From assembly GCF_024707525.1 (NCBI RefSeq), contig NZ_CP062231.1, positions 2,108,001 to 2,172,000 of the forward strand: a stretch of DNA of 64,000 nt, written 5' to 3'. This document shows positions 1 through 64,000 of this stretch, in pieces (position 1 is the first letter of the stretch; each line of letters starts with the position of its first letter). Made by a program: the position numbers and the translations under genes. The DNA comes from Rhizobium sp. TH2 (GTDB taxonomy: Bacteria > Pseudomonadota > Alphaproteobacteria > Rhizobiales > Rhizobiaceae). A model generated the notes under the pieces. The model was not told the DNA's origin and made no database searches. It worked only from the letters and a program-made list of their open reading frames with translations.

Positions 1-1307
1 GGATCCTTTCCGACGAGGGTCATGAGACCCGCACGGCTCATGACAGCGACAGCGCGCTTGCCGCGATTTCCGATCGCGTGCCGCGGCTGGTCTTCCTTGA
101 CGTCTGGATGCAGGGCAGCCGGCTGGACGGCTTGGGCCTGCTCGACGAGATCAAGAACCGGCATCCGGAACTGCCGGTGGTGATGATCTCCGGCCACGGC
201 AATATCGAAATGGCGGTCAATGCCATCCGGCGCGGTGCGTTCGATTTCATTGAGAAGCCGTTCAAGGCCGACCGGCTGATCCTGATCGCCGAGCGTGCGC
301 TCGAAAATTCCAGCCTCAAGCGCGAGGTCCGAGACCTCAAGCGCCGCACCGGCGATACCGCCGAACTCATCGGTACGTCGGTGGCGGTCTCGCAATTGCG
401 TCAGACCATCGACAAGGTGGCCCCGACCAACAGCCGCGTGATGATCTTCGGTCCGTCAGGGGCGGGCAAGGAACTGGTCGCGCGCCTCATACATCGCAAG
501 TCGGCGCGCGCCGAAGGGCCGTTCGTGGCGCTGAATGCCGCCACCATCACGCCGGAGCGCATGGAGATCGCGCTCTTTGGCACCGAGGGTACGCCCGGCC
601 AGCCGCGCAAGACAGGCGCGCTCGAAGAAGCCCATCGCGGTATCCTCTATCTCGACGAGATCGGCGAAATGCCGCGCGAGACCCAGAACAAGATCCTGCG
701 CGTGCTGGTCGAACAGCAGTTCGAGCGGGTCGGCGGCTCCAAGCGCGTCAAGGTCGATGTCCGCATCATCTCCTCGACCGCCTATAATCTCGAGAAGATG
801 ATCCTTGAGAGCCGGTTCCGCGAGGATCTCTATCACCGCCTGTCGGTCGTGCCGGTCAAGGTGCCGCCGCTGTCGGACCGCCGCGAGGATATACCGTTCC
901 TGGTCGATATCTTCATGCGCCAGATCTGCGACCATGCCGGCATAAAGCCGCGCAAGATCGGCGACGATGCGCTGGCGATCCTCCAGGCACATGACTGGCC
1001 GGGCAACCTGCGCCAGTTGCGCAACAATATCGAGCGTCTGCTGATCCTCGCCCAGTCCGACGGTCCGGACAGCGCCATCAATGCCGACATGCTGCCGGCC
1101 GACGTGCTCGACACCATGCCCAAGGTCTCCTCGACTGGCGACCAGCACATCATGACGCTGCCGCTGCGCGAGGCCCGCGAAATGTTCGAGCGCGATTATC
1201 TCATCGCCCAGATCAACCGTTTCGGCGGCAATATTTCGCGCACCGCGGAATTCGTCGGCATGGAACGCTCGGCACTGCACCGCAAGCTCAAGACCCTCGG
1301 CGTTTGA
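1..1307 (+). CDS. ntrX: Nitrogen regulation response regulator NtrX (5' end outside window)
   Basis: The frame is open from base 3, so the gene begins upstream of the window. A receiver domain is visible with the phosphoacceptor Asp in VFLDVW and the switch region SGHGNIEMAV. A AAA+ ATPase domain follows, with Walker A GPSGAGKELVARLIH and Walker B ILYLDEIGEMP, and then a C-terminal Fis-type helix-turn-helix (GGNISRTAEFVGMERSALHR). NtrX is the partner of the membrane sensor kinase NtrY in nitrogen and redox control. The GAFTGA loop used by classical activators to touch sigma-54 is not present at its expected place after LFG, so it may not act as a sigma-54 activator. The D-amino acid aminotransferase gene starts 16 bp downstream. 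Confidence 0.93.
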   Translation, partial: ILSDEGHETRTAHDSDSALAAISDRVPRLVFLDVWMQGSRLDGLGLLDEIKNRHPELPVVMISGHGNIEMAVNAIRRGAFDFIEKPFKADRLILIAERALENSSLKREVRDLKRRTGDTAELIGTSVAVSQLRQTIDKVAPTNSRVMIFGPSGAGKELVARLIHRKSARAEGPFVALNAATITPERMEIALFGTEGTPGQPRKTGALEEAHRGILYLDEIGEMPRETQNKILRVLVEQQFERVGGSKRVKVDVRIISSTAYNLEKMILESRFREDLYHRLSVVPVKVPPLSDRREDIPFLVDIFMRQICDHAGIKPRKIGDDALAILQAHDWPGNLRQLRNNIERLLILAQSDGPDSAINADMLPADVLDTMPKVSSTGDQHIMTLPLREAREMFERDYLIAQINRFGGNISRTAEFVGMERSALHRKLKTLGV

Positions 1308-1323
1308 TTTTCGGGATTTCAGC

Positions 1324-2190
1324 ATGACCAGAATTGCCTATGTGAACGGCCGCTATGTCAGACACGCGGATGCGAAAGTGCATATCGAGGACCGTGGCTA
1401 TCAATTCGCCGATGGCGTCTATGAGGTATGCGAAGTCCGGCATGGCATGATCGTCGACATGACGCGCCATCTCGACAGGTTGGGCCGCTCGCTCTCCGAA
1501 CTGAGGATCGCCTGGCCGATGCATCGCTCGGCGCTGGTCCGCGTGATCCGCGAGGTACTGAAGCGCAATCGCGTGAAGAACGGCCTCTTCTATATGCAGG
1601 TCACGCGCGGTGTTGCGAAACGCGACCACGTCTTCCCGCATCCCGACACGAAGCCATCCATCGTGGTGACGGCGAAGAGCACCAATCCGGCCATCATTGC
1701 CGCAAAGAATGCCAATGGCATCAAGGCGATAACGGTGCCGGAGAACCGCTGGGACCGGGTCGACATCAAGACGGTCGGCCTGCTTTCCAATGCGCTGGTC
1801 CGCCAGCAGGCCAAGGAAGCAGGCGCCCAGGAAGCGATTTATGTCGATGCGGACGGCACGGTGAAGGAGGGCGCGGCTACCAATGTCTGGATGGTTGACG
1901 AGGGTGGCACCTTGCTGACGCGTCCGGCCGAGCACGGAATCCTGCGGGGCATCACCCGCACCACGTTGATGGACGTCGCCGGCAAGCTCGGCATCACGAT
2001 CCGGGAAGAGGCGTTCTCCGCCGAGAAGATGCTCGCGTCTCGCGAAGTATTCATAACAGCCGCAACCAGCATATGTTTTCCGGTCGTCGAAATCGATGGC
2101 AAGCCGATTGCCAACGGCCATCCCGGCAGTGTAAGCCAAAAAATCCGGGAAGCCTTTTTCGACATTGCGGAAAAGACATCTATTTGGTAG
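1324..2190 (+). CDS. dat: D-amino-acid aminotransferase, PLP class IV
   Basis: This 288-residue protein has the class IV aminotransferase pattern: an early [14 protein letters not shown] segment, the probable PLP-binding Lys149 in [10 protein letters not shown], and [10 protein letters not shown] near residue 185. Class IV enzymes include D-alanine and branched-chain aminotransferases. The FADGVYE motif and the position between ntrX and hfq match the rhizobial D-amino-acid type, which makes D-glutamate and D-alanine for peptidoglycan or degrades D-amino acids in the cytoplasm. It follows ntrX by 16 bp and may be co-transcribed. A branched-chain substrate cannot be excluded. Confidence 0.85.
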
Positions 2191-2291
2191 CAATTCCACG
2201 GGGGTCGTCCGACGAGGCATCGGGCGCTCGGGAGGCAGTAACAATAATCCGGCAAAATGCGCCGGCAATAACGAAAGACGCGGCGGGGCAC

Positions 2292-2534
2292 ATGGCTGAA
2301 CGTTCTCAGAATCTACAGGATTTATTTCTCAATACTGTTCGCAAGCAGAAGATTTCTCTCACGATCTTTCTCATCAATGGCGTCAAGCTGACCGGCGTCG
2401 TCACATCATTCGACAATTTCTGTGTGCTTTTGCGCCGTGACGGGCATTCTCAACTCGTCTATAAGCATGCGATCTCGACCATCATGCCCGGCTCGCCGGT
2501 GCAGATGTTCGAAGGCGAGGAAAGCGTCGGCTGA
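2292..2534 (+). CDS. hfq: RNA chaperone Hfq
   Basis: This 80-residue Sm-like protein starts [14 protein letters not shown]. The Sm1 region ([15 protein letters not shown]) and the Sm2 signature YKHAIST are intact. Hfq forms hexameric rings that pair small RNAs with mRNAs, and in rhizobia it affects nitrogen metabolism and stress. The frame stays open upstream, but the ATG at 2292, preceded by a GGGG stretch, gives the conserved N-terminus and family length. About 100 bp separate it from dat, enough for its own promoter. hflX lies 94 bp downstream, the usual order. Confidence 0.97.
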
Positions 2535-2628
2535 ACGGAACAAATGGCCACGGGCCGGGTTCCTCGCGAACACTGAAATCTGAAAGAAGCGATCGGGTGG
2601 CAGCGGCCGCCCGTCATCGTTTGGAGCA

Positions 2629-4011
2629 ATGACAATCAACGAACGCGACACTTCCCACGATTCGCTCGTACCCGAGACCGAACGCCTGCGTGATGAGATG
2701 CGCGCCATCGTCGTTGTGCCTGTCCTCAAGTCAGGACAGGAAACCGGCAACGGGCGCACCAGCGAAGGCCGGCTCGAAGAGGCGATTGGCCTCGCGCATG
2801 CCATCGACCTGGAAATCACCGCGGGTGAGATCGTCCAGGTGTCGCAACCCAAACCTGCGACGCTGATCGGCTCGGGCAAGATCGAGGAAATCAAGGAAAA
2901 GCTCATCGAAGGCGATGCCGGTCTGGTCATTGTCGATCATCCCTTGACGCCGGTACAGCAGCGCAATCTCGAAAAGGCGTGGAACGCCAAGGTTATCGAC
3001 CGTACCGGCCTGATCCTGGAAATCTTCGGCCGCCGCGCATCGACAAAAGAAGGCTCGCTGCAGGTCGAGCTTGCCCATCTCAACTACCAGAAGGGCCGAC
3101 TGGTTCGCAGCTGGACCCACCTTGAGCGTCAGCGCGGTGGCGCGGGCTTTCTCGGCGGTCCCGGCGAAACCCAGATCGAGGCCGACCGTCGCCAGCTTCA
3201 GGACAAGATCATCAAGCTCGAACGCGAGTTGGAACATGTGCGCCGCACCCGCCAGCTCCATCGCGCCAAGCGCCGCAAGGTGCCGCATCCGATCGTCGCG
3301 CTCGCCGGCTACACAAATGCCGGAAAATCCACACTTTTCAACAGGATGACAGGGGCCGGCGTGCTGGCCGAGAACATGCTGTTCGCAACGCTCGATCCGA
3401 CATTGCGCCGCATCAAGCTGCCGCATGGCCGCATGGTGATCATGTCCGACACCGTCGGCTTCATCTCGGACCTGCCGACGCATCTTGTCGCCGCCTTCCG
3501 CGCCACGCTGGAAGAGGTGCTCGAGGCCGATCTCATCCTCCATATCAGGGACATGTCGGATCCCGACAATGCCGCGCAGGCGGCTGATGTTCTGCGAATC
3601 CTCACCGATCTCGGCATCGAGGAGAGCGAGCAGGAAAAGCGCATCATCGAAGTCTGGAACAAGATCGATCTCGTCGAACCGGAATCTCGCGATGCGCTGC
3701 TTCAGAAGGCATCCGGCGCCACCAACACGATTGCAGTCTCGGCGATCACCGGTGAAGGCGTCGGTCGCCTGCTCGACATCGTCGGCGAAAAGCTTTCCGG
3801 CGTCATGACCGTCGCCACCGTAGTTGTTCCGGTCGATAAGCTCTCGATGCTCTCCTGGTTCTATGAGCATGCGATCGTCGATAGCCGGGAGGACCGCGAG
3901 GACGGTTCGGTCAGTCTCGACGTCCGGCTGTCGGAATCGGAAGCCATAGAGATGGAACGCCGCCTCGGCCTCGGCACGCCTAATGGCGTCACAGCCCCGT
4001 GGGAAGACTGA
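2629..4011 (+). CDS. hflX: Ribosome-associated GTPase HflX
   Basis: This 460-residue protein has the HflX N-terminal domain, a glycine-rich linker (GGAGFLGGPGETQIE) with a following coiled helix, and a G domain. The G motifs are G1 GYTNAGKST, G2 FATLD, G3 DTVG and G4 NKID. HflX binds the large ribosomal subunit and rescues or splits stalled 70S ribosomes under stress. The ATG at 2629 has a TTGGAGC ribosome-binding site. The position directly after hfq is conserved in many proteobacteria. There are no unusual residues. Confidence 0.96.
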   Translation: MTINERDTSHDSLVPETERLRDEMRAIVVVPVLKSGQETGNGRTSEGRLEEAIGLAHAIDLEITAGEIVQVSQPKPATLIGSGKIEEIKEKLIEGDAGLVIVDHPLTPVQQRNLEKAWNAKVIDRTGLILEIFGRRASTKEGSLQVELAHLNYQKGRLVRSWTHLERQRGGAGFLGGPGETQIEADRRQLQDKIIKLERELEHVRRTRQLHRAKRRKVPHPIVALAGYTNAGKSTLFNRMTGAGVLAENMLFATLDPTLRRIKLPHGRMVIMSDTVGFISDLPTHLVAAFRATLEEVLEADLILHIRDMSDPDNAAQAADVLRILTDLGIEESEQEKRIIEVWNKIDLVEPESRDALLQKASGATNTIAVSAITGEGVGRLLDIVGEKLSGVMTVATVVVPVDKLSMLSWFYEHAIVDSREDREDGSVSLDVRLSESEAIEMERRLGLGTPNGVTAPWED

Positions 4012-4156
4012 TCCATTCGTTTTCGCGCTGTGCAGACGCGACGGGTATGCTCAGCTGTTCTTCCGGGTTGATAGCGTCTAAATAGAATCAGCAGCGCCGC
4101 GCAAGCGAACACGCATATCTGTTATCTTCTTTGATTAGCCCCAAGGCACAAACGGA

Positions 4157-5404
4157 ATGCAGCTTCATAACGTGATCGTACTGGCGCTTGAAGCCGTCGT
4201 CTATTTTCTGGTCCTGATCACGCTTCTGCATTGGCGTCATCGCATCGGCATCGGCGTGTTCATCACTGTGCTCGCCACGATGCATTTTCTCGAAACCTAT
4301 CTCGCAGCCACCTTCTATGTGCAGGTGCCGATGGCGACGATTTCGCCGGGCTCGGCGGTGTTTTTCGCCGGCAAGCTGCTGATGGTGCTGTTGCTATACG
4401 TCAAGGAGGATGCGCCGACAGTCCGCCAGCTGATCTACGGCCTGTTGATCGGCAATCTGCTCAGCTTTGTTCTTGGGCAAATCCTGACTTTGCATGGCGG
4501 TGCGCTGACGCCGGGCGGCATGCCATCCGATGAGCCGTTCCTGCGCGACCTCGGCATTCTGATGATATGGGGCACGAGCCTGCTCTATCTCGATTCCATC
4601 GGCATCATCCTGATCTATGAACGCCTCGGCTCGATCATCGGGCGCCGGATGCTGCCACGTTTCTTCGTCGCCGGGATGTTGACGCTGGCCTTCGACCAGA
4701 TCGGCTTCTACGGCGTGCTCCATCTGTTGACCGGCGCGCCCGCGAGCGTCTTCTGGGGTGGGCTCGTCGCGAAGATGGCGATGAACCTGTTGTTCGTCGC
4801 GCTCACGGGCATCTATCTCTCGCTGTTCAAGTCGGACGGCGCGGCGAGCCCGGTCAAGGGCATCTCCGATGTTTTCAACGACCTGACCTATCGCGAGCGC
4901 TATCAGGACCTTCTCGCGCGCACTGGCAAGGATGGCCTGACCGGCGTCCATGATCGCGGTCGGCTGGAGTTCGAAGGCCCTGAAATCATCCGCGAGGCGG
5001 TGCGGAATGGCCGCGAGATCAGCATCATGGTGGTCGATGCCGATCATTTCAAAGAGGTCAACGACAAATACGGCCATCTCGAGGGCGATGAGGTGCTGAA
5101 GCGTCTGGCGGGCATTCTGACCGGCGCGGTGCGCAAGAACGACATGGTCTACCGGTTCGGCGGCGAAGAATTCGTCATTCTGGCGCAGGATATGGGCCAC
5201 CGCCTTGCGGTCGATACCGCCGAGCGGATCAGGTCCGAGATCGAGAAAAACGTGAAGGCCGCCGCCGAGCGCACCGTTACCGTCAGCATCGGCGTCTCGG
5301 CTGCTCCGCAAGACGGTGGAAGCCTGCTTGAACTGATTTCAGCCGCCGACCGCAGGCTCTATCGGGCCAAGGCCGAGGGACGAAACCGGATCATTGGCGC
5401 CTGA
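4157..5404 (+). CDS. Membrane-bound GGDEF diguanylate cyclase
   Basis: This 415-residue protein has several hydrophobic segments over about residues 1-225, followed by a C-terminal GGDEF domain. The active-site motif reads RFGGEEF. An RxxD inhibitory site (RKND) lies five residues before it, so an active, product-inhibited cyclase making cyclic di-GMP from two GTP is expected. The N-terminal membrane part shows no sensory domain I can name. The start codon has only a weak Shine-Dalgarno. The gene stands alone between hflX and the convergent mazG gene, whose end lies 6 bp away. Confidence 0.88.
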   Translation: MQLHNVIVLALEAVVYFLVLITLLHWRHRIGIGVFITVLATMHFLETYLAATFYVQVPMATISPGSAVFFAGKLLMVLLLYVKEDAPTVRQLIYGLLIGNLLSFVLGQILTLHGGALTPGGMPSDEPFLRDLGILMIWGTSLLYLDSIGIILIYERLGSIIGRRMLPRFFVAGMLTLAFDQIGFYGVLHLLTGAPASVFWGGLVAKMAMNLLFVALTGIYLSLFKSDGAASPVKGISDVFNDLTYRERYQDLLARTGKDGLTGVHDRGRLEFEGPEIIREAVRNGREISIMVVDADHFKEVNDKYGHLEGDEVLKRLAGILTGAVRKNDMVYRFGGEEFVILAQDMGHRLAVDTAERIRSEIEKNVKAAAERTVTVSIGVSAAPQDGGSLLELISAADRRLYRAKAEGRNRIIGA

Positions 5405-5410
5405 AACGGC

Positions 5411-6229
5411 TCAACGCCCCTTGGCCTCCTGCCAGAGTTCTTCCATCCGCTCCAATGTCGCCTCGTCAAGGCTTTCGCCGTTGGCATCAAGCGATTGTTC
5501 GATATGAGCAAAACGTCGCCGGAACTTCGTGTTCGTGCCGCGTACCGCCATCTCCGGCTCGACGCCGACATGCCGGCCGATGTTCACTGCCGCGAAGATG
5601 AGGTCACCCAGTTCGTCGGCGATCTTGGCCTTGTCGCCGCTTTTCAGCGCGGCCCGGAATTCGCCGATCTCCTCCTCGATCTTGTCGAGAATCGGTTCCG
5701 GCTCCGACCAGTCGAAGCCGACCTTCGCAGCCTGCTGCTGTAGCTTCAGCGCCTCGATCAGCGCGGGCAGGGCACGCGGCACGGATCCGAGGTGGCCGGC
5801 TTTGAAGTCCTCGGTGATACCGCGCTTTACGCGCCGCTCGGCACGTTCGCGCTTTTCCTCTGTTTTGATTTCGTCCCACTGCTTCTTGACCTTTACCGGA
5901 TCGTCGGCATCGGAGACCGCAAAGACGTGGGGATGGCGGCGGATCATCTTGGTGGTAATCGCCTCGACCACCTCGCCGAAGCCGAACTCGCCCTGTTCCT
6001 CCGCCATCCGGGCGTGAAAGACGACCTGCAGCAGGAGATCACCGAGTTCATCACGCAGGTCATCGAGATCGCCGCGTTCGATGGCATCCGCAACCTCATA
6101 GGCCTCCTCAAGCGTATAGGGCTTGATCGTCTCGAAGTTCTGCTCCAGATCCCATGGGCAACCGGTCACCGGCGTGCGCAGCGCGGCCATGATTTCGATG
6201 AGGCGATCGATATTCTTCGCGGGTTTCAT
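5411..6229 (-). CDS. mazG: Nucleoside triphosphate pyrophosphohydrolase MazG
   Basis: This 272-residue protein has two MazG helical domains. The first carries the metal-binding pattern EEAYEVADAIERG followed by RDELGDLLLQ. The second carries KIEEEIGEFRAAL followed by ADELGDLIFAAVN. MazG hydrolyses nucleoside triphosphates to monophosphates and pyrophosphate, cleaning the nucleotide pool and lowering ppGpp-type signals. It starts 2 bp after the stop of the nucleoside deaminase gene, so the two form a tight operon. The length is normal for the two-domain form. Confidence 0.95.
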   Translation of the reverse strand: MKPAKNIDRLIEIMAALRTPVTGCPWDLEQNFETIKPYTLEEAYEVADAIERGDLDDLRDELGDLLLQVVFHARMAEEQGEFGFGEVVEAITTKMIRRHPHVFAVSDADDPVKVKKQWDEIKTEEKRERAERRVKRGITEDFKAGHLGSVPRALPALIEALKLQQQAAKVGFDWSEPEPILDKIEEEIGEFRAALKSGDKAKIADELGDLIFAAVNIGRHVGVEPEMAVRGTNTKFRRRFAHIEQSLDANGESLDEATLERMEELWQEAKGR

Positions 6230-6231
6230 GA

Positions 6232-6831
6232 TCAGTTCAACGGAATGGCATTGTCGGATTTGGAGGCCTGATAGGTCTCCGAGAGTTCGTTGTAGCTCGC
6301 CTTGATGGCGTCGATGCGGATCGCGTATTCAGCGCGGTGGTCGGCATCGATATCAGCCAGCATGTCCGTCATCCAGACCGAATTCCAGAAGGCATTTTTT
6401 CGGCGATAGCCGCCAGGCTCCAACCCGAACACCTCCTTCAGGATTTTGAGATCGTGCGGGATGGCGAACGCATCGCGGCTGTCTTCATGGCTGAAGAAAT
6501 AGAAGAAATTGTCGAACCCGGCCCAGGTGATCGCCGACATGCACATCGTGCAGGGTTCGTGGGTCGACAGGAAGATCAGGTCCTTCGTGTCGGGCCGCTC
6601 GCCCATCTCGTAGAAGCGCTTGAGCGTGTGCACCTCGCCATGCCAGAGCGGGTTTTCCGTCTCGTTATTGGTCTCGGCGAGGACCAGCGAGAGGTCGGAC
6701 TTGCGCAAGAGTGCGGCGCCGAACACCTTGTTGCCAGCCGCCACGCCCCGCGTGGTAAGCGGAATGATCTCGTTTTCCATCACGGATAAGAGGCGCGAGA
6801 GAAGGTCGGAAGAGGTGTGGTTGAAATACAT
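6232..6831 (-). CDS. Cytidine/deoxycytidylate deaminase-family nucleoside deaminase
   Basis: This 199-residue protein has the zinc-dependent deaminase signature: HGEVH, where His binds zinc and Glu is the proton shuttle, and THEPCTMCMSA, where two Cys bind zinc. This fold covers guanine, adenine and tRNA adenosine deaminases. The insertion and the C-terminal helical tail differ from TadA, so a free base or nucleoside substrate is more likely, but I cannot name it. The coupling to mazG two bases downstream suggests a nucleotide-salvage or house-cleaning role. The start has a CCGGAG ribosome-binding site. Confidence 0.82.
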   Translation of the reverse strand: MYFNHTSSDLLSRLLSVMENEIIPLTTRGVAAGNKVFGAALLRKSDLSLVLAETNNETENPLWHGEVHTLKRFYEMGERPDTKDLIFLSTHEPCTMCMSAITWAGFDNFFYFFSHEDSRDAFAIPHDLKILKEVFGLEPGGYRRKNAFWNSVWMTDMLADIDADHRAEYAIRIDAIKASYNELSETYQASKSDNAIPLN

Positions 6832-6950
6832 GGTTGCTCCGGACGGTGTTTCCGGACATTAGCGGCAGTACGTGACGATTGGAAAGCGCTGCGCCGCAAC
6901 ACGCACAGATTATTCGGACGGTCCTTCATTGTCGCGTTTTTTCAATCTTT

Positions 6951-6964
6951 GGCTGATATCAGCC
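6951..6964. promoter_or_regulatory. 14-bp perfect palindrome in divergent promoter region
   Basis: GGCTGATATCAGCC is a perfect palindrome in the 272-bp gap between the divergent deaminase and cysG genes. It lies about 140 bp upstream of cysG and 120 bp upstream of the deaminase. It resembles, but is not identical to, the GCTGATATATCAGC site next to the GntR gene at 12803. It is a candidate operator; the binding protein is unknown. Confidence 0.35.
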
Positions 6965-7103
6965 CAGCAACAAAACAGAATGCTCGCATTGGCGAAATCT
7001 CTAGCAAAAGAATACACTTGGGTCCGGATGCCAAGATTCATGTTGCTTCATTTCTGGCGCCCGGTCTGGCAAAAGGGCATGAGTGATAATCAGGATTTGA
7101 GTC

Positions 7104-8540
7104 ATGTCCGAGCCGAATGACCAGATGAGCGTCTTTCCGGCCTTTTTCCGCATTGAGGGAAAGGGTGTCGCCGTTGTGGGCAATGGTGAGGAAGCGCTTG
7201 CCAAGGTGCGGCTGCTGCTCAATACCCGCGCCGACATCGTGCTCATCGCCGAGGCACCGATCGCCTCGCTGATGGCACTGGTGATCCAGAAGGATGTCAA
7301 GCATGTCGCGCGGCCATTCCGTGGCGATATGCTGGAAGGTATGACGCTGGTCTTCGCCGCCACTGGCGATGCCGCCGAGGATCGCGCCATTGTCGATGCC
7401 GCCCGTGAACTGAAAATCCCGGCCAATGCCGTCGACCAGCCAGAACATTGCGATTTCTACACGCCAGCGATCGTCAATCGTGCGCCTGTGGCCGTTGCGA
7501 TCGGCACGGAGGGCGCTGGCCCCGTGCTGGCGCAGATGCTCCGAGCCCAGATCGATCAGGCATTGTCGCCGTCGCTGGGCCGCCTGGCGCGGCTCGCGAT
7601 CCAGTATCGCGACGCCGCCGAACGCGTTTTGCCACGCGGCGTGACGCGCCGTATCTTCTGGCGCCGCTTCTTCTCGGGCTCGGTGGCCGACGCTATCAAC
7701 AACGGCTACGAGGACGATGCGGATCGCGAAGCTGCAAAGCTTCTGAATTCCATGGACAAGGTCGATGGCCATGTCTGGTTGGTCGGTGCCGGCCCCGGTT
7801 CCGAGGATCTGCTGACGCTTCGTGCCCAGCGCGCGATGATGGAGGCCGATGCGATTGTCTATGACGCGCTGGTGCCCGAGGAGGTCGTCGCCATGGGCCG
7901 CCGCGATGCGGAGCGCATTCCGGTCGGCAAGCGCAAGGGCTGCCATTCGAAATCACAGGATGAGATCAACGACCTGCTGGTCGAACTTGGCCGCGCGGGC
8001 AAGCGGGTCGTCCGCCTCAAATCCGGCGATCCCCTGGTATATGGTCGCGCCGCCGAGGAGATGCAGGCACTCCGCAATGCCGCGATCAGCTACGAGATCG
8101 TACCGGGCATCACGTCCGCCTTCGCGGCCGCCGCCGATTTCGAACTGCCGCTGACGCTGCGCGGCGTCGCCTCGTCGCTGATCTTCACCACCGGCCACGA
8201 CCTGACCGGCGATGTCCTGCCGGACTGGGCGAGCCTTGCCATCTCGGGTGCTACGATCGCCGTCTATATGGGCAAGACTGTTGCGGCCTCCGTTGCCGCC
8301 CGACTGATGGAAGCAGGTCTCGCACCCGAGACCACGGTCGCCGTGATCGAAAATGCCAGCCGCCGTGACAAGCGCATGTTGCACGGCGTGCTCCGGGAAC
8401 TGCCCGGCCTTGAGGCGCGTCACGATCTTGGTGGCCCTGTCATGGTCATCATCGGAGACGCGGTCGCCGGCGCCAATTTCGAACATTCCGAGCCGCTGGC
8501 TGCCTTCAAGCCGGCGCTCACCGAGTCCACTGGAGCATGA
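7104..8540 (+). CDS. cysG: Siroheme synthase CysG (trifunctional)
   Basis: This 478-residue fusion has an N-terminal precorrin-2 dehydrogenase/ferrochelatase domain (residues about 10-200, NAD-binding VVGNGEEALAKVRLL) and a C-terminal uroporphyrinogen-III methyltransferase domain from about residue 218 (VWLVGAGPGSEDLLTLRA, later RLKSGDPLVYGR). It converts uroporphyrinogen III through precorrin-2 to siroheme in the cytoplasm. Siroheme is the cofactor of the sulfite reductase encoded downstream, and precorrin-2 is also the entry to the cobalamin genes at 13.9-21.2 kb. It begins an operon with the DUF2849 gene (1 bp apart), cysI and the DUF934 gene. Confidence 0.95.
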   Translation: MSEPNDQMSVFPAFFRIEGKGVAVVGNGEEALAKVRLLLNTRADIVLIAEAPIASLMALVIQKDVKHVARPFRGDMLEGMTLVFAATGDAAEDRAIVDAARELKIPANAVDQPEHCDFYTPAIVNRAPVAVAIGTEGAGPVLAQMLRAQIDQALSPSLGRLARLAIQYRDAAERVLPRGVTRRIFWRRFFSGSVADAINNGYEDDADREAAKLLNSMDKVDGHVWLVGAGPGSEDLLTLRAQRAMMEADAIVYDALVPEEVVAMGRRDAERIPVGKRKGCHSKSQDEINDLLVELGRAGKRVVRLKSGDPLVYGRAAEEMQALRNAAISYEIVPGITSAFAAAADFELPLTLRGVASSLIFTTGHDLTGDVLPDWASLAISGATIAVYMGKTVAASVAARLMEAGLAPETTVAVIENASRRDKRMLHGVLRELPGLEARHDLGGPVMVIIGDAVAGANFEHSEPLAAFKPALTESTGA

Positions 8541-8541
8541 A

Positions 8542-8823
8542 ATGATTACGTCGCAAGTCCTGACCGCGAACCGGCTGAACGACGGCATTGCCGTATGGTA
8601 CGACAAGGCGGGCAACTGGAACGAATGGATCGGCCGGTCCGAGGTCGCGCATACCAAGGAAGACGCGGAACGTCTTGAAGCGATCGGCAAGAAGGCTTAT
8701 GCCAACAACGAGGTTCTGGACGTCAATCTTGTCGAGGTGGAGGAGATCGAGGGCCAGATCAGGCCGCTTCGGCTTCGAGAGCGCATCCGCGCCGAAGGCC
8801 CAACCATCGAATACATGATCTGA
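8542..8823 (+). CDS. DUF2849 protein in the sulfite reductase operon
   Basis: This 93-residue protein begins one base after the cysG stop and lies 50 bp before the sulfite reductase gene. It is small, charged, without signal peptide or membrane segment, and has a WYDKAGNWNEW motif. Proteins of this family regularly sit between cysG and cysI in rhizobia. The function is not established; a role as accessory factor or chaperone of sulfite reduction is an inference from context. Confidence 0.85.
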   Translation: MITSQVLTANRLNDGIAVWYDKAGNWNEWIGRSEVAHTKEDAERLEAIGKKAYANNEVLDVNLVEVEEIEGQIRPLRLRERIRAEGPTIEYMI

Positions 8824-8873
8824 CCGGATTTGCGGGACGCCGCACGGGTGATGACCCAAGGGATTGAGTAGAA

Positions 8874-10547
8874 ATGTACCGTTACGATGAATTCGACCAT
8901 ACCTTCGTCAACGATCGCGTCGCGCAGTTCCGCGATCAGGTCGAGCGCCGCCTCACGGGCGACCTTGCCGAGGATGCGTTCCGGCCGCTGCGCCTGATGA
9001 ACGGCGTCTATCTCCAACTGCACGCCTATATGCTGCGCGTCGCCATTCCTTATGGCACGCTGAATTCCAAGCAGATGCGGATGTTGGCCCATATCGCCCG
9101 CAAATATGACCGCGGCTACGGCCATTTTACCACCCGCCAGAACATCCAGTACAACTGGCCGAAGCTTGCCGATACGCCCGATATCCTGGCCGATCTCGCA
9201 TCCGTCGAGATGCACGCGATCCAGACCTCGGGCAACTGCATCCGCAATGTCACCGCCGACCATTTTGCCGGTGCCGCGGCGGACGAGGCCGCCGATCCGC
9301 GTCCCTATGCCGAGATCCTGCGCCAGTGGTCGTCGGTGCATCCGGAATTCACCTTCCTGCCGCGCAAGTTCAAGATCGCCGTCACCGGCGCAAAGGACGA
9401 CCGTGCCGCGATCCAGGTCCACGATATCGGCCTGCATCTGAAGAAGAACGAAAAGGGCGAACTCGGCTTCGACGTCTATGTCGGGGGCGGGCAGGGCCGC
9501 ACGCCGATGATCGGCAAGCGGATCCGCGAATTCCTGCCGGAGGAAGACCTGTTGTCCTACACGACAGCGATCATGCGCGTGTACAATCTCTATGGCCGCC
9601 GCGACAACAAGTACAAGGCGCGCATCAAGATTCTCGTCCACGAAACCGGCGTCGAGAAGCTGTCGGCCGAGATCGAGGCGGAATTCAACGAACTCAAGAA
9701 CGGCGAACTCAAGCTGCCCGATGCCGACATCCAGGCGATCACCAGCTATTTCGCGCCGCCGGAATTGGCACCCCGTGCCGAAGGCTGGGCCAACCTTGCG
9801 AGCTGGAAGAAGGCCGATCCGGATTTCGCCCGCTGGGTGGACCAGAACGTCAAGCCGCACAAGCATCCAGATTACGGCATGGTGACGATTTCGCTCAAGC
9901 CGATCGGCGGTATTCCGGGTGATGCCACCGATGAGCAGATGGAACTGGTCGCCGATCTCGCCGAGGAATATGCCTTCGACGAAATCCGCATCAGCCACGA
10001 GCAGAACATCATCTTCCCGCATGTGGCGCTGGCCGATCTCGAGCCGCTTTACCGCGCGCTGAAGCCGGCCAACCTGGCGACGGCGAATTCGAACCTGATC
10101 ACGGATATCATTGCCTGTCCCGGCTTGGATTATTGCGCGCTGGCCAATGCCCGTTCGATTCCGGTCGCGCAGGAGATTTCGGAGCGCTTCGGCTCGCCCG
10201 AGCGCCAGGCCGAGATCGGCGAACTCAAGATCAAGATTTCCGGCTGCATCAATGCCTGCGGCCATCACCATGTCGGCCATATCGGCCTGCTCGGTGTTGA
10301 GAAGAAGGGTGCCGAACTCTACCAGATCACGCTAGGCGGCTCCGCCGACAACGAGACCTCGATCGGCGATATCATCGGCCGTGGCTTCGAGCCTGAAAAG
10401 GTGACCGACGCGATCGAGACCGTGGTTGACACCTATCTCGGCTTGCGTCTTTCACCGCAGGAGACGTTCCTGGAAGCTTATCGCCGGGTGGGCCAGCAGC
10501 CCTTCAAGACGGCTCTTTATGGCGGCGCTGCCGCCGAAGCCGCCTGA
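8874..10547 (+). CDS. cysI: Nitrite/sulfite reductase, siroheme [4Fe-4S] hemoprotein
   Basis: This 557-residue protein has two ferredoxin-like halves and two siroheme domains. The cluster-binding cysteines lie in CPGLDYCALA and SGCINACGHHHVG. The enzyme reduces sulfite to sulfide with six electrons. The length and the ferredoxin-NADP reductase gene downstream point to the ferredoxin-type enzyme, not the NADPH type that needs a CysJ flavoprotein. No cysJ or cysH gene is in the window. The GTAGAA before the ATG at 8874 is a weak ribosome-binding site. Confidence 0.93.
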   Translation: MYRYDEFDHTFVNDRVAQFRDQVERRLTGDLAEDAFRPLRLMNGVYLQLHAYMLRVAIPYGTLNSKQMRMLAHIARKYDRGYGHFTTRQNIQYNWPKLADTPDILADLASVEMHAIQTSGNCIRNVTADHFAGAAADEAADPRPYAEILRQWSSVHPEFTFLPRKFKIAVTGAKDDRAAIQVHDIGLHLKKNEKGELGFDVYVGGGQGRTPMIGKRIREFLPEEDLLSYTTAIMRVYNLYGRRDNKYKARIKILVHETGVEKLSAEIEAEFNELKNGELKLPDADIQAITSYFAPPELAPRAEGWANLASWKKADPDFARWVDQNVKPHKHPDYGMVTISLKPIGGIPGDATDEQMELVADLAEEYAFDEIRISHEQNIIFPHVALADLEPLYRALKPANLATANSNLITDIIACPGLDYCALANARSIPVAQEISERFGSPERQAEIGELKIKISGCINACGHHHVGHIGLLGVEKKGAELYQITLGGSADNETSIGDIIGRGFEPEKVTDAIETVVDTYLGLRLSPQETFLEAYRRVGQQPFKTALYGGAAAEAA

Positions 10548-10558
10548 GGAGCAGCAAT

Positions 10559-11056
10559 ATGACCAAGATCTGGAACGAATCCGGTTTTCAGAACCAGGAC
10601 CCTTGGGTGATCGAGACCGAGGAGACCAAGGCCGGCAGCAACGAGAAGCCGATCCTGCCGCTGGCCACCTTTCTCGAAAAGGCTGAAGCCGGCGAGACTG
10701 GCCTTGGCGTACTGATCCTGCCGGCGGATAATGTGAAGGCGCTTGCCCCCCATCTCGATAAGATCGCGCTGGTGGCCGTGTCCTTCCCGGCCTTCAACGA
10801 CGGCCGCGCCTTCAGCCACGCCTCGCTGCTACGCGAACGTCTGGGCTTCGAGGGCGAAATCCGCGCCGTCGGCGATGTGCTGATCGATCCGCTGCCGCTG
10901 ATGTTGCGCGTCGGCATCAACAGCTTTGCGGTGACCAACCCGATTGCCATCCGACGGCTGGAGGAGGGGCGTCTGCCCGGCATCGACAATCACTACCAGC
11001 CGACCGCCCGCAAGTCGGAAGATCCGAAGTCCTATAGCTGGCGCCGGGTTTCCTGA
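10559..11056 (+). CDS. DUF934 protein linked to sulfite reduction
   Basis: This 165-residue soluble protein starts 11 bp after cysI with an AGGAGC ribosome-binding site. It belongs by sequence and position to the DUF934 family, often labelled as a putative accessory protein of sulfite reduction. The conserved-looking C-terminal part includes RVGINSFAVTNPIAIRRL. No catalytic motif is recognisable. The last gene of the cys operon, it is followed by a 12-bp stem-loop. Confidence 0.85.
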   Translation: MTKIWNESGFQNQDPWVIETEETKAGSNEKPILPLATFLEKAEAGETGLGVLILPADNVKALAPHLDKIALVAVSFPAFNDGRAFSHASLLRERLGFEGEIRAVGDVLIDPLPLMLRVGINSFAVTNPIAIRRLEEGRLPGIDNHYQPTARKSEDPKSYSWRRVS

Positions 11057-11106
11057 ATCAGCTGCTTGTGCGGAAATTCATTCGTACACAAACAAATTTA
11101 TCGACA

Positions 11107-11135
11107 AGAACCACCATATCGGCTATGGTGGTTCT
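11107..11135 (+). terminator. 12-bp perfect stem-loop after cys operon
   Basis: AGAACCACCATA and TATGGTGGTTCT form a perfect 12-bp stem around a five-base loop (TCGGC), 50 bp after the DUF934 stop and 140 bp before fpr. There is no T-run behind it, so it may be a Rho-assisted or processing stem, an mRNA 3' stabiliser, or an operator, instead of a classical terminator. Confidence 0.5.
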
Positions 11136-11274
11136 CGGCTGATTTGGTGCGGACAAAAATAAAAAGCATTTTCCGCCAAGGATTTCCGTGTTGGAACGCA
11201 ATGCCTTCAATATCGGCCAGGAATGTAATATCTGCCTAGCGTGACTGAATGACCGCCTTGAGGAACAGGACCGA

Positions 11275-12093
11275 ATGAACGCGCCCGCATTGAAGACAGA
11301 GATCGAACCCGTTGCCATTCCCGCCGGCGTCTATGCCGAGACGGTGACCGAGGTTCACCATTACACGGACCGCCTGTTCCGCTTCCGGATGACGCGCCCC
11401 GCCGAGTTCCGTTTCCGCTCGGGCGAATTCGCCATGATCGGCCTGATGATCGACGGCAAGCCGCTCTATCGCGCATACTCGGTTGCCAGCCCCGCCTGGG
11501 ACGAAGAACTCGAATTCTTCTCGATCAAGGTTCCGGATGGCCCGCTGACCAGCCACCTGCAGAATCTTCAGGTCGGCGACACCGTGCTGATGCGCAAGAA
11601 GCCCACCGGCACGTTGGTCAACGATGCGCTGCTGCCCGGCAACCGGCTCTACATGTTCTCGACCGGCACCGGCATCGCGCCTTTCGCGAGCCTGATCCGC
11701 GATCCCGAGACCTATGAAAAGTTCGAGGAAGTCATCCTCGTCCATACCTGCCGCGAAGTCTCCGAGCTGAAATACGGCTTCGACCTGGTCGAGGAAATCC
11801 GCAATCACGAATTCCTCTCCGAGATCGCCGGCGTCAAACTCAAGCACTATGCGACCGTCACCCGTGATGCCAACTATCCGCATCAGGGCCGCGTTACCGA
11901 CCTGATGCGCAATGGCAAGCTTTTCACCGATCTCGGCGTTCCGCCGATCGATCCTGAAATCGACCGTGGCATGATCTGCGGTTCGGCCGCCATGCTCAAG
12001 GAAACCAAGCAACTCCTGATCGACGCTGGCCTCAATGAGGGCGCCAACAACAAGCCTGGCGAATTCGTCATCGAACGCGCCTTCGTCGACTGA
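11275..12093 (+). CDS. fpr: Ferredoxin--NADP reductase
   Basis: This 272-residue FAD protein has the FAD-binding RAYSVASP motif near residue 65 and the NADPH-binding STGTGIAPFASLIR stretch near residue 130. The C-terminus resembles the bacterial Fpr subclass. It passes electrons between NADPH and ferredoxin or flavodoxin and would supply the ferredoxin-type sulfite reductase upstream. Translation starts at an ATG with an AGGAACAGGA site. It is monocistronic, ending in a strong terminator 26 bp downstream. Confidence 0.94.
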   Translation: MNAPALKTEIEPVAIPAGVYAETVTEVHHYTDRLFRFRMTRPAEFRFRSGEFAMIGLMIDGKPLYRAYSVASPAWDEELEFFSIKVPDGPLTSHLQNLQVGDTVLMRKKPTGTLVNDALLPGNRLYMFSTGTGIAPFASLIRDPETYEKFEEVILVHTCREVSELKYGFDLVEEIRNHEFLSEIAGVKLKHYATVTRDANYPHQGRVTDLMRNGKLFTDLGVPPIDPEIDRGMICGSAAMLKETKQLLIDAGLNEGANNKPGEFVIERAFVD

Positions 12094-12118
12094 TTTCTTT
12101 CTCCTCCCAAAACCTCCA

Positions 12119-12152
12119 GCCCCGTCATGATTTTCATGACGGGGCATTTTTT
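12119..12152 (+). terminator. Intrinsic terminator of fpr
   Basis: GCCCCGTCATGA pairs perfectly with TCATGACGGGGC around a three-base loop, and ATTTTTT follows at once. It lies 26 bp after the fpr stop and 11 bp before the end of the convergent GntR gene. Confidence 0.9.
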
Positions 12153-12162
12153 CGCCTGGCGT

Positions 12163-12789
12163 TCAGTCGTCTTCCGAAAGACCTTCGATAAGAGCGGCCA
12201 TCGCCGCCTCGGCTGCCGTGGGATCGCCCTGCAGCAGCGCCCGGATGACCTTCACATGCAGCTCCACCGAGCGCTCCAGCGCCGTCTGATCGGCTGCGTG
12301 AAACCAGTAGCGGCGCGAGTGGGTCTGCAGCGCCGAGAGCGCCTGGGTGATGAACGGATTGGGACAGGCCTGTTCGAGGATCTCGTCGAACTGCTTGTCT
12401 GCGGTCAGGAAGCCTTCCTTGTCGCCGGTCACCGAACATTCCGTCATCGATTTGGCGCAGGCAATCAGGGCCTCGCGCGCCTCCGGTCCGATATTGACTG
12501 CCACCAGCCGGGCGGCGAGGGGCTCCAACTGGCGTCGCGTTTCATGGATCATCGCGGGGTAGGCGGGGTCCAGTGCCGTGATCTGCAAGCCGGCGCGGGG
12601 CCTGACCTCGATCAGCCCCTGCCATTCGAGCTTCTGGATAGCCTCGCGCACCGGCGTACGGCCGAAGCCGGCCAGCGTGATCAACTGCTTTTCCGTCACC
12701 ATCGAGCCTGGCGCCAGCACCAGCGTCACAATCAAGCTTTCAAGCCGGAGATAGGCGAGCCTCGCATGGGATTCTGTGGTTTCGGCCAA
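12163..12789 (-). CDS. GntR-family (FCD) transcriptional regulator
   Basis: An N-terminal winged helix (VTEKQLITLAGFGRTPVREA) is followed by an all-helical FCD ligand-binding domain, together about 208 residues. I chose the TTG start at 12787-12789 because a CGGAGAAACCA ribosome-binding site precedes it and because two TGATATATCA palindromes then lie in its promoter. An ATG at 12867 would extend the protein by 26 residues unlike the family and place both palindromes inside the gene. FCD regulators usually bind organic acids and repress catabolic genes. No catabolic operon adjoins, so the target may be itself or a distant locus. Confidence 0.85.
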   Translation of the reverse strand: MAETTESHARLAYLRLESLIVTLVLAPGSMVTEKQLITLAGFGRTPVREAIQKLEWQGLIEVRPRAGLQITALDPAYPAMIHETRRQLEPLAARLVAVNIGPEAREALIACAKSMTECSVTGDKEGFLTADKQFDEILEQACPNPFITQALSALQTHSRRYWFHAADQTALERSVELHVKVIRALLQGDPTAAEAAMAALIEGLSEDD

Positions 12790-12802
12790 TGGTTTCTCCG
12801 TT

Positions 12803-12816
12803 GCTGATATATCAGC
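12803..12816. promoter_or_regulatory. GntR operator candidate 1
   Basis: GCTGATATATCAGC is a 14-bp perfect palindrome 14 bp upstream of the TTG start of the GntR gene. The size and the T/A-rich centre suit an FCD-type GntR dimer, so autoregulation is likely. Confidence 0.6.
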
Positions 12817-12850
12817 TATCGGCGTGTCGCATTTAGAGCGCCAGACATAT

Positions 12851-12860
12851 TGATATATCA
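12851..12860. promoter_or_regulatory. GntR operator candidate 2
   Basis: TGATATATCA repeats the core of the first site exactly, 46 bp away centre to centre, in the same promoter region. Paired sites at this distance suggest cooperative binding or looping. Confidence 0.55.
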
Positions 12861-12954
12861 GAGTCATGATGAGGCAAGCACTTCACGGTGCTTTTCCCGT
12901 GATTTGAGCGAATTATCAGGTGATTAACGGCGATTTGTGCTCCAATCGCAGACG

Positions 12955-13728
12955 TCAGTCCAAAAACTGCTCGGCAAGGATACGGTCCGACCAGGAGTGG
13001 TCGGGATCGGAGAGCAGCCACGCGGTATGATCCTTCGCCTGCTCGACCTTCACCCGTACGACGGATTTGACTTCCTTGTTGTCGGCGACAGCATTCACGG
13101 GCCGCTTCCTGGGCTCCAGCACCTCTATCTCGACACGCACGCGCTCGGGAAGCAGCGCGCCGCGCCAGCGTCGGGGGCGGAAGGCGGAGATCGGAGTCAG
13201 CGCCATCAGCGGCGCTTCGAGCGGCAGGATCGGCCCATGCGCCGAGAAATTGTAGGCTGTGGAGCCGGCAGGCGTGGATAGCAGCACGCCGTCACAGATC
13301 AGTTCGGCGAGCCGCTGGCGGCCATCGACCAGCACCCGGAGTTTTGCGGTTTGATAGGACTGACGGAACAGCGCCACCTCGTTGATCGCCAGTTCGACGC
13401 GGATATCGCCGTGCTCATCCTCGGTTTCCATCTTCAACGGATGGATGGAATTCTCCACCGCATGTGCAATCCGTTCGAGGAGGTTTTCGATGGAATACTC
13501 ATTCATCAGGAAGCCGACGGACCCCCGGTTCATGCCGTAGACCAGTTTGCCGGAATTCATTGTCGCGTGCAGCATCTGCAGCACAAAACCGTCGCCCCCA
13601 AGCGCGACGATGACATCGGCCTCCTCGGCGGACACGTTTTCATAGCGCGCCGAAAGCTCCTGCGACGCGATCTGCGCCTCATCGGCAGTGGAGGCGGCGA
13701 ACGCAATGGCTCGGAACTGGCGCGGCAT
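12955..13728 (-). CDS. nadK: NAD kinase
   Basis: This 257-residue protein has the family GGDG motif (VALGGDGFVLQ) near residue 43, an NRGSVGFLMN segment and the C-terminal NAD-binding TPAGSTAYNFSAHGPI. It phosphorylates NAD to NADP with ATP or polyphosphate in the cytoplasm. The gene stands upstream of the GntR gene on the same strand with 165 bp between it and the TTG start, and 169 bp from the divergent cobF. Confidence 0.95.
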   Translation of the reverse strand: MPRQFRAIAFAASTADEAQIASQELSARYENVSAEEADVIVALGGDGFVLQMLHATMNSGKLVYGMNRGSVGFLMNEYSIENLLERIAHAVENSIHPLKMETEDEHGDIRVELAINEVALFRQSYQTAKLRVLVDGRQRLAELICDGVLLSTPAGSTAYNFSAHGPILPLEAPLMALTPISAFRPRRWRGALLPERVRVEIEVLEPRKRPVNAVADNKEVKSVVRVKVEQAKDHTAWLLSDPDHSWSDRILAEQFLD

Positions 13729-13897
13729 GGCACTCGATCATCTGGTTGCGATGGGCAAGTGCTACAGCAAATCCTGAACGATCAAAAGCCCTTGGCTGAT
13801 ATCGGCGGGCAGTTTCTGTTTGACGCTGAATGGCGCAGCGAGGCATGGAAGGTGCTGGAGTGAAGGACTAAACTCGCCCTGGACCAGGAACCATCCC

Positions 13898-14671
13898 ATG
13901 CGCAATATCCTCATCGTCGGCATCGGCGCCGGAAATCCAGAACATATGACGATCCAGGCGATCAACGCGCTCAATAGCGCCGACGTGCTGTTCATCCCGA
14001 CCAAGGGCGCCAGGAAGACCGAGCTCGCGGACGTCAGGCGCGAAATCGTTTCGCGCTTCGTCACCAATCCGAATAGCCGCACGGTGGAGTTCGCCGTTCC
14101 CGAGCGCAAGACCGCCGACCGGACCTACAATCAAGGCGTTGACCAATGGCATGCAGCCATCGCCGGAATCTATGAAGGCCTGATCGGCGGCGAACTCGCG
14201 GACAATCGGACCGGGGCCTTCCTCGTCTGGGGCGATCCGATGCTCTATGATTCGACGATCCGCATCATCGAGCGGGTCAAGGCGCGCGATCGGGTCGCCT
14301 TCGACTATTCAGTCATCGCGGGCATCACCAGCCTACAGGCGCTCTGTGCCGCCCATCGCATCCCGCTCAATCTGGTCGGCAAGCCGGTGGAAATCACCAC
14401 CGGCCGGCGACTGAAGGAGAGTTTTCCCGAGAAAAGCGAGACGTCGGTCGTGATGCTCGATGGTCAGCAGGCCTTTTCCGATATCAACGATCCCGATGCG
14501 ATGATCTATTGGGGCGCCTATCTCGGCACGCCGGCCGAGATCACCATATCAGGCAGGCTCGCGGAAAAATCCGCCGAGATTGCGGAACGCCGCGCCAAGG
14601 CCCGCGAAGAGATGGGCTGGATCATGGATATCTACCTGCTTCGCAAGGGCGCCGATTTCGACGAGGCTTGA
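13898..14671 (+). CDS. cobF: Precorrin-6A synthase (deacetylating) CobF
   Basis: This 257-residue tetrapyrrole methyltransferase has the N-terminal SAM-binding GIGAGNPEHMTIQAINAL. It methylates precorrin-5 at C1 with loss of the acetyl group, a step specific to the oxygen-dependent cobalamin route. The ATG at 13898 with AGGAA eight bases upstream gives the conserved MRNILIVGIG start; an upstream in-frame start would add an unrelated tail. It heads the cob series. I see no B12-box-like sequence in the 169-bp leader, so a cobalamin riboswitch is not evident. Confidence 0.93.
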   Translation: MRNILIVGIGAGNPEHMTIQAINALNSADVLFIPTKGARKTELADVRREIVSRFVTNPNSRTVEFAVPERKTADRTYNQGVDQWHAAIAGIYEGLIGGELADNRTGAFLVWGDPMLYDSTIRIIERVKARDRVAFDYSVIAGITSLQALCAAHRIPLNLVGKPVEITTGRRLKESFPEKSETSVVMLDGQQAFSDINDPDAMIYWGAYLGTPAEITISGRLAEKSAEIAERRAKAREEMGWIMDIYLLRKGADFDEA

Positions 14672-14746
14672 ATTGGCGAATTGCGGGGCTGCTTGCCCTG
14701 TCGGAGCAAAAAGCGTTTAGTTCGGGGCAACGGTTTTGGAAGGCGG

Positions 14747-16318
14747 ATGACACAACGAGCGACAGCACAGCGGGCTATGGTGAGCGACGATCTCCGGCGC
14801 GGCGCCTGTCCAACGCTGTCTGCGCCGATGCCGACCGGTGACGGCCTGCTCGCCCGCCTGCGGCCGCTGGATTGTCTGATCACCACCGCCGAGCTTCGCG
14901 CCATCGCCGAGGCGGCCGCGGAATTCGGCAACGGCATTCTAGAAGTCACCGCCCGGGGAAGCCTGCAGATCAGGGGCCTCAGGCCCGAGACGGTCGCACC
15001 GTTCGAGCGTGCTGTGCTGGCTTCTGGCATCGTCCCGGCCAGCGGCGTGATGGTCGAGGTGCCGCCGCTTGCCGGCATCGATTTCAGTGAAGTGATCGAT
15101 CCGCGCCAGCTGGCGCGAAAAATCCGGCAGGCGATCGAGACCCATGTCCCGCCGCTCGTGCTGGCGCCGAAACTGGCAGTTATCGTGGACGGACGCGGGC
15201 GGTTTCATCTCGGCGATGTGACAGCCGATGTAAGGCTGACGGCGATCGATGAGGAGAAGTTCCTGCTTGCTGTCGGTGGCACCAATCGCACGGCGCGGCC
15301 GATTGCTGTGGTAAGCGCGGATGGGGCGGTCGCTGCGGTCATCCGCTTGCTCGAAGAGATTGCCGAAATTGGGCCGATCGCCCGGGGCAGGGATGTGGAT
15401 CTCACGGGGCTCGATAGTCTCCATGAGCCGTCGGCAAATGAAATTTCGGTTCATCGTGACGTCGAGCCTTTCCTCGGCATTCGCGATCTTGGCACACCCC
15501 CCTCTGTCCTGCCGGACATCTCCCCCTCAAGGGGGGAGATCGACTCGTGGGGCTCATTCGCTCCAGACGCGCCGCTTGGTGCAGTTCTACCCGGTATACT
15601 GGCCCCGAACCTGGCCAGGAAGTCGATTGAGGCGGGGAGCGTACTCCACCCAATCTCCCCCCTTGAGGGGGAGATGTCCGGCAGGACAGAGGGGGGTATT
15701 CCGGATGCAGAGCGTGGTGAAAACCACATCCTCGGCATCGCCTTCCCGTACCGTCAGGCAAACGCCGACGATCTCATCGCTTTCATCGACACAATTGAAA
15801 CAATTGGCATTTCCGAAATCCGCCTATCACCTGCGCACGGCTTCTTCCTAACCGGCCTTTCCCCCGATGCAGCCCTCCAAGCCGAAGCCGCCGCCCGCCG
15901 GCACCACTTCTGGACATCCTCCAACGACCCCCGCGCCAATATCGCCCTCTGTTCCGGCACATCAGGCTGCGCGTCCGCCTTCTACGACACGCGTGCCACC
16001 GCCGAAGCCCTGCGACGACACGCGCCCGCACTGCTCGACGGCTCCCTCGCCATCCACCTCTCCGGCTGTGCCAAGGGCTGCGCCCATCCCTCCGCCGCAC
16101 CGCTGACGCTTGTCGGTGCGCCATCAGGCTACGGCCTTGTCGTAAATGGTGTCGCCTCCGCCAAGCCCGCCCACTACATTGCCGCAAAAGACTTGGGAAT
16201 CGCCGTGGAAAGGCTTGCGTCCCTCGTGGCAGGCGCTAAGGAAGCGGGCGAAACCGCGCGCGATTGCCTGGCGAGGCTTGGCGCGGACCGGATTTCGGCA
16301 GCCCTCATATTGGACTAG
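14747..16318 (+). CDS. cobG: Precorrin-3B synthase CobG with an in-frame repeat insertion
   Basis: This 523-residue protein resembles a sulfite-reductase half: a first nitrite-reductase-like domain (RRGACPTLSAPM, TGDGLLARL) and cluster-binding cysteines in CSGTSGC and SGCAKGC. It uses oxygen to make precorrin-3B in ring contraction. The family is usually near 450 residues. Residues about 250-317 are encoded by a 202-bp palindromic repeat and read like repeat-derived sequence (DISPSRGEI, ISPLEGEMSG). The frame stays open through it and all later cysteines are present, so the enzyme may still work. The ATG at 14747 has GGAAGG three bases upstream; an ATG at 14777 is the alternative. Confidence 0.88.
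   Translation: MTQRATAQRAMVSDDLRRGACPTLSAPMPTGDGLLARLRPLDCLITTAELRAIAEAAAEFGNGILEVTARGSLQIRGLRPETVAPFERAVLASGIVPASGVMVEVPPLAGIDFSEVIDPRQLARKIRQAIETHVPPLVLAPKLAVIVDGRGRFHLGDVTADVRLTAIDEEKFLLAVGGTNRTARPIAVVSADGAVAAVIRLLEEIAEIGPIARGRDVDLTGLDSLHEPSANEISVHRDVEPFLGIRDLGTPPSVLPDISPSRGEIDSWGSFAPDAPLGAVLPGILAPNLARKSIEAGSVLHPISPLEGEMSGRTEGGIPDAERGENHILGIAFPYRQANADDLIAFIDTIETIGISEIRLSPAHGFFLTGLSPDAALQAEAAARRHHFWTSSNDPRANIALCSGTSGCASAFYDTRATAEALRRHAPALLDGSLAIHLSGCAKGCAHPSAAPLTLVGAPSGYGLVVNGVASAKPAHYIAAKDLGIAVERLASLVAGAKEAGETARDCLARLGADRISAALILD
15496..15697. repeat. RIME-like palindromic repeat inside cobG
   Basis: A perfect 45-bp inverted repeat (15496-15540 and 15653-15697) flanks a 112-bp spacer. Each arm is itself part palindrome (CTCCCCCTCAAGGGGGGAG). 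The outer ACCCCCCTCT and the CATCTCCCCCTCAAGG core recur at 39653-39818. This is the architecture of rhizobial intergenic mosaic elements, but here it lies within coding sequence and is translated. Confidence 0.9.
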
Positions 16319-16320
16319 AC

Positions 16321-16956
16321 ATGACCGAATACGACTACATCCGCGACGGGAACGCCATTTACGAGCAATCCTTCGCGATCATCCGTGCCGAGGCCGATCT
16401 CAGCCGTTTCAGCGAGGCCGAGGCCGATGTCGCCGTACGCATGGTTCATGCCGCAGGCTCGGTCGATGCCGCCCAGCATTTTGAATTCTCGAAGGATTTC
16501 GTCCATGCCGCGCGTTCTGCGCTGGCCACTGGGGCGCCGATCTTCTGCGACGCCAACATGGTCGTCCACGGCGTCACTGCTGCTCGGCTGCCGGCAAACA
16601 ATGAAGTAATCTGCACGCTCCGCGACCCCAAGACCGTGGGGGTCGCCAAGGAAATCGGCAACACCCGTTCCGCCGCCGCGATCCGCCTTTGGGGCGAGCG
16701 GATGGCCGGCTCCGTGGTGGCGATCGGCAACGCGCCGACGGCCCTTTTCTACCTGTTGGAACTCCTGCGCGACGGCCTGGTGCCGAAGCCCGCTGCCATC
16801 CTCGGCATGCCCGTCGGCTTCGTCGGCGCGGCCGAATCCAAGGCGGCACTGGCGGAAAATTCCTATGGCGTACCTTATGCGATCGTTCGCGGGCGTCTGG
16901 GCGGCAGCGCCATGACGGCGGCCGCGTTGAATTCGCTTGCGAGGCCGGGCCTATGA
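16321..16956 (+). CDS. cobH: Precorrin-8X methylmutase CobH
   Basis: This 211-residue protein carries the mutase motif with the catalytic His near MVVHGVTAARLP and the conserved NTRSAAAIR. It moves the C11 methyl group to C12, giving hydrogenobyrinic acid. The ATG at 16321 is two bases after the cobG stop and gives the typical MTEYDYIRDGNAIY start. Its stop overlaps the cobI start as ATGA, so translation is probably coupled. Confidence 0.95.
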   Translation: MTEYDYIRDGNAIYEQSFAIIRAEADLSRFSEAEADVAVRMVHAAGSVDAAQHFEFSKDFVHAARSALATGAPIFCDANMVVHGVTAARLPANNEVICTLRDPKTVGVAKEIGNTRSAAAIRLWGERMAGSVVAIGNAPTALFYLLELLRDGLVPKPAAILGMPVGFVGAAESKAALAENSYGVPYAIVRGRLGGSAMTAAALNSLARPGL

Positions 16957-17678
16957 GCGGGCGTCTGATCGGCGTGGGCACCGGACCGGGCGATCCGGAT
17001 CTGCTCACTGTCAAGGCGGTCAAGGCGATCCAGAGTGCGGATGTACTCGCCTGGTTCGCCAAGGAAGGCCGGCGCGGCAATGGCCGTGGTATCGTCGATG
17101 GCATCGTTCGCGATGGCACGATCGAACTCCCACTCTACTATCCCGTCACCACCGAGATTCATCGGCAGAAGCCGGAATACGTCCATCAGGTCACCGGCTT
17201 CTACGAAGCCTCGACCGAGATGATCGCGGCGCATCTCGACGCCGGACGCAATGTCGCGGTGCTCTCCGAGGGCGATCCGCTATTCTACGGCTCCTACATG
17301 CATCTGCATGTGCGACTGGCGAACCGCTATTCCGCCGAGGTGATCCCCGGCGTCACCGCCATGTCCGGCTGCTGGAGCCAGGCCAATCTGCCAATCGTGC
17401 AGGGCGACGACATCCTCTCCGTCCTGCCGGGCACGCTGGACGAGGACCAGTTGGTTCGCCGGCTAAGGGATACCCAGGCCGCCGTTATCATGAAGGTCGG
17501 CCGCAACCTGCCGAAGATCCGCCGCGCGCTGGCAGAGGCCGGCCGCATCAACGACGCCTTCTACGTCGAGCGCGGCACCATGGCCAACACGGCAATGACG
17601 CCACTTGCTGCAAAATCCGACGATGAGGCGCCGTACTTTTCGATTGTGCTGGTTCCCGGCTGGAAAACCAAGCCATGA
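16953..17678 (+). CDS. cobI: Precorrin-2 C20-methyltransferase CobI
   Basis: This 241-residue SAM-dependent methyltransferase has GVGTGPGDPDLLTVKAVK at the N-terminus and SEGDPLFYGSYMHL near residue 105. It turns precorrin-2 into precorrin-3A, the first committed cobalamin step after the branch from siroheme. Start and stop both overlap the neighbours by four bases (ATGA), so cobH, cobI and cobJ form a coupled block. Confidence 0.95.
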   Translation: MSGRLIGVGTGPGDPDLLTVKAVKAIQSADVLAWFAKEGRRGNGRGIVDGIVRDGTIELPLYYPVTTEIHRQKPEYVHQVTGFYEASTEMIAAHLDAGRNVAVLSEGDPLFYGSYMHLHVRLANRYSAEVIPGVTAMSGCWSQANLPIVQGDDILSVLPGTLDEDQLVRRLRDTQAAVIMKVGRNLPKIRRALAEAGRINDAFYVERGTMANTAMTPLAAKSDDEAPYFSIVLVPGWKTKP

Positions 17679-18439
17679 CCGGCACGCTCTACGTCATCGG
17701 CACCGGCCCCGGCAGCCCCGAGCAGATGACGCCCGAGGCGGCGCAAGCGGTGGAAAAGGCCGAGGAATTTTTCGGCTATTTCCCCTATCTCGATCGTCTG
17801 TCACTGAGAAGTGACCAGCGCAAGATCGCCTCCGACAACCGCGAGGAACTCGATCGGGCCAATGCCGCACTCACCCGTGCTGCTGCCGGTATGCACGTCG
17901 CCGTCGTCTCCGGCGGCGATCCCGGTGTGTTTGCCATGGCTGCGGCGATCTGCGAGGCGATCGACAAGGGACCCGAGGAATGGCGTGAGATCGAAATCGT
18001 GGTGACGCCCGGCGTCACCGCCATGCTGGCCGTCGCCGCCCGCGCGGGCGCGCCACTGGGACACGATTTCTGCGCCATCTCGCTGTCGGACAATCTCAAG
18101 CCCTGGGACGTGATCACACGGCGATTGCGGTTGGTGGCGGAGGCGGGCCTCGTCATTGCGCTCTATAACCCGATCAGCAAGGCGCGGCCATGGCAGTTGG
18201 GCAAGGCTTTCGAAATCCTGCGCGAGGTCCTGCCGGGCACAGTGCCGGTCATTTTCGGCCGCGCCGCCGGCCGTCCCGACGAGAAGATCACGGTGATGCC
18301 GCTCGCCGAGGCCGATGCATCGATCGCCGACATGGCGACCTGTGTCATGATCGGCTCACCCGAGACGCGGATCATTACACGCAAGGCCAAGCCCGACCTC
18401 GTCTATACGCCGCGCTTTTATGCGGGAGGCAGCATTTGA
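17675..18439 (+). CDS. cobJ: Precorrin-3B C17-methyltransferase CobJ
   Basis: This 254-residue protein has GTGPGSPEQMTPEAAQAV at its start, the SGGDPGVFAMA motif, and a C-terminal part with GRAAGRPDEKITV. It methylates C17 and drives ring contraction after CobG. The gene overlaps cobI by four bases. Its last 22 bp overlap the 3' end of cobK on the opposite strand. Confidence 0.95.
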   Translation: MTGTLYVIGTGPGSPEQMTPEAAQAVEKAEEFFGYFPYLDRLSLRSDQRKIASDNREELDRANAALTRAAAGMHVAVVSGGDPGVFAMAAAICEAIDKGPEEWREIEIVVTPGVTAMLAVAARAGAPLGHDFCAISLSDNLKPWDVITRRLRLVAEAGLVIALYNPISKARPWQLGKAFEILREVLPGTVPVIFGRAAGRPDEKITVMPLAEADASIADMATCVMIGSPETRIITRKAKPDLVYTPRFYAGGSI

Positions 18440-19173
18440 TCGATCAACTCGAGCGCCGCTTCTACCGTGCCGACGGTTTTCAGACCGGCCGGCTTTTGGC
18501 GCTCGATCATTACGACCTCGATGCCAAGCGCGCGCGCTGCGGCGATCTTGGCATACGTCGCTGCGCCGCCGGAATTCTTGCTGACGACCACGTCGATATT
18601 GTTTTCATGCAGCAATCTGGTTTCATCGCCCTCGTCGAACGGTCCGCTCGCCAGGATATAGCGGCAGTCCGGCACTTCGAGCGGCGGAACCACCGGATCA
18701 ACGCTGCGCACGAGATAGGCATGCTGAGGCACGGCCGAGAATTGCCCGGCTTCCTGCCGTCCGATCGCCAAGAACACGCGCCGCGCCACGCCGTCCAGTG
18801 CTTTGACCGCGCCCGCGACATCGGCCACGGACATCCATTGGTCGCCCTCCCGCCGTTCCCAGCCAGGACGGCAGAGGGCGAAAACCGGCAACCCGCTTCG
18901 TTCGGACGCCGCTGCTGCGTTGGCGGAAATCCGGTTCGCAAAGGGATGCGTGGCATCAATGAGCAGATCGATCTTTTCGTTAGCCAGGTAATCAACGAGA
19001 CCATCGGCGCCACCAAAGCCACCGACACGCGTCGGCAAGGGCAGGGGTTTCGGATCCACCGTACGACCCGCGAGCGAAATCGTCGCCTCGATATCCACGC
19101 GCTGCGCCAGTCGCTCGGCCAGTCGCCGCGCTTCGGTCGTGCCGCCGAGGATCAGGATGCGGTGCTTGCCCAT
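18418..19173 (-). CDS. cobK: Precorrin-6A reductase CobK, reversed within the cob cluster
   Basis: This 251-residue NADPH-dependent reductase starts [22 protein letters not shown], and DATHPFANRISANA lies near residue 80. It reduces precorrin-6A to precorrin-6B. It is the only cob gene here on the minus strand. Its 3' end overlaps cobJ by 22 bp, and its ATG (19171-19173) shares bases with the ATG of cobL (19172-19174) in a CATG tetramer. Its promoter must therefore lie inside cobL or further downstream. Confidence 0.93.
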   Translation of the reverse strand: MGKHRILILGGTTEARRLAERLAQRVDIEATISLAGRTVDPKPLPLPTRVGGFGGADGLVDYLANEKIDLLIDATHPFANRISANAAAASERSGLPVFALCRPGWERREGDQWMSVADVAGAVKALDGVARRVFLAIGRQEAGQFSAVPQHAYLVRSVDPVVPPLEVPDCRYILASGPFDEGDETRLLHENNIDVVVSKNSGGAATYAKIAAARALGIEVVMIERQKPAGLKTVGTVEAALELIDQMLPPA

Positions 19174-20413
19174 GGCTGAAAACCCAAAAATCGCGCCGTG
19201 GCTCACAATAGCAGGCATCGGCGAGGACGGTATAGCGGGCCTCGGCGACGAGGCCAAGCGCAGGATCGCCGAAGCCGAACTGGTTTGCGGCGGCAAGCGG
19301 CACCTGGAACTAGCTGACAGCCTCATCACCGGCGAGAGACATCAGTGGCTCTCGCCCATCGAACATTCCGTCGAACTCGTAAATGCAGCGCGCGGTCGCA
19401 ATGTCTGCGTGCTGGCGTCGGGCGATCCCTTCTTCTTCGGCATGGGCGCGACGCTTTCGCGAACCATCGATCCCTCGGAAATGTTCGTCATCCCCGCGCC
19501 GTCTTCCTTCAGCCTCGCGGCCTCGCGGCTCGGCTGGCCCTTGCAGGATCTGGCACTGGTGTCGCTGCATGGTCGTCCGCTGGACCTGATCCGGCCGCAT
19601 CTGCAGCCCGGTGCGCGCATATTGGCGCTGACATCGGATGAGACGGGACCGTCGCAACTGGCAGCGCTGCTGGCCGGGAATGGCTTCGGGCAATCGGGCC
19701 TGATTGTTCTGGAAGCGCTGGGCGGCGGGAACGAACGCGTGACGAAACACGTTGCAGCGCGTTTTTCGCAGGAGGTTGTTAGCCCGCTTAATATCTGCGC
19801 CATCGAAGTTGTTGCGGGCGAGGGCGCCCGCATCCTGCCGCTGGCATCCGGGCTGGATGACGGCCTGTTCGAGCATGACGGTCAGATCACCAAGCGCGAA
19901 ATCCGCGCGGTGACGCTATCGACGCTGGCGCCCCGCAAGGGCGAACTGCTGTGGGATATCGGCGGCGGCTCCGGCTCGATCGCCATTGAATGGATGCTGG
20001 CCCATCCCGCCATGTGCGCCATCGCGATCGAAGCGGATGCCGAACGCGCCGAGCGCATCGCCCGCAATGCGCGGGCTTTCGGCGTACCTGGTCTCCACGT
20101 GGTGACTGGCAGCGCGCCGTCTGCACTCAACGATCTCGCCCGGCCTGATGCAATCTTTGTTGGCGGCGGCGGCAGCGATCCCGGCGTTATGGATGCGGCA
20201 ATGTCGGCGCTAGGGCCCGGTGGCCGGCTGGTCGCCAACGGCGTGACGCTGGAAATGGAAGCGGTACTGCTCGGCCTTCAAGCGCGCCACGGCGGCGCGC
20301 TGATCCGCATCGACATTTCACGCGCGGGGCCAGTGGGCTCCATGCAGGGCTGGCGGCCGGCCATGCCCGTCACCCAGTGGTCCTGGGTCAAAGCTTTGAA
20401 GGATCGGTCATGA
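19172..20413 (+). CDS. cobL: Precorrin-6Y C5,15-methyltransferase (decarboxylating) CobL
   Basis: This 413-residue fusion has an N-terminal CbiE-like methyltransferase ([26 protein letters not shown]) and a C-terminal CbiT-like domain with the SAM motif [15 protein letters not shown]. It methylates C5 and C15 and removes the C12 acetate carboxyl. The start codon overlaps that of cobK on the other strand. The stop overlaps cobM as ATGA. Confidence 0.94.
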
Positions 20414-21174
20414 AGGTTCATTTCATCGGAGCGGGTCCGGGGGCCGCGGACCTGATCACCTTGCGTGGCGCGCGCCTGATCGGCGAATGCCCCGTCTGCC
20501 TTTATGCCGGCTCGATCGTCTCGCCGGAACTGCTGCAATACTGCCCGCCCGGCGCGCGCGTCGTCGATACCGCACCGATGTCGCTCGATGAGATCGAGGC
20601 GGAATATCTGATGGCCGCCGCCGGCGGCCAGGACGTTGCGCGCCTGCATTCCGGCGATCTCTCCGTCTGGAGCGCCGTGGCCGAACAGATCCGCAGGCTG
20701 GAACGCCACGGGATCGAATACACGATGACACCTGGCGTGCCGTCGTTCGCAGCTGCTGCGGCGGCGCTCGGGCGCGAGCTCACCATCCCTTCGGTCGCCC
20801 AGAGTCTGGTGCTGACGCGCGTCTCCGGCCGTGCCTCACCGATGCCGAACCAGGAGACACTGGCGAATTTCGGCCGCACGGGCGCCACGCTTGCAGTCCA
20901 TCTCGCCATCCACGCCCTGCCGCAGGTCGTGACTGAGCTGACACCGCTCTACGGTGCCGATTGCCCCGTGGCGATCGTGGTCAAGGCCAGCTGGCCGGAT
21001 GAGCGGATCGTCAAGGGCACACTGGCGACGATCGAGGCGCTGGTCGCCGAGGAGCCGATCGAGCGTACCGCGCTGATCTTCGTGGGACCGGGGCTCACTG
21101 CCGAGGATTTCCGCGAAAGCTCGCTCTACGATCCCGATTATCAGCGGCGGTTCCGTGGCCGCGACGGCTTCTGA
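20410..21174 (+). CDS. cobM: Precorrin-4 C11-methyltransferase CobM
   Basis: This 254-residue methyltransferase starts [18 protein letters not shown] and carries [11 protein letters not shown] and [18 protein letters not shown]. It methylates precorrin-4 at C11. The ATG at 20410 overlaps the cobL stop; an upstream in-frame start would lie inside cobL. It ends the cob series here. The later steps (amidation, cobalt insertion, lower ligand) are not in the window. Confidence 0.95.
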
Positions 21175-21233
21175 TCTGACCCCCCTCTTCGTGACATCCA
21201 GCGCTTTCGCACCGGCCGCATCGGCGATGCGAC

Positions 21234-21254
21234 TGCTGCCGATTTTTGGCAGCA
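21234..21254 (+). terminator. Stem-loop downstream of cobM
   Basis: TGCTGCC and GGCAGCA form a perfect 7-bp stem with loop GATTTTT, 60 bp after the cobM stop. No T-run follows, so it is only a possible terminator. Confidence 0.35.
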
Positions 21255-21388
21255 CCCGGACCTAATATTCACGGAGATCGAAGCCGGTTCCGCGACCGCC
21301 ACGAACGATGACGAACAATGGAATTGATGCGGAACCTTTGGCTTTGCCCGCCGTTTGGCCGGCAGACCGAGACGAGGAGACCGCCTTC

Positions 21389-21589
21389 ATGAATCCCGCT
21401 TCCCTGGAAATGCATTCCAATCATCCGCTAGCCGGCCTCGAAAGCTGGCCGAAGACCGGCCCTGTCTACGGCTTTGCGGAGGACGAACAGCCGCGCGGCG
21501 CGCGTACATTCTGGGCGCGGATCGGCGAGCGCCTGCGCAAGGCGCCAGACGAGCCCGAGCAAGCGTCCAATATCAGAATTTGGTACTGA
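21389..21589 (+). CDS. Small hypothetical protein
   Basis: A 66-residue protein starts at ATG 21389, nine bases after GAGGAG, beginning MNPASLEMHSNHPLAGLESW. The frame is open from 21308, but that start has no ribosome-binding site. It has no signal peptide or membrane segment; the C-terminal half is charged (RIGERLRKAPDEPEQ). It begins a run of three closely spaced small genes with strong ribosome-binding sites. No family was recognised. Confidence 0.55.
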   Translation: MNPASLEMHSNHPLAGLESWPKTGPVYGFAEDEQPRGARTFWARIGERLRKAPDEPEQASNIRIWY

Positions 21590-21602
21590 CAGGAGGCCCA
21601 CC

Positions 21603-21920
21603 ATGGCCGACGACGACAAGAAGGCTTTTCTGCAAGATGAACATGGCGCCGATCCCGGCATTGACCATGATCCCGCGCTGGGTGATCCAGAGGACCCCGC
21701 CGACGATCCTGCCACCCGCGTGCACCTTGACGGCGGATTGCCGCCGCCGATGTCGGAGGTTTCAGGTGATCAGCCCGATCCCTCCACCGTCAATCAACTG
21801 CCCGTCACCGGCGGCGTCAACTGGCAGTCTCCGACCGATCCGGTGGGCGGCTATGACGAGCCGCGCGAACGGCCCCGTGCCAGCGAACTGCCGCGCGACG
21901 TCGTTCCGAACGGCCGATAG
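21603..21920 (+). CDS. Acidic, probably disordered small protein
   Basis: A 105-residue protein starts 13 bp after the previous stop with a strong AGGAGG site. It is rich in Asp, Pro and Gly (DDPATRVHLDGG, GDPEDPADD) and has almost no hydrophobic core, so it is probably unfolded or binds a partner or metal. There is no signal peptide. I do not recognise it; the next gene is similar in style and 8 bp away, so they are likely one operon. Confidence 0.65.
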   Translation: MADDDKKAFLQDEHGADPGIDHDPALGDPEDPADDPATRVHLDGGLPPPMSEVSGDQPDPSTVNQLPVTGGVNWQSPTDPVGGYDEPRERPRASELPRDVVPNGR

Positions 21921-21928
21921 GAGGTCCC

Positions 21929-22186
21929 ATGACCAATCCGCGCACGATAGACCGCCGCGACGTCGCGCATCAGGCCAATCCGGTCGGAGACCATGAGGCG
22001 ATCGAAGAGGCCAGGTCCAATCTCGCAGACTTGCCGCCAGGCGTTCCACCCGCCCGCAGCGGTCGGGCTCAGACAGTTGTCGATCCGGCCGAACCGGACA
22101 ATGACAATCCTGGCCGTATGGACCAGAAGCGCGCTACCGGTCGCGATTCCGTCCATGTCCAAAGCCCCGACAAGCTTGCACAGTGA
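21929..22186 (+). CDS. Small polar, probably disordered protein
   Basis: An 85-residue protein with AGGAGG before its ATG begins MTNPRTIDRRDVAHQANPVG. It is Asp/Pro/Asn-rich (DPAEPDNDNPGRMD), with no membrane segment. Its stop codon lies in the loop of a 9-bp stem-loop that probably ends the transcript. The function is unknown; it could be a stress-related or seed-like hydrophilic protein, but this is a guess from composition. Confidence 0.65.
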   Translation: MTNPRTIDRRDVAHQANPVGDHEAIEEARSNLADLPPGVPPARSGRAQTVVDPAEPDNDNPGRMDQKRATGRDSVHVQSPDKLAQ

Positions 22187-22195
22187 CTTGTCGGG
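22166..22195 (+). terminator. Stem-loop overlapping the stop codon of the small-gene operon
   Basis: CCCGACAAG and CTTGTCGGG make a perfect 9-bp stem. The stop codon of the preceding gene is in the loop. No clear T-run follows. Confidence 0.5.
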
Positions 22196-22224
22196 TGTTG
22201 TGAAAGGCTCTTGCGGCGATTGGG

Positions 22225-22359
22225 TTATCCAATCAACCAGAACAGCGTGCCGCCGACCATCGCGAAGACGATCACGCTTGCGGTGAGTCTAAGGACGCCG
22301 GAATTGGTGTCCTTACCCAAGAATGCGTCCCATGCGGGATTGATGTTTGGGTCATCCAT
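22225..22359 (-). CDS. 44-residue single-pass membrane microprotein
   Basis: An ATG at 22357-22359 opens a 44-residue frame ending at TAA 22225. The start is MDDPNINPAWDAFLGKDTN, followed by a hydrophobic helix (LTASVIVFAMVGGTLFWLIG) to the end. A good GAGGAAG site lies just upstream on the minus strand. The polar head and C-terminal membrane anchor make a real microprotein plausible. It lies downstream of the 22390-22674 gene on the same strand. The function is unknown. Confidence 0.6.
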   Translation of the reverse strand: MDDPNINPAWDAFLGKDTNSGVLRLTASVIVFAMVGGTLFWLIG

Positions 22360-22389
22360 GACGCGCTTCCTCACTCAGTCGATTTTCCG

Positions 22390-22674
22390 TTAATGAATGA
22401 TGTCAGGCCCCGTCTCGACGTCGATCCGGCGGTCACCGGGCGACCATTCGCCGGCTGCGAGCGCGAAGCGCTTGCCATTGTCGCCCTCGCCGATCTCCAC
22501 GCGCTGGCCGGCGGAAATCTTGCCGAGAATCGTGCTCTCACCCATGACGTGGCCGCTGCCACGCACACGGCCCTCGGGATCCTTGTAGACATTGATCTCG
22601 AAGGCGCAGTGGCCTACGGCATTGCTGTCGATGAAAACCGGCCCTGTGCCGCTTACGGTGCGTATCCTGTCCAT
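22390..22674 (-). CDS. Hypothetical protein, 94 residues
   Basis: The ATG at 22672-22674 follows an AGGGAG site and gives MDRIRTVSGTGPVFIDSNAV. The frame extends upstream without stop, but the longer N-terminus is Arg/Ser-rich and unlike a protein start. The sequence is soluble, Gly-rich and probably all beta (NVYKDPEGRVRGSGHVMG, GEGDNGKRFALAAGEW). No family was recognised. It may share a transcript with the microprotein at 22225-22359. Confidence 0.7.
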   Translation of the reverse strand: MDRIRTVSGTGPVFIDSNAVGHCAFEINVYKDPEGRVRGSGHVMGESTILGKISAGQRVEIGEGDNGKRFALAAGEWSPGDRRIDVETGPDIIH

Positions 22675-22885
22675 TGTTGAATCTCCCTGCTGCTGGTGGG
22701 GCAGCCACCGCGTGTCATCCCTGAAACGGATTCCTGCTCCTTGCAGGAAACGATTCGGCGAGGGCAGGGTTCCATGGATGCTCGCCGACCTCGCTCTCCG
22801 GCCCATCCAGGTGCAGTAGCCTGTCATTAACGGGATTTCCATACGAAGCCGCTATGGTTTTGGCCGCGAGCACAGGAGACGCTTG

Positions 22886-22981
22886 ATGAATTCGGATTGG
22901 CAAGCATATGCGGTGTTCGTGGTGGCAACCGCCGTTTTCTGCTTCATCGCGTGGAGATCCGGCTGGAAGCGCAGGCTGTAG
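22886..22981 (+). CDS. 31-residue membrane microprotein
   Basis: An ATG at 22886 is preceded by AGGAGAC at ideal spacing. The product, MNSDWQAYAVFVVATAVF and 13 more residues, is one hydrophobic helix with a basic tail (WRSGWKRRL), so it should be inserted with the tail inside. It is followed nine bases later by another small membrane or secreted protein. No relatives were recognised. Confidence 0.55.
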   Translation: MNSDWQAYAVFVVATAVFCFIAWRSGWKRRL

Positions 22982-22990
22982 GCGTCCGCG

Positions 22991-23116
22991 ATGAGATGGC
23001 TTGTGCTGGCGGTGGTAGTATGTGCCGTGCTGATCTTCCTCTGGTCGGGCTTTGCCGACGTTCCCTGCCAGGACGGCGCATGGGACGCCTTCAGGCAGAC
23101 CTGCGTGCCGGACTAA
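22991..23116 (+). CDS. 41-residue anchored or secreted microprotein with two cysteines
   Basis: The frame starts 9 bp after the preceding stop. MRWLVLAVVVCAVLIFLW is a signal anchor; the remaining part (DVPCQDGAWDAFRQTCVPD) holds two cysteines that could form a disulfide in the periplasm. The ribosome-binding site is weak, so translational coupling is assumed. The reading frame is short and the call rests on the pattern of charge, hydrophobicity and position. Confidence 0.5.
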   Translation: MRWLVLAVVVCAVLIFLWSGFADVPCQDGAWDAFRQTCVPD

Positions 23117-23212
23117 TTTCGCGTTTTCTTCTTCTGGGAAATTAGGTGCGACGAAGCAGAGCGAAGTCGCGCCCGCGCGATGGGTTGGCGGGCGGCATCG
23201 CACAAACAGGAA

Positions 23213-23288
<76 letters not shown>

Positions 23289-23506
23289 AGCGGGGCAGGA
23301 CCTACCATATTCTGCCGGTCGTTCAAGCAAAAAATCTGTTTCACACCCGACCAGCGCCGTCGTGGCGCATTTTCCGGAGCTGGTTAAGCGCGACCACGTT
23401 CTGCTCCAGGCCGGCGATCGACACCGGCATTTTCAGGAGATTTTCCATCGGAGCCACTGCTGACAAGGTAAAAGGTACAGGCTCTGATCTCGTCGTGTGG
23501 CATACG
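23289..23506. other. Non-coding spacer between tRNA-Thr and the hydrolase-like gene
   Basis: I see no convincing gene, RNA or repeat here. It holds the tRNA-Thr upstream region on the minus strand, where the tRNA promoter should lie. Confidence 0.5.
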
Positions 23507-23538
23507 AAAAGGCCCGACTGATCAAAGCCGGGCCTTTT
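23507..23538 (-). terminator. Terminator of the secreted hydrolase-like gene
   Basis: AAAAGGCCCG and CGGGCCTTTT form a stem with T-runs on both sides, so it can act in both directions. It lies 19 bp after the stop at 23557 on the minus strand. Confidence 0.85.
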
Positions 23539-23556
23539 GCTTGTCGATGTCCGTGC

Positions 23557-24483
23557 TCAGAGCAGCGAGTCGATATAGCTGGCGATCGTATCTGTATAGC
23601 TGGTCGAGACGCCGACCCGGCTGTTGACCTCCCACGGTGACAGGGTTTGTGGCGATACCGTCACGCTGACGCCGGCATTGTCCGCGCTTTGCTTGAAGGC
23701 ATTGGCCTTGCCGCAGGTATCCTCATTGCTCTCCGTCGAGCATACGACGAGGATTGGCACGCCGGATGAATCGACCAGGTGTGCCGGAGAAGAGTCCTCC
23801 CAGAATTCCGCGTTGCTGCCGAAGGCCGTGTCATAGCGGTAGTCGTGGCTGTCGGACATGATGCCGGGAATGTTGAGTGCCGCCGTCTCCAGCACGACGG
23901 CACCGGCCCAGACTGTAGCGCCCTGATCGGATGCCAGTGACGGATTGGAGGAAAGAAGGGCGGTGATATGGCCTCCGGCGCCCGATCCCATCAGCACGAT
24001 CTTGCTGTTGTCGCCATCCCACTTGATCGCGTTCTTCTGGATGTTGGCGATGCCGAGTGCGACGTCGGCCGCCTGGATCAGCGGATCCGATTTCGGCAGC
24101 AGGCGATAATTGAGCGATACAAATATATAGCCCTTGGCGACGAAAAAGCCGGCCTTGGCCTCGGCGACATCGTCGTCCTGCTTGTCGCCGCCCGTCCATG
24201 CCCCGCCATGCACCATGACGATGATCGGCGCGTTCGTGCGGTTCTCGGGAAGGTAGACGTCATATTTCTGTGCGCCGTCCAGTCCATAAGGAACGTCGAT
24301 GTTCACTGTCGCGTTGCCGACGCCGGAATACTGGTCGCGGAAATCACTGGTGAGTGCGCTTGAATTGAAATCCTCTAGCGGATTTGTTCCTGCCTGGGAT
24401 GCGACGCAAGCAGCGCCCAGCATGAGGATGGAACTCGCCGCGATGCGGCTCAGGCGGGAAAGTTGAGACAACGCAAAAGCCAT
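23557..24483 (-). CDS. Secreted alpha/beta-hydrolase-fold protein lacking catalytic residues
   Basis: This 308-residue protein has a signal peptide (hydrophobic ASSILMLGAACVASQA, cut near residue 31) and the oxyanion motif MVHGGAWTGGD of esterases in the BD-FAE/arylformamidase group. The nucleophile elbow, normally GHSAGGH, reads GSGAGGH, so Gly replaces Ser. Near the C-terminus, where these proteins have a His before the last helix, it reads LSPWEVNSR. Fold motifs are otherwise kept. It is probably a pseudo-esterase that binds a ligand in the periplasm. The ATG at 24483 follows GAAAGG; an ATG at 24525 lacks one. Confidence 0.8.
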   Translation of the reverse strand: MAFALSQLSRLSRIAASSILMLGAACVASQAGTNPLEDFNSSALTSDFRDQYSGVGNATVNIDVPYGLDGAQKYDVYLPENRTNAPIIVMVHGGAWTGGDKQDDDVAEAKAGFFVAKGYIFVSLNYRLLPKSDPLIQAADVALGIANIQKNAIKWDGDNSKIVLMGSGAGGHITALLSSNPSLASDQGATVWAGAVVLETAALNIPGIMSDSHDYRYDTAFGSNAEFWEDSSPAHLVDSSGVPILVVCSTESNEDTCGKANAFKQSADNAGVSVTVSPQTLSPWEVNSRVGVSTSYTDTIASYIDSLL

Positions 24484-24591
24484 GTTCAGACCTTTCGGTT
24501 TGCGATATGCCTTGAAAATGAACATGTTGGCTGGTTCGCGCAACTGCTGCCTGTTGCAATGGTTGCGTGGATATTTCAGGGGAGATGAGAG

Positions 24592-25647
24592 ATGGTCCAG
24601 TTGTATCGGAATGGGACAGATTCACCGTCAAGGGCCGAAAAATCCCGCAAACTGGGCTTTGCAGGGTTGGCTGCTATTGCGTTCTCTATGACATTTTTCG
24701 CCTCGCCGGCCGCCGCACAGGATGCCGCGGAGGATGGCGAACCCTTCCCGCTCAATTGCGAGGATGGCACCAAGCTCACCGCATTTTTCTCGGAAAAGGA
24801 CGTTGCCGTCACGCTTGCCGACGGCGCCAAACTGAATCTGCCCTTCAAGTCGGACGACCCTTGGGTCCTCTATTCCGATGGCAAGCATCAACTGGCGGAA
24901 AAGGGGGACGTGCTGGAATGGACCATCGGCAAGAAGGCGCCAACGCTCTGCAGCCCCGAGGATGACGACACGCCGACCCAGTTCGACGAACCGGTGGCGA
25001 TCGACAGTCTCGACTTGCCGGCGGACAAGGCCAATCCCGATGCTAAGCACGTCGTCAATTGCTATCGCTTCAAGGGCTTCATGGTGAAGGAGGTCGATCT
25101 TGGCGAGGTCGGTGCCGAAAAGCTGGCGATCCTGCCCGAAACCGCCAAATGCGTACGCGACGATCCCGAGGAAAAGCCGGTCAAGGAAGATATCGCCCGC
25201 TATTTCCTCGGCACCAAGGGCAATCTCGTCTTCTTCCAGGCCGCCGATGGCTGGAACGGCGGCATGCCCTTTGTCGTCATCGATACGAAGAGCATGAAGA
25301 AGCTGTTCGAAGATTCGTTCGAGGGCGAGGATTTCCAGGCGATCAATGTCGACGGCGCCAATATCACGGTCGACTATACCAGGACCTATTCGGCCGATTG
25401 CTCACTCTATCTCGATGGTGCGGCCTGTGCCCAGAAGCTCAACCAGACGCTTGGCCTCGGCACGATTGCGAAATTGCCGGAATGCGGCCCGGCCTACGAC
25501 GCCGAGAAGAAGCGCACGCCTGATTATGCCCAGGAGATCGAGCAACTGCCGAGCGTCATCTCATACCAGGCGACATTGAAGTATGACGGCAAGGCGGTGA
25601 CCATCACCCCGCGTGCCGGTGAGACGACCTGCCGCGTGCCAGACTGA
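24592..25647 (+). CDS. Secreted hypothetical protein
   Basis: This 351-residue protein has a long basic N-region, a hydrophobic stretch (LGFAGLAAIAFSMTFFA) and a signal peptidase site at AAAQD near residue 43. The mature part holds nine cysteines (for example PLNCEDG, TLCSPED, YSADCSLYLDGAACAQ, GETTCRVPD), pointing to disulfides in the periplasm. No family was recognised. It starts with GGGGAGATGAGAG before the ATG and is divergent from the pseudo-esterase gene with 108 bp between. Confidence 0.75.
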   Translation: MVQLYRNGTDSPSRAEKSRKLGFAGLAAIAFSMTFFASPAAAQDAAEDGEPFPLNCEDGTKLTAFFSEKDVAVTLADGAKLNLPFKSDDPWVLYSDGKHQLAEKGDVLEWTIGKKAPTLCSPEDDDTPTQFDEPVAIDSLDLPADKANPDAKHVVNCYRFKGFMVKEVDLGEVGAEKLAILPETAKCVRDDPEEKPVKEDIARYFLGTKGNLVFFQAADGWNGGMPFVVIDTKSMKKLFEDSFEGEDFQAINVDGANITVDYTRTYSADCSLYLDGAACAQKLNQTLGLGTIAKLPECGPAYDAEKKRTPDYAQEIEQLPSVISYQATLKYDGKAVTITPRAGETTCRVPD

Positions 25648-25679
25648 CCCTGGAACCCAACGCCCTTCGCTTTACCGTT

Positions 25680-25704
25680 CCGTGAAACAGGTGTAGTTTC
25701 ACGG
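25680..25704 (+). promoter_or_regulatory. 9-bp stem-loop between two secreted-protein genes
   Basis: CCGTGAAAC and GTTTCACGG form a perfect stem with a seven-base loop. It lies between the stop at 25647 and the ATG at 25729. It could end the upstream transcript or control the downstream one; no T-run follows. Confidence 0.4.
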
Positions 25705-25728
25705 GATGGGGAATTGGAGGGCGTGCGC

Positions 25729-25977
25729 ATGCTTTCTCTGAGAATTCTCATGCCCTGCCTGGCAGTCATGCTTCTGCCCGCGATCGCCGATGCCCACAAT
25801 TGCAAATGCCGCAATCGCGGCGTCCACTTCCAGCTGGGCGAGACGTCCTGCCTGCGCGTCGATGGGCGCAACTACCTGGCGCGCTGCGAGATGAAATTGA
25901 ACGTCTCGTCCTGGACCGAAGTCCAGGACGGATGTCCGCTGACCGCCATCCAGTCGATATCGACGATAATTAACTGA
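25729..25977 (+). CDS. Small secreted cysteine-rich protein
   Basis: An 82-residue protein starts at ATG 25729, seven bases after GGAGGG. A signal peptide (MLSLRILMPCLAVMLLPAIADA) is followed by a short mature domain of about 60 residues with five cysteines (HNCKCRN, TSCLRV, ARCEM, GCPL). It is likely periplasmic and disulfide-bonded. The family was not recognised. Its stop codon directly abuts the stop of the convergent rlmB gene. Confidence 0.72.
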   Translation: MLSLRILMPCLAVMLLPAIADAHNCKCRNRGVHFQLGETSCLRVDGRNYLARCEMKLNVSSWTEVQDGCPLTAIQSISTIIN

Positions 25978-26850
25978 TCATTTCGCCAGATACGCGCGTG
26001 CGGCATACATCGAGATCGCCGCGGCGTTCGACACATTGAGCGACTTGATGGCGCCCGGCATGTCGAGCCGGGCGAGGCTGTCGCATGTCGCCCGCGTCTT
26101 CTGCCGCAACCCCTTGCCCTCGGCGCCGAGCACCAGCGCGATCTTTTTGCCCGAGAACGTGCCTTCGAGCGGCGCCGGACCTTCCGAATCGAGCCCGATT
26201 GTCTGGAAGCCGAGCTTCACCAGTTCTTCCAGCGCATCGGCGAGATTGGTGATCTGGATATAGGGAATCATTTCGAGCGCGCCCGAGGCCGATTTCGCCA
26301 TGACGCCCGATTCGGTCGGCGAATGGCGCTCGGTGGTGACGACCGCGCCGGCATCGAAGGCGACCGCCGAACGCATGATCGCGCCGACATTGTGCGGATC
26401 GGTGACCTGGTCGAGAACCAGCAGGAGAGGGCGGTCCTTGAGCGAATCGAGTTTCCGCACCGGCAGCGGCCGTGCTTCGAGCAGCACACCCTGATGGATG
26501 GCGTCCGGCCCTGTCAGCTTGTCGATATCCTGTGGGCTGACCATCTCGATCTGCAGCTTCACCATCTGGGCGTCGCTGAGTTCGAGCCGCGCCAGTGCGT
26601 TCTGGGTGGCCTTCAGCTTGATCAGCTTGCGCTCGGGATTGTCTATCGCCGCCTTGACCGTATGAATGCCATAGAGCCACACCGTGTCGGGCGGTAGCTG
26701 CGGCCCCTTGAACGGCGCCTTGGCCTTGGGGCCGCCCATCGGTTTGGCCGGCAGTTCGCCGCGCTCGCGCTTCTGGTCGCGATGCGCGCGCCGGAGAGTG
26801 GCGTAATGGGTGTCCTTGGGCGTATGGCCGCTTTTTTCATCTTTGCTCAT
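25978..26850 (-). CDS. rlmB: 23S rRNA 2'-O-ribose methyltransferase (TrmH/RlmB family)
   Basis: This 290-residue SPOUT methyltransferase has a basic N-terminal extension, a substrate-binding domain (VWLYGIHTVKAAI near residue 57) and the knotted catalytic domain with LVLDQVTDPHNVGAIMRSA, LVLGAEGKGL and SLNVSNAAAI. By family it methylates G2251 in 23S rRNA in the P-site loop. In rhizobia it commonly sits just upstream of the tRNA-Tyr/tRNA-Gly/tuf block on the other strand, as here. Confidence 0.92.
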   Translation of the reverse strand: MSKDEKSGHTPKDTHYATLRRAHRDQKRERGELPAKPMGGPKAKAPFKGPQLPPDTVWLYGIHTVKAAIDNPERKLIKLKATQNALARLELSDAQMVKLQIEMVSPQDIDKLTGPDAIHQGVLLEARPLPVRKLDSLKDRPLLLVLDQVTDPHNVGAIMRSAVAFDAGAVVTTERHSPTESGVMAKSASGALEMIPYIQITNLADALEELVKLGFQTIGLDSEGPAPLEGTFSGKKIALVLGAEGKGLRQKTRATCDSLARLDMPGAIKSLNVSNAAAISMYAARAYLAK

Positions 26851-26928
26851 CAGGTTGCTATAGACCTATGTTTCGGCTGGGTCATCGGCTCACATTGAAA
26901 TTATACCGAAATTTTTTGGAACACCGTG

Positions 26929-26957
26929 TTGACAGGATTGGCTTGGCTCGTCATATA
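26929..26957 (+). promoter_or_regulatory. Strong sigma-70 promoter for the tRNA-Tyr/tRNA-Gly transcript
   Basis: TTGACA is separated by 17 bp from CATATA. It is 63 bp upstream of tRNA-Tyr, in an AT-rich stretch. Confidence 0.8.
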
Positions 26958-27020
26958 CCCGGCCCAGATTGCAGGTCAGCCCTGCGGTCTGAATGCTTGG
27001 TCGCTAGATCCGGACGGACT

Positions 27021-27105
27021 GGAGAGATGCCCGAGTGGTTAAAGGGGACGGACTGTAAATCCGTTGGCTCAGCCTACGTTGGTTCAAATCCAACTCTCTC
27101 CACCA
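27021..27105 (+). tRNA. tRNA-Tyr (anticodon GTA)
   Basis: An 85-nt type II tRNA with a long variable arm, acceptor GGAGAGA paired with TCTCTCC, T-arm GGTTCAAATCC and encoded CCA. The anticodon loop is ACTGTAAAT. Confidence 0.96.
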
Positions 27106-27127
27106 TTCGTCCCTGCGATCGATCAAG

Positions 27128-27201
27128 GCGGGTATAGCTCAATGGTAGAGCAGCAGCCTTCCAAGCTGAATACACGGGTTCGATTCCCGTTACCCGCTCC
27201 A
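27128..27201 (+). tRNA. tRNA-Gly (anticodon TCC)
   Basis: A 74-nt cloverleaf with acceptor GCGGGTA, D-arm AGCTCAATGGTAGAGC, anticodon TCC in CTTCCAA, T-arm GGGTTCGATTCCC and encoded CCA. It is co-transcribed with tRNA-Tyr. Confidence 0.96.
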
Positions 27202-27528
27202 GGTCTTCGTCCCACATTACCAAACTGATATTTTGCCGCTCGGTCTTCGATTTCCGAGCTCACCCTCCGACTGATATAGTCGGACGGCTGATTTGTACCG
27301 TGCGAAGCACGTATGGCCAAACCCAAAGTACAACCAAAGATATATTTGGAGGTACACTTGGAATTACTAAAAAATATTTCAGTAATCTGCTGTTTATGCA
27401 AGACATCTACCAGGCGAAGGTGTAATAATTGACGATTGGCTAACGCATTGGCCGAAACGTTCACCCGCTCCCAGCAGCGGCTAAGGCGCCGGGCGAATGC
27501 CATGGCGTTTGGGCATTGGGAGGGGACG
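27202..27528. other. AT-rich spacer with short hairpins between tRNA-Gly and the RTX gene
   Basis: No gene is seen. There is a perfect 7-bp hairpin TCCGACT/AGTCGGA at 27266-27284, a 5-bp hairpin CGTGC/GCACG at 27299-27311, and AT-rich sequence at 27330-27400 that likely holds the promoter of the next gene. The composition differs from the flanking GC-rich genes, as expected at an insertion boundary. Confidence 0.45.
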
Positions 27529-29157
27529 ATGGCCTATAGCGATATCAGACAGCATATCCATCTCGATGCCACCTATACTGTCGCGGAGAAGCGCCAGATC
27601 TTGGTATCGATCAAGCACGCATACCTGAACTCGCCGAGCGCGCAGGCAATGTTCGACCGTCTGTTGACCGTGGAACCTGATGTCACGATCAACAATGCCA
27701 ACAAATTCAACGCTAACCGTGACACAAATATACTCAACATCGGGCCGCACTATCTCGACAACCTCTATATGATCAACTCGCACGGCGTGGCCGTGCGCTA
27801 CAATTTCGAAGTCGCGCTGCTGCATGAGTTCTCGCATGCGCTCAACAACATCCTCGATCCGACGGACGCGCAGCTGGCGGCCCACGATTATGTCGGTGAC
27901 AATGTTCGGTTCGAGAATGTCATGCGCGCCGAACTCGGCGCCGCGCCGAGAACGACCTACTTCAACATCATGAAAGACGCGATTTATGCGGATGCTCCAC
28001 CAGCGTCCAGGAAGGGATATACGAACGGCAACGAGATCGATCAGGCGGTTGTGTCGAATGTCAAATTCATCAACATCGACACGACAAGCCATGGCAACTC
28101 GCGCGACCTGCTGATCGGCGTGAAGACGCAGGACAACGAACTCCTCGCGGGTGGCGGTAGGGATTACGTCTATGGCTTCAACGGCAACGATAAGCTCGAC
28201 GGTGGCGACGGTACCGATTACCTGTTCGGTGGCGATGGAAACGATATCCTGATCGGCGGGAGCGGCAGCAACCTGCTCGATGGTGGCACTGGGAAGGATA
28301 TTGCCGAGCTCACGGGCTTCAAGTTCATGCAAACAGTCACCGTCTCTGGCGGCACGCGCACGCTCGTCGATCAGGGCACTGGCGACAAGAATGTCCTGAG
28401 AGGCATCGAAACCACGCGCTTCACGGCCTCTGGCGCATCGCTGCCGGTGGAGATTACCTCGACCTTCGTCGCGAGCACTGGCACGACGCTGGCCCCGAAC
28501 GATGACAGCTTTTCGTCGGCGTCGCTGACCTCGGCGTTCGAAAAGGGCCTCAATTTCTTCGGGACCAAGTACACCGAGGTCTTCGTCAACAACAACGGCA
28601 GCCTGACCTTCGGCAGCGGCCTGAGCAGCTTCACGCCCGGCTCGATCGGCGGAGGATCCGGCCTGCCCATCATCGCGGCTTTCTGGGCCGATGTGGACAC
28701 AAGGAGCGGCGGCGGAACTGTCAGCTACGGCTACAACAGCGCCCATGACAGTTTCGTCGCCACCTGGAGCGGCGTCGATTATTACAACACCAACGCTGTC
28801 GGTCATGTCACGCGCTCGAACTCCTACCAGATTGAGATCTTCGACCAAGGCGGCGGCGATGCCGAGATCGTCATCCGCTATGGCGATCTCAACTGGACGA
28901 CCGGCGATGCCTCGGGCGGTTCGGGCGGCCTCGGCGGTACTGTCGCACGCGCCGGCGTCAATTCCGGCAATTCCACGTTCCAGTTCGAGATGCCGGGATC
29001 GGGAAACCAGGCGGCGATGCTGGCGCTCGACACTTCGTCCAATTGCGGCCGTGCCGGTGTCTGGCGCTTCAGCGTCCACAATGGCACCATCATAGAGGAT
29101 GAACTGGTGTTCAACAGTCACCACCATCAGGCGGAACCGGACTGGGCCTTCATGTGA
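27529..29157 (+). CDS. Secreted multidomain protein: HExxH metalloprotease-like, RTX repeats, NIDO
   Basis: This 542-residue protein has three parts. Residues 1-200 hold a zinc-peptidase signature, LLHEFSHALNN (H99-E-x-x-H103), like NleD-type M91 effectors. Residues about 208-260 hold calcium-binding RTX nonapeptides such as GGDGTDYLFGGDGND. Residues about 340-530 are a nidogen-like NIDO domain (VNNNGSLTFG, AAFWADVDTR, VIRYGDLNW). There is no N-terminal signal peptide; RTX proteins leave by type I secretion, but no transporter gene is near. The ATG at 27529 follows GGGAGGGG. It separates tRNA-Gly from tuf and looks like an insertion. Confidence 0.85.
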   Translation: MAYSDIRQHIHLDATYTVAEKRQILVSIKHAYLNSPSAQAMFDRLLTVEPDVTINNANKFNANRDTNILNIGPHYLDNLYMINSHGVAVRYNFEVALLHEFSHALNNILDPTDAQLAAHDYVGDNVRFENVMRAELGAAPRTTYFNIMKDAIYADAPPASRKGYTNGNEIDQAVVSNVKFINIDTTSHGNSRDLLIGVKTQDNELLAGGGRDYVYGFNGNDKLDGGDGTDYLFGGDGNDILIGGSGSNLLDGGTGKDIAELTGFKFMQTVTVSGGTRTLVDQGTGDKNVLRGIETTRFTASGASLPVEITSTFVASTGTTLAPNDDSFSSASLTSAFEKGLNFFGTKYTEVFVNNNGSLTFGSGLSSFTPGSIGGGSGLPIIAAFWADVDTRSGGGTVSYGYNSAHDSFVATWSGVDYYNTNAVGHVTRSNSYQIEIFDQGGGDAEIVIRYGDLNWTTGDASGGSGGLGGTVARAGVNSGNSTFQFEMPGSGNQAAMLALDTSSNCGRAGVWRFSVHNGTIIEDELVFNSHHHQAEPDWAFM

Positions 29158-29241
29158 AACCTGTCTGTAACCCGGTGGGTGAAAGCCTGGAGGCTCGTTG
29201 GGTCCGCTACCGCTTCATCGGCATGCCCAATGTGTTGCGGA

Positions 29242-29631
29242 TCATGGCGCCATGACAGCGCATTCCGCGTTCCGGCCCAGATAAAACACCGGTTCGCGAA
29301 TCTGGAAAGTGCAGTCGTACCGATGATGGAGTGCCGGCTTGCGGGCGCCTGCCATGTTGACCGTATCGATGACGACATCCTTGCCGGGATATTCCGTGCG
29401 GACCTTATCGAGCAGCGCCAGGCATTCAGACCCCGGTGAGGCGGCGGCAGTGATCTGTTCGGATTGCCGGATAACCGGGCTGAGACGCTTCCAGCTCTCG
29501 ACGCCGTTCGAGGCGACCCGGCACGCCGGATAACAAAGCCCGTACTGCTCGCAATACTGCGACCAGGTCCACCACCCCGCACCACAAGCAACGGCGGTGG
29601 CAACGATAATGCCGTAAACACGAGCCGCCAT
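29242..29631 (-). CDS. Small membrane-anchored or secreted cysteine protein
   Basis: A 129-residue protein has an N-terminal hydrophobic segment (VYGIIVATAVACGAGWW) and cysteines in YCEQYGLCYPACRV and near the C-terminus, suggesting a periplasmic domain with disulfides. The ATG at 29631 is used here; a GTG at 29664 is possible. It faces the end of the RTX gene convergently, 84 bp away. No family was recognised. Confidence 0.6.
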   Translation of the reverse strand: MAARVYGIIVATAVACGAGWWTWSQYCEQYGLCYPACRVASNGVESWKRLSPVIRQSEQITAAASPGSECLALLDKVRTEYPGKDVVIDTVNMAGARKPALHHRYDCTFQIREPVFYLGRNAECAVMAP

Positions 29632-29845
29632 GATGCCTGATCGTCCTCCCTCTGCTACACGCACCGAAATCCGAAACGAGGGCCTCGTTTGTCGCGCCGG
29701 CTGAGCCCGAACGGCAATTCACCCGCCTGCGGGCCACAGGGGTGTTTACCATGCCAAGTTGTCGTTCGCTTCGACAAATAATCGACACTTGCTCCATTGC
29801 TAATATACATCTAGCCTCGCTCATAACGAGAATCGGGGAGCGGGC

Positions 29846-30115
29846 ATGTGGGTTTGGTTGCTTAGTATCGCGGGCGCATGGGGCATCTTTCTCTATTGCG
29901 TTCTGGCGATGATGGGCGCAGGCAGCGCTGACAATCTGCGCGGTCGCAGGCTCAGGCTTTTCCTTGCCTGCCTATTCTGGCCGGCAACGCTTCTCGTCCT
30001 CATCGCGCTCGTCGTCTTCAACCTGGTCCGGCCGAAGAAAAAACGCGTGTCTCTGCTTGGTCGGGTACTCGGCGGTCCGTCAGGGCCGACCAAACAAAAC
30101 CTCCTTGCGGGTTGA
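29846..30115 (+). CDS. Small two-helix membrane protein
   Basis: An 89-residue protein with GGGGAG before its ATG. Two hydrophobic helices (SIAGAWGIFLYCVLAMM and FWPATLLVLIALVVFNLV) flank a basic loop (RGRRLRL), and a basic tail follows (RPKKKRV). It is an inner-membrane protein of unknown function, in the same segment between tRNA-Gly and tuf. Confidence 0.65.
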   Translation: MWVWLLSIAGAWGIFLYCVLAMMGAGSADNLRGRRLRLFLACLFWPATLLVLIALVVFNLVRPKKKRVSLLGRVLGGPSGPTKQNLLAG

Positions 30116-30335
30116 AGCTGGTTCTGCTCATGGGCATCCGCCGACAAACCACACCGTCAGCTGCCAACGGCCTTGAATCTTGCCGGGAAACACACCACCT
30201 GCGGCGCCACAGCCGGGGTTGCCGGCGGTTTCAACAATTTTGCTTGCGCAATACAAGCGAAAGCTCTAAACGGCTGCGCAATCCAGCCCGGCTCACGGGT
30301 TGGCCGCCGTCTTTCGACAATAGGGAAGCATCCAA

Positions 30336-31511
30336 ATGGCAAAGAGCAAATTCGAGCGGAACAAGCCGCATGTGAACATTGGCACGATTGGTCACGTTGA
30401 CCATGGCAAGACGTCTCTGACGGCTGCGATCACCAAGTATTTCGGTGAATACAAGGCTTACGACCAGATCGACGCCGCGCCGGAGGAGAAGGCCCGTGGC
30501 ATCACGATCTCGACCGCTCACGTCGAATACGAGACGCCGGCCCGCCACTATGCCCATGTCGACTGCCCCGGCCACGCCGACTATGTCAAGAACATGATCA
30601 CCGGCGCCGCACAGATGGACGGCGCGATCCTGGTTTGCTCGGCCGCCGACGGCCCGATGCCGCAGACCCGCGAGCACATCCTGCTCGCCCGTCAGGTCGG
30701 CGTTCCCGCGATCGTCGTGTTCCTCAACAAGGTCGACCAGGTCGATGACGCCGAGCTTCTCGAACTCGTCGAACTGGAAGTGCGCGAACTTCTGTCGTCC
30801 TACGACTTCCCGGGCGACGAAATCCCGATCGTCAAGGGCTCGGCTCTGGCCGCTCTTGAAGATTCCGACAAGAAGATCGGCGAAGATTCGATCCGCGAAC
30901 TGATGGCCGCCGTCGACGCCTACATCCCGACGCCTGAGCGTCCGATCAACCTGCCGTTCCTGCTGCCGATCGAAGACGTGTTCTCGATCTCGGGCCGTGG
31001 TACGGTTGTGACCGGCCGCGTCGAGCGTGGCATCGTCAAGGTTGGCGAGGAAGTCGAGATCGTCGGCATCCGTCCGACCACCAAGACCACCGTGACCGGC
31101 GTTGAAATGTTCCGCAAGCTGCTCGACCAGGGCCAGGCCGGCGACAACATCGGCGCGCTGATCCGCGGCGTCACCCGTGACGGCGTCGAGCGTGGCCAGA
31201 TCCTGTGCAAGCCGGGTTCGGTCAAGCCGCACAAGAAGTTCATGGCTGAAGCCTACATCCTGACCAAGGAAGAAGGCGGCCGTCATACGCCGTTCTTCAC
31301 CAACTACCGTCCGCAGTTCTATTTCCGCACGACGGATGTGACGGGCATCGTCACGCTGCCGGAAGGCACCGAGATGGTCATGCCCGGCGACAACGTGACG
31401 GTTTCGGTCGAGCTGATCGTTCCGATCGCGATGGAAGAAAAGCTCCGCTTCGCGATCCGCGAAGGCGGCCGCACCGTCGGCGCCGGCATCGTCGCATCCA
31501 TCGTCGAGTAA
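30336..31511 (+). CDS. tuf: Elongation factor Tu
   Basis: This 391-residue GTPase has GHVDHGKTS (G1), DCPGH (G3), NKVD (G4), and domains 2 and 3 complete to [13 protein letters not shown]-Tu carries aminoacyl-tRNA to the ribosome. A GGGAAGC site precedes the ATG, and codon use is strongly biased, as in highly expressed genes. Here it lies alone: no fusA upstream and no tRNA-Trp/secE downstream, although the tRNA-Tyr/tRNA-Gly pair is 3.1 kb upstream. Confidence 0.98.
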
Positions 31512-31536
31512 TCGGCACTGCCATCTGAGAGATTGA

Positions 31537-31564
31537 GGCCCTGCTGGTGACAGCGGGGCCTTTT
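31537..31564 (+). terminator. Intrinsic terminator of tuf
   Basis: GGCCCTGCTG pairs with CAGCGGGGCC (one mismatch), followed by TTTT. It is 25 bp after the tuf stop. Confidence 0.85.
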
Positions 31565-31671
31565 CATGTTTCGTTGCCGTCATTGGTCAGGCGGCATTCC
31601 AAGGTTGCCTTTGGTCTTGGGACATCTTATCTCAAGGCTACGAAACCTGAGAAAAGCATTCCGGAACAGCC

Positions 31672-32559
31672 ATGAACCGCAACCTTTCCATCCTCCAGCG
31701 CGCCACCGCCGCCGACCTGCAGCTCGATCCTTTCCCGCATGTCGTGATCCCCAACGCGCTGCCTGACGATCTCTATGCCGAACTCGAAGCGAGCTTCCCC
31801 AAGCCCGAGGCGATGGGCATCAAGGCCGACCGCAACAATCATCGATGGAACTATGCGTCGCGGAAAATCCGCCGCAACAAGAACCTGCCGCAGGTCTGGC
31901 GGGATTTCATCGCCTATCACGCATCCGAGGATTTTTATCGCGATATTCTGAACGTATTCTACGAGGGCATTCATGCGCTCTATCCGGAGCGCTTTCCAAA
32001 TCGTCAGAGCCTGGAAAAACTGCGGGTCGGGGTGCGCAAGCATGACACATTTGCCGACCGCGACGTGCTGATGGATGCAATGATCTCCGGCAATACGCCG
32101 GTGACCGAAGCCTCTTCAGTCCGTTCCAGCCACCTCGATTCCGGCGACAAGCTGTTCTCCGGCCTATTCTACATGCGGCCGAAGACCTATGACGCCATCG
32201 GCGGAGATTTGACCATCAGCCGTTACAACAGGGACCTCTCGGGCAAGCCGGAGCGGCACGAGAAGTTCAAGGGCGCCTATATCGACGATGACAATCTCGA
32301 TGTCGTCCGCACGGTGCCCTATGACAAGAACCTGGCGGTCATCTTCATCAATTCGCTTGATTCCGTGCATGGCGTGACCGTGCGCCAGCCGAGCCCGCAC
32401 AGCCGCCTGTTCGTCAATCTCGTCGGCGAGATCGACCCGCCGCTCTACATGCTGGAAGACGCTGGCCAACCGGCGCACTACCTGCCGGCCAACCAGCCGC
32501 GCACCCCGATCGGCCTGACCGACCGGATCGTGCCGATGGTGCGGCGGGTGTTCGGCTGA
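31672..32559 (+). CDS. 2-oxoglutarate/Fe(II)-dependent oxygenase-like protein
   Basis: A 295-residue protein with the probable iron triad HLD (SSHLDSGDKLFSG), a distal His in NSLDSVHGVTVR and the 2-oxoglutarate-binding Arg in HSRLFVNLVG. The N-terminal part is helical (PFPHVVIPNALPDDLYAEL, common in prolyl-hydroxylase-like oxygenases). The substrate is unknown. The next gene, a sugar-nucleotide epimerase-like protein, follows 66 bp later in the same direction. Confidence 0.75.
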   Translation: MNRNLSILQRATAADLQLDPFPHVVIPNALPDDLYAELEASFPKPEAMGIKADRNNHRWNYASRKIRRNKNLPQVWRDFIAYHASEDFYRDILNVFYEGIHALYPERFPNRQSLEKLRVGVRKHDTFADRDVLMDAMISGNTPVTEASSVRSSHLDSGDKLFSGLFYMRPKTYDAIGGDLTISRYNRDLSGKPERHEKFKGAYIDDDNLDVVRTVPYDKNLAVIFINSLDSVHGVTVRQPSPHSRLFVNLVGEIDPPLYMLEDAGQPAHYLPANQPRTPIGLTDRIVPMVRRVFG

Positions 32560-32625
32560 CACCTTCCGCCTTGCCGTCCCGGAAAAATGTGATTAATCCG
32601 GGCGGCAACAACAGGAGGATCGGTC

Positions 32626-33519
32626 ATGGGCAAGCGTATTTTCTTCACCGGCGGTTCGGGCAAGGCCGGGCGGCACGCCGTGCCGTGGCTGGTCAATGCC
32701 GGCTATGAGGTCCACAATATCGACCTCGTGCCACTAAACCACCCCGACGTGACCAATCTCACGGCCGACATCTGCGATTCCGGCCAGGTCTTCAACGCGA
32801 TGAGCATGCACCGGGATTTCCCCGACCTTGACCACGGCAAGGGCGTGCAGCCCTTCGATGCCGTGGTCCACTTCGCCGCCGTGCCGCGCATCCTGATCAA
32901 GCCGGACAACGAGACCTACCGCATCAATGTGATGGGCACCTATAACGTCATCGAGGCGGCGGTGAAGCTCGGCGTCAGGAAGATCATCGTCGCATCCTCC
33001 GAAACCACCTACGGCGTCTGCTTCGCCGAGGGCCATCGCGATTTCCATCATTTCCCGCTGGAAGAAGACTATGACGTCAACCCGATGGATTCCTATGGCC
33101 TCTCCAAGGTGATCAACGAGAAGACCGCCCGCGCCTTTGCCGAGCGCTCCGGCGCCGACATCTATGCTTTGCGTATTGGCAACGTCATAGAGCCGCACGA
33201 ATACGAGCAGTTCCCGATCTTCTTCGCCAATCCCGAAATGCGCAAGCGCATCGCCTGGTCCTATATCGACGCCCGCGACCTCGGCCAGATCGTCCATCTC
33301 TGCATCGAGAAATCAGGCCTGGGCTACCAGGTGTTCAATGCCACCAACGACACGGTGTCCGCCAATACGCCAAGCCGTGAACTGGCGAAGCGGTTCTTCC
33401 CCAACGTACCTTTCAAGCGCGAGATCGGCGAATACGAGAGCCTGCTCTCGAACCGCAAGATCCGTGAGGTTCTCGGTTTCAAGGAAGAGCACGACTGGCG
33501 GAAGTATGTGAAGGTGTGA
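32626..33519 (+). CDS. NAD(P)-dependent epimerase/dehydratase-family protein
   Basis: A 297-residue extended short-chain dehydrogenase: Rossmann motif FTGGSGKAGRHAVPWL, the SSETTYG segment and catalytic YGLSK. Such enzymes act on nucleotide sugars or uronates. The acceptor is not clear from the sequence. It follows the 2OG oxygenase-like gene with an AGGAGGAT ribosome-binding site. A near-perfect GC-rich hairpin lies at 33552-33578 behind it. Confidence 0.82.
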   Translation: MGKRIFFTGGSGKAGRHAVPWLVNAGYEVHNIDLVPLNHPDVTNLTADICDSGQVFNAMSMHRDFPDLDHGKGVQPFDAVVHFAAVPRILIKPDNETYRINVMGTYNVIEAAVKLGVRKIIVASSETTYGVCFAEGHRDFHHFPLEEDYDVNPMDSYGLSKVINEKTARAFAERSGADIYALRIGNVIEPHEYEQFPIFFANPEMRKRIAWSYIDARDLGQIVHLCIEKSGLGYQVFNATNDTVSANTPSRELAKRFFPNVPFKREIGEYESLLSNRKIREVLGFKEEHDWRKYVKV

Positions 33520-33768
33520 GACGCCGCTGTAGCGGAAACAACGAGTATCGTCGGGCGGCCCACAGGTTTGGCTGCCCGGCAAAAATATGATACCTCATTC
33601 TATTTACACTCAAATGTATTGACGACTGCTAAATCTGACACTCGACAGCGTGCCTATTATGCGGATATATTGGAAATTGGCACCAATGTTTGTCCGGTGT
33701 ACATGCTCGCCTCATGATGACGGCTGATTTCGAGCCCGTGCTGTTTGCATCGGGAAGGGGCGTTGGCG

Positions 33769-35775
33769 ATGATGCATGCGAGAAGTGCCAGTCTCAAGCT
33801 GATATCCGTTGCCTGGCCTTTTGTTCTCGTCATCTTTCTTCAGGGGGCGCTTGCCATCTTCAGCCTGCAGGTGGCAGCGTCGTTACGTGCTTACGCCACC
33901 GGTGAAAGCCTGTGGTCCAAGGGGCAGTTCCACGCGCTATACCATCTCAATCGTTATACGGACTCGGGCGATCCGTCATTCCTCGCGGAATATCGCCGCT
34001 CGATTGCAGTACCGCTTGGTGACCGCGAGGGGCGCCTAGCGCTCGAGGCCGATCCGCCTGACGTGGAGGCCGCGTTTGAAGGTTTCCGCAAAGGCGGTAA
34101 TCACCCCGACGATATCCCGGGACTTATCTGGTTGTTCCAATACTTTCGATGGGTGCCCGATATGGCCGCCGCCGTCGAGGATTGGCGCGCTGCTGATGTC
34201 GGCATGTTGAAAACGGCGTCGTTTGCGGATTCTATCCATGACACCGCCCGGCTTTCCGATGCCGAGCGCCTGGTCCTGAAGAAACGGCTCGATGCCATCA
34301 ACCTCGAGGTAGCGCCGCTGACGCGGCAATTCTCCGAACGGCTTGGTATAAGTATCCGACGCATGCAGCAGGTCCTGCTCTGGAGCAATGTCGGCATAGC
34401 GCTTATCTTCGTCATTCTCACGATTTTGCGGTTGAACGCATTCCTGGCGCATCGCCGCATGATCGAGCAGCGGCTGTCATGGAATGCCAACCACGACGAG
34501 CTTACCCGTCTGCCCAACAGGCGCCTGTTCGAGCAGACGCTCGGCGAGGTGATGACCGCGCCAGACATGACGCTTGCGCTGATGTTCATCGATCTCGACC
34601 AGTTCAAGGCCGTCAATGACAGTGGCGGACATGCCGCTGGCGACCGGCTGTTGCAGCGCGTCTCAGAGGAACTGCTGAAGCACACCAGACAGGATGACCT
34701 GCTGGCCCGCCTCGGCGGCGATGAATTCGGCCTCGTGATGCCTGATGCCACGGAGGAAGAGGCGCGGTCCATCGCCTCCCAGCTTCGCGAGGCTTTGGAA
34801 GCGCTCGATTTCACGTGGCAGGGCCAACGCTATTCCATAAGCGCAAGCATCGGCCTGGTGCATTTCCGCAAGGGCGAGTTCACCATTCAGGAGGCACTGC
34901 GCGCCGCCGATGTCGCCTGCTACATCGCCAAGGAAAAGGGCCGCAACCGCGTCCATGTCTTCGAGTCGGCGGATGCGGCCCAGACCCAGTTCACCGTCGA
35001 TCTCGGCTGGGTGCAGCGTCTTCACCGTGCGCTGGAGAAGGACAGTTTCCGTCTCTTCGCCCAGGCCATTGCACCGGCAAAAGCTGACGTAACCCTTGGT
35101 GAGCACTGCGAAATCCTGCTTCGCCTGGAGGAGGACGGCAAGATCACCCCGCCGAACGCCTTCATTCCCGCCGCCGAACGTTTCGGCATCATGCCCGCGA
35201 TCGATCGCTGGGTGGTGCGCAACGCGCTCGATATCATAAGCCGATGCGCCAATCCCGAACGCGGCACCTATGCGATCAATCTGAGCGGCCTTACCTTCCG
35301 GGACGACACTTTCCTCGCGTTCCTGTGCGGCGAACTGAGGCGCACCGGCGTTCCCGCTCGCGCCCTCTGCTTCGAGGTGACCGAAACTGCCGCGATCCAA
35401 GATCTAGACGAGGCCGTCGCTTTCATGAAAGCTGCGCGCGGCATGGGTTGCCGCTTCGCGCTCGATGATTTCGGCGTCGGCATGTCGTCGCTGACTTATC
35501 TCAAGCGGCTGCCGGTCGATTTCGTCAAGATCGACGGCAGCTTCGTGCGCGACATGCTGACCGACAGGATGGACCGGACGACGGTCGAGATGATCAACCA
35601 GATCTCGCATCTCTCTGGCCGGCAGACCATCGCGGAACTTGTCGAAAACGAGGAAATCCTGGCGGCGCTCCAAGAGATCGGCGTCGACTATGTGCAGGGC
35701 TACGCGATCGCGCGCCCGGTTCCGTTCGAACCGAGCGAGGGTGAGGAAGAGCGTTCGGAGAGCCGTGTTGCCTGA
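33769..35775 (+). CDS. GGDEF-EAL protein (cyclic di-GMP turnover) with membrane sensor domain
   Basis: A 668-residue protein: N-terminal membrane helix (VAWPFVLVIFLQGALAIF), a periplasmic domain of about 180 residues, a second helix near residue 210 (VGIALIFVILTIL), GGDEF with intact RLGGDEF and RxxD inhibitory site (RQDD), then EAL. The EAL motif reads EIL, but the downstream acidic residues (EVTETA, LDDFGVG) and Lys in VKIDG are kept, so phosphodiesterase activity is possible. The ATG at 33769 has GGAAGGGG upstream. The gene stands alone; the signal is unknown. Confidence 0.88.
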   Translation: MMHARSASLKLISVAWPFVLVIFLQGALAIFSLQVAASLRAYATGESLWSKGQFHALYHLNRYTDSGDPSFLAEYRRSIAVPLGDREGRLALEADPPDVEAAFEGFRKGGNHPDDIPGLIWLFQYFRWVPDMAAAVEDWRAADVGMLKTASFADSIHDTARLSDAERLVLKKRLDAINLEVAPLTRQFSERLGISIRRMQQVLLWSNVGIALIFVILTILRLNAFLAHRRMIEQRLSWNANHDELTRLPNRRLFEQTLGEVMTAPDMTLALMFIDLDQFKAVNDSGGHAAGDRLLQRVSEELLKHTRQDDLLARLGGDEFGLVMPDATEEEARSIASQLREALEALDFTWQGQRYSISASIGLVHFRKGEFTIQEALRAADVACYIAKEKGRNRVHVFESADAAQTQFTVDLGWVQRLHRALEKDSFRLFAQAIAPAKADVTLGEHCEILLRLEEDGKITPPNAFIPAAERFGIMPAIDRWVVRNALDIISRCANPERGTYAINLSGLTFRDDTFLAFLCGELRRTGVPARALCFEVTETAAIQDLDEAVAFMKAARGMGCRFALDDFGVGMSSLTYLKRLPVDFVKIDGSFVRDMLTDRMDRTTVEMINQISHLSGRQTIAELVENEEILAALQEIGVDYVQGYAIARPVPFEPSEGEEERSESRVA

Positions 35776-35802
35776 CGTCCGGAGCCGAATTGTCGGCGCC
35801 GA

Positions 35803-36999
35803 TCAATCGAGATATTCGAAGCTTTTCGTCACCTTGAACTTACGTTTCTCCGCCTCGGCGAAGAAGTCCGCGGCTTCAAAATACCCCTCAGGGGCATAGA
35901 CGCCCGGCTTCCTCGGGTGCTTCAGCAAAAGCTGCACGGCGATCGAGGCGCACATCGACGTACAGGCATCGACATAGCCGTCATACATCGGGTCAGGCGT
36001 CACAATCACATCGCAACGCGCCATCGCCGGCCGGCCGTTCTTCTTTCCCCGGCCGATCGCGAAGTGGATTTCGTGGCTGTCCTGTGCCGGTATTTTGTCG
36101 GCGTTCTTCTCGATATTTCGCTGGATAACTTTCGCCAGTACATCGAGCGGCTTCACAGCAGCGCCCCCAATCTCGACCGGCTCGTTGAAGTCGCCGAATC
36201 CCGCCTTCACCAGCCCGACCCACGCCTCGTGCTCGCGATGCGGCAGGTGGAGCTTCCAGGTGAATTCCTGGATACCCTTCTCGGCGATGCCCTCTGCCAG
36301 CGGCACGGTGAGCTGCTCGGAATGCGGTGAATACATGAACTCGCAACGGCCCCAGGGTTCAGGCAGGTCGATCACTTCGACACCGGTCATAGGCGCGCAA
36401 CTCACATGCCGGCCGTCGAGGAACTGCGTCGATGGATGCGCATATTCCGCAAGCACCGTGGAGACGGAATAGGGCGGCACCAGCACCGGATTTTCCGGCC
36501 CCACCAGTTCGGCTGCCCAGTAGAGATTGATCTTCTCGATTGCGTCGAGTTCATCGGCTACCGCCCGGCAGATCACGTTCGACAGGCCGGGATCGGCACC
36601 GATCCCGGTGATTGCGGTCATGCCGGCCGCCTTGAACCGCTCGTTCTCGGCGATCTGCTTGACGGTATACGTGCCTAGTCCGCCGAGATCGACATAGGGC
36701 ACGCGTGCCTCAAAGGCTGCCTCGAAGATCACCATCTGGTGACCCGCCAGGGTGGGCACGCAATTGACACAGATATCGGCACCCGTGATTGCAGCGGCGA
36801 GCTTGGCCGGGTTGGTAACATCAAGATCGACCAGGTCGAGCCTCGGGTCGCCGAGTTCATTGACCAGCGCCTCCATGCGCGGCGGCGACGTATCGCAGAT
36901 GCGAATCGTCGTGATGTTGATGATGGCCCGATCCGAGATCATGTCACGGACGATACCCGCCCCCATGAAGCCCGCGCCGCCGAGAATGGTGATGATCAT
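35803..36999 (-). CDS. Saccharopine dehydrogenase-family NAD(P)-binding oxidoreductase
   Basis: A 398-residue protein with an N-terminal Rossmann motif (ITILGGAGFMGAGIVRDM) and a C-terminal substrate domain typical of saccharopine and carboxynorspermidine dehydrogenases (GIGADPGLSNVICR). These enzymes join or split an amino acid and a carbonyl through an imine. It is the last gene of the leftward ten-gene operon, 18 bp after the aldehyde dehydrogenase gene, which fits reversal or formation of an amine-amino acid conjugate. Confidence 0.8.
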   Translation of the reverse strand: MIITILGGAGFMGAGIVRDMISDRAIINITTIRICDTSPPRMEALVNELGDPRLDLVDLDVTNPAKLAAAITGADICVNCVPTLAGHQMVIFEAAFEARVPYVDLGGLGTYTVKQIAENERFKAAGMTAITGIGADPGLSNVICRAVADELDAIEKINLYWAAELVGPENPVLVPPYSVSTVLAEYAHPSTQFLDGRHVSCAPMTGVEVIDLPEPWGRCEFMYSPHSEQLTVPLAEGIAEKGIQEFTWKLHLPHREHEAWVGLVKAGFGDFNEPVEIGGAAVKPLDVLAKVIQRNIEKNADKIPAQDSHEIHFAIGRGKKNGRPAMARCDVIVTPDPMYDGYVDACTSMCASIAVQLLLKHPRKPGVYAPEGYFEAADFFAEAEKRKFKVTKSFEYLD

Positions 37000-37017
37000 G
37001 ATGAAATTCCTGAAAAA

Positions 37018-38535
37018 TTAGACATGCTTTCGCCCGCCGGTCTCGTAAAACCAGTCGTCGGGATAAGGATACCACCAGCCCTGCCGCACCGGTTTGTGGT
37101 CGATGATCACCATCTTCGAGCGGCGGAAGGCATCCAGCCCGAGGCGTGAAAGCTCGCGACCCATGCCGGAACTCTTCCAGCCGCCAAAGGGCAGGGCGTC
37201 GTTGTCGATCATCGGGTTGTTGACCCAGACCATGCCGCTTTCGAGCCGCTCGGCAGCTTCCATCGCTTCTTCGAGCGAGGTGGTGAAGACCGAGGCGCCG
37301 AGGCCGAAGGGGCTGTCATTGGCGCGCTCGATTGCTTCTTCGAAGTCCCGCACCTTCATGATCGGCGCCACGGGGCCAAAACATTCCTCCCGCATGATCG
37401 CCATATCCATGGTCACATTGGTGAGGACCGTCGGCTCGTAGAACCAGCCGATGGGCTGGTCGTCGGGTATCTTGCCGCCGCAGACGACGGTCGCGCCCTT
37501 GGTCCTTGCGTCCTCGACGAGGCGGATCACTTTGGCGCGCGCCGCCTCGCTGACCAGTGGACCAAGCTCCGCCTTGTCGAGGCCATTGCCGATGCGCAGC
37601 CGCAGTGTTTCGGCCTTGAATGCCGCGACGAAGGCGTCATGCACATCCTCGACCACGAAGAAGCGCTCGGCCGAGGTGCAGACCTGGCCCGTCAGATGGA
37701 ACGCTGCCGTGACGGCACCAGCCGCCGCGACATCGATCGGCGCATGTTTGGTAATGATCATCGGGTCGGAACCGCCGGCTTCGATGACAGCCGGTTTCAT
37801 CTGCGCCGCCGCCGCCGAAGCGACCGCCTTGCCAGCGGCGACCGAGCCGGTGAAGGCGACGGCATGGGTGAGGGGCGAGGCAATCAGCGTCTGGGCAATC
37901 TCGGCGCCGCCAGGCACGCAGGCGATTAGCCCCTCGGGCAGCGCCTCGAACACTTCCATGAATTTCAGCGTCGAAAGCGTAGTCGCCAGCGCCGGCTTGA
38001 TAATGCATCCATTGCCGGATGCGAGGGAGGCCGCGACCGTCCAGCACATCAGCAAAACAGGGAAATTGAACGGCATGATGTGGACGGATACGCCGACCGG
38101 CTCGTAGCGCGCATATTGGAACGACCCGGCCTGCGTGGTGCCGGCCACCTTGCCCGCCTCGTCGCGTGCCATCTCGGCGAAATAGCGGAAGGCGCCGGCG
38201 CAATTGGCCACCTCGCCGATCGCCTCCGGATAGGGCTTGCCCTGCTCTCGCACCATCAGTTCGGCGCAGCGGCGCATGTCAGTGGCTTCGATCTTGTTGG
38301 CGACGCGGTGGAGGATCGTCGCGCGCGTCTTCGCGTCGATCAGCTTCCATTGCCTCTGCGCCACATTGACCCGCCTTAGCACTGCATCGAGTTCATCCGC
38401 CGTCGTATCGGCGAGCTGGCCCTCGACGGCTAGCGTCGCGGGATTGACGATGTCCATCAGCTTTCCGCCCGACGAAATGTAGGATGGATGAAGAAAGTGC
38501 ACCGGCCTGCCGGGATCGAACGCCTCAGTGCTCAT
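37018..38535 (-). CDS. Aldehyde dehydrogenase
   Basis: A 505-residue NAD(P)-dependent aldehyde dehydrogenase: cofactor-binding FTGSVAAGKAVA, catalytic Glu in VIEAGGSDP and catalytic Cys in TGQVCTSAERF. It oxidises an aldehyde to its acid in the cytoplasm. Its ATG overlaps the stop of the third cupin gene as ATGA. With an amine importer in the same operon, an aminoaldehyde such as 4-aminobutanal is a reasonable but unproved substrate. Confidence 0.92.
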   Translation of the reverse strand: MSTEAFDPGRPVHFLHPSYISSGGKLMDIVNPATLAVEGQLADTTADELDAVLRRVNVAQRQWKLIDAKTRATILHRVANKIEATDMRRCAELMVREQGKPYPEAIGEVANCAGAFRYFAEMARDEAGKVAGTTQAGSFQYARYEPVGVSVHIMPFNFPVLLMCWTVAASLASGNGCIIKPALATTLSTLKFMEVFEALPEGLIACVPGGAEIAQTLIASPLTHAVAFTGSVAAGKAVASAAAAQMKPAVIEAGGSDPMIITKHAPIDVAAAGAVTAAFHLTGQVCTSAERFFVVEDVHDAFVAAFKAETLRLRIGNGLDKAELGPLVSEAARAKVIRLVEDARTKGATVVCGGKIPDDQPIGWFYEPTVLTNVTMDMAIMREECFGPVAPIMKVRDFEEAIERANDSPFGLGASVFTTSLEEAMEAAERLESGMVWVNNPMIDNDALPFGGWKSSGMGRELSRLGLDAFRRSKMVIIDHKPVRQGWWYPYPDDWFYETGGRKHV

Positions 38536-38879
38536 CGGATCATGTACACTTTCTTGATCGTCTCATGCACGGTGCAGACGCCCTTCCAGTCCTTCGGAAA
38601 GAACGCTGCCGTATCCGGCGTGATCTCGATCACGTCGCCGCTTTCATGCACATAGGTGCTGCGGCCCTCGAGGAAATGGCAGAATTCGTCGCGTGTCACA
38701 TGGCATTCCCACTTGCCGGGCGTGCAGATCCACAGGCCGCATTCGCTCTCGCCGTTCGGTCCCTTGTGGATCAGTTTGCCGGAGACATGGCTGACGCCCT
38801 CGATCATCGTTGGGATCGTCCCCCAGTCGACAAGCTCGGCCTGCTCGAGCGGCTTCTTCATGGATGGTGCGGTGCTCAT
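38532..38879 (-). CDS. Cupin-domain protein, copy 3
   Basis: A 115-residue single-domain cupin of the DUF861/ureidoglycine-aminohydrolase-like group: ECGLWICTPGKW, RDEFCHFLEG and the C-terminal HETIKKVYM. It is a paralogue of the two cupins upstream. The family is used for small-molecule binding or metal-dependent turnover. It lies 23 bp after copy 2 and overlaps the aldehyde dehydrogenase start. Confidence 0.85.
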   Translation of the reverse strand: MSTAPSMKKPLEQAELVDWGTIPTMIEGVSHVSGKLIHKGPNGESECGLWICTPGKWECHVTRDEFCHFLEGRSTYVHESGDVIEITPDTAAFFPKDWKGVCTVHETIKKVYMIR

Positions 38880-38902
38880 TGGCGTGTTTCCTGTTATTGT
38901 CG

Positions 38903-39244
38903 TCAGCGGCTCATGAAGGCCTTGGAGAGCGTTTCGGTGATGATCGAGCGGCCGCTCCAGCCCTTGGGAAAGAACACGATGGCGCCAGAATGGACCGGGA
39001 TTTCCTCGCCATTATCATGGACGTAAGACCCCTTGCCGCCGAGGAAATAGCAGAACTCGTCATTCTCGAAGACAAGCGTCCGCTCACCCGGCGTGCACGA
39101 CCAGATACCGCATTCGCTGGAACCATCGGCATTGACCGACAGGATTTTTCCATGCGCATGCGGCGCGCCTGAAATCGCCGTCTTGGAGAGGCCCCAGTCC
39201 TCCATCTCAACGTTTTTGTGATCGGGCCAGTTCGGTGTGGTCAT
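38903..39244 (-). CDS. Cupin-domain protein, copy 2
   Basis: A 113-residue cupin starting at ATG 39244 (a TTG two codons earlier is less likely; GAGG lies ten bases before the ATG). It shares ECGIWSCTPG, DEFCYFLGG and a VHDNGE stretch with the other copies. It is the most divergent copy: the RDEFC of copies 1 and 3 is NDEFC and the C-terminal HET is TET. It lies 12 bp after copy 1. Confidence 0.84.
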   Translation of the reverse strand: MTTPNWPDHKNVEMEDWGLSKTAISGAPHAHGKILSVNADGSSECGIWSCTPGERTLVFENDEFCYFLGGKGSYVHDNGEEIPVHSGAIVFFPKGWSGRSIITETLSKAFMSR

Positions 39245-39256
39245 TCTCAAAAATCC

Positions 39257-39619
39257 TCAAACAAGCATGTAGATGTTGCGCATGGTCTCATGCACGGTGC
39301 ATTCGCCGGTCCAGCCCGCAAGAAAAGTCACGGCAGTGCCAGGCGTGACCTCGATCACCTCGCCATTGTCATGCCGGTAGGTCGCCCGCCCGGCGACGAA
39401 ATGGCAGAACTCGTCGCGCGGTATCGTCAGCCGCCAACGGCCCGGGGTGCAGACCCAGATGCCGGTTTCCGGCTGGTTGTTCGGTCCCTTGAACAGCAGC
39501 CGGCCGGAGGAATGCGACTGACCCTCGACCATGTCGGGCTGACTGCCCCAATCTACAAGGTCGCCATAGGTCGTGGCATTATGGATGTGCGGGGCGGTGG
39601 ATTTGAGGGTGTTGGTCAT
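39257..39619 (-). CDS. Cupin-domain protein, copy 1
   Basis: A 120-residue cupin with ETGIWVCTPGRW, RDEFCHFVAG, YRHDNGEVIEV and HETMRNIYM. It is closest to copy 3. Three tandem copies in one operon suggest distinct but related substrates or a hetero-oligomer. The 204-bp gap to the glycosyltransferase gene upstream is filled by a palindromic repeat. Confidence 0.85.
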   Translation of the reverse strand: MTNTLKSTAPHIHNATTYGDLVDWGSQPDMVEGQSHSSGRLLFKGPNNQPETGIWVCTPGRWRLTIPRDEFCHFVAGRATYRHDNGEVIEVTPGTAVTFLAGWTGECTVHETMRNIYMLV

Positions 39620-39652
39620 CGTGATACCCTCAAATCATTGCGCATCGTGATT

Positions 39653-39818
39653 ACCCCCCTCTGGCCTGCCGGCCATCTCCCCCTCAAGGGGGGAGATTGG
39701 ATGGAGTGGGCTCCCTGCCTCTCAACAGACGCAGCAGTTAGATTGAGGTGCCAGCCGCGCCACGAGTCTCCAATCTCCCCCCTTGAGGGGGAGATGTCAC
39801 GAAGTGACAGAGGGGGGT
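39653..39818. repeat. RIME-like palindromic repeat between glycosyltransferase and cupin genes
   Basis: A perfect 27-bp inverted repeat (39674-39700 and 39770-39796) lies inside outer 10-bp inverted ends ACCCCCCTCT/AGAGGGGGGT. A nested GTCAC-GAA-GTGAC hairpin sits in the right arm. It shares core sequences with the element inside cobG but has a different spacer and left-arm part, as mosaic elements do. Confidence 0.9.
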
Positions 39819-39823
39819 GAGCC

Positions 39824-41113
39824 TCAACCATTGTACTTCCCCGTCTTCACCAGCTCATCCAGAACCTTCGCCGCCTTCTGCGGCCCATTCTGCACCTGCA
39901 TATTCTTCGACGTCGCCTTCAGTTTCGCCTGCATCGCCGGATCGTTGATCATGAAGTCGAGCTTCATGGCCAGTTCCTCATCGGTCCAGTCGTAGCGTGG
40001 GAACTTGAAGCCGTGGCCGGTTTCGTCCACGCGCGTCGCATTATCATGACCGTCCCAGACATAGGGCATGATGATTGCCGGTTTGCCGAAATAAAGGCAC
40101 TCCGTAAACGAGTTGTTGCCGCCATGATGGATCACGGCATCGACCTGCGGAATGACCGACGGCTGCGGAAACCAGCTGTCGATCACCACATTGCCGGGTA
40201 CGTCAGCATACTCACCCTTGTAATCGCCGACATTGACCAGCGCTCGGTACGGCAGCTTGCCTATGGTTGATATCAGCCGCTTCAGCAGGTCCGTGTCGCC
40301 CGCGCCCAGCGAGCCGAAGGATATGTAGATCAGCGGCTTGTCGTTGTTCGCGGCGAAAGTCGGCACCGCGTAAGGCGCTTCCTTGCGCACGCAGCCTTCG
40401 AGATACTGGAACTGTTTTGGGTCGAGCGGATGCTCGCGATCGAATTTCACCGCCTCCGGATAGAGCAGCAGGTTCATGAAGGGCGAAGCCTCGAAGAACT
40501 GGCCGATCGGATAGGCCGCTTCGCCGGTCGAGGCGAGGAAGTCGTTGTAATCGTCATGGATCGGCTTGATCACCGCATTGAAGTGATCGCGATAGGCCTT
40601 GTGCCCGGCATGGTCGTCCTGGCGGCAGCCGGAGAGATGTGGCGGGATGTTGTCGTCCTCGATCTCGTTTTCCGAGCAGGAGATGATCCGCACCCAGGGC
40701 TTGCCGAAATGCTTGATCGCCGGGAACAGGATGACGTTGTCGACGCAGATCAGGTCCGGCTTGATTTTTGCAAGCACGCCGGGCAAATCCTTTTCCGCCC
40801 ATTTTGCGCTATCGACGATCGCCGTCCAGCAATCTTTCACGTAATTGTCGATCTGATCGTACGGGCTCTTGCGGAAATTCGGGATATGGCCGTTGATGAA
40901 ATCCTCCCAGAATTTCGCCATCTGCTCCGGCGGCATCGGCTCGGAAAGGTTCACCGGATGCGCCTCGAAGCCATAGCCCTCATAGACCGACACGAAGCCC
41001 GGATCGGACAGGAACACGGCCTTGTGGCCGAGCGCCTCGACGGCCTGGGCGATACCCACCGAGTTCAGCGCCGGGCCGAAGGCGGCCTCCGGAAAGAATG
41101 CTATTTTTGCCAT
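39824..41113 (-). CDS. UGT-like glycosyltransferase (GT-B fold), paralogue 1
   Basis: A 429-residue protein with the GT-B C-terminal nucleotide-sugar site: DSWFPQPSVIPQ, HHGGNNSFTECLYFGKP and WDGHDNATR. It resembles macrolide, flavonoid and zeaxanthin glycosyltransferases. The ATG at 41113 with an AGAAGGA site gives the MAKIAFFPEA start shared with the paralogue at 46214. It lies 17 bp after the ABC ATPase gene, so it belongs to the transport operon. Acceptor and donor are unknown. Confidence 0.87.
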   Translation of the reverse strand: MAKIAFFPEAAFGPALNSVGIAQAVEALGHKAVFLSDPGFVSVYEGYGFEAHPVNLSEPMPPEQMAKFWEDFINGHIPNFRKSPYDQIDNYVKDCWTAIVDSAKWAEKDLPGVLAKIKPDLICVDNVILFPAIKHFGKPWVRIISCSENEIEDDNIPPHLSGCRQDDHAGHKAYRDHFNAVIKPIHDDYNDFLASTGEAAYPIGQFFEASPFMNLLLYPEAVKFDREHPLDPKQFQYLEGCVRKEAPYAVPTFAANNDKPLIYISFGSLGAGDTDLLKRLISTIGKLPYRALVNVGDYKGEYADVPGNVVIDSWFPQPSVIPQVDAVIHHGGNNSFTECLYFGKPAIIMPYVWDGHDNATRVDETGHGFKFPRYDWTDEELAMKLDFMINDPAMQAKLKATSKNMQVQNGPQKAAKVLDELVKTGKYNG

Positions 41114-41130
41114 GTGGTGTCCTTCTCCAA

Positions 41131-42177
41131 TCAGTAAATCCGGCATTTGGCGGCATCGAGGGCGATCATGATCGCCTGGCCGGCAGCATACTTCTGGCCC
41201 TCGGCGGCACTCAGCCGAAGCTGCAGCGGCTGGCCGGACGCCACCGTCTTCGCATGCAGCACCCGGTCGAGCCCGTGATAGGCGATGTCGGTGATGATAA
41301 CGCCCAGCCCATCGGCGCGTTCGGTGATGCGCACATGCTCGGGCCGCACCGCAAGCGTCGCCTTACGCGGCCCGTGGCGCACTGCAATCGGATGCCTGCT
41401 GCCATCGACGACGAAGGCGTGAGTGCCATCGATCTCGCCGTCGAGGAAGTTCATGATCCCGATGAAGTTCGCCACGAACCGGTCACTCGGTTCCTCGTAG
41501 ATCTCCTCCGGCGTGCCGGCTTGCAACAGCTTGCCGTCCTTAAGGATCGCCATCCGGTCGGCCATGACAAGCGCCTCCTCTTGGTCGTGGGTGACGATGA
41601 TGAAGGTGATGCCCGCCTCATGCTGCAGGCGCTTGAGTTCGAGTTGCATCCGTTCGCGCAGCTTCTTGTCGAGCGCGCCGAGCGGCTCGTCGAGTAGCAG
41701 CACTTTCGGCCGCTTCACCAGCGCGCGCGCCAGCGCCACGCGCTGCTTCTGTCCACCGGAGAGCTGGTCAGGCTTGCGGTCGGCCAGTGCCGTCAGGTCC
41801 GTCGAGGCCAGCGTTTCGTCTACCCGCGAGCGGATCGTTTTCCTCGGCAGCCGCTCCATTTCCAGCCCATAATTCAGGTTCTGCCGCACTGTCATATGCG
41901 GAAACAGCGCATATGACTGGAACATGAGGTTGAGCGGCCGCTTCTCAGGCGGCAGCGGCGAGATGTCCTTGCCGGATAACAGGATTTGCCCAGAATCCAG
42001 TGCCTCGAAGCCTGCCAACATCCTGAGCAGCGTGGTCTTGCCGCAGCCGGATGGGCCGAGAAGCGCGAAAAACTCGTTCTCGTGGATATCGAGGCTCACG
42101 CCATCCACGGCGCGCGTCTTGCCGAAAGACTTGGCGACCTGGTCGATCCGGAGCAAGGGCATCGGGCTGTTGGTCAT
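41131..42177 (-). CDS. ABC transporter ATP-binding protein, polyamine type
   Basis: A 348-residue ATPase of the PotA class: Walker A GPSGCGKTTLLRML, signature LSGGQKQRVALARAL, Walker B VLLLDEPLGALD, then a C-terminal TOBE regulatory domain (LAVRPEHVRI). It drives uptake through the two permeases. The ATG at 42177 overlaps the permease stop (ATGA). An upstream start at 42201 is less likely. Confidence 0.93.
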   Translation of the reverse strand: MTNSPMPLLRIDQVAKSFGKTRAVDGVSLDIHENEFFALLGPSGCGKTTLLRMLAGFEALDSGQILLSGKDISPLPPEKRPLNLMFQSYALFPHMTVRQNLNYGLEMERLPRKTIRSRVDETLASTDLTALADRKPDQLSGGQKQRVALARALVKRPKVLLLDEPLGALDKKLRERMQLELKRLQHEAGITFIIVTHDQEEALVMADRMAILKDGKLLQAGTPEEIYEEPSDRFVANFIGIMNFLDGEIDGTHAFVVDGSRHPIAVRHGPRKATLAVRPEHVRITERADGLGVIITDIAYHGLDRVLHAKTVASGQPLQLRLSAAEGQKYAAGQAIMIALDAAKCRIY

Positions 42178-42953
42178 GCTTTTTGTTCCCGGTTCAGCCA
42201 TTGCGAGATGAGGAGGATGGTGGCGGAGAGGCCCATGACTAGGGTGGCGAGCGCGTTGATCTCGGGCGTGATGCCGAAGCGGATCATCGAATAGATCTGC
42301 ATCGGCAGCGTGATCGAGGCGCGGCCGGCGCCCGCGGTGAAAAAGGCGATGATGAACTCATCGACCGAGAGCGTGAAGGCGAGCAATCCGCCGGCGATGA
42401 TTGCCGGAAGGATGACCGGGAAGGTGACGCGCCAAAAGCTCGTCCAGCCCGACGCCCCGAGATCGCGCGAGGCTTCGACCAGCGAATAGTCAAAACTCTT
42501 CAGCCGCGCCCGCACCACCGAGCAGACGAAGGCGAGGTCGAAGATGACATGGGAAAGCACGATCGTGTGCAGCCCAAGCGTGATATTGAGCCGCGACAGC
42601 AGGCTAAGCAGCGCCACGGCGAGCACGATGTCGGGTATCACCATCGGCGCGAAGGCGAGTGCTTCCAGCGTATTCGACTTCCGCCGCCGCGCCTCCATGC
42701 CGAGCGCCAGCATCGTGCCGAGCACCGTGGAGATCAGGGTGGCAAAGATGGCGACGATCAATGTATTCCAGGCCGCATGCAGGATTTCGGCATTGCCGGC
42801 CAGCGACGTGTACCATTTGGTGGAAAAGCCCGACCAACTGGTCGGCAAGCCGCTTTCGTTGAACGACAGCAGCACCAGCACAGCGATCGGCAGATAGAGG
42901 AAGCCGAACACGAGGATCAGCACGATCCGGCGGGAGAGGGCAGCACTATGCAT
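42174..42953 (-). CDS. ABC transporter permease, PotC type
   Basis: A 259-residue inner-membrane protein with about six helices and the EAA loop (EASRDLGASGWTSFWRVTFP) that contacts the ATPase. The start ATG at 42953 overlaps the end of the first permease gene by 8 bp; a longer start at 42983 is also open. It is the second half of a heterodimeric channel. Confidence 0.92.
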   Translation of the reverse strand: MHSAALSRRIVLILVFGFLYLPIAVLVLLSFNESGLPTSWSGFSTKWYTSLAGNAEILHAAWNTLIVAIFATLISTVLGTMLALGMEARRRKSNTLEALAFAPMVIPDIVLAVALLSLLSRLNITLGLHTIVLSHVIFDLAFVCSVVRARLKSFDYSLVEASRDLGASGWTSFWRVTFPVILPAIIAGGLLAFTLSVDEFIIAFFTAGAGRASITLPMQIYSMIRFGITPEINALATLVMGLSATILLISQWLNREQKA

Positions 42954-43812
42954 CGTCGCGGTTCCCACGGTCGCCCGATGCATGCGAGGTGGCGCGCGCC
43001 TGGATCATCAGCAGCACGATCATGACGGCGATCAGCGCCATGCCGAGGGCAGCACCGAACGGCCAGTCATTGGCGGTCAGGAATTGGTCGTAGACGAGAT
43101 TGCCAATCATCTGGAAGCGCCCGCCGCCAAGCAATGCCGGCGTCACGAAATTGCCGATCGACAGCACGAACACGAAGACGCCGCCGGCCGCGACGCCGGG
43201 AAGCGTCAACGGCAGCGTCACCCGGAAGAAGGTGCGCACGGCGCCGGCGCCGAGATCGCGCGAGGCCTCCATCAGTTCAGGATTTAGCCGGCTAAGTGTC
43301 GAGTAGATCGCCAGGATCACGAAGGGCAGGTAATTGTAGACGAGACCGGTGATGACCGCGCCCTCGGTATAGAGCATCGACAGCGGCTCGCCCTCGTAAC
43401 CTAGCGCCCGCAGCAGGTTGTTGAACAGGCCCTCGCGATTGAGCAGCACGATCCAGGCATAGGTGCGGATTAGATAGTTCGACCAGAACGGCAGCACCGC
43501 GAAGAACAGCAGGATCGGCTGCCAGCGCTGCGGCGCCTTGGCGATGGCATAGGCCGCCGGATAGCCGATCATGATGGCGAAGAAGGTCGCGGTCAGCGCG
43601 ATCCGGGCGGAGTTGAGAAAGATCTTCGCGTAGAGCGGATCGACGACGCGTTTGAAATTGTCGAGCGTGAAACTGTACTCGATGCCCCCGAACATGCCCC
43701 GCTCGAAGAAGGCGTAGACGAGGATGAGCACGCATGGCAGCACCATGAACGCGACCAGCCAGATAATGGCCGGGGCGGCAAGCAGGTTCGGCTTTGCGGC
43801 GTTGAAGGACAT
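42946..43812 (-). CDS. ABC transporter permease, PotB type
   Basis: A 288-residue permease with about six helices and an EAA loop (EASRDLGAGAVRTFFRVTLP). The ATG at 43812 gives the natural start MSFNAAKPNLL. A longer frame reaches into the palindromic repeat and its extra N-terminus is repeat-encoded. The ribosome-binding site is weak. The repeat at 43855-43983 separates it from the substrate-binding protein gene. Confidence 0.92.
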   Translation of the reverse strand: MSFNAAKPNLLAAPAIIWLVAFMVLPCVLILVYAFFERGMFGGIEYSFTLDNFKRVVDPLYAKIFLNSARIALTATFFAIMIGYPAAYAIAKAPQRWQPILLFFAVLPFWSNYLIRTYAWIVLLNREGLFNNLLRALGYEGEPLSMLYTEGAVITGLVYNYLPFVILAIYSTLSRLNPELMEASRDLGAGAVRTFFRVTLPLTLPGVAAGGVFVFVLSIGNFVTPALLGGGRFQMIGNLVYDQFLTANDWPFGAALGMALIAVMIVLLMIQARATSHASGDRGNRDDA

Positions 43813-43854
43813 TTGGTTCAGTTCATTTCGGTTGGAAGATTGCTGCTCAAGATC

Positions 43855-43983
43855 GCCCCTCATCTGCCTGCCGGCATCTTCTCCCCGCAAGCGGGGAGAA
43901 GGAGGGCTGGGGGCGCCCACACCACCACGAGTCCCTTCTCCCCGTCAAAACGGGGAGAAGATGCCGGCAGGCAGATGAGGGGC
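43855..43983. repeat. Palindromic repeat within the ABC transporter operon
   Basis: A perfect 33-bp inverted repeat (43855-43887 and 43951-43983) around a 63-bp spacer with further inner complementarity (CTCCCCG/CGGGGAG). It is a different subtype from the elements at 15496 and 39653. It lies 12 bp after the binding-protein stop and 42 bp before the permease start. Confidence 0.9.
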
Positions 43984-43995
43984 ATTCGCGGGCTC

Positions 43996-45057
43996 TTAGT
44001 TCGCCGCCTTGATCTCGCTCACAGCTTTCGAATAGTCCTTCATCGAGGCGCCGAGATCGCGCAGCAGCTCATACTTGACCAAGTCGGCCGCGGGCACGCC
44101 CATGGTCGGATATTGCTTGGCGAGCGCCGGATCGAGGCTCTCCATCGCCGGCTTGTTCGGTACGTTGTAGAGAATGTTACTCGCCGCCCAGGCGTGGTTC
44201 TTGGCGTCGAGGATGAAGTTGATGAACTTCATCGCGGCGTCCTTCTTCTCCGAGCTCTTCATCACAACGATCGTATCGACCCAGAGGTCGGAGCCTTCCT
44301 TCGGCACCACGAACTTGATGTCCTTGTTCTCGGTGATGCCGTAGTTGCACCAGCCATCCCAGGCCTGCACCAGTTGCGCTTCGCCGGACACCAGCTTCGA
44401 ATAGAAGGTCGTGTCGTCATAGGCGAGCAGGGTCTTCTTGGCCTCGATCAGCTTGTTCTTGGCTGCGTCGATCTTGGCCGGGTCTTTCTCGTTGACGGAA
44501 TAGCCGAGCGACAGAAGGCCTGCCGCCATCAGCCAGCGGTCGGTCGCCAGCATGGTGGTTTTGCCCTTGAGCGCGGCGTCCGGCGTCAGCAGCGCGTTCC
44601 AGCTGTCGACCGGGGCCTTCACGAGGTCGGAGCGGTAGCAGAGCCCGGTCGTGCCCCAGGTATAAGGCACCGAATAGGCATTGCCCGGGTCGTAGGCGAG
44701 CGCGGCTGCTTCCGGATAGAGATTGGCGAGATTGGGGATCGCGGCCTTGTCGAGCGGCTCGGCCAGGCCTTGACCATTGAGGATCTCGGCAAACGGTGAG
44801 GAGACGAAGACGACGTCGTAGCCTTTGCCGCCGCTCGCCATCAGCTTGCCCATGATCTCTTCATTGGTGGCATGGTTGACGACCTCGATTTCGAGCCCGG
44901 TCGCCGCCTTGAAGGTCTCGGCAATATCCTTGGCCATGTAGCCATCCCAATTGGAGATGACGAGGTCGGCGGAAAGCGCGGATGACGCGCTGAAGGCGAG
45001 GCCGGCCACTACGGAAATCGCGGCAACACCGGCACGAAGCTTTAATGAAACGGTCAC
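43996..45057 (-). CDS. ABC transporter periplasmic substrate-binding protein, PotD type
   Basis: A 353-residue protein with signal peptide (LRAGVAAISVVAGLAFSASSALS, cut near residue 30) and a type II periplasmic binding fold (LVISNWDGYMAKD, YDVVFVSSPFAEIL, SVPYTWGTTGLCYRSD). These motifs match the spermidine/putrescine-binding class. It is the first gene of the leftward operon and diverges from the GntR gene with 217 bp between. Amine or similar cationic substrates are likely by family. Confidence 0.9.
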   Translation of the reverse strand: MTVSLKLRAGVAAISVVAGLAFSASSALSADLVISNWDGYMAKDIAETFKAATGLEIEVVNHATNEEIMGKLMASGGKGYDVVFVSSPFAEILNGQGLAEPLDKAAIPNLANLYPEAAALAYDPGNAYSVPYTWGTTGLCYRSDLVKAPVDSWNALLTPDAALKGKTTMLATDRWLMAAGLLSLGYSVNEKDPAKIDAAKNKLIEAKKTLLAYDDTTFYSKLVSGEAQLVQAWDGWCNYGITENKDIKFVVPKEGSDLWVDTIVVMKSSEKKDAAMKFINFILDAKNHAWAASNILYNVPNKPAMESLDPALAKQYPTMGVPAADLVKYELLRDLGASMKDYSKAVSEIKAAN

Positions 45058-45143
45058 GGATTTTCTCCCGGTTGTCTGGATCTGTTGGTTCCCGAAACGG
45101 CATGCCGGTATCCCGGTCTCTTGGTCCGCTTTTGAAGTCGGCA

Positions 45144-45165
45144 GTATTATTTATAAAAAAAATAC
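45144..45165. promoter_or_regulatory. Inverted repeat in the divergent promoter region
   Basis: GTATT and AATAC arms flank an AT-rich centre between the transporter operon and the GntR gene. It is a candidate operator for the adjacent GntR protein. The arms are short, so the call is tentative. Confidence 0.35.
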
Positions 45166-45274
45166 GTCAACCATGAATCGGCATTGGCTTGAATATTTCT
45201 GTTAACCTCTTGCGTGAAGCGGTGCAAAGAGGCAGCATGCGGGCACTCTTCAGGAGCTGGAAGCAACCGCTGAT

Positions 45275-46204
45275 ATGGAAGAATCCACCGGCAAGGTCCG
45301 CCACCGCCATGTCGAATTGGCGCAGAAAATACTCGATTTCGCGATCGAGCGCGGCCTGCCGCGCGGCGGCAGACTGACCGAACAGGTTCTCGCATCGCAT
45401 TGTAATGTCTCGCGAACGCCGATCCGAAAGGCACTCCAGCTGCTCGCCGAGAAGAACATCGTCAGCCCGGAGCCGGAAGGCGGCTATCAGCTCGCGATCG
45501 ACCCGGCATCCTTTCCGGGGTTGGGGGACGAAGCGCTTCCGGCCGAGGAAACCGAACTCTACAACGCCATCCTGCGCGACATCTCGGCCGGCCGCATCGG
45601 CGATTCCCAAACGGTCGCCGGCCTGCAGCGCCGCTATGGATTCTCCCGCAGCGCGGTACAAAACGCGCTGATCAAACTGTCCGAGGAAAATCTCGCCGAG
45701 CGCGCACCCGGCCAGCAATGGCTGATCAAGCAGTTTGCCATATCAGGTGACGCGGTGGCGAAATCCTATGAATTCCGACTCGCCTGCGAGCCTTTGGCGT
45801 TGACCATGCCGGGGTTCCGGCGCGACGGCTCCGCGCTCACCTCGCTCCGGCAATCCATGGAAATCCTGCGCGGCATGGGCGAGGGCGCTTTCGACCAGAA
45901 GCTCTTCGAGCGCACCGACCATGATTTCCATATGCTGATCGCGCGCTCATGCGGCAATCCCTTCATGTCGGAGACGCTTGCGACCCACCATCGCCGCCGC
46001 AAGACCTCGCAGCCGCCGATGCATGTCAACGCTTTCCGGCTGATCCAGTCGAACATGGAGCACCTTCAGATATTGGAACAGATCGAGCGCGGCCAGTTCG
46101 ATCTCGCCGCCGATCTCTTGCGCGTCCATATCCAGCTCAGCCATGTCGAGCGGCCGCGTCTGGCCGGTCGCGGCGTGCCGATCGCCTTCCGGATCGCGGG
46201 ATAG
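45275..46204 (+). CDS. GntR-family regulator with two winged-helix domains
   Basis: A 309-residue protein with two successive winged-helix segments: residues about 10-70 (CNVSRTPIRKALQLLAEKN) and about 90-150 (GFSRSAVQNALIKLSEENL), then an FCD-like helical C-domain. Most GntR proteins have one. It is divergent from the amine-type transporter operon and followed 9 bp later by the second glycosyltransferase gene, so it probably controls both in response to the transported compound. Confidence 0.85.
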   Translation: MEESTGKVRHRHVELAQKILDFAIERGLPRGGRLTEQVLASHCNVSRTPIRKALQLLAEKNIVSPEPEGGYQLAIDPASFPGLGDEALPAEETELYNAILRDISAGRIGDSQTVAGLQRRYGFSRSAVQNALIKLSEENLAERAPGQQWLIKQFAISGDAVAKSYEFRLACEPLALTMPGFRRDGSALTSLRQSMEILRGMGEGAFDQKLFERTDHDFHMLIARSCGNPFMSETLATHHRRRKTSQPPMHVNAFRLIQSNMEHLQILEQIERGQFDLAADLLRVHIQLSHVERPRLAGRGVPIAFRIAG

Positions 46205-46213
46205 CGTGAAGGC

Positions 46214-47485
46214 ATGAGCGAGCAGAAAGTCATCGCCCTGTTTCCTGAAGCGAGTTTCGGCGCCGCACTCAATTGCGTCGGCATCGCCCAGGAGCTTCGT
46301 CGGCTTGGCGCCCGCCCGGTCTTCGTCTGCCAGGAGAATTTTCGCGGCGTCTTCGCCGAATATGGGTTCGCCGAATACAGCCTCGTATCAGATACCAATG
46401 GCGGCGAGGCCAACTGGACGGATTTCATAAACCGCCACAAGGATGCGTTCCGCCAGTCGCCGCTCGAACAGATCACCAGCTATGTCGTGCCGACCTGGGA
46501 TGCGATCGTCGATACGGCCATCAAGGCCGAGGAGCCGCTCAAACGCCTCATAGCCCGGATCAAGCCAGATGCGATCGTCCTCGACAACGTCGTGATGTTT
46601 CCGGCCATCGCCAATGCCGGCGTGCCATGGGTGAGGGTGGTCTCCTGCGCCGAAACCGAGATCCCCGACCCGGCAGTCCCTCCCTACCTTTCGGGCTACG
46701 GCGCCCAACCGGGCAAGGATTGGACGGCCTTTTCATCCCGCTTTGCGCGAGAGGTTCAGCCCATCCACAAGCGCATGAATGCCTTCCTTGCGGAGTGTGG
46801 CCTCAAGCCTTATCCGCTCGACGAATTCCTCGAGGCGTCGCCGCATCTCAATCTGCTGCTCTCGCCGGAGATCGTCCGTTTCGATCGCCAGGAAAAACTC
46901 GATCCGGCAAAGTTCATTTATCTCGATGGCTGTGTAAGGCAGGAAGCACCATACGCACTGCCCACTTTCGCCGCACAAAATGACAAACCGCTGGTGCTCA
47001 CATCCTTCGGCAGCCTCGGCGCCATGGATGTGGCGATGATCCAGCGGATGATTTCGGTGTTTGCGACGCTGCCCTATCGCTTCGTCGTCAATGCCGGCCC
47101 GTGGCGCGACGATTACGGCAACGTGCCCGACAATGTGGTGATCGAGAGCTGGTTCCCGCAGCCGTCGCTGGTGGAAAAATCCTCGGTCTTCATCCATCAC
47201 GGCGGCAACAATTCCTTCTGCGAGGCGCTCTATCACGGCGTGCCGTCGCTGGTCATGCCCTATTGCTGGGACGGCCACGACAATGCCACGCGCGCGGCGG
47301 AAACGGACGTCGGCGTGAAGCTGCCGCGCTACGATTGGCGTGACGAAGAGCTTGCCACGGCCATCAATCGCCTTGCCACCGATACGGCCATGCGCACAAA
47401 ACTCGGAGAGAACGCAAAGTCGATGCGGAAGGCCGCCGGCGTCACGCTGGCCGCGAAGTCGATCCTCGACCTCGTAAAGACATAA
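46214..47485 (+). CDS. UGT-like glycosyltransferase, paralogue 2
   Basis: A 423-residue GT-B protein clearly homologous to the one at 39824-41113: same MSEQKVIALFPEASFG-type start, SWFPQPSLVEK, HHGGNNSFCEALYHGVP and WDGHDNATR. The two share most C-terminal motifs but differ in the acceptor half, so they may use one sugar donor on different acceptors. It is the second gene of the GntR transcript. Confidence 0.87.
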   Translation: MSEQKVIALFPEASFGAALNCVGIAQELRRLGARPVFVCQENFRGVFAEYGFAEYSLVSDTNGGEANWTDFINRHKDAFRQSPLEQITSYVVPTWDAIVDTAIKAEEPLKRLIARIKPDAIVLDNVVMFPAIANAGVPWVRVVSCAETEIPDPAVPPYLSGYGAQPGKDWTAFSSRFAREVQPIHKRMNAFLAECGLKPYPLDEFLEASPHLNLLLSPEIVRFDRQEKLDPAKFIYLDGCVRQEAPYALPTFAAQNDKPLVLTSFGSLGAMDVAMIQRMISVFATLPYRFVVNAGPWRDDYGNVPDNVVIESWFPQPSLVEKSSVFIHHGGNNSFCEALYHGVPSLVMPYCWDGHDNATRAAETDVGVKLPRYDWRDEELATAINRLATDTAMRTKLGENAKSMRKAAGVTLAAKSILDLVKT

Positions 47486-47507
47486 TCGTGAAGTGCCTTG
47501 GCGGCGT

Positions 47508-47921
47508 TTACGCCGCCATTTCACCATCGAATTCCACGCGCGCCCGTTTGATCGTGTCGTGGTTCTGCGCTGCCCAATTCACCAGCGCCACCAAGGGCTT
47601 CGAGAAACTTTCGCCCAGTTCGGTCAGCTTGTACTCCACGCTGGGCGGCTGGGTCGGATAGACCGTCCGGCTGACATAGCCGTCCCGCTGAAGGTCGCGC
47701 AGCGTCTGGGTCAGCATGCGCTGCGAGATATCCGGCACACGCCTGCGGATCGCGCCGAAGCGTAGCGGGCCGTCGATCAGTTCCAGCATCATCAGGATCG
47801 ACCACTTGCCGCTGATATGGTCCATCACGTCGCGCACCGGGCAGTTCGCCGGCGTGAAGCCGTATTTCTCGAACGCCTCGCGCCGCGAAATCGGCAATCC
47901 GTGTTCGTCCAGAACGGTCAT
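47508..47921 (-). CDS. HxlR-family transcriptional regulator
   Basis: A 137-residue winged-helix protein with the family Cys and motif NCPVRDVMDHISGKWSI and DGPLRFGAIRRRVPDISQRML. Such regulators sense aldehydes, quinones or oxidants, often through the N-terminal Cys. It is divergent from the quinone-reductase-like gene, the usual YtfH/YtfG-type pair, which it probably represses. Confidence 0.92.
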   Translation of the reverse strand: MTVLDEHGLPISRREAFEKYGFTPANCPVRDVMDHISGKWSILMMLELIDGPLRFGAIRRRVPDISQRMLTQTLRDLQRDGYVSRTVYPTQPPSVEYKLTELGESFSKPLVALVNWAAQNHDTIKRARVEFDGEMAA

Positions 47922-48013
47922 CGGGTGGTTCCTTCCAGGTAACCAGGCTACGAAAAACTGCCGTCTTTACAGCGATTTTTAAATCTCTAGATAAGAGCAG
48001 GTCTCGAAAAGAG

Positions 48014-48023
48014 ACTATATAGT
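48014..48023. promoter_or_regulatory. Palindromic site for the HxlR regulator
   Basis: ACTATATAGT is a perfect palindrome in the 157-bp divergent gap. A GTCTC-GAAAA-GAGAC hairpin overlaps it at 48001-48015. It lies 56 bp before the quinone reductase start and fits an HxlR operator. Confidence 0.5.
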
Positions 48024-48078
48024 TTCACAAGAGAAACCGCAAGGCATTTGGGCCTGGCGGCATACAAGGATCGTCATC

Positions 48079-48963
48079 ATGGCACAGAAACTTCTCGTCA
48101 CCGGCGCCTCCGGCAAGCTCGGCAAACTCGTTCTCGACGCATTGCTCAAGCGCGGCGTGGCGGCATCCGACATCATCGCCACCAGCCGGGACACGGCGAA
48201 GCTCGCAGATTACGCGGCCAAGGGAATCGAGATCCGCAAGGCCGATTTCAACGATCCGGATTCGGTCAAGGCGGCCTTCGCCGGTGCCGACCGCGTCGCC
48301 ATCATCTCGACGGACGCGCTGGATGGCGCAGGCACCCGTATCAAGCAGCACACGAGCGCGGTGGCCGCGGCCAAAGCCGCCGGCGTCAAGCACATCGTCT
48401 ACACGTCAATGCCGCAGCCGGACAACACCAAGGTCATCTTCTCGCCCGATCACCTGAAGACCGAAGAAGCCGTCAAGGCCTCCGGCCTTGGCTACACCAT
48501 CCTGCGCAACACCTGGTATCAGGAAAACATGTTCATGAGCCTGCCGCAGGTGCTGGCATCGGGCCATTGGTACACATCGACGGGCGAGGGCAGGATCGCC
48601 CATGTCGCCCGCGCAGACTGCGCCGAGGCGATTGCCGCTGCACTCGCTTCCGGTTCCGAGGAAAAGGCGACCTATACCCTGACCGGTTCGGAAGCCCGCA
48701 CGACCGCCGAAATCGCCGTTCTGGCCAGCGAAATCACCGGCAAGCCGATCGAGGTCATCCAACTGAACGACGAACAACTCGCCGGCGGCATGAAGGCGGC
48801 CGGCGTGCCGGATTTCCTGATCCCGACGCTTATCAGCTTCGAGGCCGCCACGCGTGAAGGCGATCTCGCCGCACTCACCGGCGATGTCGAGACGCTGACC
48901 GGAAGGAAGCCGAAACCGTTCCGCGCGTTCTTCGAAGAGAACAAGGCGGCTCTCGCAGGCTGA
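48079..48963 (+). CDS. NmrA-like NAD(P)H:quinone oxidoreductase
   Basis: A 294-residue atypical short-chain dehydrogenase with KLLVTGASGKLGKLVLDALL at the start and the ASDII/VYTSMPQ segments of the QorB/YtfG type. It likely reduces quinones or related electrophiles with NADPH. It is divergent from the HxlR gene, implying induction by reactive compounds. Confidence 0.88.
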   Translation: MAQKLLVTGASGKLGKLVLDALLKRGVAASDIIATSRDTAKLADYAAKGIEIRKADFNDPDSVKAAFAGADRVAIISTDALDGAGTRIKQHTSAVAAAKAAGVKHIVYTSMPQPDNTKVIFSPDHLKTEEAVKASGLGYTILRNTWYQENMFMSLPQVLASGHWYTSTGEGRIAHVARADCAEAIAAALASGSEEKATYTLTGSEARTTAEIAVLASEITGKPIEVIQLNDEQLAGGMKAAGVPDFLIPTLISFEAATREGDLAALTGDVETLTGRKPKPFRAFFEENKAALAG

Positions 48964-48991
48964 GCGGCAGCCGTTCATATATCGTCGGCTG

Positions 48992-49222
48992 TCAGCCGTT
49001 GCGCTGGCAGTCGGCGATGTAGCATTGATAGTTGGTGTTCACGTTGCATTCGGCCAGCGCCCGCTGGCGCGCCGAACGACGGTTCGGATAGTTATAGCTA
49101 TAGCCAGAGGCGCCATCGTTGGCCTGTGCCTGGCACGCCCAGGCAAAGGCCTGCGGTGCGGCGCCGAATACCATACCCAGCATGAGGCCCGCGGCAGCAA
49201 TCCTCGTCATCTTCCGTATCAT
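48992..49222 (-). CDS. Small secreted protein, DUF4189-like
   Basis: A 76-residue protein starts at ATG 49222 with AGGGGGAAG upstream. It has a signal peptide (ending AAPQAFA) and a short mature part with SARQRALAEC and CYIADCQRNG, resembling the DUF4189 pattern of Ala-rich helix and paired cysteines. It is periplasmic. The function is unknown. Confidence 0.7.
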   Translation of the reverse strand: MIRKMTRIAAAGLMLGMVFGAAPQAFAWACQAQANDGASGYSYNYPNRRSARQRALAECNVNTNYQCYIADCQRNG

Positions 49223-49332
49223 TATTCTTCCCCCTGAAATTGCGTGCGTCAATGTGCATTGTTCGCACGGTACCGGCTTTCGCCAGGCCGTGCTGGACCA
49301 TTTCTGGGGTGAATATTGAAGAGCCCGGGAGC

Positions 49333-49476
49333 CTACGGCGCGACGAAGCCGACGGTTTTGTGCGATCCGTCGCAATAGGGCTTGTTGGCCGAATGGCCGC
49401 AGCGACAGAGCCATGTCTTCTCGACGCGGTTCACATTGCGACCCGTGCCGGATTCGACCTCCAGCTTGCCTGTCAC
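49333..49476 (-). pseudogene. Detached second CDGSH domain (frameshifted 3' part of the CDGSH gene)
   Basis: In a different frame from the preceding gene, the minus strand encodes TGKLEVESGTGRNVNRVEKT, then CRCGHSANKPYCDGSH and a stop. This is a complete CDGSH [2Fe-2S] motif. In relatives it is the third domain of one protein. Here the upstream frame stops at a TGA sharing bases with a GTG that could start this part (GTGA). It is either a frameshift remnant or a coupled separate cistron of 47 codons. Confidence 0.65.
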
Positions 49477-49961
49477 CCGTTCGGCTGCGGTGCGATCGTC
49501 ACCGGACCGACAAGCTCCGATATCGCGAGCTTCGAGTCCTTCGATGCCGGCTCGCCGGTCGCCGTGAAGCCGCCCTTGATATGGGAATTGTCACAGAACG
49601 GCTTGTTCTGCGACAGCCCGCAGCGACAAAGCGTGGCGCGCAGCATTTCGCCGTGGCCATCAATGATGACTTCCGCATTGACCGCCAGCGGTCCGTTCTC
49701 CCGGACGAGAATCTTATTGGTCTTCGGCGCATGCTCCTCGTTTCCACCGTCCTTGCGGCGGACGGTGATCGCACCGGATGGACAGTTCAGCGCGACCGTG
49801 AGGATCTCGTCGGCCGTTGCTCCATCGGCATCGATCCACGGACCCTCGACATTGGCGCGGAACACCGATGGCTCACCCGTCACGCATCGCCGCGCGTGGA
49901 TGCAGCGCTGGCCGTCGAAGCCGATTGAAATCTTGGCGCCTTCGGTAATTTCCACGGTCAT
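49473..49961 (-). CDS. CDGSH iron-sulfur protein, truncated by frameshift
   Basis: A 162-residue protein: N-terminal mono-cluster ferredoxin-like domain (CIHARRCVTG, NCPSGAITV), then one CDGSH motif (CRCGLSQNKPFCDNSH) and the stop after QPNG. A second CDGSH motif follows in another frame. A deletion of 3n+1 bases or insertion of 3n+2 near 49475 would explain the break. CDGSH proteins hold redox-active [2Fe-2S] clusters; the function in bacteria is poorly known. Confidence 0.8.
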   Translation of the reverse strand: MTVEITEGAKISIGFDGQRCIHARRCVTGEPSVFRANVEGPWIDADGATADEILTVALNCPSGAITVRRKDGGNEEHAPKTNKILVRENGPLAVNAEVIIDGHGEMLRATLCRCGLSQNKPFCDNSHIKGGFTATGEPASKDSKLAISELVGPVTIAPQPNG

Positions 49962-50018
49962 TGCCTAATCCTCGTTCGGTAGCCGTTGAGGCGATAAGAT
50001 CACGAGGCGCCGGGGCAA

Positions 50019-50273
50019 TCAACGGTTTTTGAGGCAAACGCCGGGACCGACATCGTCGATCGTCACGAACACCACGGCATTCTCTTCGAACGCCCGGCGC
50101 AGTTGCGCGCTGGTCGCGCGATGGATGTCATGGCGACGGCCCTCAAAATCGCGGATCGTGCTGCGTGAAACTTCGGCGGCTTCCGCAAGCTCGCTCTGGG
50201 TCCAGTCAAGCAGCCCGCGCGCCGCCCGGCATAGTTCCGGCGAAAGAATTGGCGTATTCTGGCCTTGACCCAT
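50019..50273 (-). CDS. XRE-family transcriptional regulator
   Basis: An 84-residue protein with one helix-turn-helix (TQSELAEAAEVSRSTIRDFEGRRH). It lies divergent to the CPA2 antiporter gene, with two adjacent palindromes between. Such small regulators usually repress themselves and the divergent gene. The ligand is unknown. Confidence 0.85.
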   Translation of the reverse strand: MGQGQNTPILSPELCRAARGLLDWTQSELAEAAEVSRSTIRDFEGRRHDIHRATSAQLRRAFEENAVVFVTIDDVGPGVCLKNR

Positions 50274-50288
50274 CGTCCAATGTTACCC

Positions 50289-50316
50289 ATATTGGTCAAT
50301 ATAAGCCATTTATGGC
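50289..50316. promoter_or_regulatory. Two adjacent palindromes between XRE regulator and antiporter
   Basis: ATATTG-GT-CAATAT (50289-50302) and GCCAT-TT-ATGGC (50305-50316) are perfect inverted repeats two bases apart, 16 and 37 bp from the two start codons. They are likely operators, at least one of them for the XRE protein. Confidence 0.5.
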
Positions 50317-50352
50317 ATATATTTTTGAGGATTTCCAGCGCCGGAGTTGCCA

Positions 50353-52116
50353 ATGCCCCACGGAACCCCCTTGATCACGACCATCGTCGCGGGTTTCGTC
50401 CTGGCATTCATATTCGGCACGATCGCCAATCGCTTCAAGCTGCCGCCGCTGGTGGGCTACCTGATCGCTGGCATCCTGGTCGGGCCGTATACGCCCGGCT
50501 ACGTCGCCGACCAGAGCCTCGCGCTCGAGCTCGCCGAGATCGGCGTCATCCTTCTCATGTTCGGCGTCGGCCTGCATTTCTCGCTCAAGGATCTCCTGTC
50601 CGTGCGCTTCATCGCGGTGCCCGGCGCGATCGTACAGATCGCCTTCGCGACGCTACTCGGCTGGGCCTTCGGGCAATGGCTCGGCTGGTCGCATGGCGGC
50701 AGCCTGGTCTTCGGCTTGGCACTTTCCGTCGCCTCGACCGTCGTGCTGCTCAAGGCGCTGCAGGAGCGGCGCATCGTCGACACCGAGAAGGGCAGGATCG
50801 CCGTCGGCTGGCTGATCGTCGAGGACCTCGCCATGGTCCTGGCCCTGGTGCTGATCCCCGCGATCGCAGGCGTAGCCGGCGGCGACAACGCGCCCACCGA
50901 TCCGCTGGCGCTGAAACTCTCGCAGCTCGCCGGCTTCGATCTCGGCATCACGGGCGTGATCGGCATCACGCTGGTCAAGGTTGCCGCCTTCATCGGCGTC
51001 ATGCTGGTCTTCGGCCGCAAGCTCATTCCCTGGATCCTGCATCACATCGCCCATACCGGCTCGCGCGAACTCTTCCGGCTCGGTGTGCTGGCAATCGCTC
51101 TCGGCGTCGCCTTCGGCGCGGCGCAGCTTTTCGGCGTCTCGCTGGCGCTCGGTGCATTCTTCGCCGGCATGATCCTGTCGGAAAGCCCGCTCAGCCATCG
51201 CGCGGCGCAGGAAAGCCTGCCGCTGCGCGATGCCTTCGCGGTGCTGTTCTTCGTCTCCGTGGGCATGCTGTTCGATCCCTTGAGCGTGTTGCGCGATCCG
51301 CTTCCCGTGCTGATCACGGTTGCCATCATCGTGTTCGGCAAGTCGGTCGCGGCATTCCTCATCGTCATCGCGTTCCGCAAGTCGATGGGCACCGCGCTCA
51401 TCATCTCGGCCAGCCTGGCGCAGATCGGCGAATTCTCCTTCATTCTGGCCGAACTCGGCGTCGGCCTCGATCTGTTGCCCAAAGAGGGGCGCGATCTGAT
51501 CCTCGCAGGCGCCATCATCTCGATCATCCTCAACCCCATCGTCTTCTGGGCCTGCGACTATATCAGGCCATGGCTGGAATCCCGGTTCGCTCGAGAGGAG
51601 GCGCCCTCCGGGCCCGGCAAGATCGAGCCCGAGGCCGAGCCCGATGAGGCGCCGGTGCAACTACCGACCGTGCTCACCGGCCACACGATCGTCGTCGGTC
51701 ATGGCCGGGTCGGCAGCGTGGTGGCGCTGGCTGTGAGGAATGCCGGCAGGCCCCTGCTGGTGATCGAGGATTCGGAAAAACGCACCGAGGGCCTGAGAGA
51801 AGAAGGCGTCGAGGTCATCACCGGCAACGCCGTGTCATCCGATATCCTCAAGCTGGCCAATCTCTCCGGGGCCGAGACGATCGTGGTTGCAATTCCCGAT
51901 GCGTTCGAGGCGGGGCAGGTGACCGAGCAGGCACGCGCCGCCAATCCGTCGATCCGCATCGTCGGCCGCGCGCATTCCGATGACGAGATCGAACACCTCA
52001 CGCGTTTCGGTGCCGATATCGTCATCATGGGCGAGCGGGAAATTGCCCGCGGCATGGTCGAATATCTCCACGCCCATGCGCCTCCTCCAACCGGCGAGGT
52101 GATGGGGCACGCCTGA
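50353..52116 (+). CDS. CPA2 monovalent cation:proton antiporter (YbaL/KefB-like)
   Basis: A 587-residue inner-membrane protein: about twelve helices over residues 1-400 (GYLIAGILVGPYTPG, MFGVGLHFSLKDLL), then a C-terminal TrkA-N NAD-binding domain (TIVVGHGRVGSVVALAV). It exchanges K+ or Na+ for protons. The ATG at 50353 with CGGAG is preferred over the TTG two codons earlier. It is divergent from an XRE regulator. Confidence 0.92.
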   Translation: MPHGTPLITTIVAGFVLAFIFGTIANRFKLPPLVGYLIAGILVGPYTPGYVADQSLALELAEIGVILLMFGVGLHFSLKDLLSVRFIAVPGAIVQIAFATLLGWAFGQWLGWSHGGSLVFGLALSVASTVVLLKALQERRIVDTEKGRIAVGWLIVEDLAMVLALVLIPAIAGVAGGDNAPTDPLALKLSQLAGFDLGITGVIGITLVKVAAFIGVMLVFGRKLIPWILHHIAHTGSRELFRLGVLAIALGVAFGAAQLFGVSLALGAFFAGMILSESPLSHRAAQESLPLRDAFAVLFFVSVGMLFDPLSVLRDPLPVLITVAIIVFGKSVAAFLIVIAFRKSMGTALIISASLAQIGEFSFILAELGVGLDLLPKEGRDLILAGAIISIILNPIVFWACDYIRPWLESRFAREEAPSGPGKIEPEAEPDEAPVQLPTVLTGHTIVVGHGRVGSVVALAVRNAGRPLLVIEDSEKRTEGLREEGVEVITGNAVSSDILKLANLSGAETIVVAIPDAFEAGQVTEQARAANPSIRIVGRAHSDDEIEHLTRFGADIVIMGEREIARGMVEYLHAHAPPPTGEVMGHA

Positions 52117-52217
52117 GCACGGAATATTCGCGCAGGCCTGGGAACGCACCTTTATCGGTTGGATTGTTCGGCCATCGGATATAACCTGTTCACGGCTAGC
52201 ATTTGGGAGGACACGCG

Positions 52218-52427
52218 ATGGACACCGTATTACCCGGCCCGATCATATCGAGCCGCGACAAGATCGACCATCTCTGTCGGCATTCCGGTTGCGACCGCTG
52301 GGGCGCCTGGGGCTATGATGGTGGGGAGGGTGTCACCGGCTGGTGGTGCCTGGAGCATCGTCCCGCGCACGATCCGGTCAAGCCGGAGGTCGAGCAGAAC
52401 TGGGTGTCGGACGGCAACGAAGGCTGA
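52218..52427 (+). CDS. Small protein with a possible zinc site
   Basis: A 69-residue protein starts at ATG 52218 with GGGAGG upstream. It has Cys/His residues spaced as CRHSGC and WWCLEHRP, which could bind zinc. There is no signal peptide. It follows the antiporter by 101 bp. No family was recognised. Confidence 0.6.
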   Translation: MDTVLPGPIISSRDKIDHLCRHSGCDRWGAWGYDGGEGVTGWWCLEHRPAHDPVKPEVEQNWVSDGNEG

Positions 52428-52436
52428 CTAGCAAAC

Positions 52437-53114
52437 CTAACCGTCGTCTTGCGATTGCCACGAGTCGCATGCCTTGGGGATGTTGGCGCTCGTCCAATCC
52501 GTCAGCTTGACCGGCTTGAACACAACCTTGATCGGCTGCGGCTTGTCCACGTCCTTGGTCAGCGTGCCCTTGCCGGTCATAAAGTTCACGTCGCACTCGC
52601 CTTCCCGCGTTTCGAACGTGTCGTCGGCGAGAAGGCTGTTCCAGGACCATCCCATGGTAAAGCCGGCCACGACGGGCTCGCCATTGCGGTAAATTACAGT
52701 CAGGATTTCCGTCCAGTCGTGACTTGCGCCCCATTGATGCGCTGCGGAGATCAGCAATGAACCTGATTTGCTGACCTCAAGGGGCTGGACCCAAGGCACC
52801 CGCTCGGGATCGGCGACCTGCTGCTTGATGAAATCGGGCTTTTGCCTCAGGTCGGCGTTTTCTCCACCCTTGCCGAGATAGATATAGAGATCGACACGCT
52901 CGTTCTCGCTCAAGCCATAGCGATCCCTCGTCAGTTCGTGGAAATCCGTACGGCCCGGCCCCACCAGCACAAGCGCTGCCTTGTCCGAATTGCCGTCGCG
53001 GTCGATATCGAGGCTGGTCTGGTAGAGAACTTCGTTCTTCGTGGCAGCAGCGGCTATGGTGGGAATGGCCGGCATTGCGAGAAGCACCAATGCGATTCGA
53101 AAAGCCGTTCTCAT
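52437..53114 (-). CDS. Secreted hypothetical protein with calcium-loop-like motif
   Basis: A 225-residue protein with signal peptide (MRTAFRIALVLLAMPAIPTI, cut after AAA) and a DIDRDGNSDKAAL segment like FG-GAP or EF-hand calcium loops. The mature part is rich in Trp and Asp. The start follows GGAGG. The family is unknown; it is convergent with the small zinc-site gene. Confidence 0.72.
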   Translation of the reverse strand: MRTAFRIALVLLAMPAIPTIAAAATKNEVLYQTSLDIDRDGNSDKAALVLVGPGRTDFHELTRDRYGLSENERVDLYIYLGKGGENADLRQKPDFIKQQVADPERVPWVQPLEVSKSGSLLISAAHQWGASHDWTEILTVIYRNGEPVVAGFTMGWSWNSLLADDTFETREGECDVNFMTGKGTLTKDVDKPQPIKVVFKPVKLTDWTSANIPKACDSWQSQDDG

Positions 53115-53553
53115 GAGGCCTCCCTCGAATGTGGGTTGCATCGGGCCGCTTGGGCAAAATAGACACTTGAAAATGCCCGTATCTCCATTGACGAAAGAGA
53201 TGATCGATTTATTCGAATGATGACATTGATTGTCATCTATGCGCTACCTATGTCTGGGATAATCGGCGTACCGGTAGAGATTCCTCCGATTTTGGCAACA
53301 ATTCTCGCTCCTTGTAACCTCATGTAAAAATGGGGTTTTTCGTGTTTTCATACACATGCTGAAATAGTTGCAGATCGGCAACGCAAATCTTTTTCAACGG
53401 CGTTACGTGGTCGGCAAAGCATCCGGTTTCGTTGACGGCATGGATCGACGACAGTAGTCCATGGGGCAGGGTTATCGATGGATGCCCTGGCCGGTTTGAT
53501 TGACTCTCCCATTCTCGACCGGTCTCAATCAACCTTTCGACTTGGAGTACACC
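53115..53553. other. Long regulatory region upstream of the porin gene
   Basis: No gene is seen in 439 bp. It holds a perfect 7-bp hairpin GATGACA/TGTCATC (53219-53237) and, just before the porin ribosome-binding site, GGTTTGATTGA (53493-53503) nearly complementary to TCAATCAACC (53525-53534). A long leader with stems fits post-transcriptional control of an abundant porin. Confidence 0.45.
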
Positions 53554-54702
53554 ATGAACATCAAGAGCCTTCTTCTCGGCTCCGCCGCTGCCCTGGCAGT
53601 GGTCTCTGGCGCACAGGCTGCCGACGCTGTTGTCGCTGCTGAGCCGGAACCCATGGAATATGTACGCGTCTGCGACGCTTACGGCACGGGCTTCTTCTAC
53701 ATCCCGGGCACCGAAACCTGCCTCAAGATCGGCGGTCAGCTGCGTTACGAAAAGCGCTTCTCCGACGGCGGCACTCAGAAGTTCGACCGCGACGGTCTGC
53801 CGATGTTCAGGACCCGTGCAGATGGCACCCTCAAGCTCGATGCTGATGGCAACCCCATCGCCAAAAACACGAAGGATTCTTACGACAACCACACCCGCGT
53901 TCGCGTCAATTTCGATGCAAGGAATGATTCCGAGTGGGGCACTGTCTACAGCTGGATTCGTATCCAAACCGACTCCGTGAACAACGGCGAAAACATCTAT
54001 GGCGACGGCGATAACAGCTACCTCCGTGCCTACTACTACTTCGGCATCGGTGGTCTCGAATTCGGCAACTACGATAGCCAGTGGGCCAAGTGGATGGGCG
54101 ATGGCGGCCGTACCGATGACGGTGGCATCTATACTACCGACTTCAACTATCCGGATTCCCGCCAGTATGTGAGCTACTCGGCTGACTTCGGCAACTTCAA
54201 GGCCTTCGTCTCGCTCGATAACGACGCTGACGAATTCTACAAGCCGGAAGATCATGACGGCGACGGCGTCGCCGGCAAGCGTGGTCGCCAGTACCTGCCG
54301 GATATCTCGGCTGGTGTGTCCGGCACGTTCGGCGACTATTACGCTGCCGCTGCGGTTGCATACGATGAATCCGACGAATCCTTCGCGATCAAGAAGGTTG
54401 TTCGTGGCGACATCGGCATGTTCGGCTTCACCGCCATGGGCCTGTATTCGGACAGCTCGGAAAACATCTACTTCGCTTATGACGGCTTCAGCGCCATCAT
54501 TGGTCTCTCGGCCAAGGTCACCGACACCGTGACCGTCGCGAAGGACATCCAGTGGTTCGACAACGGCGACTGGCGTCTGGTTGGCGATGTCAGCTGGCAG
54601 GTTGCCTCGGGCTTCTCGGTCCTGGCTGAAGGTGTGTACTTCAACCCTGACAAGGGCGACGACAGCAAGGCTGGTTTCCTGCGCTTCCAGCGTGACTTCT
54701 AG
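53554..54702 (+). CDS. Major outer-membrane porin, alphaproteobacterial type
   Basis: A 382-residue protein with signal peptide MNIKSLLLGSAAALAVVSG ending AQA, and beta-barrel sequence ending in the aromatic residue F. The N-terminal YVRVCDAYGTGFFYIPGTETCLKIGGQLRYE-like part, with two cysteines, matches the Omp2/RopA-like porin family of Hyphomicrobiales. The ATG at 53554 has TTGGAG upstream. It is monocistronic with a strong terminator. Confidence 0.93.
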   Translation: MNIKSLLLGSAAALAVVSGAQAADAVVAAEPEPMEYVRVCDAYGTGFFYIPGTETCLKIGGQLRYEKRFSDGGTQKFDRDGLPMFRTRADGTLKLDADGNPIAKNTKDSYDNHTRVRVNFDARNDSEWGTVYSWIRIQTDSVNNGENIYGDGDNSYLRAYYYFGIGGLEFGNYDSQWAKWMGDGGRTDDGGIYTTDFNYPDSRQYVSYSADFGNFKAFVSLDNDADEFYKPEDHDGDGVAGKRGRQYLPDISAGVSGTFGDYYAAAAVAYDESDESFAIKKVVRGDIGMFGFTAMGLYSDSSENIYFAYDGFSAIIGLSAKVTDTVTVAKDIQWFDNGDWRLVGDVSWQVASGFSVLAEGVYFNPDKGDDSKAGFLRFQRDF

Positions 54703-54722
54703 TATCGTCTAATATCGCGTGA

Positions 54723-54752
54723 GTAGGGCCCGATTGCGGGCCCTACTTATTT
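54723..54752 (+). terminator. Intrinsic terminator of the porin gene
   Basis: GTAGGGCCCG pairs perfectly with CGGGCCCTAC around ATTG, followed by TTATTT. It is 21 bp after the porin stop. Confidence 0.9.
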
Positions 54753-54822
54753 GTGCTTGTCCGATCCGTCCAAACGGCCGCCGTCACAGGAACTACCCGG
54801 GCTTCACAAGCATTCCTACGGC

Positions 54823-55596
54823 ATGAAAATCGCCTCCTACAATGTCAACGGGATCAATGGACGAATCGACATCCTGTTGCGGTGGCTTGAGGAATCCTCT
54901 CCCGATGTGGTCTGCCTTCAGGAACTGAAAGCGCCTGACGACAAATTTCCCGCCCGCGTCCTGGAACGTGCCGGCTATGGCGCCATCTGGCATGGACAGA
55001 AGAGCTGGAACGGCGTGGCGATCCTGGCACGCGGCACCGAGCCCGTGCAAACCCGCCGCGGCCTTCCCGGTGATCCCGACGACAGCCATAGCCGCTATGT
55101 CGAAGCCGCCGTTTCCGGCATTCTTGTCGGCTGCTTGTACCTTCCAAACGGCAACCCTGCGCCCGGACCTAAATTCGATTACAAGCTCCGTTGGTTCAAT
55201 CGCCTGCACGCCTACGCGCGCGAATTGCTGGCGCTTGATATCCCGGTCGCCCTGGTCGGCGACTACAACGTGATGCCGGCGGATCTGGATGTCTATGCGC
55301 CGGAACGCTGGCGCGATGACGCGTTGTTCCGGCCCGAAGTGCGGGATGCCTACCGCACGCTCCTCGACCAGGGTTGGACCGACGCCATCCGCCATCTAGA
55401 TCCCGATGCGCGGATCTACACGTTCTGGAAATATCTCCGCAATGCCTTCGCGCGCGATGCGGGACTGCGCATCGATCACTTCCTGCTCGCACCCAAAATC
55501 TCGTCACGCCTCGTCTCTGCAGGCGTCGACCGGCATGTCAGGGGGTGGGCGCATGCAAGCGATCATGCACCGGTTTGGATCGAAATTTCAAAGTGA
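54823..55596 (+). CDS. xthA: Exodeoxyribonuclease III
   Basis: A 257-residue metal-dependent AP endonuclease/3'-exonuclease: SYNVNGINGR, catalytic Glu in CLQELK, VGDYNVMP and ASDHAPVW. It repairs abasic sites. The ATG at 54823 gives the conserved MKIASYN start. An earlier in-frame start would add 24 unrelated residues. Confidence 0.95.
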   Translation: MKIASYNVNGINGRIDILLRWLEESSPDVVCLQELKAPDDKFPARVLERAGYGAIWHGQKSWNGVAILARGTEPVQTRRGLPGDPDDSHSRYVEAAVSGILVGCLYLPNGNPAPGPKFDYKLRWFNRLHAYARELLALDIPVALVGDYNVMPADLDVYAPERWRDDALFRPEVRDAYRTLLDQGWTDAIRHLDPDARIYTFWKYLRNAFARDAGLRIDHFLLAPKISSRLVSAGVDRHVRGWAHASDHAPVWIEISK

Positions 55597-55671
55597 ATCC
55601 AGCCACCTGCGAACCGTGTTTAAAGTGCGCCGGGTTTCAGGGATGCAGACGGAGGTCTAACGCCGGATATA

Positions 55672-55691
55672 TTCACTTTTCGAAAAGTGAA
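55672..55691. promoter_or_regulatory. 20-bp perfect palindrome upstream of a glycine-zipper protein gene
   Basis: TTCACTTTTCGAAAAGTGAA is a perfect palindrome 87 bp before the ATG at 55779. It is a strong operator candidate or a short terminator-like hairpin after xthA, which ends 75 bp upstream. Confidence 0.5.
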
Positions 55692-55778
55692 CGGAAAGAT
55701 GCCGGGGAATTTTATCGGAACAAACATTGTCGGGTGACATTAACACGGCATGGACTTATCGAAATATGGAGAAGACAA

Positions 55779-56069
55779 ATGAAAAAGACACTGTTTGCTA
55801 CTGCCGCCATCGCCCTTTCTGCAGCCTTTATTCCGGCCGCCCATGCTGATGATGATTCGGCCAAGACGACCGGCGTCGTCGCCGGTGCCGCTACGGGCGC
55901 AGTTGTTGCCGGCCCCGTTGGTGCCGTGGTTGGCGGCGCCATGGGCCTGACCACTGGCGCGATTATCGATGATGCCGGAAAGCCGAAAGAGGAAACCGTG
56001 ATCATCAAGAAGCGCCAGCCCGACGTCGTCATCCAACAGGAGCCTTCGACGGTAATCGTCGATGAGTGA
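55779..56069 (+). CDS. Secreted glycine-zipper protein
   Basis: A 96-residue protein with signal peptide (MKKTLFATAAIALSAAFIPA, cut at AHA) and an Ala/Gly/Val stretch (GVVAGAATGAVVAGPVGAVV) typical of glycine-zipper envelope proteins, then a charged tail. The ATG at 55779 follows GGAGAAG. It is likely periplasmic or outer-membrane. The function is unknown. Confidence 0.78.
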   Translation: MKKTLFATAAIALSAAFIPAAHADDDSAKTTGVVAGAATGAVVAGPVGAVVGGAMGLTTGAIIDDAGKPKEETVIIKKRQPDVVIQQEPSTVIVDE

Positions 56070-56426
56070 CCGGATGAAAGATTGGGTGGGTTGAAGTTCC
56101 GCCAAATAAACTGACCCCATGAAGTTGGATGGTTACAGATTGGGAAGAAACGGGCTGGGTTCTGTATTGTACAGGGCTCAGCCCTTTGAGTTCCAGTTTG
56201 ATGCGGTCGGTGTGGTAATAGTGGATGCAGTTCTTGCAGTCCCCCGGCAGACTGTCGATGCTGTCGAGGTAGTTGGCCTTGTTGCGGTTTTCGAACATGC
56301 CGTTCCGCCTGTACGCTCTGTTTGAACGACAGGCTGTGCTTGGCATGCAAACCCCGAGGTTGGCTGCCCACTTTCGGGAGTCAGTTCGAAACGCTGGGCC
56401 TTTTCCATGCGGTCAATTGAGATGGA
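56070..56426. other. Spacer carrying a transposase remnant
   Basis: No intact gene is seen. It holds the decayed IS3-type transposase end at about 56090-56310 and a short unassigned stretch up to the acyltransferase gene end. Confidence 0.55.
56090..56310 (-). mobile_element. IS3-family transposase C-terminal remnant
   Basis: The minus strand encodes FENRNKANYLDSIDSLPGDC, then NCIHYYHTDRIKLELKGLSP, VQYRTQP and LFGG. This matches the last residues of IS3/IS150-group transposases (family pattern IHYYNNxRIKxKLKGxSPVQYR). The rest of the transposase is missing; sequence further upstream is not recognisable as transposase. It is a decayed element end. Confidence 0.72.
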
Positions 56427-57605
56427 TCAGGCTGGATTCTCGCTCGGGATGCCCTTCGGTGGAGGTGCTTTCTGGTAGCGGCTGGCGATCTTTCGCCCGA
56501 GGCTGATGCCGGGCTGCTCTATAAAGCGGTAGCAAAGATAGGCGGCCCCATAGGTAATCGGTACGGTGAGGGCCAGTGATGCGAAGAGACGCGGGATCGG
56601 TGCCATTTCAGGATATTGGATCGCCAGCCAGCCACACACCGGCAGCATGACAACCAGGTGCAGTAGGTAAACGCCGTAGGAGACGTCACCGATAAAGCGC
56701 GCTGGCGCGTTCGACAGGAACCGGTCCAGCACCTCTGTCGGCCATTTGAGGAGCGCCGGCAGGCGGTCCTTGTAGAGAAGCGCGACAAATCCAAGCACGA
56801 TGGCGATCTTGATAGCGCGATGCAGCGCCGAACGGCCACCGCCGAGCGGCACGAAAATGACGGCCAGCGCACCCGCGATGAGCAGCCATTTCCATTTGCC
56901 TTCGGCGCGCAGCGTCATGGCGATCAACATGCCGGCGGCGAAGAGGTGGAACTTCATGGCCAGGATCGAATAGGCGCCGATAACGAAGCCGTTGCGGTCG
57001 AGCCAGGCGCCCACGACCGCCATGACGCCCACGAGGAGCGTCATGCCGGCGATTCGGCCGAGCTTCAGCGCAAGGATCATCAGGAACGGAAAGATCGCGT
57101 AATATTGCATTTCGAGCCCGATCGACCAATCGGGCAGGGGGGTCTGGAAATTGTGCGTCCAGGTCATGCCGAACAGAAAGCTGACATGCAGCAGGATATT
57201 AGTCAGCGATTGATCGAGATAGCGGCTGGCATAGCGTGCCTGCTCTTCGACACCGCCGGACAGGACCGTGGCGGCATCGAGCCTGCTCTGCCAGAGTTCC
57301 GGCCCGAAATAGAGCGCGAGCGCCAGGCAGACATAGTAGAGCGGAGCTATGCGAAAGAACCTGCGGATCCAGAAGATCTTCCAGGTATCAGGCTCCATCC
57401 ACGGTTCTCGCACCTCGCGAGCCTGATAGTGGTAGGTCATCAGGAAGCCGGAGATGATGATGAAGAGCTCGACCGCCATGTCGGGCTGGGCGATGATCTC
57501 GATCTTGTAGCCGGTCATGAACATGGCATGGCCGACCAGCACCCACAGCGAGGCATATCCGCGGAGGCCATCGAGAAATGCCAGTTGATGCCGGCTGTCC
57601 GCCAT
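56427..57605 (-). CDS. Membrane acyltransferase (acyltransferase 3/OafA-like)
   Basis: A 392-residue protein with about ten hydrophobic segments and the N-terminal LDGLRGYASLWVLVGHA motif with the catalytic-type His, plus ELFIIISGFLM. It transfers acyl groups (usually acetyl) to surface polysaccharide or similar sugars. It is 32 bp downstream of fcl on the same strand, so it likely decorates a fucose-containing polymer. Confidence 0.88.
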   Translation of the reverse strand: MADSRHQLAFLDGLRGYASLWVLVGHAMFMTGYKIEIIAQPDMAVELFIIISGFLMTYHYQAREVREPWMEPDTWKIFWIRRFFRIAPLYYVCLALALYFGPELWQSRLDAATVLSGGVEEQARYASRYLDQSLTNILLHVSFLFGMTWTHNFQTPLPDWSIGLEMQYYAIFPFLMILALKLGRIAGMTLLVGVMAVVGAWLDRNGFVIGAYSILAMKFHLFAAGMLIAMTLRAEGKWKWLLIAGALAVIFVPLGGGRSALHRAIKIAIVLGFVALLYKDRLPALLKWPTEVLDRFLSNAPARFIGDVSYGVYLLHLVVMLPVCGWLAIQYPEMAPIPRLFASLALTVPITYGAAYLCYRFIEQPGISLGRKIASRYQKAPPPKGIPSENPA

Positions 57606-57637
57606 TCATTACGCTCCAGTCGCCGCAGTCGGATCGA

Positions 57638-58570
57638 TCAGGCCTTGTTTTCCAGGAACCACCTGTAGACAGCTGCGATGCCGTCCTCGAGTTCGATCGA
57701 TGGCTGCCAGCCCATGCCGCGCAGCTTGTCGGCGCTCATCAGCTTGCGGGGCGTGCCGTCCGGCTTGGTCAGGTCGTGGACGATCTCGCCCTGGAAGCCG
57801 ACGGCGTCGCAAACCAGTTGGGTGAGTTCCAGGATCGTAACGTCGTCGCCGGAGCCGATATTGACGTGGCCGGCGGCCGAATAATTCTTCATCAGATGAA
57901 CGCAGGCGTCGGCGCAATCATCCACATGCAGGAACTCGCGGCGCGGCGTGCCGGTTCCCCAGATGGTGATCGACGGTGCGCGGGCGAGCTTCGCTTCATG
58001 CGCCTTGCGGATCAGCGCCGGCATGACATGGCTGGAATTCAAATCGAAATTGTCGCCAGGGCCGTAGAGGTTGGTCGGCATGCCGGAGATGTAGTCGGCG
58101 CCATGCTGCTTGCGATAAGCATCCGCAAGCTTGATGCCGGCGATCTTGGCGATCGCATACCATTCGTTGGTCGGCTCCAGCGCGCCCGTCAGCATCGCAT
58201 CCTCGGTGATCGGCTGGGCTGCGAATTTCGGGTAGATGCAGGACGAGCCGAGGAACATAAGCTTCTCGACACCAACCTTGAACGCGCCGTTGATGATGTT
58301 CGCCTCGATCATCAGGTTGTCGTAGAGGAAGTCGGCCGGATAGGTGTCGTTGGCGAGGATGCCTCCGACTTTCGCCGCTGCGAGAAAGACGGCGTCAGGC
58401 TTGGCCTTTTCGATCCAGGCCATGGTCGCGGCCTGGTCACGCAGGTCGGCGTCCTGGCGGGAGGCAACCAGCACCTCACAACCTTCGCTATCGAGCCGGC
58501 GCATGATCGCCGAACCGACCATGCCGCGATGACCGGCGACCCAGACCCGCTTTCCGGAGAGGGAATACAT
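57638..58570 (-). CDS. fcl: GDP-L-fucose synthase
   Basis: A 310-residue short-chain dehydrogenase: VAGHRGMVGSAIMRRL, SSCIYP and YAIAKIAG. It converts GDP-4-keto-6-deoxymannose to GDP-L-fucose with NADPH. It starts 4 bp after the gmd stop, so they form one operon making GDP-fucose for surface glycans or modified lipo-oligosaccharides. Confidence 0.95.
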   Translation of the reverse strand: MYSLSGKRVWVAGHRGMVGSAIMRRLDSEGCEVLVASRQDADLRDQAATMAWIEKAKPDAVFLAAAKVGGILANDTYPADFLYDNLMIEANIINGAFKVGVEKLMFLGSSCIYPKFAAQPITEDAMLTGALEPTNEWYAIAKIAGIKLADAYRKQHGADYISGMPTNLYGPGDNFDLNSSHVMPALIRKAHEAKLARAPSITIWGTGTPRREFLHVDDCADACVHLMKNYSAAGHVNIGSGDDVTILELTQLVCDAVGFQGEIVHDLTKPDGTPRKLMSADKLRGMGWQPSIELEDGIAAVYRWFLENKA

Positions 58571-58574
58571 GGCC

Positions 58575-59648
58575 TCAGGCTTCCTTCATCACGGTCGCGG
58601 TCTGCATGACCTTGAGGTCTTCGTTGACCATTTCGCGGCAAAGATCGCGGACGGAGGTATCGTGCTTCCAGCCGAGCTTCTGATGCGCCTTGGACGGATC
58701 GCCGATCAGGAGTTCGACTTCGGTGGGACGGAAATAGCGTGGGTCGATCTCAACGATGACGTCTCCCGACAGTGTGTCGTAACCTTTTTCATCGACGCCG
58801 GTACCGCGCCACTCGAGATTGATACCGACATCCTCGAAGGCCCAGGTGATGAACTGGCGCACTTCCGTCGTCTCGCCGGTGGCGAGCACGTAGTCGTCCG
58901 GTTCGTCCTGCTGCAGCATCATCCACATGCCGCGCACATATTCCCGCGCATGGCCCCAATCGCGCTTGGCATCGATATTGCCGACATAGAGTTTGTCCTG
59001 CTTGCCGAGGCGGATGGCGGCCGCCGCACGCGTGATCTTGCGGGTGACAAAGGTCTCGCCGCGCAGCGGGCTCTCGTGGTTGAACAGGATGCCGTTGGAG
59101 GCGTGCAGGCCGTAAGCTTCGCGGTAATTGACCACGATCCAGTAGGAATAAAGTTTCGCCGCTGCATAAGGCGAGCGCGGATAAAAGGGCGTCGTCTCGC
59201 GCTGCGGCACTTCCTGCACCAAGCCGTAAAGCTCCGACGTGGAGGCCTGGTAGAAGCGGGTCTTCTTCTCCATCTTCAGGATGCGGATGGCCTCAAGCAG
59301 GCGCAACGTGCCGATGCCGTCGGCATTGGCGGTATATTCAGGCGTCTCGAAGGACACGCGCACATGGCTCTGGGCGGCGAGATTGTAGATCTCGTCCGGC
59401 TGGGCTTCCTGTACGATGCGGATCAGGTTGGTCGAATCCGTCATGTCTCCGTAATGCAGGATGAACCGCTGATCCTTCTCGTGCGGATCCTGGTAGATGT
59501 TCTCGATGCGGCTGGTGTTGAACGACGACGAGCGGCGCTTGATGCCGTGGACGATGTAACCCTTGCTCAGAAGCAGCTCGGCGAGATAGGCGCCATCCTG
59601 GCCCGTAATGCCGGTAACAAGGGCTACTTTTCTCTTGTCGTTGCTCAA
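58575..59648 (-). CDS. gmd: GDP-mannose 4,6-dehydratase
   Basis: A 357-residue dehydratase: [24 protein letters not shown] and catalytic [10 protein letters not shown]. It makes GDP-4-keto-6-deoxymannose, the substrate of the next gene product. The first gene of the gmd-fcl-acyltransferase operon. The 287-bp gap to lexA holds no evident gene. Confidence 0.96.
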
Positions 59649-59935
59649 ATGGATTCTCCTGTCGAATGCAATCTCTGGGCTATTTGCCTGCTTGCCTCCG
59701 CGCTAGAGGCGGATTGGGGCGGCAAAATGTCGGAAGGCCGGAACACAGCACAACAATTAACCGATCACCCCGGAGGGGACGGACAAAAGCAGAAATTTCC
59801 GGAAATTCTGACCCTTCGCTTCTCCTTATCGGAGGACGCGTAAGACTGCAATCGTCCCGCCTTCGACTCGCAAATATGGCTCTGCCCGGCGGAAAACGCA
59901 CGGGCCGGGAAAAGTTCCCGGCCCTGCCAAGATGC

Positions 59936-60652
59936 TCAGTGATAACGGCGGATGAGCCCTACGAGCTTGCCCTGAACCTTCACGCGGTCCGGGCCAAAAA
60001 TGCGGGTTTCGTATGCGGGATTTGCCGCTTCGAGCGCGATCGAGGCGCCTTTCCGGCGAAAGCGCTTGAGGGTCGCTTCCTCGTCATCGACCAGCGCCAC
60101 GACGATATCGCCGGGACTTGCGGTCGAACCCGTGCGGATAACGACCGTGTCGCCGTCGAGGATACCAGCCTCGATCATCGAGTCGCCCTTGACCTCCAGC
60201 GCAAAATGATCACCGCTGCCGATCATGCCGGCGGGCACCGCGATCTCGTGCGTGTTGTTCTGGATCGCCGAGATGGGCACACCCGCCGCGATGCGGCCCA
60301 TGACTGGAATGGCCACGGAATCAAGCACGTCGTCGTTGGCGGGCCGGGGTTGTGGTGGCGCCTGCGGCTTGCCGAGCGAACCCTCGATGACGCTGGGGGA
60401 GAAGCCCCTGGCGGCCGGCTTCACGCTGGGCGAATAGGCCTCGGGCAGCTTGATCACCTCCAGCGCGCGGGCCCGGTTCGGCAGGCGGCGGATGAAGCCG
60501 CGCTCCTCCAGTGCCGTGATCAGACGGTGGATGCCGGATTTGGATGCGAGGTCGAGCGCATCCTTCATCTCGTCGAAGGATGGTGGAATGCCCGACTCCT
60601 TCATCCGCTCGTGAATGAAGAGAAGCAATTCCTGCTGTTTTCTGGTTAGCAT
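59936..60652 (-). CDS. lexA: LexA repressor
   Basis: A 238-residue protein: N-terminal winged helix ([17 protein letters not shown]), the Ala-Gly self-cleavage site in GRIAAGVPI, catalytic Ser in GDSMIEAG and Lys in EEATLKRF. It represses the SOS regulon and cleaves itself when RecA is activated. The ATG at 60652 gives the conserved start. An alphaproteobacterial SOS box lies 50 bp upstream, so it controls itself. Confidence 0.96.
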
Positions 60653-60701
60653 GTTCAAACCCCGGCAGAATCGTGAAACAAATCTGGAACAAACACTATA
60701 T

Positions 60702-60716
60702 GTTCCATTTATGTTC
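60702..60716. promoter_or_regulatory. SOS box (LexA operator)
   Basis: GTTC-CATTTAT-GTTC is a direct repeat matching the alphaproteobacterial LexA site GTTC-N7-GTTC. It lies 50 bp upstream of lexA. An overlapping GGAAC-N11-GTTCC inverted repeat spans 60686-60706. Confidence 0.88.
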
Positions 60717-60827
60717 TGCAAGGGCTTAATTTTTGCTTATATCTGCATGTGATCATGCGATTTTCGGCGGTGGGACCACAAAAAAAGCAATCTGGTATGA
60801 ACTGTGGCGCATCGCGCGCGGAAATCT

Positions 60828-61064
60828 TCAGGATTTGCCTGGCATTGCCGCACGCAATGTATCGTTGATGCGCTCCTGCCAGCCGGGACCTGCTTCCTGG
60901 AAATACGCCAGAACATCGCTGTCGATCTTGAGCGAAACCAGTTCCCTGGTGTTGGGCAAGGCCGGCCGCTCGACGGCAGGCGCTGCGGCCGCCTTTTTCG
61001 CTGGCTTGAACAATGCTTCAGCGGCATCCATGGCGCTGACGGGTCTGCGGGGTGTGTTGGCCAT
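60828..61064 (-). CDS. Orphan BrnA-like antitoxin
   Basis: A 78-residue protein with an Ala/Pro-rich N-terminus and a C-terminal ribbon-helix-helix-like part (VSLKIDSDVLAYFQEAGPGW, ERINDTLRAAM) like BrnA antitoxins. BrnT toxin genes normally stand just before brnA, but no toxin gene is visible on either side (LysR upstream, lexA downstream). It may be a solo regulator. Confidence 0.72.
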   Translation of the reverse strand: MANTPRRPVSAMDAAEALFKPAKKAAAAPAVERPALPNTRELVSLKIDSDVLAYFQEAGPGWQERINDTLRAAMPGKS

Positions 61065-61174
61065 GGTTTCACTTTCCGTTTATTGATTGCAGGATCTCGA
61101 CGATCATTTCCGATTAATTCTCTCCCGTCCACCGCATTCGATCACGCGCTATCTTCGGCGGATGCTCGTGGAGC

Positions 61175-62086
61175 TCACACCTTCTCCGGGTTGGCAAGCA
61201 CCGGATCGGCACGCAAGCGCTCGGAGGCGAAGTCCACGAATGCGCGGAGGCGGCCGGAGGCGGATCTGCCTTCGGCATGCACGATGTGGATGGGCACGGG
61301 TTCCTGTTCGAACTCGGCAAGCACGGTCCTGAGGCGGCCGGCCCTGACATGAGCGGCGACCTGATAGGACTGGAAGCGCGACAGTCCCCAACCGGCGATC
61401 GCCGCATCGATGACGGCGTCATTGGTGTTGCAGGTGAGGCGGGTCGAGATCGGCACACGAATCTTGGTTCCCTTGCCGAATTGCCACTCCGTGCCGCCGA
61501 AAATGCCGTCGCGGCCGATCAGCCGATGGGATGTCAGGTCCCGCGGAATTCTGGGTTCGCCGTGCCGGTCGAAATAGTCGGGCGATCCGCACACGACCTG
61601 CCGGATGAAGCCGACGCGTCGTGCGGTCAGGCCTGAGGAGGGCAGGTGGGCGATGCGGATGGCAACGTCTATACCCTCATCCACGAGATTGGTGACGCGG
61701 TCGAGCAGAAGGAACCGCACCTGCACGGCCGGATGGAGATCGAGGAAATCCAGCAGGATCGGCAGGACGTAGAGCCTGCCGAAAAGCACCGGCGCGGTGA
61801 TGGTAATCGCACCCGCCGGATTGCCGAAACTGCCCGCGGCATTGGCCTCGGCCTCGGCGATTTCAGCGAGGATCCGACGGCAATCGGCGACATAGCCTTC
61901 GCCGGCTGCGGTCAGCTTCACCGAGCGGGTGGTGCGAATCAGCAGGCGTGTGCCTATCTCGGCCTCGAGAGACGCAACCGCGCGGGTCACCGCTGGTGCG
62001 CTCAGATGCATCGCCTTGGCGGCGGCGGCGAAACCACCGGAATCGACCACTTCAGTGAAAATGCGCATTCCCTGCAAGCGGTCCAT
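61175..62086 (-). CDS. LysR-family transcriptional regulator
   Basis: A 303-residue protein with N-terminal helix-turn-helix (GGFAAAAKAMHLSAPAVTRA) and a LysR substrate domain. It is divergent from a glutathione S-transferase gene with 111 bp between, so it probably controls the pair downstream. The inducer is unknown. Confidence 0.93.
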   Translation of the reverse strand: MDRLQGMRIFTEVVDSGGFAAAAKAMHLSAPAVTRAVASLEAEIGTRLLIRTTRSVKLTAAGEGYVADCRRILAEIAEAEANAAGSFGNPAGAITITAPVLFGRLYVLPILLDFLDLHPAVQVRFLLLDRVTNLVDEGIDVAIRIAHLPSSGLTARRVGFIRQVVCGSPDYFDRHGEPRIPRDLTSHRLIGRDGIFGGTEWQFGKGTKIRVPISTRLTCNTNDAVIDAAIAGWGLSRFQSYQVAAHVRAGRLRTVLAEFEQEPVPIHIVHAEGRSASGRLRAFVDFASERLRADPVLANPEKV

Positions 62087-62197
62087 ATTTTGCTCTATTG
62101 TTATTTCGCCTGACGCAACAGTGTAGTTCCATGTTCGCCGATTATCAATTCAGTAAGAAACAATCATATTGAGCTTTCCCAATTATTGGAGGTCAAA

Positions 62198-62812
62198 ATG
62201 AAACTCTATAATTTCACGCTCTCGGGCCATTCGCATCGCGCCAGGCTGTTCCTCTCGCTGCTCGGCGTCGATTGCGAGATCATCGATGTCGATCTTGCAC
62301 AGCGTGCGCACAAATCGCCGGAGTTTTTGGCCCTGAACACACTCGGCCAGGTGCCGGTGCTGGAAGATGAGGGCGTGATCATCGCCGACTCCAATGCGAT
62401 CCTGGTCTATCTCGCCAAGAAATTCGGCCGTACGGATTGGCTGCCGGAAGATGCCCACAGCGCAGCCGAAGTGCAGCGCTGGCTTTCCGTGGCTGCCGGG
62501 CAGCTTGCCCATGGTCCGGCTCAGGCGCGGCTGATCACGGTGTTCAACGCGCCCTACAGGCCGGAAGAAGTTATTCCGCGCGCCCATGCCATACTTGACG
62601 TCCTCAACCAGGAGCTTGGGCAGCGCAAATGGATTGCGGGCGGCACCGCGCCCAGCATCGCGGATGTCGCTCTTTACAGCTATGTCGCCCGAGCACCGGA
62701 AGGCAATGTGGAATTGGGCGGCTATCAGCACATCCTCGCTTGGCTTGACAGGGTCGAAAACCTGCCGGGCTTCGTGGAATTTCCGCTTGCCTCGGCCGTT
62801 CGAGCCGCGTGA
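62198..62812 (+). CDS. Glutathione S-transferase
   Basis: A 204-residue protein with an N-terminal thioredoxin-like domain ([20 protein letters not shown], conserved cis-Pro in [10 protein letters not shown]) and a helical C-domain. It conjugates or reduces electrophiles with glutathione. The ATG at 62198 has a strong GGAGG. It precedes an FMN-binding oxidoreductase-like gene by 10 bp, as one operon under LysR control. Confidence 0.92.
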
Positions 62813-62822
62813 GGGCTTTACG

Positions 62823-63764
62823 ATGTTGCAAAATCTCAAAGTCGATAGTCCCTGGCATCCCGGTGAGGTCGCGCTGCAGGCTTCGCTCGGCGTTGCCGAA
62901 CGGCTGGCCGAGGTCGGCAGGCACGTCATCCGTGACCATCTCATCGAGCAGCATCAGCTGTTCTATCCGCTGCTGCCGATGGCTGTCCTGGCCTCCGTGG
63001 ACGCTGCCGGCGATGCCTGGGCGACTGTAAGAACAGGCTATCCTGGTTTCATGCAGGCGATCGATGATCGATATCTGCATCTCGATTTGAAGCGTGATCC
63101 TCGCGATCCCGCCGATGCGGGAATGGATGACGGAAGGGCAATAGGCATGCTGGGGATCGATCTCGGCACGCGCCGCCGCAACCGGCTCAACGGCGAGGTT
63201 GTTCACAGCGACACCGGCCTCAGCGTGCGCGTCGAGCAGAGCTTCGGCAACTGCCCGAAATATATCCAGCTGCGTGGCGCGTACTATGCCAGTGATCCTA
63301 CTTTGCCGTCCGAGGTGATTCCGGAGATGGCGGACTCGATGGGCGAGGATGCGCGAAGCTTGGTCCGGCGGGCGGATACGTTCTTCGTTGCCAGCTATGC
63401 CGATCTGGCCGATGGTCGTCGTCAGGTCGATGTCTCACATCGCGGCGGCCCGCCGGGCTTCGTCAGGATCGATGGCGATGTGCTTGTCATTCCCGACTAT
63501 GCCGGCAATCTGTTTTTCAACACGCTGGGCAATATAGCGGTCAATCCGCGCGTGGGCCTCACTTTCGTGGATTTCGAGAGCGGTGGTTTGCTGCAATTGA
63601 GCGGCGACGCCTTCATTATGGACCCGGTCGAGACGGCGCTGTTGCCCGGCGCGGAGCGGATGTGGCGCTTCACGCCACGAAAGGTCGTCTGGCGGCCCGG
63701 CGTGCTGGCATTGCGTTGGGATTTTCGCGAGTGGTCGCCGAGCCTGGCCAAGATCGTCGGATGA
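62823..63764 (+). CDS. FMN-binding pyridoxamine 5'-phosphate oxidase-like protein
   Basis: A 313-residue protein with a split-barrel flavin-binding fold (SHRGGPPGFVRIDGDVLVIP, NLFFNTLGNIAVNPR). It resembles flavin-nucleotide-binding proteins found next to glutathione S-transferases in stress operons. The start ATG at 62823 is 10 bp after the transferase stop. Its stop directly abuts that of the convergent transporter gene. Confidence 0.82.
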   Translation: MLQNLKVDSPWHPGEVALQASLGVAERLAEVGRHVIRDHLIEQHQLFYPLLPMAVLASVDAAGDAWATVRTGYPGFMQAIDDRYLHLDLKRDPRDPADAGMDDGRAIGMLGIDLGTRRRNRLNGEVVHSDTGLSVRVEQSFGNCPKYIQLRGAYYASDPTLPSEVIPEMADSMGEDARSLVRRADTFFVASYADLADGRRQVDVSHRGGPPGFVRIDGDVLVIPDYAGNLFFNTLGNIAVNPRVGLTFVDFESGGLLQLSGDAFIMDPVETALLPGAERMWRFTPRKVVWRPGVLALRWDFREWSPSLAKIVG

Positions 63765-64000
63765 TCAACGCAACACGAGCAGGCCCGAGCCGATGATCAC
63801 GACCGCGCCGATGACGGTGTAGATATCGATCGTTGCGCCGAAGACGAGATAGCCGATCAGGCTGCCCCAGAAGATCTGGCTATACTGGGACGGTGCGACC
63901 ACCGAAGCCGTTCCAAGCCTGAAGGCGCGAACAAGCAGGATGTTGGCGATGAACTGGCAGAAACCGCCCAGGGCGAAGACAAGGAAAGCATCGAGTGCCA
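63765..64000 (-). CDS. EamA/DMT-family transporter, C-terminal part (cut by window edge)
   Basis: The minus strand is open from the window end to TGA at 63765, encoding 78 residues with three hydrophobic helices (FLVFALGGFCQFIANILL, IFWGSLIGYLVFGA, VIGAVVIIGSGLLVLR). The SQYSQIFWG segment is typical of the last helices of EamA transporters. The N-terminal part lies beyond the window. Confidence 0.82.
   Translation of the reverse strand, partial: ALDAFLVFALGGFCQFIANILLVRAFRLGTASVVAPSQYSQIFWGSLIGYLVFGATIDIYTVIGAVVIIGSGLLVLR

Follow-up and report, generated by a model that had tools for sequence, protein, structure and literature searches.

A conserved transporter, glycosyltransferase, cupin and aldehyde dehydrogenase locus of Rhizobium sp. 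TH2 and its possible role in amine catabolism

Introduction

The Puu pathway consists of amine uptake, attachment of a temporary gamma-glutamyl cap, aldehyde formation, oxidation by an aldehyde dehydrogenase (ALDH) and release of the cap. GT1 glycosyltransferases (GTs) are commonly involved in detoxification, and GT1 enzymes without the catalytic His are best known from drug and cytokinin enzymes; the human UGT1A4 and UGT2B10 have Pro40 and Leu34, respectively, at this site. Both are described as glucuronidating amines (PMC5075577), and in the plant UGT76C2/C3 the loss of this His is reported to accompany nitrogen acceptors, Cys-for-His enzymes showing weak O-glycosylation as well (PMC12246196). 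In the polyamine importer PotABCD, four acidic residues of PotD are described as binding polyamines, i.e. E36, D168, E171 and D257 (PMC11414716). The kinase AmgK is described as yielding sugar-1-phosphates, and its gene adjoins murU in P. putida (PMC5371407).

Here we analyse a locus in a 64,000-nucleotide stretch of the Rhizobium sp. TH2 genome (hereafter the window). The locus resembles the Puu pathway in its proposed uptake, temporary amine cap and aldehyde oxidation, and PuuA- and PuuB-like genes are found in related Mesorhizobium loci. It differs in that there are no PuuA/PuuB-like genes among the locus genes of the window, and in the addition of GTs and cupins, joined by sugar kinases elsewhere. 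No published description of this gene set was among the literature matches listed, most subscription journals lying outside the search.

Results

Gene arrangement

An earlier note on this DNA described twelve genes, and all of them are found where it placed them (Table 1). Intergenic distances range from -38 to +23 bases, with the exception of two gaps of 75 and 204 bases, both of which contain palindromic repeats; cup1 and ALDH share 4 bases. The listed start of perm1 falls within a repeat, therefore the start at 43812 is more likely; for GT_A we judge a start at 41113 to be the more likely one. A palindrome of the form GTAyT-N12-ArTAC is conserved between the divergent GntR and SBP genes.

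Table 1. Features of the locus (positions refer to the window)
Feature	Description	Position	Strand	Basis or remark
SBP	PotD-like solute-binding protein	43996..45057	-	SBP_bac_8 118.5 bits; PotD model 141.1 bits
perm1	PotB-like permease	42946..43920	-	family models; likely start 43812
perm2	PotC-like permease	42174..42983	-	family models
ATPase	ATPase, PotA subfamily	41131..42201	-	TIGR01187 367.8 bits over cut-off 355.6
GT_A	GT1-fold glycosyltransferase, Pro25 for catalytic His, donor Asp-Gly	39824..41146	-	likely start 41113
cup3	Cupin_3 protein	39257..39619	-	76/76 assessable loci
cup2	Cupin_3 protein	38903..39250	-	variable, 26/76 loci
cup1	Cupin_3 protein, core gene	38532..38879	-	76/76 loci
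ALDH	aldehyde dehydrogenase, core gene	37018..38535	-	Glu252 + Cys286
SDH	saccharopine-dehydrogenase-clan enzyme	35803..36999	-	Pfam + predicted fold
GntR	FCD regulator, two GntR stretches	45275..46204	+	domain models
GT_B	glycosyltransferase paralogous to GT_A, Ala17 for catalytic His, donor Asp-Gly	46214..47485	+	
putative operator	GTATT-N12-AATAC, between GntR and SBP	45144..45165		
repeat pair	palindromic, in the GT_A/cup3 gap, outside the function	39677..39793		

Conservation of the gene set

Of 438 related stretches, the best 80 were used to assess conservation, so that the sample is biased towards close kin. These 80 loci gave 76 complete rows each for GT_A and GT_B, to which the window was added, and genome tallies likewise count the window's own genome. 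In this sample cup1 and cup3 each lie downstream of GT_A in all 76 assessable loci and a single ALDH does so in 75 of 75, while the transporter, GntR and GT_B are absent from only one locus. The gene set is thus not a chance grouping. The sequences are conserved as well: at 76 of the 115 positions of cup1, 97% or more of the 77 rows have the residue of the window, and Glu252 and Cys286 of ALDH are kept in 75/75 rows. These counts bear out the earlier note in that aldehyde oxidation belongs to the set and the GTs are tied to the pathway, and the inconsistent GT/cupin linkage that it had named as an argument against its own reading was not found. Its fixed set of three cupins did not hold: cup2 occurs in just 26 of the 76 assessable loci, so the invariant cupins in this sample are two.

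In 19 of 19 further loci, fetched by GT match, the GT adjoins a cup1-type cupin; the full transporter is missing in 8 of them. In a plasmid collection, cup1 matches and module-type GTs occur in the same 11 records, and the remaining 5 records that carry a GT have no cup1 match at E 1e-15. Seven distant loci (L129-L133, L138 and L139) have GT and cupin and no module-type ALDH within the stretch examined, which for L139 ends at the contig end. Of 20 flank proteins scanned in L129-L133 and L138-L140, 9 have no Pfam match and the rest are mostly unrelated genes; the genes of these distant loci are simple ORF picks, and for some the strand is possibly wrong. We note that flavin oxidases lie close to L134 and L139, that Pot-type ATPases precede the GT in L130 and L131, and that the cupin is absent from one annotated actinobacterial GT region.

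Two haloarchaeal plasmids, from archaea of one family, carry the GT-cupin-ALDH core in the bacterial gene order. Identity to the window proteins is 59-60% for GT_A, 57-63% for cup1 and 59% for ALDH, and the donor Asp-Gly, read by eye, is present in both archaeal GTs. A ROK kinase and a phosphohexomutase adjoin the archaeal trio in both records (the families were tested in one), and the Natrialba neighbourhood also includes a PuuA-like ligase.

An AmgK-like kinase gene is found in 11 of 99 loci, three of the 11 from a single genus, and there is none in the window. In all 11 it is inserted between cup1 and ALDH. These kinases match AmgK models with about half the score that the AmgK equivalog demands (246.1, 223.1, 226.2 and 244.3 bits, cut-off 500), and unlike the P. 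putida gene they are located in an amine operon and not in a murU neighbourhood (PMC5371407).

Uptake system

The four transporter subunits belong to the PotABCD families, and the ATPase passes the PotA model (Table 1); on the PhnT2 model it reaches 372.6 bits, under that model's cut-off of 457.7. Unlike in PotABCD, the PotD, PotB and PotC models all remain under cut-off (PotD cut-off 582 bits), and three of the four polyamine-binding acids of PotD are replaced in SBP, by G39, T172 and W175, in 78 of 78 rows. The sole acid kept is D257, as D261. Lmo0810 and PotD are by far closer matches to SBP than is the agropine protein 6hly. We judge plain polyamine import unlikely because three of the four acids are lost, and the residues of the binding pocket suggest that the imported amine is probably other than a simple polyamine. 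Of the amine-type uptake proposed earlier, the Pot-type importer and the amine-chemistry partners are supported, and the plain PotABCD polyamine importer is not.

Glycosyltransferases

GT_A and GT_B match Pfam UDPGT with 48.2 and 43.9 bits (cut-off 19.5) and are the only matches to this family in the genome at E 0.001. The GT-B fold of GT_A is backed by fold search; its nearest solved structures are spider-mite UGTs, including UGT203A2 (7lvy), and on the MGT model TIGR01426 it scores 101.2 bits, below 260. The catalytic His of GT1 enzymes is found in 0 of 77 GT_A rows and 0 of 77 GT_B rows, Pro or Ala being present instead. The site aligns without gaps with the His of UGT203A2, CalG1 and YjiC; against UGT202A2, HMMER places a gap. 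The Asp/Glu-Gln donor pair is likewise absent, Asp-Gly occupying its place in 77/77 rows of GT_A and 77/77 of GT_B, and donor use may therefore be altered or absent. CalG1, which has Asp-Ser, shows that the donor-Gln position can vary in active enzymes. The HGGNN donor motif is retained in the module GTs, and E20, D136, E159 and E161 are invariant. Module GTs thus differ from GT1/MGT-type enzymes, UGT203A2 included, in lacking His, in Asp-Gly for Asp-Gln, in an acidic SENE/AETE motif and in forming a clade of their own. Residues were compared with 26 relatives hand-picked from 120 listed; other homologue searches covered the best 120 of 2965 and the best 120 of 968 matches. In the plasmid set, no cup1 match accompanies the His-less relatives outside the module, and the pathway therefore cannot be deduced from a missing His by itself.

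Mite UGTs are supposed to be of bacterial origin. A derivation from the present GT family was rejected, as the module is a clade separate from the sampled mite UGTs in a rapidly built tree whose mite branches are long. UGT203A2 is 38-39% identical to its nearest named bacterial proteins, which form another His-less clade, and 29% to GT_A (best 120 of 692 matches, some closer rows having no named source).

Oxidation partners

SDH matches Sacchrp_dh_NADP with 57.2 bits (cut-off 25.1) and Sacchrp_dh_C with 40.7 bits (cut-off 31), and no NCBIfam equivalog is over cut-off. Its predicted fold is most like that of carboxyspermidine dehydrogenase 8deb (TM 0.81), lysine dehydrogenase 3abi ranking lower (TM 0.73); in contrast to this likeness of fold, identity to these dehydrogenases is 15-20%.

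SDH is present in 42 of 80 loci and a PuuA-like ligase in 27 of 80, both together in none (some loci are incomplete). A PuuB-like FAD oxidase accompanies 23 of the 27 PuuA-like genes, and in Mesorhizobium the PuuA- and PuuB-like genes are downstream of GT_B. We count this exclusion as weak rather than strong evidence, since 2 changes on the tree explain the pattern. The PuuA-like proteins of other loci score 186 and 250 bits against the GGputSyn cut-off of 650, and the window's genome has 8 GGputSyn matches with 0 over cut-off; the 14 control genomes likewise have 0 over it. The cut-off decides little because E. coli, one of these controls, also fails it.

Discussion

We tentatively propose amine catabolism in which a transient, recycled sugar serves as protecting group, a reading that we hold to be somewhat more apt to be wrong than right. 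In the scheme that we infer, the Pot-type importer would bring in an amine, probably not a simple polyamine, and an exchangeable enzyme, which is SDH here, the PuuA/PuuB-like pair in Mesorhizobium and a flavin oxidase elsewhere, would convert it to an aldehyde. The two His-less GTs would add a hexose from an NDP-sugar to the amine nitrogen or to the aldehyde/imine form, and the replaced catalytic residue suggests that the cap is probably N-linked. The sugar on the intermediate would thereby keep it from cyclising or reacting. ALDH would next oxidise the aldehyde, and the cupins may act on the glycosylated product, e.g. by opening or hydrolysis of a glycosylamine. The freed sugar could be turned into sugar-1-phosphate by the AmgK-like kinase, or by the ROK kinase and phosphohexomutase, where these are linked; elsewhere, the window included, housekeeping enzymes presumably recycle it. 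GntR would control both arms via the GTAyT-N12-ArTAC palindrome. Several observations count against the scheme: the PuuA-like ligases of Mesorhizobium and Natrialba could by themselves supply an amine cap, the AmgK-like gene occurs in a minority of loci and not in the window, the donor Gln is lost along with the His, His-less relatives outside the module have no cup1 match, and some distant loci have no module-type ALDH in the stretch examined.

A rather unlikely alternative is the import of a sugar-amine conjugate, with the GTs running in reverse or the cupins cleaving it, the kinases taking the sugar, and ALDH and SDH the amine. Pot-type binding proteins do include the agropine permease 6hly, the pocket of SBP is altered, and linked kinases imply free sugar. 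Against this, SBP is much nearer to Lmo0810 and PotD than to the agropine protein, no glycosidase family was found among 60 proteins scanned from part of the neighbourhoods, and kinases leading to sugar-1-phosphate appear more in keeping with regeneration of the donor than with a route into glycolysis. In another alternative the GTs detoxify or store, i.e. they irreversibly tag a toxic amine or aldehyde that is imported or arises in the cell, next to an otherwise ordinary operon for amine catabolism. We consider this unlikely even though GT1 enzymes often detoxify and mite UGTs are the closest among solved structures: GT, cupin and ALDH are kept together across bacteria and archaea, and the linked sugar kinase, where present, sits within the operon, therefore a pathway step fits better than a dead-end tag.

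The replacement of the catalytic His and the donor Gln in all module rows examined could also mean that the GT-B fold was kept and the glycosyltransferase role lost, the proteins now being another enzyme (of hydrolase or epimerase type) or a binding partner of the cupins. With the HGGNN motif, D136 and the whole fold retained, and with linked sugar kinases suggesting true sugar turnover in some loci, we regard this as quite improbable.

The interpretation of the earlier note as a whole is partly supported. It did not mention the missing catalytic His, the extension of the GT-cupin-ALDH core to archaea, the sugar kinases linked in other loci or the palindrome that separates the divergent genes. 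A wider form of the sugar-cap reading is possible and rather doubtful: bacteria and archaea would share amine breakdown behind a cap set by His-less GT1 enzymes, with a cupin removing or rearranging the glycosylamine and a kinase reactivating the sugar in some lineages. In that reading, a conserved Glu may accompany the lost His.

Whether or not this mechanism is right, a GT-cupin-ALDH trio that extends from rhizobia to haloarchaea with a rewritten GT active site wants explaining. If the mechanism is true, amine catabolism would have a second protecting-group strategy, with a sugar in the place that the gamma-glutamyl group has in the Puu pathway and with a logic that is not known to have been described. 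It would also give His-less GT1 enzymes a bacterial and archaeal role and suggest one for a group of small Cupin_3 proteins, all of which would be testable with few genes in ordinary laboratory bacteria.

Locus structure and genomic setting

The earlier note had described twelve genes around the transporter; all of them were found at its coordinates, and the observation of the locus is confirmed. The window (G000:C1:2108001-2172000) lies in a 6.44 Mb genome of four contigs, where the paralogues GT_A and GT_B (52% identity across 424 residues) are the only UDPGT-family matches at E 0.001. Rhizobium strains are the nearest named kin among the matches listed. The minus-strand genes overlap or almost abut; the two wider gaps, ahead of perm1 and separating GT_A from cup3, contain palindromic repeats. 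The perm1 reading frame continues through the repeat at its listed start, so this start is probably too early. The two genes past GT_B look like a separate stress-response pair.

Sequence features in the window
Position	Feature	Context
45144-45165	Palindrome GTATT-N12-AATAC	Between GntR and SBP
39677-39793	Palindromic repeat pair, arms CTCCCCCTCAAGGGGGGAGAT	Inside the operon; shuffles expect 0 such pairs
15520-15673	Second pair of the same repeat
~43858-43980	Another palindromic repeat (by eye)	Overlaps listed perm1 start
47508-47921 and 48079-48963	HxlR-type regulator divergent from NmrA-like NAD(P)-binding protein	Directly past GT_B

Distribution and gene linkage

GT_A-type genes are patchily distributed. 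With the window's own genome counted, a match was found in 21 of 151 relatives (E 1e-30; 17 of these have at least two), in 13/385 genomes of the class sample and in 11/398 of the phylum sample (both E 1e-12; three of the 11 are short partial matches). All nine listed genomes of the genus have at least two matches, and the best match in relatives is 74-93% identical.

Linkage was counted in the best 80 of 438 related stretches, using for each gene only loci with enough flank. The cupins cup1 (76/76) and cup3 (76/76) and ALDH (75/75) were always present, and nearly always the ATPase (79/80), perm2 (78/79), perm1 (77/78), SBP (77/78), GntR (76/77) and GT_B (76/77); cup2 was found in 26/76. L080 is the sole locus in this set without transporter, GntR and GT_B. 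Another 19 loci were chosen for having a GT match (identity down to 52%): a cup1-type cupin adjoins the GT in all 19, a module-type ALDH occurs in 12 and a complete transporter in 11. GT-cupin is therefore the smallest unit, and GT-cupin-ALDH the usual core.

Downstream of the module, several Mesorhizobium loci (among L088-L118 and L119) have an additional, remoter Pot-type transporter; others in this set have sugar-type ABC genes. The GT-cupin pair of an alphaproteobacterium (L129, 66-10298) has a Complex1_51K-type gene on one side and a formate-tetrahydrofolate ligase on the other, which hints at one-carbon metabolism. One MAG contig (G005:C22, L077) contains two inverted GT_A/GT_B pairs separated by some 20 kb, which may be an assembly artefact.

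A second GT1 clade lacking the catalytic His (P0285-P0360), with Actinomycetes among its members, retains the Glu and Asp-Gln without the acidic motif of the module. Among the listed matches with a bacterial origin given by a source, this clade is the nearest kin of the spider-mite enzyme UGT203A2. In the mite rows, by contrast, the His is present in 10 of 12. The mite Oppiella nova has two UGTs (P0276, P0305) in which it is missing (Ala, Ser) along with the Glu; both are candidate N-glycosylating animal UGTs.

Regulation

The GntR-SBP intergenic region of 77 loci contains GTATT-N12-AATAC (42), GTACT-N12-AGTAC (24), a mixed form (3) or neither (8); 20 single-base shuffles gave any one arm pair in at most 3 of 78 regions. 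The arms change jointly across loci, which are related and not independent, as would be expected of a putative dimer site. In the window the palindrome overlaps a probable promoter (TTGACG, judged by eye). The whole genome contains one exact match to the pattern including its GTCAA side and three matches with 2 mismatches; the reversed-pattern control gives 1 and 1, respectively.

Substrate side

PotD holds spermidine through E36, D168, E171 and D257, as described in PMC11414716. The window's SBP keeps only D257; G39, T172 and W175 replace the other three in 78/78 rows, and the aromatic residues are retained. These residues suit a single-amine ligand better than a polyamine, but partial compensation for the lost acids may come from D38 or D173. 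SDH has saccharopine-dehydrogenase domains. The structures closest to its model (pLDDT 78.4, middle parts weak) are carboxyspermidine dehydrogenases; lysine and saccharopine dehydrogenases rank lower. Mesorhizobium loci lack SDH and have PuuA- and PuuB-like genes after GT_B. SDH occurs in 42, PuuA in 27 and both in none of the best 80 of 438 stretches; most of this exclusion is explained by phylogeny (2 changes on the tree). Other loci carry flavin oxidases. Since all these exchangeable partners are plausible amine oxidisers, we take the substrate to be an amine.

Plasmid copies and possible sugar turnover

Plasmids of the haloarchaea Natronorubrum aibiense and Natrialba magadii carry a trio ordered GT, cupin, ALDH, whose identities to the window's genes are 59-60% (GT_A), 57-63% (cup1) and 59% (ALDH). 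Annotated around both trios are a ROK kinase, a phosphohexomutase, FAD oxidoreductases, class III-type aminotransferases, a glutamine-synthetase-family gene, a type 1 amidotransferase and Pot-type transporter genes; family tests covered kinase and mutase in Natronorubrum, and ligase, amidotransferase, oxidases and aminotransferase in Natrialba. GlnA-2 of Haloferax mediterranei, from the family of the haloarchaeal ligase, is described as a glutamate-putrescine ligase (PMC8394153). In the plasmid collection, a cup1 match and a module-type GT occur in exactly the same 11 records; five others have remoter GTs (27-38% identity to that of Natronorubrum) and no cup1 match.

Of 99 loci (the best 80 of 438 stretches plus the 19 further), 11 have a kinase gene, always between cup1 and ALDH. 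Both flanking genes were called in 95 stretches, and the gap between them exceeds 600 bases in 12, these 11 and L140. Four kinases tested matched AmgK models at about half the cut-off. The GT_A tree, with six of the carriers on it, requires at least 5 changes in kinase presence. AmgK is described as yielding sugar-1-phosphates (PMC5371407), and the archaeal ROK kinase and phosphohexomutase would convert free sugar to sugar-1-phosphate in two steps. Because two unrelated sugar-1-phosphate routes are linked to the same trio, this suggests that the sugar placed by the GT is later freed and re-activated. It is mainly on account of these linked routes that we prefer such a cycle over a dead end, though only a minority of loci show the linkage and the window itself lacks a gene of this kind.

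The papers listed in our literature search, which covered few subscription journals, included no description of this gene set. Gene linkage and the residue changes are observed directly; the chemistry that we infer would be breakdown of an amine with a transient sugar cap; a reason for a cap is that polyamine-derived aminoaldehydes are described as cytotoxic (PMC10648994). The locus is more than a curious operon: its GT-cupin-ALDH core, in which the GT active site is rewritten, occurs in two domains of life.
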